This document shows, piece by piece, positions 1 to 20,886 of a stretch of DNA of 20,886 nucleotides (position 1 is its first letter; each line of letters starts with the position of its first letter). Source of the stretch: a virus. Under the pieces are notes generated by a model, which had not been told where the DNA came from, did no database searches, and saw nothing but the letters and a program-made list of their open reading frames with translations. The stretch spans positions 1 through 20,886 of IMG/VR virus record IMGVR_UViG_3300018084_000020. The stretch is one strand, 5' to 3'. The position numbers and the translations under genes are program-made.

Positions 1-998
1 CATGCTGCCTTCCTCGTGTCTCGGTGGTCCCCGTACGGGTCCCGCTTCTTGTAGACCGCTTCCTTGTACTCCTCTACATCCGCACCTGCTTCGTCCAGCA
101 TGCACATCTTGTAGAACTCGCATCGCCAGGAGCAGTCCCTCTGCGGTCGTTTGTAGATCGGGAGCGTCCCGTTGCGCATGGCCTCCATGTGGACTGCTTC
201 GTCCTGGATGCGACGCTCCATGTTGCTGCGGTTGGCCTCCGACTTCCAGTCGACCTCTCGGACGAACAGCGGAGCCGGTTGGGTCTTGGACACCGAGCCG
301 TTCTTGTTCAGCGACTCGCCACGTGCGTTGGTCGGCCGGTCGTCCGGCAACCCCTTGCGCATGAAGTTGTACTGGATGCCCGCGATGGACTCGCGTGGCC
401 CGATGAGACCCTGCTTACGGAGCACCCGCGTGGCCACATACCAGTAGGAACCGGCCTGGTCGTCGAGCGGCAGATGAGCCGTCGAGATGCCGGCAGCCGT
501 CTTGTGCTCCATCAGGAAGATCTCGCCGGTGCCCGTGTCCCTGTACACCCCGTCGAACGTTCCGACGTAGCGCACCAGAGCCTTGAGCTTCCCGCCCGGT
601 TCCGGCTTGTACCTCGGGTCGGCGATGAGGAGTCGGAACGTCTGCTCGGTCGCGATGACGTCCCAGTGCTCGTCGTCTCCGTACCGATCGACGTAGCCCT
701 CCATCATCGCGATGCCGAGCTCCTTGGCCTCGACGAACTTGGCGCCATCCTCGTCGTACTCGGTCGGGATGTAGCGTTGCTCATCGGCGCAGAAGTCCTC
801 CCAGGTGTCAGCCGGATGCGGTCCCCGTTCCGCACCCTTCTGGTACCACTCGGCGAGGGCGATGTGGATCCCTTGGCCGAACCAGAGCGGGTTCGAGTCC
901 CGCCTGGCAGCCAATCCCTCGTTGGTGGACCACTGCCACTTCTGAGGACACTCCTTGAAGGTTCCTCGCTCAGACGTCCGCAGCATCTGAATGGGCAT
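1..998 (-). CDS. Cas4/RecB-like PD-(D/E)XK nuclease, 3' end cut by window edge
   Basis: Predicted single-strand DNA exonuclease of the Cas4/RecB/AddB nuclease fold. The visible 332 codons carry the nuclease core: Asp149 in a TFDGVY strand, then Glu164 and Lys166 in MEHKTA, matching the D...(D/E)xK active site. Four cysteines sit where Cas4 and AddB proteins bind an iron-sulfur cluster: Cys17 near the start (FKECPQKW) and Cys289, Cys293 and Cys299 near the end. The start at 998 is preceded by a GGAG motif and overlaps the end of the upstream small gene. The frame is open to base 3 and the last two bases read TG, so the stop may be one base outside the window. There is no CRISPR array or other Cas gene here; in phages such nucleases usually serve recombination or DNA processing. 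The family call is firm; the cluster and substrate are inferred. Confidence 0.88.
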   Translation of the reverse strand, partial: MPIQMLRTSERGTFKECPQKWQWSTNEGLAARRDSNPLWFGQGIHIALAEWYQKGAERGPHPADTWEDFCADEQRYIPTEYDEDGAKFVEAKELGIAMMEGYVDRYGDDEHWDVIATEQTFRLLIADPRYKPEPGGKLKALVRYVGTFDGVYRDTGTGEIFLMEHKTAAGISTAHLPLDDQAGSYWYVATRVLRKQGLIGPRESIAGIQYNFMRKGLPDDRPTNARGESLNKNGSVSKTQPAPLFVREVDWKSEANRSNMERRIQDEAVHMEAMRNGTLPIYKRPQRDCSWRCEFYKMCMLDEAGADVEEYKEAVYKKRDPYGDHRDTRKAA

Positions 999-1215
999 AA
1001 AGCTCCAGCTCCTCATTGGCGTGTGCGGGCCTGACGATGTGGTGCGAGCCCACCAGGCTGCCTCGGTTGATGTCGTGCCAGCCCATGCTCGGACCGGTCG
1101 TCCATCCGCCCTTGAGTTCCTTGTCGTGAGCCTTGGCCTTCTCGGCTGTCGTGAACACGCCACGAACGCGGGTGCGGGGTCCTTCAGGGTCCTGTATCAG
1201 GAGGAAGATCTGCAT
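970..1215 (-). CDS. Small hypothetical protein, 81 aa
   Basis: Unrecognised small soluble protein starting MQIFLLIQDPEGPRTRVRG. It has a compact alpha/beta look: a first strand (QIFLLIQ), an exposed loop, a TTAEKAKAHDKEL helix and an acidic C-terminus. The start at 1215 follows a GGAGAG ribosome binding site. Its last 29 bases overlap the start of the Cas4-like nuclease, whose ribosome binding site lies inside this gene, so the two are probably translated together. It follows a strong hairpin (1236-1269) that separates it from the charged-tail protein gene upstream. No cysteines, membrane segment or signal peptide are seen. Function unknown. Confidence 0.78.
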   Translation of the reverse strand: MQIFLLIQDPEGPRTRVRGVFTTAEKAKAHDKELKGGWTTGPSMGWHDINRGSLVGSHHIVRPAHANEELELYAHSDAADV

Positions 1216-1235
1216 TGTGCTCTCCGGGGAAGTGC

Positions 1236-1269
1236 GAGGGGGACCGGCCGGCAGTGGCTGGTCCCCCTC
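1236..1269 (-). terminator. Hairpin between 1308-1874 and 970-1215
   Basis: Perfect 10-bp inverted repeat (GAGGGGGACC / GGTCCCCCTC) with a 14-nt loop, just after the stop of the charged-tail protein gene. No U-tract follows, as is common for hairpin terminators in high-GC actinobacteria. It may terminate, stabilise the upstream 3' end or only reduce read-through. Confidence 0.6.
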
Positions 1270-1307
1270 GGGATCGTGCGTGTGGTGCTGTGGTGCTCGC
1301 GGCCGAA

Positions 1308-1874
1308 TCAGCCGAGGTCGTCCTCGTCGAAGTCCTCGTCGACGGGCGCGGCCTTCGCGGCGGTCTTCTTGGCGGCAGCGGCCGGACGGCGACGGCGACG
1401 GGAGACCGGCTTCGCGGGCTCCTCGGCCTCGTCCTCGTCCTCCTCGACGGCGACCGGCTCGGCCTTGGCCTTGGCGGCGGTGGTGCTGCCCCGACGACGA
1501 CGCGACGCGGGCTTGGCCGGGGGCTCTTCCGCCTCGTCCTCGTCGGCCTCCTCGACCGGCGCGGCCTTCTTGGCAGCGGCCTTCTTGGCCTTGGCGGCGG
1601 CCTCGTCGAGCTTCTTCTGCTCGCGGGCTTCCCGCTTGGCCTCGCGCTCCTGCTCGCGGGCCTCGGCACCGTCGCGGCGCTCGGCCAGCACGGCCTGGTT
1701 CTCGTCGGACTTCTGGAACTCGATGCGGAGGACGCAGGCCATCTGGACGGTCTTGACGTCCGCCTCGTAGCCGGTCTTGTCCTCGATCCACTCCGCGAAC
1801 CGCTCGTGCAGGTCGCTGGGGTCCTTCTCGACGAGCTTGTTGTAGCGCTCGGTGTTCTCTTCGGCCTCGGCCAT
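1308..1874 (-). CDS. Paralog 1 of a charged-tail (histone-H1-like) protein family, 188 aa
   Basis: One of three paralogs in this window. Residues about 17-67 form the shared domain (DLHERFAEWIEDKTG, then DVKTVQMACVLRIEFQKSDENQ). The rest is low complexity: an E/K/R-rich helix, then alternating Ala/Lys stretches, acidic DEDEAEE patches and three SRRRR or RRRRR clusters. This resembles histone-H1-like tails or disordered DNA- or RNA-binding tails. Inference: the N-terminal domain assembles or binds a partner and the tail contacts nucleic acid. The start at 1874 is preferred because GGAG lies 8 nt upstream and the paralogs align from there; an in-frame ATG at 1910 has no better site. A TATAGT box lies just upstream (1910-1915). 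Exact function unknown. Confidence 0.85.
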   Translation of the reverse strand: MAEAEENTERYNKLVEKDPSDLHERFAEWIEDKTGYEADVKTVQMACVLRIEFQKSDENQAVLAERRDGAEAREQEREAKREAREQKKLDEAAAKAKKAAAKKAAPVEEADEDEAEEPPAKPASRRRRGSTTAAKAKAEPVAVEEDEDEAEEPAKPVSRRRRRPAAAAKKTAAKAAPVDEDFDEDDLG

Positions 1875-1909
1875 GTTATTGCTCCATATCGAATGGGTTG
1901 GCACGACCA

Positions 1910-1915
1910 ACTATA
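1910..1915 (-). promoter_or_regulatory. Possible -10 box upstream of 1308-1874
   Basis: Minus-strand TATAGT matches the -10 box of the promoter family seen further right. The matching -35 box is absent: the hexamer 17 bp upstream reads AATCCG instead of TAGCGC or TTGCCT, and the palindrome over the start is missing. It is a weak or divergent promoter, or chance. Confidence 0.35.
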
Positions 1916-1940
1916 CCTCAAATTGGCCGATGCGGATTGC

Positions 1941-2108
1941 TCAGAGGCGATCTCGTGAAATGCCCCGGTTGGAGTATCGAGCTCGGCGCGATTGTCGCCT
2001 TCGCTCTTCCTTGCATCCTTGCTGGTAACCGACGCGGTATGCTCGCCACGCCATCCCTGCCGGCACGATGGTGAGCACGAGAATGAACAGGACATCCCGA
2101 ATGTGCAC
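1941..2108 (-). CDS. Small single-span membrane protein, 55 aa, GTG start
   Basis: Short gene with a GTG start just after the helicase stop. The helicase ends at 2111 and its last codons (TTGAAGGAGTAG) supply this gene's ribosome binding site. The protein has one hydrophobic segment at residues 6-20 (VLFILVLTIVPAGMA) followed by a strongly basic tail (KEERRRQSRRAR), which predicts an N-out/C-in inner-membrane topology by the positive-inside rule. No family is recognised. Placement, spacing and the membrane pattern support it, but it is short and needs comparison with related phages. Confidence 0.65.
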   Translation of the reverse strand: MHIRDVLFILVLTIVPAGMAWRAYRVGYQQGCKEERRRQSRRARYSNRGISRDRL

Positions 2109-2110
2109 GC

Positions 2111-3997
2111 CTACTCCTTCAACATCCTGAGTGCGAACTCGACGCCCCTTCGGCCGTCAAGGATACGCTTCTGGATCTGATCCTTGGAGATGTTCATGCC
2201 GGCAATCTTCTCGTCAATGCTGCCCTTCGCATACAAGTAGTGGATGGTGACGCGGTGAATACGAGACACGCGGTGAATGCGATCCTCGACCTGCTCTTGG
2301 TCGTCCGGCACGAACGTCTCGTCCATGAAGAACAACTCGTCGCAGTGCTGGTCGAGGTCGATCGCGACGCCACCAGCGATCGTGTTCAGCAGCATGACGC
2401 GTGGCCCGCCCTCGGACTGGAACGACGCTTGCGCTGCCAGGCGTTGCTTCGGCGTGACCTCGCCCGTGATCTTGAGCACCGGCACCTTCAGCTTCTTGAA
2501 CTCCGCCTCCATGGCGTTGATCACCTTGCCGAACTGCGACGCGATCACGAACTTGGTGCCGTTGTTGTATCGGTTGGGCCCGACCAGGCCACGCTCCTCG
2601 AAGAGCTCCATCAGGAACTCCCACTTGCAGCTCTTGGCCATGACCGGACCGTCGGCACCCTGGTACGCCGTTGCGATCTGTCGGAGCCGGGTGAGCTCAG
2701 CCAGGACGCCGGTTGCCGAGACAGCGCGCTCGCCGAACATGGCCTCGCCCATCTCGGACATCTCGTCATACTGTTTCTGCTGCGCGCTCGACGGCTCGCA
2801 CCAGTGCTCCAAGTACTGCTTGGGCGGCAGGTCTTGGGCAACCTCGCCCTTAGTCCGGCGCAGCATCACGTAGTCCAGCGATCGGTACAGGGCTTCCGCA
2901 CGAGCCGGGTTCAGCCCGCCGATGCTCTGCCCGAACCTGGTCTCGTTGACCTCCAAGTACTGTTGCGCCCATGTCCACTTGGAGCTGTACTGCTTCGGAT
3001 CGAGCCAGTGCAGGACGCCCCAGAAGTTGACCGGGTTGCCCTTGATGGGCGTTCCGCTCAGGGCCACCTTCAGCCCGTCCTCGGCCAGTTGCAGCCGGCA
3101 GAGACCTTCCGCAACCTGCGTCTTCGAGTGAGCGCCACGGATGCCGTTCAGGAACCGGTGCGACTCATCGACGACGATCGTCGTCCACTCGGACTCGAAG
3201 AACTCCGGGAACTGGATCACGTACGGACGGGGCGCGGTCTTGTGCCCGTCCTCCCTGTGCTGGATGTCCTCGTCGGGGGTTGTGAAGTCCTCGACGAACA
3301 TCTTGCACTTCTGGCACCAGCGACCCATCTTGATCCGGGTCGTCTCCGGGTTGATCACGACGAACCGGGGCTCGTCAGCCGGAGCCTCCAGGGCCAGCTC
3401 CATCGCCTTGTGCTTCTGCTTGGCAGAGCCGGTCACCGGGAACACATTGAAGTCGGTCCACTTGCGCAGCTCCTTCTCCCACGTGATCCTGATGGCCGTG
3501 GCCGGGCAGGCGATCAGGTGAAGCCCGACCTCAAGCCCGCGCTCGACGATGCCTCCGAGCGTCTGAATCGACTTACCCAGACCGGGCTGGTCCGCCAGCA
3601 GGACCCCGCCGTTCGGCTGGTTGGCGAGGAAGGACGCTCCGACCCGTTGATAGGTCCTCGTGTCCATCGCGCCTGCCAGCCGGGGCAGGATCTCGTGCAG
3701 GCGGTCCAGCTCGGTGTCGGACAGCTTACCCAGGTCCCGCATCGCCTGCTCCTCAGCGATGGCCTGCCGAGCCCACGACGACAACCGCTTGCCGACGATG
3801 AGCATGTCGGCGAACACGTGGCGCAGGAGGCGGCAGGTCTGAAGCGAGACCGGATAGCTCCAGCATCGCTTGACCTTGGACCAGTTGTGACCCGGCACCT
3901 CCTGGCACATCTCGCTCACGCCAGGGAAGAACGGGCTTCGCAGGACGATCCGGTCCCCCTTGTCGTCGAGTTCGATATGCACCTTGGGTGTCGGCAT
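2111..3997 (-). CDS. SNF2-family DEAD/DEAH-box helicase, 628 aa
   Basis: Superfamily 2 ATPase of the Swi2/Snf2 type that translocates on double-stranded DNA. Motif I is DQPGLGKS (136-143), motif II DESH (277-280), motif III LSGTP (313-317), and the second RecA domain ends with QVEDRIHRVSR (569-579), the motif VI arginine region. The N-terminal segment with KRCWSYPVS (about 44-51) recalls the region before the helicase core in SMARCAL1-like annealing helicases. Between motifs Ia and II is an insert with Cys228, Cys231, His247 and His252, a possible zinc site. The start at 3997 is chosen because TGATG overlaps the deaminase stop and GGAG precedes it; the longer frame reading to 4165 only runs through the deaminase gene. 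Likely role: replication fork remodelling or recombination. Confidence 0.92.
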   Translation of the reverse strand: MPTPKVHIELDDKGDRIVLRSPFFPGVSEMCQEVPGHNWSKVKRCWSYPVSLQTCRLLRHVFADMLIVGKRLSSWARQAIAEEQAMRDLGKLSDTELDRLHEILPRLAGAMDTRTYQRVGASFLANQPNGGVLLADQPGLGKSIQTLGGIVERGLEVGLHLIACPATAIRITWEKELRKWTDFNVFPVTGSAKQKHKAMELALEAPADEPRFVVINPETTRIKMGRWCQKCKMFVEDFTTPDEDIQHREDGHKTAPRPYVIQFPEFFESEWTTIVVDESHRFLNGIRGAHSKTQVAEGLCRLQLAEDGLKVALSGTPIKGNPVNFWGVLHWLDPKQYSSKWTWAQQYLEVNETRFGQSIGGLNPARAEALYRSLDYVMLRRTKGEVAQDLPPKQYLEHWCEPSSAQQKQYDEMSEMGEAMFGERAVSATGVLAELTRLRQIATAYQGADGPVMAKSCKWEFLMELFEERGLVGPNRYNNGTKFVIASQFGKVINAMEAEFKKLKVPVLKITGEVTPKQRLAAQASFQSEGGPRVMLLNTIAGGVAIDLDQHCDELFFMDETFVPDDQEQVEDRIHRVSRIHRVTIHYLYAKGSIDEKIAGMNISKDQIQKRILDGRRGVEFALRMLKE

Positions 3998-4413
3998 CAG
4001 CTGCTCCAGATCACTTGATCTCGCATGAAGCCGAGACTGACGAGCTCGTCCCAGCAGTTCTCGCAGGGTTCCCGTGTCGTGTACAGCACGACATCGGGCG
4101 TGACCTGCTTGTGATAGCGGAGGTACTTGACCACCGCGTTGATCTCCGCGTGCACAGCCTCGCACAGGCCAGCACCTTCGAACCTCGCGCCGTGCGGCAA
4201 CTGGTCAGCGCTCAGCAGCCCGCGAGGGCAGCCTCCGATGTCGCAGTTGGGCCGACCGGACTTGGGTCCGTTGTATCCGACGAACGTCCAGTAGTCGTTG
4301 ACCACCAGGACCGCGCCGACCTGATCCCTCAGGCATGAGCTCCGCATGGCTACTGACTGCGCCACGCCTAGCCAGACTGCTCTCCATTCGGCTCTTTTAC
4401 GAGCTGGGGCCAT
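3997..4413 (-). CDS. Deoxycytidylate deaminase-like zinc enzyme, 138 aa
   Basis: Member of the cytidine/deoxycytidylate deaminase superfamily, ComEB/dCMP deaminase type, which converts dCMP to dUMP for dTTP supply. The zinc and catalytic signature is present: His88-Ala-Glu90 (HAEIN) and PCENC with Cys117 and Cys120. Cys57 and Cys62 (CDIGGC) lie in the insert that often holds a second zinc in dCMP deaminases. Length is normal for phage members. It overlaps the upstream membrane protein gene by 17 bp and the helicase start by one base (TGATG), so it sits inside a translationally coupled operon. Its own ribosome binding site is weak, which fits coupling. Substrate (dCMP rather than free cytidine) is inferred from the fold type. 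Confidence 0.88.
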   Translation of the reverse strand: MAPARKRAEWRAVWLGVAQSVAMRSSCLRDQVGAVLVVNDYWTFVGYNGPKSGRPNCDIGGCPRGLLSADQLPHGARFEGAGLCEAVHAEINAVVKYLRYHKQVTPDVVLYTTREPCENCWDELVSLGFMRDQVIWSS

Positions 4414-4603
4414 ACGTGATCACCATCCAGAAGTAGTACATGGTCGCGAAGAACGCTACCGTGCCCGGGATGGCGAAGGACTGATCCTCGTCCTCGTGAA
4501 GGAAGAACCGACGCTGGACCCAGAGGGCGACGGAACCCGTGCTGATGGCGGTGACCATCAGACCGAGCAGGGTGAGGATTCCGATGAGTCCGATGGAGCT
4601 CAT
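4397..4603 (-). CDS. Two-span membrane protein, 68 aa
   Basis: Small integral membrane protein. Hydrophobic segments at residues 4-29 (IGLIGILTLLGLMVTAIS...) and about 44-64 (IPGTVAFFATMYYFWMVI) flank a short charged loop (RRFFLHEDEDQ). The start at 4603 is the first ATG of the hydrophobic frame; the ribosome binding site is weak. It is followed with a 17-bp overlap by the deaminase gene. The longer reading of this frame back to 4846 overlaps the preceding gene out of frame and is rejected. Function unknown; no holin hallmark beyond size and topology. Confidence 0.72.
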   Translation of the reverse strand: MSSIGLIGILTLLGLMVTAISTGSVALWVQRRFFLHEDEDQSFAIPGTVAFFATMYYFWMVITYGPSS

Positions 4604-4629
4604 GATGTCAGGTGCTCGCTCTCTTGTTG

Positions 4630-4851
4630 CTAGTTGCCGGGCTTGTGTGTGCTGGTCGAGGACGGACCGGGCTTCGGCGTGTCGTCCGTCTTCTTGTTGT
4701 CGTCGCTTCCGCAGCTCTGCAGAACGAGCGTGAGGACCGCTCCACAGATGATGCCAGCGCCGAACGCCTTGGGCTTGCCGGCACGCAGCTCGTCCACGCC
4801 CTTCTGGGACATGGCGAACGAGGTGCCTTCGGGGATGTGGTCCCACTTCAT
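4630..4851 (-). CDS. Small membrane-anchored or lipoprotein-like protein, 73 aa
   Basis: Hydrophilic N-terminus, one hydrophobic segment at residues 29-46 (AFGAGIICGAVLTLVLQ), then Cys47 followed by a low-complexity polar tail (GSDDNKKTDDTPKPGPSSTSTHKPGN). The hydrophobic stretch ending LQSC looks like a lipobox but is imperfect at -3/-1, and the 28 residues before it are long for a signal peptide. A later start at residue 14 would give a more typical signal peptide but lacks a ribosome binding site. The start at 4851 has GGAGG 7 nt upstream. Surface or membrane anchoring is likely; function unknown. Confidence 0.72.
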   Translation of the reverse strand: MKWDHIPEGTSFAMSQKGVDELRAGKPKAFGAGIICGAVLTLVLQSCGSDDNKKTDDTPKPGPSSTSTHKPGN

Positions 4852-4880
4852 GTTTCGGCCTCCGAGCCGATCAACCGGCC

Positions 4881-4936
4881 GGGAGCGCCCCGAGAACCGA
4901 TCCTACGTGATCGTAGGCGGCCTGCGAGGCGCTCCC
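4881..4936 (-). other. Two-level hairpin in the gap 4852-4989
   Basis: The 138-bp gap between genes holds a nested inverted repeat: outer arms GGGAGCGCC / GGCGCTCCC (4881-4889, 4928-4936) and, inside, CCTACG-TGAT-CGTAGG on the plus strand (4902-4917). In the minus-strand transcript it would form a branched hairpin upstream of the 73-aa membrane protein gene. It could terminate, attenuate or stabilise RNA. No hammerhead core bases are present. Confidence 0.5.
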
Positions 4937-4989
4937 GAGTACCTTTGCCCGACGCGGTCGCGACGAGCCCTTACGCGGCCGTCTACGGC

Positions 4990-5562
4990 CTACGCGGTGA
5001 GCTTGGCGTAGCAGATGTCTCCAATGCCCCGCTCACGCGTGTGCTGCTGGGTGAGAGGCGACCCGCACCGTCCACACGTGCCGACCGTCAGGCCGAACAG
5101 CGCGAAGGCGGCGACCGGGTCGTCTCCGATCCGCTTGAGGATCTTCTCCGACCTGTAGATGCGCGTCTGCCGGAACTCTCCCGGCGCACCCGTGAGCTCC
5201 CACAGCACGCGGCGGTGCACGCCGGAGACGTGGTAGAACCGGATGTCGTCGTCACCCTCGTTGCGCAGCGCGTACTTGCCGTTGGGGATCCGCTCGAACA
5301 GCTCGTCCTTGGACATGCCGGCATTCGGCTGCTTGAGCATCTTCGTCAGGAAGGTGCCCATCTGGTTGCGGCTCATCCCGGCGATCGCGAGGTGGTACTC
5401 CTCCTCGCTGAGCGCCGCGTGCTCCTCCAGCCGAACCTTCTCGCGGCCGAGGGCCTGCGCGAGCGACATCTGCTTCTCGCTCGGCTGGCCCTCGACGTTG
5501 GCGAAGCAGCCCCGGACCAGCGCCACGCTCGGGTGCTCGCCCTTGCAGTTACCGCACCTCAT
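4990..5562 (-). CDS. DUF6011-like zinc-binding protein, 190 aa
   Basis: Phage protein with a zinc motif at each end. N-terminal Cys3, Cys6 and Cys19 lie in CGNCKGEHPSVALVRGC. The C-terminus carries CGRCGSPLT (Cys163, Cys166) followed by RERGIGDIC (Cys184), the pattern of the small DUF6011 zinc domain that is common in actinobacterial phages. The middle (residues about 30-100) is helical and the 105-145 region (FYHVSGVHRRVLWELTGAPG...QTRIYRSE) looks like a beta-rich substrate or nucleic-acid contact. The start overlaps the preceding gene stop by ATGA, with GGAG upstream. Function of the family is unknown to me; nucleic-acid binding is inferred. Confidence 0.8.
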   Translation of the reverse strand: MRCGNCKGEHPSVALVRGCFANVEGQPSEKQMSLAQALGREKVRLEEHAALSEEEYHLAIAGMSRNQMGTFLTKMLKQPNAGMSKDELFERIPNGKYALRNEGDDDIRFYHVSGVHRRVLWELTGAPGEFRQTRIYRSEKILKRIGDDPVAAFALFGLTVGTCGRCGSPLTQQHTRERGIGDICYAKLTA

Positions 5563-6515
5563 GAGATCTCCTTGCGGCGTCCGCCCATGCGGTCCTGACC
5601 GATGTCCGCCGTGCGACCGTCGTTGACGCCACGCTCGTACGCCTCACCGACGATCTTCTGCCGGTAGCCCTTGCCGTCCTTGTGGCCGAGCATCTTCTTG
5701 AGCTCGTCCATCATCCGCTTCGTGGCGGCGTTGCGGTCGAACAGGACGAGCTCCGCACCCGAGGTGGACTTGATCTGGTCCTCGCGGTACTTGCGCAGAC
5801 GGGCGAACCTGTCGCGCACCTCGTTGAGGAAGCCCTGTGCGTAGGACCGCTGGAAGGTGACCGGCGACGACACCGCGCGGTACTCCTCGCCCGTGTCCTT
5901 GCACCAGCGCTTGCACGCCCGGATGAGGCGGCCACCGTCCTTGCGCTTCTCGTCCCAGGGAACCTCTTCCCAGTTGGAGTCGAGGACCGTGCCGAGCTCC
6001 TTGGCCTCGTGCCAGGCCTGGTTCATCAGGAAGCCGATGCGCTGCCACTTGATCCCGGCCTCGTGCAGGATGTACACGTTCTCGTCGAACGAGAACTCCT
6101 TGTTCGGCTTGGGGTCCAGCTTGGTCAGCGCCTGCATGCGGAGCGACGTGTACACCATCTCGACCAGATCCAGGTTCGACGGGAAGCCGACCAGGTAACC
6201 CGAGCCCGACGTCCAGCCGAAGAAGTCGCAGTCGTAGTGCTTGGCGACTCCGATGATCAGGTTGTACCACTGGTTGCCGAGCTTGTCTCCTGTCGGCATG
6301 AACGTGATGACGCGCTGCTCCGGCTCCTCCGCCTTGCCCCCGGCGAGCCGCTTGGCCTCCGAGAGCATCGCCGCGTCGATGGTGTACTTCTGCATCAGCT
6401 GCTCAGCCTTGTCGAGGTATGCCTGCGCACCCTCGGGGTTGGTGTCGGTGAGCGACTGGTACGTGTCGAGCAGGCCCTGGATCTTCGCCAGGATCGGGTT
6501 CTGCGTTTCGGACAT
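5559..6515 (-). CDS. DUF2786-domain protein, 318 aa
   Basis: The N-terminus (residues about 6-47: ILAKIQGLLDTYQSLTDTNP, then AEQLMQKYTID) matches the DUF2786 pattern, a short helical domain common in actinophage proteins. A larger mixed alpha/beta region follows, with an aromatic YLVGFPSNLDLVEMVYTSLRMQAL stretch, and the C-terminus ends in a basic helix (YERGVNDGRTADIGQDRMGG). The start at 6515 has GAGGAG 9 nt upstream, immediately after the ribozyme at 6531-6595. It overlaps the DUF6011-like gene by ATGA. The biochemical role of DUF2786 proteins is not established; association with DNA metabolism genes is the only clue. Confidence 0.82.
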   Translation of the reverse strand: MSETQNPILAKIQGLLDTYQSLTDTNPEGAQAYLDKAEQLMQKYTIDAAMLSEAKRLAGGKAEEPEQRVITFMPTGDKLGNQWYNLIIGVAKHYDCDFFGWTSGSGYLVGFPSNLDLVEMVYTSLRMQALTKLDPKPNKEFSFDENVYILHEAGIKWQRIGFLMNQAWHEAKELGTVLDSNWEEVPWDEKRKDGGRLIRACKRWCKDTGEEYRAVSSPVTFQRSYAQGFLNEVRDRFARLRKYREDQIKSTSGAELVLFDRNAATKRMMDELKKMLGHKDGKGYRQKIVGEAYERGVNDGRTADIGQDRMGGRRKEIS

Positions 6516-6530
6516 GTTGCGAATCTCCTC

Positions 6531-6595
6531 AGACTCGTCAGCACCGGTACCGTACCGGCGGACCAGCAGCGTCTCCCGACGGGCCGGTTTCGTCT
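6531..6595 (-). ncRNA. Type II hammerhead ribozyme 1 (before the DUF2786 gene)
   Basis: Reads 5' to 3' on the minus strand: AGAC, GAAA, stem III (ACCGGC / GCUGGU around an inner CGUC-GGGA-GACG hairpin), C17 at 6561, stem I (CGCCGG / CCGGUG, 7-nt loop), core CUGACGA, GUCU. Stem II is AGAC/GUCU, a compensated change from the GGAC/GUCC of four other copies. Predicted cleavage is between 6561 and 6560, leaving an mRNA that starts with stem I about 45 nt upstream of the DUF2786 start. The ribosome binding site (6525-6530) abuts stem II. The upstream gene stops only 10 nt before. Confidence 0.88.
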
Positions 6596-6605
6596 TGGTT
6601 GAGGA

Positions 6606-6761
6606 TCAGAAGGCCAGGTTCGCCAGGAACCAGATGAGGCCCATGAAGGCGCAGCCCAGCAGGAAGCATCCGAGCAGCACCAGGCCGAAGATGAAGAAGA
6701 AGCCCTTGCCGTCGGCGTCCATGTCGTGCTTGCGCCACCAGTTCTGCATGAAGGAAGCCAT
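6606..6761 (-). CDS. Small membrane protein, 51 aa
   Basis: Short basic, aromatic N-terminus (SFMQNWWRKHD), then a long hydrophobic stretch at residues 21-50 (FFFIFGLVLLGCFLLGCAFMGLIWFLANLAF) that ends the protein, enough for one long or one hairpin membrane span. The start overlaps the stop of the 30-codon gene upstream as TGATG, which favours 6761 over longer in-frame starts. The stop is 10 nt before ribozyme 1. Function unknown. Confidence 0.72.
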   Translation of the reverse strand: MASFMQNWWRKHDMDADGKGFFFIFGLVLLGCFLLGCAFMGLIWFLANLAF

Positions 6762-6853
6762 CAGCCCAGAGCCTCCCACAGCGTCTTCACAGCCGGGTTC
6801 TGCACCGGCATCTGCGGCGGCTGCTCCGACACCCAAACGTCTTCGTCGTCCAT
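6761..6853 (-). CDS. Tiny acidic protein, 30 aa
   Basis: Begins MDDEDVWVSEQPPQMPVQNP and ends KTLWEALG. It has an AAGGAA ribosome binding site at good distance and its stop overlaps the next start as TGATG, so it sits neatly in a coupled chain with the genes on either side. No domain is recognised. Real on the basis of spacing and fit between two membrane protein genes; function unknown. Confidence 0.6.
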   Translation of the reverse strand: MDDEDVWVSEQPPQMPVQNPAVKTLWEALG

Positions 6854-6863
6854 GTTTCGTTCC

Positions 6864-6944
6864 TTACTTGAGCCATGACCAGAGGATGTACCCGGCGACC
6901 AGGACGAGGCCGGTGAGGACCTCGTCCCGATTCCACTTACCCAT
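6864..6944 (-). CDS. Tiny single-span membrane protein, 26 aa
   Basis: Sequence MGKWNRDEVLTGLVLVAGYI followed by LWSWLK: a charged start, a hydrophobic span at residues 10-24 and a terminal lysine. Its ATG overlaps the stop of the preceding 156-aa gene as TGATG, so translation is probably by re-initiation. Too short for homology calls; the membrane pattern and the coupling are the evidence. Confidence 0.58.
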   Translation of the reverse strand: MGKWNRDEVLTGLVLVAGYILWSWLK

Positions 6945-7414
6945 CACCGCGTCTCGACGAACCCCGCGTCGTCCGTCCCGAAGTCGCTCGGGGCGTTCAC
7001 GTCCGGGATGCCGTAGTCGCGCCGACGCCGCTGCTCGTCCTTCGAGACCAGCGTCATCTGGCGCCCCTTGAAGTCGATGCCGAGCTCGTACTTGGCCTTG
7101 AGCTCGTGTACCAGCCACGCCGGGTTGACCCACAGCGGCACGTACATCTTGCCGTTGTTGCACAGCTCGATGCGAGCCGAGTTGAGCAGCTCGTCGCACC
7201 CCATCTCGCGGAGTGTCTTGGGCAGATCCAGCATGTCCGGCGTCGGGTCGACGCTGCACGGCCGGAGGTTGTAGTCAACCTCGTTGTCGGCCTCGTCGCG
7301 CAACCGCAGCCGGTTGATCGCGTCGTTGGCCTTGTCCTCGTCGGTGAACACCGCCACGTGCTCCTCGCGGTCCTCCTCGACCAGAACCTTGTAGATGTTC
7401 CAGACAACGTCCAT
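6944..7414 (-). CDS. Hypothetical protein, 156 aa
   Basis: Soluble protein. Residues about 1-40 read as strand-helix (VVWNIYKVLVEEDREEHVAV, then a DEDKANDAINRLRLRDEA helix). The middle has a WVNPAWLVHELKAKYELGID segment and the C-terminus is acidic and probably disordered (GIPDVNAPSDFGTDDAGF). Two ATGs compete: 7420 directly touches AGGAGG, while 7414 lies 6 nt beyond it, so 7414 is preferred. It is the first gene after ribozyme 2 (7429-7481) and is coupled by TGATG to a 26-aa membrane protein. No family recognised. Confidence 0.78.
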   Translation of the reverse strand: MDVVWNIYKVLVEEDREEHVAVFTDEDKANDAINRLRLRDEADNEVDYNLRPCSVDPTPDMLDLPKTLREMGCDELLNSARIELCNNGKMYVPLWVNPAWLVHELKAKYELGIDFKGRQMTLVSKDEQRRRRDYGIPDVNAPSDFGTDDAGFVETR

Positions 7415-7428
7415 GCGCATCCTCCTAG

Positions 7429-7481
7429 GGACTCCTCAGCAGCACCATCCAGCGCCGGACGCCCCGAGAGGCGTTTCGTCC
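7429..7481 (-). ncRNA. Type II hammerhead ribozyme 2
   Basis: Shortest copy, 53 nt. On the minus strand: GGAC, GAAA, stem III (ACGCC / GGCGU, 6-nt loop), C17 at 7458, stem I (CGGCGC / GUGCUG, loop UGGAUG), core CUGAGGA, GUCC. Stem II is GGAC/GUCC. Predicted cleavage is between 7458 and 7457. AGGAGG (7421-7426) for the 156-aa gene follows within 3 nt of stem II. A 12-bp hairpin (7494-7530) precedes it. Confidence 0.86.
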
Positions 7482-7493
7482 TTGTGCAGTGCA

Positions 7494-7530
7494 CCCCGGT
7501 CGAGGGTGGGGGAGGTCACCTCGACCGGGG
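7494..7530 (-). terminator. Strong hairpin between paralog 2 and ribozyme 2
   Basis: Perfect 12-bp stem (CCCCGGTCGAGG / CCTCGACCGGGG) with a 13-nt loop, 14 nt past the stop of 7545-8012. No U-tract follows and the ribozyme starts 12 nt later. It may be a partial terminator or a 3'-end protector for the upstream cleavage product. Confidence 0.6.
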
Positions 7531-7544
7531 GCGTCTGCGGGGTG

Positions 7545-8012
7545 TTACTTCTTGGCAGCCGGGGTCCGTCGGGTGCGACGGGCCGGAGCCTTCTTGACCG
7601 GCTCGGGAGCGGCCTCGGTGGCCTCCTCCGCGCCGTTCTCGTCCTTGGCCTCACCCTCGGGCTCGGCGTCCGCCTTCGGGGTCTCGGTGGGCTCCTCGGG
7701 CTTCGCCTCGTCCGCCGCCGCCTCTTCGCCCTTCAGCTTGGCGAGCTCGGCCTCCAGCTTGGCGAGCCGCTTGGCCTTGGCCTCGTCCGCCTTCTTGGCG
7801 GCGTTGGCCTTGCGGTCCTTCAGAGCGGCCTGGTTCTCGTCGCTCTTCTGGAAGTCCATCCGCATGGTCGTGACCAGCTGGACGGTCTTGAGGTCGACGT
7901 CGATGCCCGTCTTCTCCTTCAGCCAGGCGGTGAAGGCGACGTGCAGGTCGGTCGGCTCGGCCGCAGCGCGCTCGGCGAAGGTCTTGGCGTTGGTGGTGGT
8001 GTTCTCGGACAT
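7545..8012 (-). CDS. Paralog 2 of the charged-tail protein family, 155 aa
   Basis: The shared domain spans residues about 20-70 (PTDLHVAFTAWLKEKTGIDV, then DLKTVQLVTTMRMDFQKSDENQ). It continues into a coiled-coil-like helix (AKRLAKLEAELAKLKGEE), an acidic Pro/Glu/Ala-rich linker and a basic end (PARRTRRTPAAKK). Compared with paralog 1 the tail is less repetitive and has one basic cluster. It is the first gene after leader RNA 1 and ribozyme 3, so it heads operon 1. The start at 8012 has AGGAGG 7 nt upstream. The abundance of expression signals suggests a highly made protein; a nucleoid-like or RNA-binding role is inferred only from composition. Confidence 0.85.
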   Translation of the reverse strand: MSENTTTNAKTFAERAAAEPTDLHVAFTAWLKEKTGIDVDLKTVQLVTTMRMDFQKSDENQAALKDRKANAAKKADEAKAKRLAKLEAELAKLKGEEAAADEAKPEEPTETPKADAEPEGEAKDENGAEEATEAAPEPVKKAPARRTRRTPAAKK

Positions 8013-8026
8013 GGTGTTCCTCCTTG

Positions 8027-8090
8027 GGACTCCTCAGCACCGGCTCTTACCGGCGTACGAGCAGCGCTTCCCAGCGGGCTCGTTTCGTCC
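8027..8090 (-). ncRNA. Type II hammerhead ribozyme 3
   Basis: On the minus strand: GGAC, GAAA, stem III (ACGAGC / GCUCGU around CGCU-GGGA-AGCG), H17 = A at 8056 (a permitted GUA site), stem I (CGCCGG / CCGGUG, loop UAAGAG), core CUGAGGA, GUCC. It joins leader RNA 1 to the paralog 2 ribosome binding site. Predicted cleavage between 8056 and 8055 would release the leader from the mRNA. Confidence 0.87.
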
Positions 8091-8261
8091 TTTGTGTTGT
8101 TTGTGTTGTTTGCCGGCATCTCCTCATCGGTGAGGGTTGCGGTTGCCGGCAGACCGTCCACCTTTCGACTTCCTGGCCAGAGGTGCCCCGAGCGGGGTGT
8201 CTCACTTGACCCAGGCTTGAAGAGGTGGAGTTCGTGCTCGCTAGCAGCTTTCAGGACCATC

Positions 8262-8523
8262 CGGATGTTCTCTCCCCTGTGGTTCCCGCAGTGGGCCTTC
8301 AGGAGTCCGTCCCCGGACAGTACAGTCGCTTCGCTCGCATCTACCGGTTTTGTGGAGTCCGGTTCCTGTCTAGAGTCAGAGGGCCACCGAAGGTTCTCAG
8401 TGGAGCTCGATCGCAGCCGTCTCTCTTGGCTGTCCTGCCTGGTTCGCGGTCTCCGGGCCAGCGCCTCGACCCTCGGCCAGACCGGCCATTCGGGGAGTTC
8501 CGCTTCCTGCCCTCTCGCTTACA
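8262..8523 (-). ncRNA. Leader RNA 1: conserved structured untranslated leader of operon 1
   Basis: Minus-strand leader from the predicted start near 8523. It shares colinear blocks with leader RNA 2 (12292-12547) at similar distances from the start: 8444-8500 with 12467-12522, CTCCACAA(GA)AAAC at 8345-8357 with 12383-12397, CGGGGACGGAC at 8305-8315 with 12344-12354, and the 13-mer GAGAGAACATCCG at 8262-8274 with 12292-12304. In the first block a GGCC-5 nt-GGCC hairpin is matched by CGGC-7 nt-GCCG, and both keep GGUC...GACC, so structure is kept while bases differ. The remaining 8091-8261 before ribozyme 3 is less conserved. An open frame starting at 8260 runs through the ribozyme; I do not call it. 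Confidence 0.62.
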
Positions 8524-8655
8524 GGTAGAACTATGCGCCAGATCCCGCCGGAAGGCAACCCCTCATCTACCTGGTCATTCGCGAAGAACGAGCAGGCGAG
8601 ATGAGGTGCAGATCCGTTGAAAGTTTTTTGAACTTTTTCTGAAACGGCAGGTAGA
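8522..8655. repeat. CAGGTAGA repeats, AT-rich patch and inverted repeats in the operon 1 control region
   Basis: CAGGTAGA occurs at 8522-8529 and 8648-8655, with its reverse at 8566-8573. CCTCATCT (8561-8568) and AGATGAGG (8599-8606) form an 8-bp inverted repeat. An A/T-rich stretch with T-runs lies at about 8618-8641, unlike the GC-rich surroundings. The same motif occurs three times in the operon 2 control region. Candidate protein-binding sites, perhaps a repressor operator or origin. Confidence 0.5.
8530..8558 (-). promoter_or_regulatory. Operon 1 promoter
   Basis: Minus strand: -35 TTGCCT (8553-8558), 17-bp spacer, -10 CATAGT (8530-8535). CTTACAGGTAG (8518-8528) covers the predicted start. 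Same layout as the operon 2 promoter at 12554-12582. Confidence 0.72.
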
Positions 8656-8706
8656 CATGAGTGCGACGCGTCATGGGGCGAATCGGGCGTATCATATCGT
8701 CAACGG

Positions 8707-8762
8707 CGATTCACCCTGCCCTCGGTTGCCGGCTGTCGAGGCCGGCAACCTGGGGCGAATCG
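8707..8762 (-). terminator. Branched hairpin at the end of operon 2
   Basis: Minus strand just after the stop of 8765-9184: outer stem CGATTCGCC / GGTGAATCG (8754-8762, 8707-8715) enclosing a perfect 10-bp hairpin GGTTGCCGGC / GCCGGCAACC (8724-8733, 8741-8750). A second copy of GGGGCGAATCGGGC lies at 8675-8688. The same outer stem recurs at 12701-12727 after the JAMM gene. Confidence 0.6.
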
Positions 8763-8764
8763 GG

Positions 8765-9184
8765 CTATTCGACCGTTCGGAAGGTCACGCGCAGGTCCTC
8801 GGCGGCCTGAGCGCGGATCATCTCGAGCACCCGGTCGTCCCGGTCCTCGGGGAGGATCGCGAGCCACTGCTCACGCGGGATGATGAGGAACCCCTTCGCG
8901 GTCGTGGCGGCCGGTCCGAAGCCGATCTCGTACCGCACCTCGATCCCGTCGAGCGACGCGCCGATGGAGGGGCGACCCTGCCTGGGGATGCGGGGCTGTG
9001 CGTCCACCCAGCATCGATTGCACTCCCACACCGGCTTCCAGGCCTGAGCCTCTTCCAGCGACATCTCCCTCGCCGGGTGCACCCGGTTGCCGTTGTTCAT
9101 TGCTGCCCGCTGCCCCGCCACGATCTGGCTGCAGGTCGGGGTGCTGTGGTACGAGTCCCCTCGCGCCGTTACGTACACCTTCAT
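8765..9184 (-). CDS. Protein with N-terminal YH-C-CxxC metal-binding module, 139 aa
   Basis: The first 60 residues show VYVTARGDSYHSTPTC, then MSLEEAQAW and ECNRC. The likely metal ligands are His13, Cys18, Cys55 and Cys58. This is the small zinc module seen at the end of some ComEC-like and nuclease proteins (YHxxxC ... SLEEA ... CxxC). The C-terminal half is a separate alpha/beta region (EVRYEIGFGPAATTAKGFLI...). The start at 9184 has GGAGG 6 nt upstream; longer in-frame starts lack one. It is the last gene of operon 2, followed by a branched hairpin. DNA binding is plausible; function unknown. Confidence 0.8.
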   Translation of the reverse strand: MKVYVTARGDSYHSTPTCSQIVAGQRAAMNNGNRVHPAREMSLEEAQAWKPVWECNRCWVDAQPRIPRQGRPSIGASLDGIEVRYEIGFGPAATTAKGFLIIPREQWLAILPEDRDDRVLEMIRAQAAEDLRVTFRTVE

Positions 9185-9222
9185 GGTTCCTCCATGGGCA
9201 CGCGCCCATATGCGGGGATGGC

Positions 9223-9259
9223 GGAGCCCCCGGCCTCCCAACGGGCTGACCGGGGCTCC
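9223..9259 (-). terminator. Hairpin between 9289-9630 and 8765-9184
   Basis: GGAGCCCC...GGGGCTCC stem of about 10 bp with an inner CCC-GTT-GGG hairpin. It lies in the 104-bp gap between two genes of the same strand. No U-tract. Confidence 0.55.
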
Positions 9260-9288
9260 TTGGTTCGTTACGTGGCCGCGTAGGGCCG

Positions 9289-9630
9289 CTAGATGGCCGT
9301 CAGGTCGTACAGCTTCCCTTCCGGGTCGCGCACGACGCGGGTGTCGTCCTCCTTCTCGCCCACGAGCTCGAACACCAGCGACTTGCCGGCATCCGGGTTG
9401 GAGCGAGCGCTGTGCCCGGACGCGTCCAGGGATTCCAGCCTCCAGCTGTTGCCGGCAGAGATCACGGTGATGTTCATGCCGAGCTCCATGACCGTGCGAA
9501 CGGCGTTGCGCACGCTCGCCTCGTTCGCGCCACGGGGCAGCCGGTTCATGATGTCGGAGATGGTGACGACCTTGCCGACGTTGCTCGAGAGGACCTCGAC
9601 GACGGTCGGACGGGTGGAGATGCGAGTCAT
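9289..9630 (-). CDS. Probable winged-helix-like protein, 113 aa
   Basis: Residues about 8-65 read as a winged helix: TVVEVLSSNVGKVVTISDIM (helix 1, strand, helix 2), ANEASVRNAVRTVMELGM (recognition-like helix), then NITVISAGNSWRLE (wing strands). The C-terminal part (GKSLVFELVGEKEDDTRVVR, then DPEGKLYDL) forms likely beta strands. The start at 9630 has AGGAGG, 19 nt after the stop of the preceding gene, with no ribozyme between. DNA binding is inferred from the predicted fold pattern only; no family is recognised. Confidence 0.74.
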   Translation of the reverse strand: MTRISTRPTVVEVLSSNVGKVVTISDIMNRLPRGANEASVRNAVRTVMELGMNITVISAGNSWRLESLDASGHSARSNPDAGKSLVFELVGEKEDDTRVVRDPEGKLYDLTAI

Positions 9631-9649
9631 GATGCAGTCCTCCTGGGGA

Positions 9650-10027
9650 CTAGTTTTCGAACTTGAGTTTCTCGGCGGAGTCCAGAGCGAACGGGACCCC
9701 GTCGTTGTCGTAGTCGATGTGCTGGCAGAACTCCAGCCGGTCCCACACCCTCGCCCGCTCCAGCGGGTCGAGCACGTTGCCCTTGTGCAGCTCCTCCGCA
9801 TTCTCGAAGAGGGCGAACAGGAAGATCGCCCGGAGTTGCATGAGGCTGTACTTGGACAGGTGCTCCTTGGCCGACGCCCGGACGTTCCGGTTGACGCGTC
9901 GGCTCGAGGTCACGGCGTGGTACCAGGTCGCGAACTCGAGGTGCTCCTCGTAGGTCTTCGGGTCGTTCGGGGTGGGAAGGCCGGTGGCGTTGTAAGTGAC
10001 GGCTGTTCCCGTCTCATGGTTGTACAT
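9650..10027 (-). CDS. Hypothetical helical protein, 125 aa
   Basis: Hydrophilic, mostly helical protein. Visible segments: TYEEHLEFATWYHAV, then basic SSRRVNRNVRASAKEHLSKY, SLMQLRAIFLFALFENAEEL and an acidic tail (HIDYDNDGVPFAL). No cysteine motif beyond one Cys. The start at 10027 has GAGGAGG directly after ribozyme 4; a longer frame to 10060 would run through the ribozyme core and is rejected. Its stop is 19 nt before the next start. Function unknown. Confidence 0.78.
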   Translation of the reverse strand: MYNHETGTAVTYNATGLPTPNDPKTYEEHLEFATWYHAVTSSRRVNRNVRASAKEHLSKYSLMQLRAIFLFALFENAEELHKGNVLDPLERARVWDRLEFCQHIDYDNDGVPFALDSAEKLKFEN

Positions 10028-10040
10028 GTCATCCTCCTCG

Positions 10041-10096
10041 GGACTCGTCAGGAGCGCCATCCAGCGCCCGACCCGGCTGGCTGCCGGGTTTCGTCC
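10041..10096 (-). ncRNA. Type II hammerhead ribozyme 4
   Basis: On the minus strand: GGAC, GAAA, stem III (ACCCGGC / GCCGGGU, loop AGCCA), C17 at 10070, stem I (GGGCGC / GCGCUC, loop UGGAUG), core CUGACGA, GUCC. Stem III is a perfect 7-bp helix. Cleavage is predicted between 10070 and 10069, 42 nt upstream of the 125-aa gene. The preceding tiny membrane protein gene stops only 7 nt before, so a ribosome ending there would cover the 5' arm of stem II. Confidence 0.9.
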
Positions 10097-10103
10097 TTGG
10101 TTG

Positions 10104-10214
10104 CTACTTGCCTCGGAACGCCTTGATGAGCGCCTTGGGCACGCGGTACAGCACGACGTAGCAGAAGCCTGCGAACAGGGCGAAGTCGATCAGCCCAGTG
10201 ACGAGCGAGTACAT
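10104..10214 (-). CDS. Tiny single-span membrane protein, 36 aa
   Basis: MYSLVTGLIDFALFAGFCYV followed by VLYRVPKALIKAFRGK: a hydrophobic segment over residues 4-22 and a basic amphipathic tail. The GGAG of its ribosome binding site overlaps the stop of the preceding gene, so the two are coupled. Last gene of a five-gene mini-gene chain. Function unknown. Confidence 0.65.
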   Translation of the reverse strand: MYSLVTGLIDFALFAGFCYVVLYRVPKALIKAFRGK

Positions 10215-10225
10215 GCCGGCATCTC

Positions 10226-10354
10226 CTACCAGTTGCGGACGAGCTCCCACACGCAGTGGTCGTCCATGAATGGGAACTCGGCCTTGATGGCCGCGTAGAG
10301 CTCCATGGCTCCTTCGATCTCTTGCGCCCATTCGGGCGCGTCGACTGCCGGCAT
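10226..10354 (-). CDS. Tiny hypothetical protein, 42 aa
   Basis: Acidic, aromatic-rich protein (MPAVDAPEWAQEIEGAMELY..., ending CVWELVRNW), probably two helices. Start overlaps the preceding stop as TGATG and its stop overlaps the ribosome binding site of the next gene. Real mainly by position in the coupled chain. Function unknown. Confidence 0.62.
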   Translation of the reverse strand: MPAVDAPEWAQEIEGAMELYAAIKAEFPFMDDHCVWELVRNW

Positions 10355-10428
10355 CACCGGCGTCGCCGCCTTCGTCCGAAGATCGCTCCGAGCACGTCGC
10401 ACACGAGGTCGACGATCGCGTCGATCAT
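10354..10428 (-). CDS. Tiny basic-tailed peptide, 24 aa
   Basis: MIDAIVDLVCDVLGAIFG followed by six arginines. The first 18 residues form a hydrophobic amphipathic helix, the end is strongly basic. It begins 1 nt after the upstream stop and overlaps the next start (TGATG). At this length the call rests on the tight packing and on the otherwise gene-free gap. A membrane- or nucleic-acid-associated peptide is possible. Confidence 0.5.
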   Translation of the reverse strand: MIDAIVDLVCDVLGAIFGRRRRRR

Positions 10429-10429
10429 G

Positions 10430-10588
10430 TCACGCTCCGTACAGGTCGATTGCGTCCGCGTTGGGCGGCTGGACTTGCTCGGTGGGCGTGTGGCCACGAG
10501 TCTCGGCCTGGACGACCGGATCGGCCTCGGGCGGAGGTGCGGCCTCGTGGCCGTTGTTGGTGGGCGGTACGGCGTTGCCTTGTGTCAC
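10430..10588 (-). CDS. Pro-rich small protein, 52 aa, GTG start
   Basis: Low-complexity, disordered-looking protein (VTQGNAVPPTNNGHEAAPPP..., ending NADAIDLYGA). The GTG start overlaps the preceding stop as GTGA, with AAGGAG 6 nt upstream, and its stop is 1 nt before the next ATG. Unrecognised; the conserved-looking end DAIDLYGA may be a short interaction motif. Confidence 0.6.
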   Translation of the reverse strand: MTQGNAVPPTNNGHEAAPPPEADPVVQAETRGHTPTEQVQPPNADAIDLYGA

Positions 10589-10806
10589 TTGGACTCCTTG
10601 GTGAGCGGGATGAGCAGGCCGCCGTCCTCGCGCAGGGACACCATCTTCAGCATCCCTACGAGCTCCCGGACGACGCGCGGCGGTGCGCTGTGGACGACGA
10701 TGTGGTCGTGGCTGACGACGCCATCGAACAGCGCGTAGGTCGAGAACTTGACCTGGGACTTGCAGTTCATGAAGTACTTGTACACGGTCTCGCGGTCGTT
10801 GTCCAT
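10585..10806 (-). CDS. Hypothetical protein, 73 aa
   Basis: Small soluble protein with an alternating strand/helix pattern: TVYKYFMNCKSQVKFSTYAL, then DGVVSHDHIVVHSAPPRVVR and ELVGMLKMVSLREDGGLLIP. The start at 10806 has GAGAGG; the TAG of the HTH gene is 17 nt upstream. Overlaps the next gene by GTGA. Unrecognised. Confidence 0.75.
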   Translation of the reverse strand: MDNDRETVYKYFMNCKSQVKFSTYALFDGVVSHDHIVVHSAPPRVVRELVGMLKMVSLREDGGLLIPLTKESK

Positions 10807-10823
10807 GGTGGTCCTCTCGGGGA

Positions 10824-11138
10824 CTAGATCGGGTCTTGCTTGTCGAGGTAGCGCCGGAGCGCCGCTCGCACCGACTGGGGCTTGACGCCGTAGGAGCGCG
10901 CTAGGCGACCTACGGAGTGGCAGTCGCCGCCTTCCTTGAGGAAGGCACCGTAGAGCCCTGCACCGGCCAGCGGGAGCCTCTTGTAGGTGCGAGGCGCTCG
11001 TCCGGTCGCACGGGCGACCACCTTGCGGATCGTGCTCTCGTTGACGCCGAAGTGCCTCGCCGTCCGCGAGTTGTTCTGGTCGTGCTCGCGCCACGCCTTG
11101 ACGACGTCGTCGTCGCTCGGCAGCGGGATCAGACCCAT
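10824..11138 (-). CDS. Protein with two helix-turn-helix motifs, 104 aa
   Basis: Two similar homeodomain-like helix-turn-helix units can be read: residues about 10-43 (VVKAWREHDQNNSRTARHFG, then VNESTIRKVVARATG) and about 68-99 (GAFLKEGGDCHSVGRLARSY, then GVKPQSVRAALRRYL). Both keep the A-R-x-x-G-V-x-x-x-(T/S)-(I/V)-R core typical of Trp-repressor/transposase-type HTH domains. Between them is a short basic linker (RAPRTYKRLP). A DNA-binding regulator is likely, and it is a candidate to bind one of the palindromic sites in this window, but that link is inference. The start at 11138 has AGGAGG, directly after ribozyme 5. Confidence 0.82.
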   Translation of the reverse strand: MGLIPLPSDDDVVKAWREHDQNNSRTARHFGVNESTIRKVVARATGRAPRTYKRLPLAGAGLYGAFLKEGGDCHSVGRLARSYGVKPQSVRAALRRYLDKQDPI

Positions 11139-11152
11139 GACATCCTCCTGTG

Positions 11153-11222
11153 GGACTCGTCAGTACGGCCACTCAGCCGCAGACCGACCGGCCTCCTCTC
11201 GGGAGACCGGCCGGTTTCGTCC
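11153..11222 (-). ncRNA. Type II hammerhead ribozyme 5
   Basis: Longest copy, 70 nt. On the minus strand: GGAC, GAAA, a 14-bp stem III (two G-U pairs, loop CGAGA), C17 at 11182, stem I (UGCGGC / GCCGUA, loop UGAGUG), core CUGACGA, GUCC. Pair 1.1 of stem I is U-A here but C-G or G-C in the others, which is real covariation. The upstream gene (paralog 3) stops 9 nt before. Confidence 0.9.
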
Positions 11223-11231
11223 TGGGGTTTG

Positions 11232-11831
11232 TCAGTTGTCCAGCGCGCCGCAGCAGGGCTTGGCGTCGTAGGCCATGTAGTTGTCCTCCAGGCTGGACTC
11301 GCCGGAGTCGATCATGTCCGAGTAGATCAGGTGGGTCAGCTCGGTGTGGCTGCTGATGTTCGCGGTCTCCTTGGAGAAGCCCATCTTCGCCGTCTTCTTC
11401 TTGGCGTCGGCGCAACCGAACTTGTGGATCTCCGGCTCGTCGCCACCGTAGATGATGGTCAGCTTGACCGGCTCGCTGGGCTCGGCCTTGACCGGGGCCT
11501 CGACGACCGGGGCGTCCTCCTGCTTGGGCTCCTCGGCCTTGCCGGCATCTCCCTTGAGCTCGGCCAGCTTGGCCTCCAGCTTGGCCTTCTTGCGAGCCGC
11601 GCTCGCCTTCTTGGCGTCCGCCGCCTTGGCCTTACGGTCGGCCAGGTTCTTCTGGTTCTCCGGGCTGGCCTGGAAGTCCATCCGCAGGACCGAGACGAGC
11701 TGGACCGTCTTCAGGTCGACCTTGACGCCGGTCTGGATGAAGATCCAGTGGGCGAAGTCCTCGTGCAGCTGGGTGGGAGCCTTGGCGGCGATCGCTTCGA
11801 AGTTCTTCGGGGTCTTGGAGTTGGCAGCCAT
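11232..11831 (-). CDS. Paralog 3 of the charged-tail family with a Cys/His C-terminal domain, 199 aa
   Basis: Residues about 18-68 are the shared domain (PTQLHEDFAHWIFIQTGVKV, then DLKTVQLVSVLRMDFQASPENQ). A Lys/Ala-rich helix (AKLEAKLAELKG) and an acidic linker follow, as in paralog 2. In place of a basic end it carries an extra module at 122-199: KLTIIYGG, HKFGC (His136, Cys140) and PCCGA (Cys193, Cys194), reminiscent of the YH-C-CxxC module of 8765-9184. The start at 11831 has AGGAGG. It has its own promoter (11875-11903) although it lies inside operon 2. The fusion suggests the shared domain is recombined with different effectors. Confidence 0.85.
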   Translation of the reverse strand: MAANSKTPKNFEAIAAKAPTQLHEDFAHWIFIQTGVKVDLKTVQLVSVLRMDFQASPENQKNLADRKAKAADAKKASAARKKAKLEAKLAELKGDAGKAEEPKQEDAPVVEAPVKAEPSEPVKLTIIYGGDEPEIHKFGCADAKKKTAKMGFSKETANISSHTELTHLIYSDMIDSGESSLEDNYMAYDAKPCCGALDN

Positions 11832-11862
11832 GGTGTCCTCCTGGGGACTTCGTCGGGTTGGC

Positions 11863-11903
11863 CTTACAGTAACTACTATACTCTATGTCGAGCCGTTTGG
11901 CTA
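11863..11903 (-). promoter_or_regulatory. Promoter of paralog 3
   Basis: Minus strand: -35 TAGCCA (11898-11903), 17-bp spacer, -10 TATAGT (11875-11880), with palindrome-like CTTACAGTAAC (11863-11873) on the predicted start near 11868. Confidence 0.75.
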
Positions 11904-11930
11904 CTGTGGAGTGGAACTTGTTGCCTGCAA

Positions 11931-11955
11931 GCCGGGGAGCTGGGGGCTCCCCGGC
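11931..11955 (-). terminator. Hairpin after 11967-12149
   Basis: Perfect 10-bp stem GCCGGGGAGC / GCTCCCCGGC with a 5-nt loop, 11 nt past the stop. It separates the 60-aa gene from the paralog 3 promoter. No U-tract. Confidence 0.65.
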
Positions 11956-11966
11956 TGCCGTCCGCC

Positions 11967-12149
11967 TCAGCGCTGGATCTCGTCCGGGCCAGGCGTGCCG
12001 AGCGGGTTCTCGACCTGGATCAGGTCGCGCCCGTCAGCCTCGGTGGGGAGCGGCCGGTTGGTGATCTGGCCGCTCGTGGTCGGCGTTGCCTTGGGTCCGT
12101 TCCCGTTGGGCGGGTTGCTCGCCTGCGGGGTACGTCGGGGCAGTGCCAT
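11967..12149 (-). CDS. Small Pro-rich protein, 60 aa
   Basis: Disordered-looking, Pro/Asn/Thr-rich protein (MALPRRTPQASNPPNGNGPK..., ending ENPLGTPGPDEIQR). First gene after leader RNA 2 and ribozyme 6, so it heads operon 2 as paralog 2 heads operon 1. The start at 12149 has GGAGG. Unrecognised; no cysteine, membrane segment or domain. Confidence 0.7.
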   Translation of the reverse strand: MALPRRTPQASNPPNGNGPKATPTTSGQITNRPLPTEADGRDLIQVENPLGTPGPDEIQR

Positions 12150-12160
12150 GGTTCCTCCAG

Positions 12161-12225
12161 AGACTCCTCAGGACCGCCGTTCAGCGGCCGACCCTCAGGG
12201 CGTCTCCGCCCCTCGGGTTTCGTCT
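12161..12225 (-). ncRNA. Type II hammerhead ribozyme 6
   Basis: On the minus strand: AGAC, GAAA, stem III (ACCC / GGGU, 3x3 internal loop GAG/UGA, GGGCG-GAGA-CGCCC), C17 at 12190, stem I (GGCCGC / GCGGUC, loop UGAACG), core CUGAGGA, GUCU. Like ribozyme 1 it has the compensated AGAC/GUCU stem II. It joins leader RNA 2 to the first gene of operon 2. Confidence 0.87.
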
Positions 12226-12291
12226 TGTGTGTGCACGGGGCCGTCTCTCGGCCTCTCGTGTTCGCTCCGCCCTCGCGCCTTGCCAACCTCT

Positions 12292-12547
12292 CGGATGTTC
12301 TCTCGTGGGGTGGCTGGTTCCGTGTCTCCCTAGCCAGTCCCGCGTCCGTCCCCGAGGAGTTGCGCGCTACTACCTTCGCTGCCGTTTTCTTGTGGAGGGC
12401 CGGTGCCCTGTCTCCGACGCTGCATTTACTGCTTCCGACCTGTCGCCTGGCCGCCTTGCGGGTTGCTCGCGGTCTTCGGGTGGAGCCTCGACCGTCGGCT
12501 GGAGTCGCCGTCCCGGGAGTTTCGCTCGCCGCCCTCGTTCGCTTACA
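12292..12547 (-). ncRNA. Leader RNA 2: conserved structured untranslated leader of operon 2
   Basis: Minus-strand leader, colinear with leader RNA 1 in at least four blocks (see 8262-8523). The GGUC...GACC stem and the small hairpin before it are kept with different bases. No open frame with a ribosome binding site is convincing within it. The segment 12226-12291 links it to ribozyme 6 and is shorter than the matching link in operon 1. Tested by eye against tRNA, RNase P and tmRNA patterns with no match. Confidence 0.62.
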
Positions 12548-12678
12548 GGTAGAACTTTACTCGAGACTGAGGACCTCCGCTACCCTCATGCCACCTGCCG
12601 AAACGATGCGAACCCTCAGGTAGACGCGTCGCGATCTTTTTGCAGAAATCTTGAAGAACTTCTGAACCCTCAGGTAGA
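12546..12678. repeat. CAGGTAGA repeats in the operon 2 control region
   Basis: CAGGTAGA at 12546-12553, 12617-12624 and 12671-12678. The last lies in CCTCAG-GTAGAT-CTGAGG, a 6-bp inverted repeat. An A/T-richer stretch (about 12636-12665) lies between. Same arrangement as at 8522-8655. The whole gap 12583-12700 holds no gene. Confidence 0.5.
12554..12582 (-). promoter_or_regulatory. Operon 2 promoter
   Basis: Minus strand: -35 TAGCGG (12577-12582), 17-bp spacer, -10 TAAAGT (12554-12559), followed by CTTACAGGTAG (12542-12552) over the predicted start, identical in that part to the operon 1 promoter. Confidence 0.7.
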
Positions 12679-12700
12679 TCTGAGGTACGGGCGTCTACGG

Positions 12701-12727
12701 CGATTCACCGCGCCTCAGGGCGAATCG
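12701..12727 (-). terminator. Hairpin at the end of the JAMM gene
   Basis: Stem CGATTCGCC / GGTGAATCG (9 pairs, one G-U) with a 9-nt loop. The stop codon of 12715-13128 lies in the loop. Same stem as at 8707-8762. Confidence 0.6.
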
Positions 12728-13128
12728 GGCGAAACTACCTCTGTCGACTCCTCCTCGGCGACCCCGGCGACCACTCGCCAGCACCGGATCTCCTCGGACG
12801 CGAGGCTCAGGATGACGTACCGCATGCCGGCATGCACGGCCGTGGCCACGTCAACGCCAGACGGCTCAGCAGACGTGGCGGTGTGCGAGTGCACGATCGC
12901 AACCGGGTCCTCGCCCCGGATGTCCATCTCGCGGTACAAGGCGAGCACCTCGACCGGATCGGTCTCGTAGAACCGGCGCGCGTCGGCTGCGGCGTTGGTC
13001 AGCGGCTCGAAGCGGAGCGGGAAGTCGCGCCCCATCGGGGCGATCAGCATGCCGCACATCTCAGCCGGAGCCTGCTCGCGGGCGTGCCTGAACATCTGGT
13101 CTCGGAGGCTTGTCGTGATCGTAAGCAT
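12715..13128 (-). CDS. JAMM/MPN+ metalloprotease-fold protein, 137 aa
   Basis: Member of the JAB1/MPN/Mov34 (JAMM) metallopeptidase fold. All zinc-site residues are present: Glu23 (AEMCG), then His80-Ser-His82, Ser90 and Asp93, which fits E...HxHx7Sx2D exactly. The length is that of the minimal single-domain bacterial and phage members. Such enzymes cleave isopeptide or ubiquitin-like fusions or, in phages, are found in tail proteins linked to NlpC/P60 domains; here the domain stands alone in an early region. No ubiquitin-like, E1-like or E2-like partner is seen in the window. The start at 13128 has a poor ribosome binding site and no clear promoter, so it is less certain. Confidence 0.86.
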   Translation of the reverse strand: MLTITTSLRDQMFRHAREQAPAEMCGMLIAPMGRDFPLRFEPLTNAAADARRFYETDPVEVLALYREMDIRGEDPVAIVHSHTATSAEPSGVDVATAVHAGMRYVILSLASEEIRCWRVVAGVAEEESTEVVSPDSP

Positions 13129-13248
13129 GCCGGCAAGCCTACGCGTCGTTCTCCGGGCTCCGGGCGGGCTCGTCGGCCCAACGGGGCGCGCTCGGGGCGC
13201 GGAGCCGGGAGACGGCCAGCGAGGGACGCGCCGGACCCAGAACGCAGA

Positions 13249-13281
13249 GGAGCCCCGCTCCCTGGTTCGGGGCGGGGCTCC
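13249..13281 (-). terminator. Hairpin after 13298-13651
   Basis: Perfect 10-bp stem GGAGCCCCGC / GCGGGGCTCC with an inner CCC/GGG pair. The remaining gap 13129-13248 holds nothing I can support. Confidence 0.62.
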
Positions 13282-13297
13282 GGGTCCTGCGGGTTGG

Positions 13298-13651
13298 TCA
13301 GCGGCAGCGGTTCAGCGCCTTGTAGGCCGCCTGCATCGCCTTGCGCTCGGCGGCCTCACGGGCGTTCTGGACCGGGCTGGTCGAGCCGCCGACGTTGCCC
13401 TCCATGAGCTGCTCGGCCGCGTCCTCCAGCCACTCCTCGATCGCCCGCATGCCGGCACGGTTCCAGCGGGTCTGCAGCTGCGCGGTCTGGTGGGCTGCGG
13501 CCTGCGCCTCGATCAGCGCCTCCATCGTGCCCGGCAGGACCATCTCGCCAGCGGCGAATGCCTCGGTGAAGCGGGCCTGGACCTTGAGCAGGGTCTGCGC
13601 GGCGGCCTGAGCGATGCGGGCGACGGTCTCGGCGGTCTTCGTGCTGTCCAT
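13298..13651 (-). CDS. Helical Ala-rich protein, 117 aa
   Basis: Almost wholly alpha-helical by composition (ETVARIAQAAAQTLLKVQAR, ALIEAQAAAHQTAQLQTRW, EEWLEDAAEQLMEG, then AREAAERKAMQAAYKALN), ending NRCR. Probably a helical bundle or coiled coil. The start at 13651 has AGGAGG, with a strong promoter upstream (13692-13720) and a hairpin downstream, so it is a single-gene unit. Function unknown. Confidence 0.8.
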   Translation of the reverse strand: MDSTKTAETVARIAQAAAQTLLKVQARFTEAFAAGEMVLPGTMEALIEAQAAAHQTAQLQTRWNRAGMRAIEEWLEDAAEQLMEGNVGGSTSPVQNAREAAERKAMQAAYKALNRCR

Positions 13652-13679
13652 CGTGTCCTCCTGGGGACTTCGTGTTTCC

Positions 13680-13730
13680 CTTACAACAAGAACTATACTC
13701 CAGTGCAGAGCATATGGCTACTCTGCACTG
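13680..13730 (-). promoter_or_regulatory. Promoter of 13298-13651 with perfect inverted repeat
   Basis: Minus strand: -35 TAGCCA (13715-13720), 17-bp spacer, -10 TATAGT (13692-13697), CTTACAACAAG (13680-13690) near the start. A perfect 10-bp inverted repeat, CAGTGCAGAG / CTCTGCACTG (13701-13710, 13721-13730), brackets the -35 box. Confidence 0.78.
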
Positions 13731-13738
13731 AAGATTCT

Positions 13739-13879
13739 TTACACGTCCTCCTGGCCGCCGTCCTCGGCGCGCTCCCGGCGCTCCAGGACGACCCAGTTCG
13801 GGGTGCGCCCGATCTCCCGGCGCGGTGCGCGCTTCGGGCTCTTGCGCCACTCGTTGCGGAGCTGCTGCTTGCGGGCCAT
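13739..13879 (-). CDS. Small very basic protein, 46 aa
   Basis: MARKQQLRNEWRKSPKRAPR followed by REIGRTPNWVVLERRERAED: highly basic first half, acidic end. GAGGAGG precedes the ATG at 13879. It fills the space between the 14314-13958 gene and the promoter at 13692-13720. Composition suggests RNA or DNA binding, but no domain is recognised. Confidence 0.68.
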   Translation of the reverse strand: MARKQQLRNEWRKSPKRAPRREIGRTPNWVVLERRERAEDGGQEDV

Positions 13880-13912
13880 GCCGTCCTCCTCGTTGGGCTT
13901 CTCACTGCCTCA

Positions 13913-13940
13913 GGCCCGCACCCCGTGAGGAGTGCGGGCC
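13913..13940 (-). terminator. Hairpin after 13958-14314
   Basis: Perfect 9-bp stem GGCCCGCAC / GTGCGGGCC, 10-nt loop, 17 nt past the stop. Confidence 0.6.
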
Positions 13941-13957
13941 GGTCGGCCGGTTGTCGC

Positions 13958-14314
13958 TTACGCCTCAACCTCGGGCGCAGGCGGGGTGTACCCGGTCTTC
14001 TCGATCGCCGCGACCAGCATCGCCCGCAGCGCGGGGACGTCCGGGTCGTCCGAGTTGACCACGTCGTCGTGCAGCTCCCGCGCGGTCGCCTCCAGGTCCG
14101 TCACCAGCTCCATGTTCTCGGGGACCATCGCCGCGTACATGTCGCAGCTGCAGTACGAGTGGCTCCCGCACCCGCATCCCGTCGCCTTCAGCGAGAACAG
14201 CTCGCCGGTCTCGTCCTTGACGACCAGCATCGCGACGCCCGCAAGGTCGTACCGCTCCTGCGTGATGTCCACGTCGCCGAGGACCGTGTAGCCGGGGATC
14301 GTGTAGTCGCTCAT
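13958..14314 (-). CDS. Hypothetical protein with a Cys cluster, 118 aa
   Basis: Strand-rich N-terminus (YTIPGYTVLGDVDITQERYD, VAMLVVKDETGELFSLKA) running into a tight cluster of four cysteines, Cys47, Cys49, Cys55 and Cys57 (TGCGCGSHSYCSC), likely a metal site. A helix follows (LVTDLEATARELHDDV), and the end is acidic and Pro-rich. Own promoter upstream (14358-14386) and a hairpin downstream. No ribosome binding site as strong as its neighbours (GGAGGC). Function unknown. Confidence 0.78.
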   Translation of the reverse strand: MSDYTIPGYTVLGDVDITQERYDLAGVAMLVVKDETGELFSLKATGCGCGSHSYCSCDMYAAMVPENMELVTDLEATARELHDDVVNSDDPDVPALRAMLVAAIEKTGYTPPAPEVEA

Positions 14315-14345
14315 GTCTGCCTCCAGGGGCTCCGTCGTGGTCTCG

Positions 14346-14386
14346 CTTACAGTAACTACTATACCCCAACTGCAGTCGGGGCGCTA
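14346..14386 (-). promoter_or_regulatory. Promoter of 13958-14314
   Basis: Minus strand: -35 TAGCGC (14381-14386), 17 bp, -10 TATAGT (14358-14363), then CTTACAGTAAC (14346-14356). Upstream AATTGCA pairs with TGCAGTT in the spacer (one G-U). Confidence 0.78.
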
Positions 14387-14419
14387 CCCTTTTGTGCAAT
14401 TTGTTTGCCGGCATGGGCA

Positions 14420-14447
14420 GAGCCCCGCCCGGTTGCGGACGGGGCTC
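14420..14447 (-). terminator. Hairpin after 14459-14773
   Basis: GAGCCCCG / CGGGGCTC stem with an inner CCG-GTTG-CGG hairpin, 11 nt past the stop. Confidence 0.6.
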
Positions 14448-14458
14448 GCCGGGTTGTG

Positions 14459-14773
14459 CTAGCTGCCGGGCGTCACCGGCACGATCGCCTTGGTTCCGCG
14501 GAACTCGCCCGCGTCGACGTACGAGCCGAGCTCGGTCTGCATGAGCGTTGCCAGCCACGTGGCGTCCATGTGGTCGGGCACCTCGTAGAAGCCGTCCAGC
14601 GCGACCTGCTCGTCGATCTTGCTGAGCAGGCTGTCGCGCTGGTCGACCAGCATGTCGAGGGTGTTCTCGCGGAGCAGGGTCGGCACGACCGGGTTGAGCC
14701 GGTTGAGGTCGTAGGACAGCACCGACACCTGGATCGCGACCTGGTGCTTCTCGTGCTCGATGGAGTGGACCAT
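14459..14773 (-). CDS. Hypothetical protein, 104 aa
   Basis: Mixed helix/strand protein: HQVAIQVSVLSYDLNRLNPV, TLLRENTLDMLVDQRDSLLS, DEQVALDGFYEVPDHMDATW. No cysteines, no membrane segment. Start at 14773 with GGAGGCC upstream. Monocistronic with its own promoter (14826-14854) and hairpin. Unrecognised. Confidence 0.77.
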   Translation of the reverse strand: MVHSIEHEKHQVAIQVSVLSYDLNRLNPVVPTLLRENTLDMLVDQRDSLLSKIDEQVALDGFYEVPDHMDATWLATLMQTELGSYVDAGEFRGTKAIVPVTPGS

Positions 14774-14813
14774 GGTGGCCTCCTGGGCCTTGGGGCCGAC
14801 CCTCGCGGTCGGC

Positions 14814-14854
14814 CTTACAACAAGAACTATACTCCAGTCTGGAGGTTCGCGCTA
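14814..14854 (-). promoter_or_regulatory. Promoter of 14459-14773
   Basis: Minus strand: -35 TAGCGC (14849-14854), 17 bp, -10 TATAGT (14826-14831), CTTACAACAAG (14814-14824) near the start. An imperfect inverted repeat (9 of 11 pairs) brackets the -35 box. Confidence 0.78.
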
Positions 14855-14875
14855 CCCCTTCTCGAGATTGGTTGT

Positions 14876-14890
14876 ATGGGCGTCTGCCGA
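14876..14890. repeat. 15-bp direct repeat, copy 1
   Basis: ATGGGCGTCTGCCGA, repeated exactly at 16247-16261. Both copies lie 21-32 bp upstream of a -35 box of the same promoter family. Confidence 0.5.
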
Positions 14891-14924
14891 GAGGGCCGCT
14901 CCCCGATGGTAGGAAGCGGCCCTC
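14891..14924 (-). terminator. Hairpin after 14937-15647
   Basis: Perfect 10-bp stem GAGGGCCGCT / AGCGGCCCTC, 14-nt loop, 12 nt past the stop. Confidence 0.62.
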
Positions 14925-14936
14925 GTGCGTTGCCGA

Positions 14937-15647
14937 TCAGCAGGAGACGCAGACGCGGCGCTCCTTGGTGGTGCACATGCCGGGGTAGACCGGCCCGTCG
15001 CGGTGGATCGGCTCGGACACGATCTTGGTGTTGGCGTAGGTCGGGGTGCCGCCGCAGTCTCCGCAGATGGCCGTCATGTACGTCTCGTCGAAGCGGTAGT
15101 CGACCGGGACCGAGCCGGGGGCGTGCAGCTCCGAGGCGGTCGTTCCCTGGGTCGCTGCCGGCACGCCGGGGATCTGGACGACGTAGCTGAACCGGGGTGC
15201 CCAGGCGGTCGCCTCGACATGGTCCACGACCTTGGTGACGACCACCGGACCGGCCGGGACGCAGTAGCCGTGCGGGCGCTGGCCGGGGAGGAAGTACAGC
15301 TCGTCGCCGACCTGGTGCTCGGCACCCTCGACCTTGACCTGCTGGTCCTGGACGGTGACGACCGGGGCGGGCTCGGGGGTCGCGGCGACGATGGCCTCGA
15401 TGGCGACCAGAGCGGCCTTCTCGCAGGTCTTGCAGACCTTGCGTCCACCGGTGATCCGGGCGGCGTCCAGGGCGTCCTGCAGGCTGTCGTACGAGGCACC
15501 CTGGGCCAGTCGGCCACGGGTCAGGACGCCACAGGCGTTCTCCGCGTAGTAGTCGACGACCCCGCCCTGCTCGTTGCCGGCACTCTGGGTCTTGCAGGCG
15601 ACCCCGGCGATGTGGTTCGTGGCTCGGTTGTAGCGGATGCTGAACAT
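14937..15647 (-). CDS. Cys-rich multi-module protein, 236 aa
   Basis: Nine cysteines in metal-site arrangements: Cys18; Cys39 with Cys72/Cys75 (VCKTC); Cys195/Cys198 (ICGDCGG); Cys225 with Cys233/Cys236 (CVSC at the very end). The 39-75 segment has a SLQDALDAA helix between the ligands, like the module of 8765-9184. A middle region (ELYFLPGQRPHGYCVPAGPV, VVTKVVDHVEATAW) reads as a small beta barrel, and the last 40 residues form a second zinc module. The start at 15647 has GGAGGC; the longer frame passes through the promoter. Nucleic-acid or protein binding is plausible; no named family recognised. Confidence 0.8.
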   Translation of the reverse strand: MFSIRYNRATNHIAGVACKTQSAGNEQGGVVDYYAENACGVLTRGRLAQGASYDSLQDALDAARITGGRKVCKTCEKAALVAIEAIVAATPEPAPVVTVQDQQVKVEGAEHQVGDELYFLPGQRPHGYCVPAGPVVVTKVVDHVEATAWAPRFSYVVQIPGVPAATQGTTASELHAPGSVPVDYRFDETYMTAICGDCGGTPTYANTKIVSEPIHRDGPVYPGMCTTKERRVCVSC

Positions 15648-15677
15648 GGTTGCCTCCGAGGGCTTGTCGTCGTCTCG

Positions 15678-15718
15678 CTTACAGTAAGAACTATACTCCA
15701 GTTGCGAGGTCGGCGCTA
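15678..15718 (-). promoter_or_regulatory. Promoter of 14937-15647
   Basis: Minus strand: -35 TAGCGC (15713-15718), 17 bp, -10 TATAGT (15690-15695), perfect palindrome CTTACAGTAAG (15678-15688) centred on the predicted start. AGTTGCG and CGCAACT bracket the -35 box. Confidence 0.8.
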
Positions 15719-15790
15719 CCCCTTTCCGCAACTTTGTTGAATCGGATTTGCCGGCCTCTGCAGCTGGCCAGAGAGGGCGGCATGTAGTGT

Positions 15791-15799
15791 AAAGCCTGC
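15791..15799. repeat. AAAGCCTGC element, copy 1 of 3
   Basis: Core AAAGCCTGC preceded by TGTAG within 10 bp; also at 16286-16294 and 17792-17800, each about 50-80 bp upstream of a promoter. The gap 15719-15842 holds no gene that I can support. Confidence 0.4.
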
Positions 15800-15842
15800 G
15801 GGCTCTCGTGCTCTGTGGAGATCGCCATATGCACACGTGCAG

Positions 15843-15875
15843 GAGGCCCGCCCTCCGAAGTGGAGAGCGGGCCTC
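15843..15875 (-). terminator. Hairpin after 15883-16149
   Basis: Stem GAGGCCCGC / GCGGGCCTC with an inner CTCC-GAAGT-GGAG hairpin, 7 nt past the stop. Confidence 0.62.
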
Positions 15876-15882
15876 GCGACCG

Positions 15883-16149
15883 TCAGGCCTCGCCGTCGAA
15901 CTCGACCAGGTGCGCGTAGTCCAGGTCGGTCGCGTCCGGGTCGGCGTCCTCGACCTCGATCATCCGGTAGCCGACCGGGTTGACGTCGTCCGACGCGACC
16001 CAGTAGGCGAAGCATTCGTCCCCGACCGTCTCCAGCACCTCGTGCCAGCGGCCACGGATCCGGCCGGTCGCCTCCAGCGAGCCGTGGAGCTCCATCGTCG
16101 CGCGGACCCGGTTGAGCAGGTCCTCGTTGGTGTTCTCGGCGTCGAACAT
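15883..16149 (-). CDS. Acidic hypothetical protein, 88 aa
   Basis: Helix (NEDLLNRVRATMELHGSLEA), then GRWHEVLETVGDECFAYWVA, NPVGYRMIEVED and an acidic end (ADPDATDLDYAHLVEFDGE). The GxWxExxE...W part resembles residues 26-50 of the gene at 16848-17126 (GPWVEFYEAIPG...FWARLEG), so the two may be distant relatives. Start at 16149 with AGGAGGCC. Own promoter and hairpin. Function unknown. Confidence 0.77.
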   Translation of the reverse strand: MFDAENTNEDLLNRVRATMELHGSLEATGRIRGRWHEVLETVGDECFAYWVASDDVNPVGYRMIEVEDADPDATDLDYAHLVEFDGEA

Positions 16150-16174
16150 CTTGGCCTCCTGGGGCTCTCACTTG

Positions 16175-16215
16175 CTTACGAGAGTAACTATACTCCATGC
16201 CGGCCTGAATGGCTA
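16175..16215 (-). promoter_or_regulatory. Promoter of 15883-16149
   Basis: Minus strand: -35 TAGCCA (16210-16215), 17 bp, -10 TATAGT (16187-16192). The start element here is CTTAC-GAGA-GTAAC (16175-16188), with a longer centre than in the other promoters. Confidence 0.77.
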
Positions 16216-16246
16216 CTCTGCAGCGCATCGGATCTACGGCGTGCAG

Positions 16247-16261
16247 ATGGGCGTCTGCCGA
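16247..16261. repeat. 15-bp direct repeat, copy 2
   Basis: Exact second copy of the 15-mer at 14876-14890. An AAAGCCTGC element lies just beyond it (16286-16294). Confidence 0.5.
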
Positions 16262-16334
16262 ACTGGAGGCTGAGATCTGTAGGTTAAAGCCTGCCGGGCT
16301 CCAGGGCGACTGCAGGCCGGCATGGACAACGGAG

Positions 16335-16363
16335 GGGCGGCCTGCCTGGGTGGGAGGCCGCCC
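16335..16363 (-). terminator. Hairpin after 16371-16610
   Basis: Perfect 8-bp stem GGGCGGCC / GGCCGCCC, 13-nt loop, 7 nt past the stop. Confidence 0.58.
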
Positions 16364-16370
16364 GGTCGAG

Positions 16371-16610
16371 CTAGCTCCAGCTCTCGCCCATCCAGTAGCC
16401 GGTGCCCATCGCGGCCCAGTTGACGCCCCGGTAGCCCTTGGCCTTGGCGGCGTTGGAGAGGTTGACCAGGGAGTCGGCGTTGTTGCGGACCTTGCGGACC
16501 TCCAGGACCTTGCGGTCGTCGCCGTAGCCGGTCTTGGTGGTCGCGGTCGCCCAGCCGTTGCGGCCGACGCGGTACTCGATGCGGATCGCGGGGAGCTGGT
16601 TCTCGGTCAT
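16371..16610 (-). CDS. Hypothetical protein, 79 aa
   Basis: Basic, strand-rich start (LPAIRIEYRVGRNGWATATT) with a helix (NADSLVNLSNAAKAKGY) and a Trp/Gly-rich end (WAAMGTGYWMGESWS). Start at 16610 with GGAGGC. Own promoter and hairpin. No family recognised. Confidence 0.76.
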   Translation of the reverse strand: MTENQLPAIRIEYRVGRNGWATATTKTGYGDDRKVLEVRKVRNNADSLVNLSNAAKAKGYRGVNWAAMGTGYWMGESWS

Positions 16611-16640
16611 GTTTGCCTCCGTGGGCTTCGTGTTCTCTCG

Positions 16641-16681
16641 CTTACAGTAAGAACTATACTCCCTTCTGCAGTCCCGCGCTA
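16641..16681 (-). promoter_or_regulatory. Promoter of 16371-16610
   Basis: Minus strand: -35 TAGCGC (16676-16681), 17 bp, -10 TATAGT (16653-16658), perfect palindrome CTTACAGTAAG (16641-16651). Confidence 0.8.
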
Positions 16682-16739
16682 CCCTTCTCTGCATCTTTCT
16701 TCAAGATCTTTCGCTCAGTGGATTTTGAGCATCAAACGA

Positions 16740-16768
16740 AGCTTACTCCAGATCTCGAGTTCGCGCTA
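16740..16768 (-). promoter_or_regulatory. Decayed copy of the promoter family
   Basis: Minus strand keeps GGGTAGCGC (-35 at 16763-16768), a 17-bp spacer and the flanking GGAG, but the -10 position (16740-16745) reads TAAGCT and the palindrome is gone. No gene lies between it and the intact promoter at 16653-16681. Confidence 0.6.
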
Positions 16769-16811
16769 CCCTACAGTGCAGATTGTTTGCCGGCTTCGGA
16801 CATGCCGGCAA

Positions 16812-16835
16812 GGCCCCACCCCGGAGGGCAGGGCC
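16812..16835 (-). terminator. Hairpin after 16848-17126
   Basis: GGCCC-CA-CCC-CGGA-GGG-CA-GGGCC, 12 nt past the stop; a short stem with a symmetric internal loop. Confidence 0.5.
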
Positions 16836-16847
16836 GCGAGCCGACGA

Positions 16848-17126
16848 CTAGACCGAGCCGTCGAGGATGGCCTGGGCTTCGAGCTCGACGCCGGTCGGGT
16901 CCGAGTCGCCGTCGAGGAACTCCACGGTGACGTAGGAGTCGCCGTCGAGGAACTCCACGGTGACGTAGGAGTCGCCCTCCAGGCGAGCCCAGAAGCCGTA
17001 GCCCGCACCGGGGATGGCCTCGTAGAACTCGACCCACGGGCCAGCCACGCGGCCGGTCGGGTTGGTCGTAAGCGGGATCTCGTCGGCCTGCGAGACGCGG
17101 AGGACGAGGATGGAGAGGTCGGACAT
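16848..17126 (-). CDS. Acidic protein with an exact internal tandem repeat, 92 aa
   Basis: N-terminal strand and loop (DLSILVLRVSQADEIPLTTN), then GPWVEFYEAIPGAGYGFWAR and the 11-residue unit GDSYVTVEFLD twice in a row followed by GDS. The end is acidic (ELEAQAILDGSV). The repeat is identical at DNA level, so it is recent. One copy would give an ordinary beta strand; two add a strand or a loop. The start at 17126 has AAGGAG. Own promoter (17173-17201). Function unknown; weak similarity to 15883-16149. Confidence 0.8.
   Translation of the reverse strand: MSDLSILVLRVSQADEIPLTTNPTGRVAGPWVEFYEAIPGAGYGFWARLEGDSYVTVEFLDGDSYVTVEFLDGDSDPTGVELEAQAILDGSV
16903..16976. repeat. 33-bp perfect tandem duplication within a gene
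   Basis: Two identical 33-bp copies (16903-16935 and 16936-16968) followed by 8 bp of a third (16969-16976). 33 bp keeps the frame (11 codons). Confidence 0.95.
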
Positions 17127-17172
17127 TTTGAACTCCTTGGGTTCTTGGGGCTTTCCCGCCCCTTGTAGTTTT

Positions 17173-17201
17173 AGTATACTCCAGTCCGCCCGGAAAGGCA
17201 A
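17173..17201 (-). promoter_or_regulatory. Promoter of 16848-17126
   Basis: Minus strand: -35 TTGCCT (17196-17201), 17-bp spacer, -10 TATACT (17173-17178), flanked by GGAG. No palindrome over the start. It faces away from the plus-strand promoter at 17237-17265. Confidence 0.75.
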
Positions 17202-17236
17202 GCCCTGCAGCCGGCAATATTGGGTCAATTGCAGAC

Positions 17237-17265
17237 TTGCTTTTTGGGCTGCAGTGGAGTAGAGT
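17237..17265 (+). promoter_or_regulatory. Plus-strand promoter of 17272-17421
   Basis: -35 TTGCTT (17237-17242), 17-bp spacer, -10 TAGAGT (17260-17265). The predicted start (17271-17273) coincides with the ATG at 17272, so the mRNA is probably leaderless. Confidence 0.68.
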
Positions 17266-17271
17266 TCTACT

Positions 17272-17421
17272 ATGGACAACAACGAGAGCAACCCGGACCA
17301 GCCCTCCGACCTGGAGGTCCTCGCCAAGATCGAGGCGGCGACCAACCGCCGACAGGCCGTCATCGACGAGCTGGAGATCCTCTCCCGCCACCTGGCCGAC
17401 CCGGAGGGCAATCCGCTCTAG
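17272..17421 (+). CDS. Small acidic helical protein, 49 aa, probably leaderless
   Basis: Sequence begins MDNNESNPDQPSDLEVLAKI and continues with a helix (EAATNRRQAVIDELEILSRH). No ribosome binding site stands at a normal distance, and the promoter's start point falls on the ATG. First gene of the plus-strand island, divergent from 16848-17126. Function unknown; helix length and charge would suit a small dimeric protein. Confidence 0.68.
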   Translation: MDNNESNPDQPSDLEVLAKIEAATNRRQAVIDELEILSRHLADPEGNPL

Positions 17422-17431
17422 CGGGTCGGTG

Positions 17432-17453
17432 GCCCCGGTCTTCGGACCGGGGC
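17432..17453 (+). terminator. UUCG-loop terminator after 17272-17421
   Basis: Perfect 9-bp stem GCCCCGGTC-TTCG-GACCGGGGC, 10 nt past the stop, followed within 15 nt by TTGCCTTTT. The T-run overlaps the -35 box of the next promoter. Confidence 0.75.
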
Positions 17454-17461
17454 TGCAGGGG

Positions 17462-17490
17462 TTGCCTTTTGTCGAGATGTGGAGTATAGT
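17462..17490 (+). promoter_or_regulatory. Plus-strand promoter of 17524-17700
   Basis: -35 TTGCCT (17462-17467), 17-bp spacer, -10 TATAGT (17485-17490). A GTAAGG close to the predicted start recalls the start element of the minus-strand promoters. Confidence 0.76.
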
Positions 17491-17523
17491 AGATCTCGTA
17501 AGGCCAACCCCATGGAGGTAAAA

Positions 17524-17700
17524 ATGTCCGCTCCCGTCGTCGTCCCGGTCTCCGCCCTCTACGTCCGCCTGGTGGCCCTGGTGGCCGCTCGTGTGGCCGT
17601 GTGCGCCGACTGCGCCGCGCTGCCCGCTGGACGGTACTGCCTGTCGCATGTCTGCCTGGACTGCGGCCGTGTCGCCCACCCGCACGGCGCTGGCTGCTAG
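17524..17700 (+). CDS. Small Cys-rich zinc-ribbon-like protein, 58 aa
   Basis: Hydrophobic Val/Ala-rich first half (residues 4-26, VVVPVSALYVRLVALVAARV) then a compact metal site: Cys27-x2-Cys30, Cys39, Cys44-x2-Cys47, with His52, His54 and Cys58 at the end. The CADC ... CLDC pair resembles a zinc ribbon. The hydrophobic half may be a membrane helix or protein core. Start at 17524 with GGAGG 7 nt upstream; an in-frame ATG at 17479 overlaps the promoter -10. Function unknown. Confidence 0.74.
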   Translation: MSAPVVVPVSALYVRLVALVAARVAVCADCAALPAGRYCLSHVCLDCGRVAHPHGAGC

Positions 17701-17712
17701 TCGCCGGTGGTG

Positions 17713-17737
17713 GCCCCGTCCCCTGGTGGGGCGGGGC
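17713..17737 (+). terminator. Hairpin after 17524-17700
   Basis: 10-bp stem GCCCCGTCCC / GGGGCGGGGC (one G-U), 5-nt loop, 12 nt past the stop. No U-tract. The gap continues to 17850 and holds one AAAGCCTGC element (17792-17800). Confidence 0.6.
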
Positions 17738-17850
17738 TGCCTCGTGTGGAGATTGGCAGATGCCGGCCTCTGGTGTGGAGGTGTGTAGGCCAAAGCCTGC
17801 CCTGCACCGTGCGGCCTGGAGACGGCCAGCAAATAGGTCGTGTCCAGGGG

Positions 17851-17879
17851 TAGCGGAGACGGTGTCGACACGGTAGAGT
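17851..17879 (+). promoter_or_regulatory. Plus-strand promoter of 17925-18119
   Basis: -35 TAGCGG (17851-17856), 17-bp spacer that contains the palindrome GTGTCGACAC, -10 TAGAGT (17874-17879). A GGCGGG-ACGGA-CCCGCC hairpin follows in the leader (17890-17906). Confidence 0.68.
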
Positions 17880-17924
17880 TGTTGTTGTAGGCGGGACGGA
17901 CCCGCCGGTCCCAAGGAGGACGCC

Positions 17925-18119
17925 ATGCAGATCACCCGCGAGATGACCAAGCGCCAGCTGGTCGAGGTCCTGGCCAACCACCACTACACCGGCGACTCGG
18001 TGTCCTGGGCAACCAAGTGGTACGCGACCAACATGACCAAGGCACAGCTGCTGGAGCAGGTCGAGCATGTGCGCGGCGAGCGGACGCAGGACCAGCTGAC
18101 CTACAAGTACGACCACTAG
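17925..18119 (+). CDS. Small basic protein, 64 aa
   Basis: Two related-looking helical segments, EMTKRQLVEVLANHHYTGD and NMTKAQLLEQVEHVRGERTQ, each with MTK(R/A)QL(V/L)E, so it may be an internal duplication; a SAP- or HeH-like DNA-binding role is possible but unproven. AAGGAGG at 7 nt precedes the ATG. The leader carries a short hairpin (17890-17906) that may modulate translation. Unrecognised. Confidence 0.74.
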   Translation: MQITREMTKRQLVEVLANHHYTGDSVSWATKWYATNMTKAQLLEQVEHVRGERTQDQLTYKYDH

Positions 18120-18125
18120 TTGGAC

Positions 18126-18151
18126 GGGGCGGACCCGGTTGGGTCCGCCCC
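18126..18151 (+). terminator. Hairpin between 17925-18119 and 18175-18324
   Basis: Perfect 11-bp stem GGGGCGGACCC-GGTT-GGGTCCGCCCC, 6 nt past the stop. No U-tract; the next gene's ribosome binding site lies 12 nt on, so it may protect RNA or limit read-through. Confidence 0.68.
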
Positions 18152-18174
18152 TGCTAGTCCCTGAGGAGGACGGC

Positions 18175-18324
18175 ATGGAGCAGGACCTGATGGACGAGGA
18201 CGTGTGCGAGCTGTGCGGCGAGGACGCCGACGACGAGATGGGGACCTTCCAGGACGACGACCGCACCGAGCAGGTCTGGTGCCACGCGAGCTGTGGTGAG
18301 GACGCCGGTCTCGAGCTGGCCTGA
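18175..18324 (+). CDS. Small acidic zinc-binding protein, 49 aa
   Basis: Highly acidic protein with Cys11, Cys14, Cys36, His37 and Cys40 (CELC ... CHASC), a CxxC...CHxxC zinc knuckle-like site. GAGGAGG precedes the ATG at 18175; an in-frame ATG at 18139 lies in the terminator stem. It has no promoter of its own and depends on read-through from 17851. Function unknown. Confidence 0.7.
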   Translation: MEQDLMDEDVCELCGEDADDEMGTFQDDDRTEQVWCHASCGEDAGLELA

Positions 18325-18333
18325 CACACGCAG

Positions 18334-18369
18334 AGAGGCCCGCTGCCCCGGTTGGGGTAGCGGGCCTCT
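18334..18369. terminator. Bidirectional terminator between converging genes
   Basis: 16-bp stem (one G-U) AGAGGCCCGCTGCCCC-GGTT-GGGGTAGCGGGCCTCT between the plus-strand gene ending at 18324 and the minus-strand gene ending at 18446. The remaining gap to 18445 shows no gene. Confidence 0.75.
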
Positions 18370-18445
18370 TGTGCTGCCGGCAGGCGACAGGGTCGCGGGT
18401 CGTGTGGCTCCTATGCCTTGCCGGCAACCTGGTGAGGTTGCGCCC

Positions 18446-18682
18446 TCAGCTGTTGGTCGCAGCCTCGTAGTCCGCAAGGTCCCGGATCACGTCCGCCGTG
18501 CTCCGCTTGCGTCCTGACGGAAGCCTACCTCGTTCTCGTGCCCAGCGCGGCTCGCAGACGCCCGCGAGGATCGGCGGGACCTCCTCCTGGGCCGGTTGGT
18601 CATTGGGCGGCTCGGTCTCTCGGCAGGCGGCCACCGAGGGGCTCGGGCAGTCCCACGGGCACCAGGCGCACTGCCCGTTCAC
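18446..18682 (-). CDS. Small Cys-rich protein, 78 aa, GTG start
   Basis: N-terminal Cys5, Cys8, Cys12 and Cys20 (CAWCPWDCPSPSVAAC) form a likely metal site, followed by a Pro/Glu-rich linker and a basic/helical end (GRLPSGRKRSTADVIRDLAD). The GTG overlaps the stop of the BRO gene as GTGA, so it is translated by coupling. No strong ribosome binding site. Function unknown. Confidence 0.68.
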   Translation of the reverse strand: MNGQCAWCPWDCPSPSVAACRETEPPNDQPAQEEVPPILAGVCEPRWARERGRLPSGRKRSTADVIRDLADYEAATNS

Positions 18683-19416
18683 TTGCCGATCGCCTTAGGC
18701 TTCACGTCCTTGAAGCCGTCGATCGCCTTCGCCTGCATCTTGGGGAACTGGTTGACGATGCGGAACTCGTCAGCCCTCCACGTCACAGCCTTGAACGGCT
18801 TCCTTCCGAACTTCTTCTCGTACATCTTGGACCTTGCAGTGCCGTTGTTGAGTCGGGCGATCCTGTTCTTTCCAACCCCGTTCTGGTCGTCGATCTCTCC
18901 GGACGTCGTCATCACGACGGGGAAGCCGACTGCCTCCGTCAGCAAACCGTGGTTGTGCGCGAATGCACGAATCACGTCGCTCGGGATCCTGCCGCTGCGC
19001 CACGCCTTGTCGATTGCACGATAGCTCGGATCCATCTTCTCAGCGAGCTCCATGACTCGCTTCTGCAGAGCCTCCGCGCTCTCGTATGCCCCGGTCTGTC
19101 GGATAGCCGGAATGACCTCTTCGAAGATCCACCTGCGGAATCCCTCGGCCTTCGGCTTGCGACTCATGAAGACCAGCTGGTACAGGCCGGGCTCGTTCGT
19201 GACGTTGGTTTCCCTGCCTCGACCCAGCGCGTCGGTTACCCTCGTAGTACGAGCGTAACCCTCGTACAGCCTGGCCGCAGCGCCTCCCGCGTTCTCGATA
19301 CCGAGCTCGCGGCACACGTCGTTGACGACCCAGTGGGGCTGCTCGTCGATCCAGATGACGCGCACCTTCTCGCCAGATCCTGGAAACGTGAGAGGTACAA
19401 TCCTGTGCTCGCTCAT
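18679..19416 (-). CDS. BRO-N (Bro family) antirepressor-like protein, 245 aa
   Basis: Residues about 9-115 match the BRO-N domain: RVIWIDEQPHWVVNDVCREL, GIENAGGAAARL, NEPGLYQLVFMSRKPKAEGF and RRWIFEEVIPAIRQTGAY. This domain occurs in phage antirepressors and in baculovirus BRO proteins and binds DNA. A helical segment (SAEALQKRVMELAEKMDPSY) follows, then a C-terminal region (GRIPSDVIRAFAHNHGLLTE, FGRKPFKAVTWRADEFRI) that I do not recognise. The start at 19416 overlaps the primase stop (ATGA) and has AAGGAG. An in-frame longer reading runs back into the primase and is rejected. Likely role: early transcription control. Confidence 0.86.
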   Translation of the reverse strand: MSEHRIVPLTFPGSGEKVRVIWIDEQPHWVVNDVCRELGIENAGGAAARLYEGYARTTRVTDALGRGRETNVTNEPGLYQLVFMSRKPKAEGFRRWIFEEVIPAIRQTGAYESAEALQKRVMELAEKMDPSYRAIDKAWRSGRIPSDVIRAFAHNHGLLTEAVGFPVVMTTSGEIDDQNGVGKNRIARLNNGTARSKMYEKKFGRKPFKAVTWRADEFRIVNQFPKMQAKAIDGFKDVKPKAIGK

Positions 19417-20886
19417 GCAGTCTTCTCCTTCGGTCCGCTGGATTCCTTGAGTCGGATGCCGGTGACGGTGCGGAAGCGCTCGCCCTTCTCCTCGTGCCAT
19501 CCCTTCCCCATCTCGCCTCCGAGCCGGGTGACGATGGGCGCGAGCTTGCGCGGGAGCCAGTTGGGGTTGCCGGACCCCGTGCCGTTTTGCTCGCAATACG
19601 ACTTCCACAGCTGCACGAGCTCCGGGTGATAGCACCAGTAATCGGGATCGTCGACAGGACCGATCTCGCAGTAGGTGCTCAGGAACTGCTCGTGCGGGCT
19701 CGCACCCTCGTCGAGCGTGTCGATGTAGTTCTGCGCTGATGCCGGCTGCAGCAGCTTCTTGGTGTCGTTGAGGTCGTCGAGCCCTTCAAGCGCCCAGTTG
19801 AACACGCCAGGGACTTCGCTCAGGACACGCCTCTTCAGCGTGTGGTCCTCGCGTCCGATATACGACTTGCGCATCTTCAGCATGACCATACGCTGGTTGA
19901 TGGCGTTGGACGAGTCCATGAATGCCGGCAGTTCGTTCGACATGATGATCGGACGAACTCCGAGCCGCATGGAGAGCGGCTTCTGGTTCTTCCTGTTGAT
20001 GATCACCTTGTCGTTGGCCGACAGGCTGAGCAGACGCTCGATCGCCGTCTGCATGTCCTCGGCCTTCATCGCTGAGCGGGAGTCGGCCGCGATCATCACG
20101 GACTTGCCCACGAGGTTCTGCAGGCCGAACTCGCCCGCGAGGTGCTTGAGCGTGAACGATTCCACCGACTTCGGGCCCATGAGCGCGTCGATCATATCGG
20201 CAATCGTGCCCTTGCCGGAACGCGACGGTCCGATCAGCGCGAGGATCTTCTCCAGGTCATATCGACCCGAGATGAAGTAGCCCATGAACTGTCGGAGCGT
20301 CCGAATGGAGTCGGGATCGCCCTCGAACACGTCCTCCAGGAATTCGATCCACTGCGGGCACTTGGCGTCCGGATCGTACTCGAACGGAAGGCTCCACGTG
20401 TTGAAGTAGCGTGGCGTGTGCTCCCGCATCGTCTTGTTGTCGATGTCGAAGATGCCGTTGGCCATCGCCACGTGCTTCGTGTCGAACTCCGGCGGTCCCT
20501 GCCAAGTGTTGGGGTCCGGAAGATCGTCCCTGGAGTTGATCGCTCGCACGCTCTCGAGCAGAGCACCGATCTTGGCCGGGGCAGGAGCCCAGCGCACGGG
20601 CTTCCACACCTGCTGCCCGGTGTCCCCGTCCGTCAGGAGCTTGAGCGTGTACTCGTTGTCCATGCGGTGATACAACTTGGATCGGATGGTTCCGTCGGAG
20701 ACCGACTCCCAGTGCGCGCCACGGTGCAGCCACGTGTCCTCGTTGGCGTAGATGATCCCGACGGTTCCGTCCGTCTCGTTCACCCACTCGTCCTGGATGT
20801 GGCGCGCCACCTCCATCGGGTCGGCTGCATCCGGGGCGTACGTGTCGCTGTTGTCGGGCTTGGCTACGGCTGCCTTCTTGGTGCCG
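19413..20886 (-). CDS. D5/P4-type primase-helicase, 5' part outside the window
   Basis: C-terminal part of a phage/plasmid primase of the P4/D5 family, a superfamily 3 helicase that unwinds the replication fork. The Walker A loop is GPSRSGKGT and the conserved B/C region follows (VMIAADSRSA ... RLLSLSANDKVIINRKNQKP, RPIIMSNELPAF). Before it lies a D5_N-like segment (TVGIIYANEDTWLHRGAHWE...). The frame is open to base 20886; the codons upstream of the ATG at 20816 are coding (GTKKAAVAKPDNSDTYAPDA), so that ATG is internal. About 490 codons are visible. The BRO gene start overlaps its stop. Firm at family level. Confidence 0.92.
   Translation of the reverse strand, partial: GTKKAAVAKPDNSDTYAPDAADPMEVARHIQDEWVNETDGTVGIIYANEDTWLHRGAHWESVSDGTIRSKLYHRMDNEYTLKLLTDGDTGQQVWKPVRWAPAPAKIGALLESVRAINSRDDLPDPNTWQGPPEFDTKHVAMANGIFDIDNKTMREHTPRYFNTWSLPFEYDPDAKCPQWIEFLEDVFEGDPDSIRTLRQFMGYFISGRYDLEKILALIGPSRSGKGTIADMIDALMGPKSVESFTLKHLAGEFGLQNLVGKSVMIAADSRSAMKAEDMQTAIERLLSLSANDKVIINRKNQKPLSMRLGVRPIIMSNELPAFMDSSNAINQRMVMLKMRKSYIGREDHTLKRRVLSEVPGVFNWALEGLDDLNDTKKLLQPASAQNYIDTLDEGASPHEQFLSTYCEIGPVDDPDYWCYHPELVQLWKSYCEQNGTGSGNPNWLPRKLAPIVTRLGGEMGKGWHEEKGERFRTVTGIRLKESSGPKEKTA

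Follow-up and report, generated by a model that had tools for sequence, protein, structure and literature searches.

A conserved family of probable early promoters in front of small genes of cluster-BN Streptomyces phages

Results

A promoter family shared by cluster-BN phages

The window, which is the whole stretch of 20,886 nucleotides of viral DNA that was analysed, carries a family of near-identical promoters that probably act as the repeated early promoters of a cluster-BN phage, one per gene, for the host HrdB polymerase. The window is a phage fragment with about 81% identity to the Streptomyces phages Wentworth, Dryad, ShakeNBake and phiRKBJ001 (cluster BN), and we compared it with 13 relatives, consisting of six complete BN genomes and seven IMG/VR contigs. 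The seven minus-strand promoters listed in a preliminary description of this DNA are all present, each reading TAGCGC or TAGCCA, then a spacer of exactly 17 bp, then TATAGT (Table 1), and the two plus-strand promoters for which the same spacing was claimed (17462 and 17851) also have 17 bp. In 200 dinucleotide shuffles the pattern TAGC(G/C)-18/19-TATAGT appeared 0.005 times on average; the window itself has seven occurrences. The family is conserved: 86 copies, 49 of them distinct, were collected from the window, the six complete BN genomes and the contigs, strongly supporting the earlier claim of a family of near-identical phage promoters. The complete Dryad genome has nine promoters of this family. 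IMG/VR contigs with repeated matches to the promoter pattern were BN-like in every case checked; the matches in GTDB were lone ones, in Lactobacillales and other unrelated contigs, and were treated as chance. A literature search that covered few subscription journals found no paper on BN promoters.

BN genomes are rich in small genes of unknown function, and most of the small genes at one genome end are preceded by a near-identical promoter copy, with a Shine-Dalgarno sequence and a start codon less than 70 nt downstream in 83 of the 86 copies (median distance 30 nt). From 5' to 3', the promoter consists of an A-rich block, GGG-TAGC(G/C) or TTGCCT/TTTCCA, a spacer that ends in GGAG (always 17 bp in the window, 17-18 bp in relatives), TATAGT, seven variable pyrimidine-rich bases and a near-invariant GTAAG. 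The word TAGC(G/C) is well conserved, with its A standing where T is usual, and the -35 word differs among orthologous promoters (TAGCGC versus TTTCCA, TAGCGG versus TTGCCT).

Table 1. Promoters and associated elements of the window (new, absent from the preliminary description).
Feature	Position	Strand	-35, spacer, -10	Bases after -10 (promoter strand, 5' to 3')	Associated features
Promoter, new	8518..8558	-	TTGCCT-17-CATAGT	tctacct, GTAAG	Conserved noncoding leader of about 500 nt, then gene 7545-8012
Promoter	11863..11903	-	TAGCCA (11898-11903)-17-TATAGT (11875-11880)	agttactGTAAG; GTAAG 11863-11867, predicted +1 to +5	Gene 11232-11831
Conserved noncoding leader	12150..12541	-			89% mean column identity; ends in hammerhead candidate
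Type-II hammerhead ribozyme candidate	12161..12225	-			5' of Shine-Dalgarno of gene 11967-12149
Promoter, new	12542..12582	-	TAGCGG-17-TAAAGT	tctacct, GTAAG	Conserved noncoding leader of about 390 nt, then gene 11967-12149; TTGCCT/CATAGT in orthologues
Promoter	13680..13720	-	TAGCCA-17-TATAGT	tcttgttGTAAG; tcttgtt, GTAAG 13680-13684	Gene 13298-13651
Inverted repeat	13698-13733				Around -35 of promoter 13680..13720
Promoter	14346..14386	-	TAGCGC-17-TATAGT	agttactGTAAG; agttact, GTAAG 14346-14350	Gene 13958-14314
Promoter	14814..14854	-	TAGCGC-17-TATAGT	tcttgttGTAAG; tcttgtt, GTAAG	Gene 14459-14773; -35 is TTTCCA in seven orthologues
Promoter	15678..15718	-	TAGCGC-17-TATAGT	tcttactGTAAG; tcttact, GTAAG	Exact palindrome 15678-15688; gene start near 15650
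Promoter	16175..16215	-	TAGCCA-17-TATAGT	tactctcGTAAG; tactctc, GTAAG	Gene 15883-16149
Promoter	16641..16681	-	TAGCGC-17-TATAGT	tcttactGTAAG; tcttact, GTAAG	Exact palindrome 16641-16651; gene start near 16611, end 16371
Related promoter, new	17173..17201	-	TTGCCT-17-TATACT	No GTAAG	Preceded by GGAG
Related promoter, new	17237..17265	+	TTGCTT-17-TAGAGT		Gene 17272-17418, ATG 6 nt past -10 (leaderless start; element 17237..17274), conserved in Wentworth gp99
Promoter	17462..17502	+	TTGCCT-17-TATAGT	agatctcGTAAG; agatctc, GTAAG 17498-17502	Small gene 17524-17700
Divergent family member	17851..17891	+	TAGCGG-17-TAGAGT	tgttgttGTAGG; tgttgtt, GTAGG	Gene 17925-18119

The palindrome at the start site

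The preliminary description had placed a palindrome, or a close variant of it, after each promoter, and had read it, centred on +1, as a repressor site. The exact palindrome CTTACAGTAAG is found in the whole record only at the two locations originally reported (Table 1); at the other promoters the close variant was overstated, GTAAG alone being constant. The two arms were assessed in seeds picked on TAGC(G/C)..TATAGT alone, with the palindrome ignored (62 seeds, 31 non-redundant). GTAAG stands at offset 7 in 49 of the 62 seeds and in 27 of 31 after removal of redundancy, whereas the mirror arm CTTAC occurs in 8 of the 31. Variation in the left arm is free and uncompensated, including that between orthologous promoters, and palindromic and non-palindromic promoter versions of the same gene occur in different phages; orthologous discriminators of the 13692 promoter cluster, for example, read tcttgtt, tcttact and agttctc. 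T or C directly precedes GTAAG in 28 of 31, which is a normal initiator context.

An operator for the double-HTH protein or the BRO protein would fit the exact palindrome, which is seen at two window sites and in about one-fifth of the distinct promoters, with its centre near the start. We nevertheless regard this as very improbable and rejected an operator on the comparative data, given a left arm that is unconserved and changes alone between orthologues beside a conserved right arm. The proposed binders do not follow the promoters either: all 13 relatives lack BRO, and Dryad, whose genome is complete, has no gene for the double-HTH protein although it carries promoters of the family. Searches of the six complete BN relatives for tyrosine and serine integrases found none; a lysogeny switch is therefore not indicated, and the phage looks lytic. 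Judged by comparison, the palindrome results incidentally from two motifs lying side by side and is no repressor site; CTTACtGTAAG occurs only where the variable pyrimidine-rich discriminator happens to read TCTTACT beside the fixed GTAAG. A start-site palindrome can thus arise by juxtaposition of unrelated elements, which makes comparison with relatives advisable. The repressor-site reading is replaced by a promoter rule that is testable in Streptomyces; for dozens of small genes of BN phages, mostly of unknown function, the rule indicates where the transcript probably starts and where its leader probably lies.

Recognition of the promoters

The family resembles Streptomyces HrdB promoters, which are described as combining a conserved TANNNT with a guanine at -13/-14 and a -35 that is weak or missing (PMC6344877, PMC4895711), in its TANNNT -10, its guanines at -13/-14 and its loose -35. 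It differs from them in its TAGC box and conserved GTAAG start, with which HrdB promoters are not described, and in the -35, which is NTGACC in HrdB promoters when present. The -10 of the collected copies is TATAGT, TAGAGT or TAAAGT, all of which fit TANNNT, and CATAGT, the -10 of the promoters with long leaders, departs from it by one base. The spacer of 17-18 bp also agrees with the length near 17 bp expected for a housekeeping-sigma promoter. A guanine at -13/-14, a trait of Streptomyces and Mycobacterium, characterises the family: the base preceding the -10 (-13) is G in 49 of 49 distinct promoters, although the seed pattern favours G, and the -14 base is A in 31 and G in 17, i.e. A/G in 48 of 49, both being favoured by the seed pattern. 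The -35 words do not agree with TTGACA/NTGACC (matches to TTGACA: TAGCGC 2/6, TAGCCA 4/6, TTGCCT 4/6). HrdB promoters often have a poor -35 or none, so this mismatch is compatible with HrdB.

These promoters would most likely be read by the RNA polymerase of the host carrying HrdB, its main sigma factor, through the strong GGAG-TATAGT element, aided by the A-rich block upstream and by a loose -35 slot that would accept TAGCG, TAGCC, TTTCC or TTGCC. Transcription would start about 7-8 nt downstream of the -10, and the RNA 5' end would therefore be GUAAG; GTAAG is thus the probable RNA 5' end. The message would continue with a leader of about 30 nt containing a strong Shine-Dalgarno sequence and with a short gene, whose stop codon is usually followed by a GC-rich hairpin. 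The sequences themselves show the family, its conservation, its placement relative to the genes and the lack of conservation of the palindrome; the identity of the polymerase, the exact +1 and the early timing are inferred.

Some observations run against HrdB. TAGC is well kept and TAGCG is a poor match to TTGACA/NTGACC, and a plain HrdB promoter needs no TAGC; the conservation of GTAAG also goes beyond what a transcription start requires. The TAGC box, perhaps with GTAAG, might instead be the site of a phage factor that redirects or activates the host polymerase, in the manner of T4 MotA-type middle promoters, which would make the TAGC promoters a regulon separate from the TTGCCT/TTTCCA promoters. 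We consider this unlikely. It would explain why TAGC(G/C) is well conserved despite its poor fit to a sigma-70 -35, and many small unknown BN genes could encode such a factor; yet both -35 classes interchange at orthologous promoters of one gene, and Dryad lacks the double-HTH protein, which would be the strongest DNA-binding candidate. Neither a phage sigma region 4 nor WhiB was detected in the six complete BN genomes, and both were rejected as drivers on that ground.

The inverted repeat around the -35, first noticed at 13698-13733, could coexist with HrdB-dependent early promoters. It might be a second real element, kept by compensating changes and acting as a hairpin, either in the DNA or in read-through RNA, and the arms are indeed more complementary within promoters (5.34) than after swapping (4.40, sd 0.17; 0 of 500 in a simple permutation); in the promoters grouped with 16187 they co-vary (GGGGTGGAGG/CCTCCACCCC, CCGGCTGGAGG/CCTCCAGCCGG, CGGCCTCCAGG/CCTGGAGGCCG). 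With one promoter per gene cluster, however, the excess is marginal (4.95 versus 4.37, swaps reaching 4.95 in 4.7%), so the dyad is limited to one or two lineages and was rejected as a family-wide element. It is strong in only 11 of 49 promoters, and template-switch mutation could yield such arms without function, making a functional second element quite doubtful. The dyads were also rejected as terminators, since in most cases the upstream gene already ends in a GC-rich hairpin of its own directly after the stop (13739 excepted).

Hammerhead ribozyme candidates and long leaders

Several genes that lack a family promoter have a type-II hammerhead ribozyme candidate directly 5' of the Shine-Dalgarno sequence. 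The candidates, six in the window (versus none in 30 mononucleotide shuffles) and 82 across the set, show an open stem II, GAAA, a stem III closed by UH, stem I and CUGANGA, and their cleavage triplet is GTC in 75 and GTA in 7, though the pattern did not require G. Across the window and 102 kb of relatives, no candidate reached the gathering score of Rfam RF02276 (37), the best scoring 32.9 bits (E 0.0026). The leader 12150..12541 has 17 pairs with changes on both sides. The RNA folding z-scores of the two long leaders are unremarkable (-0.5 and -0.7); the case for the leaders therefore rests on conservation and compensatory pairs. The chances seem evenly balanced that many small BN early genes obtain their own mRNA 5' end interchangeably, from a GTAAG-start promoter or from a type-II hammerhead cutting before the Shine-Dalgarno sequence, with some genes having both, joined by a long structured leader. 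Ribozyme arrays before ribosome-binding sites may explain the genes without promoters, and in BN phages they offer a natural test of the role of hammerheads in phages. No paper on hammerheads in Streptomyces phages was found in a search covering few subscription journals.

Comparison with other actinobacterial phages

Like the BN phages, the Streptomyces phage phiC31 has a long, near-identical promoter-like word repeated 5' of early genes: CCGGGTTGCC, mostly continuing GACTnCCTTAC, lies in seven early intergenic regions. We take these repeats to be phage early promoters, and the separate palindrome CCTACTCACGTGAGTAGG to be the phiC31 repressor site. The phiC31 early region contains neither TATAGT nor a TAGC followed by a -10, and its promoters were rejected as members of the same family, their sequence being unrelated. 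The two also differ in that a repressor gene, an integrase and a conserved repeat that is a true palindrome are all present in phiC31 but not seen here in the BN phages.

The cluster K mycobacteriophages, also actinobacterial phages, carry a short repeat (SAS/ESAS) 5' of many small genes, and about half of the sites have imperfect inverted repeats around a variable spacer (PMC3203893). SAS (GGGATAGGAGCCC), however, lies at translation starts, whereas the BN repeat is a promoter about 30 nt upstream with another sequence. The cluster O mycobacteriophages likewise combine many repeats and several SigA-like promoters in phages without an integrase (PMC4351075), but their 17-bp repeats are genuine dyads, most of which lie apart from promoters, whereas the conserved BN element is asymmetric.

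The promoter family and its probable start site

All seven minus-strand promoters claimed in the preliminary description were recovered in place, each with a 17-bp spacer, and their number lies far above chance (seven sites vs 0.005 in dinucleotide shuffles). The 20.9-kb IMG/VR fragment that carries them is approximately 81-82% identical in its right half to the genomes of eight Streptomyces phages (Wentworth, Dryad, ShakeNBake, PHTowN, Rooney, Gibson, phiRKBJ001, and Lizz), with Yara as a more distant match; membership of phiRKBJ001 in cluster BN is given in its genome announcement (PMC8852317). When the motif search was extended to six complete BN phage genomes, the family recurred in these relatives. 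The window, the six genomes and seven IMG/VR contigs together contain 86 promoter copies, or 49 once near-duplicates are removed, and in 83 of the 86 a Shine-Dalgarno sequence and a start codon follow within 70 nt of GTAAG (median 30 nt). In Dryad, all nine sites are located directly upstream of an annotated gene, one of them heading a long leader. At least two copies of a tighter pattern were found in seven IMG/VR contigs, five of which, all but 3300003322_000414 and 3300046535_001041, also encode the BN-like bait protein through which relatives were collected. A looser pattern returned many IMG/VR contigs with one copy each, in line with chance, and GTDB yielded single copies in seven contigs from unrelated bacteria. 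The promoter family appears to be confined to BN-like phages.

Since the search pattern itself builds in part of the block conservation, we repeated the test with seeds selected on TAGC(G/C) and TATAGT only. Of 62 sites, 49 have GTAAG exactly 7 bases past the -10 (27 of 31 distinct promoters), with T or C before it in 28 of the 31. A pyrimidine followed by G, 8 nt past the -10, is a normal start context, so that GTAAG would most simply represent the opening five nucleotides of the transcript. The related promoter at 17237-17265 (+), with an ATG 6 nt past its -10, is consistent with this start within one base. The gene preceding most promoter-headed genes ends in a GC-rich hairpin directly after its stop codon; from these hairpins, the promoter-headed genes look like single-gene transcription units.

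Promoter elements (positions relative to the first -10 base), and leaders and type-II hammerhead ribozyme candidates in the window
Feature	Position	Strand	Remarks
A-rich block	-43 to -38
Weak TTGC	-36 to -33
GGG	-26 to -24
TAGC(G/C)	-23 to -19
(T)GGAG	-5 to -1		then TATAGT
Seven variable bases	after TATAGT		pyrimidine-rich; then GTAAG
Long noncoding leader	8013-8517	-	~500 nt; promoter 8518-8558; 15 pairs changed on both sides
Long noncoding leader	12150-12541	-	~390 nt; promoter 12542-12582; 17 pairs changed on both sides
Hammerhead candidate	6531-6595	-	descriptor search
Hammerhead candidate	7429-7481	-	descriptor search
Hammerhead candidate	8027-8090	-	descriptor search
Hammerhead candidate	10041-10096	-	descriptor search
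Hammerhead candidate	11153-11222	-	descriptor search
Hammerhead candidate	12161-12225	-	descriptor search

An outlying family promoter (Dryad 27841-27892, +) precedes gene 37, which encodes a 175-aa protein of unknown function, where the late and leftward genes meet; all six complete BN genomes have a promoter at this place, well apart from the other copies. Immediately before the 16653 promoter, at approximately 16735-16770 (-), lies a degenerate copy of the promoter (GGTAGCGCGAACTCGAGATCTGGAGTAAGCTT), which suggests a duplication.

The palindrome and the reading of the promoters

The palindrome CTTACtGTAAG had been proposed as a repressor operator centered on +1, in which case both arms should be kept or co-vary. 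Of the 31 unbiased distinct promoters, 27 have the GTAAG arm and 8 the CTTAC arm. The seven-base discriminator between the -10 and GTAAG occurs as TCTTACT, TACTCTC, AGTTACT, TCTTGTT, AGTTCTC, and others. In ortholog clusters, which were built on protein similarity and in some cases merge paralogs, the 13692 promoter has TCTTGTT, TCTTACT, AGTTCTC, or TACTCTC, and the 16187 promoter has six versions, none forming the palindrome; one cluster, that of 16653, retains TCTTACT in 9 of 9 copies. On the simplest reading of these sequences, the palindrome would be an allowed discriminator, TCTTACT, meeting the fixed GTAAG. Neither suggested binder tracks the promoters: the BRO protein has no match in any of the 13 relatives, and the double-HTH protein (10824-11138), detected in 11 of 13, is missing from fragment L046 and from the complete Dryad genome, where nine promoters persist. 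No tyrosine or serine integrase was detectable in the six complete genomes, making a lysogeny operator unlikely, although temperate phages without an integrase exist. Thus, the promoters of the preliminary description stand, whereas its palindrome was overstated and its mechanism is not supported. The Bro-N gene of the window, at 18679-19413 (-), was either recently acquired or lost elsewhere.

In HrdB promoters of S. coelicolor, TANNNT is conserved, guanines occur at -13/-14, and the -35 is weak or absent (PMC6344877), with NTGACC as its usual form (PMC4895711). The phage -10 and guanines fit this description, whereas the phage -35 does not. At orthologous promoters the -35 words are interchangeable: TAGCGC in the window and TTTCCA in seven relatives for the 14826 promoter, TAGCGG and, in others, TTGCCT for the 12577 promoter. 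We therefore favor a single polymerase with a tolerant -35 slot. A phage factor may be involved, since the conservation of TAGC exceeds what is needed, but neither a sigma region 4 nor a WhiB protein was detected in the six complete genomes. We regard the promoters as a new family of ordinary type.

Several promoters have inverted repeats on both sides of the -35, and some arms co-vary between relatives. The excess of these dyads is clear by simple permutation but marginal when each gene cluster is counted once, and the dyad was therefore dropped as a family-wide element. Copies of GAACCCTCAGGTAGA occur at 12610 and 12664 (window 12560-12722), and upstream of the long-leader promoters of relatives there is a CTACC..GGTAG inverted repeat; these repeats are a possible regulator site.

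Long leaders and hammerhead candidates

Both long leaders show strong conservation (mean column identity, 89%), match no known RNA family in Rfam at threshold, share approximately 85 nt at their 5' ends, and terminate in a type-II hammerhead candidate. Three paralogs of one protein family without a Pfam match (1308-1910, 7545-8012, and 11232-11831, all minus strand; approximately 40-50% identical) are encoded in the window, and most BN phages likewise have three copies.

The descriptor search gave six hammerhead candidates in the window vs none in 30 shuffles, each ending just before a Shine-Dalgarno sequence. Two of the six score against Rfam's type-II model, both under the gathering cut-off, which nothing reached in the window or in 102 kb of relatives. 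All 13 relatives contain candidates (4-9 per genome or contig), for a total of 82 including the window. The cleavage triplet is GTC or GTA in all 82, with only T-H demanded by the descriptor, and a Shine-Dalgarno sequence and start codon follow 8-18 nt downstream of every one. No window gene has both a promoter and a hammerhead within 130 nt; several have neither. PMC3088659 describes naturally occurring type-II hammerheads as well as a related one located 13 nt ahead of a phage helicase gene; in the papers searched we found no description of hammerhead arrays in Streptomyces phages. These arrays of candidate ribozymes are a more unusual feature than the adjoining promoters.
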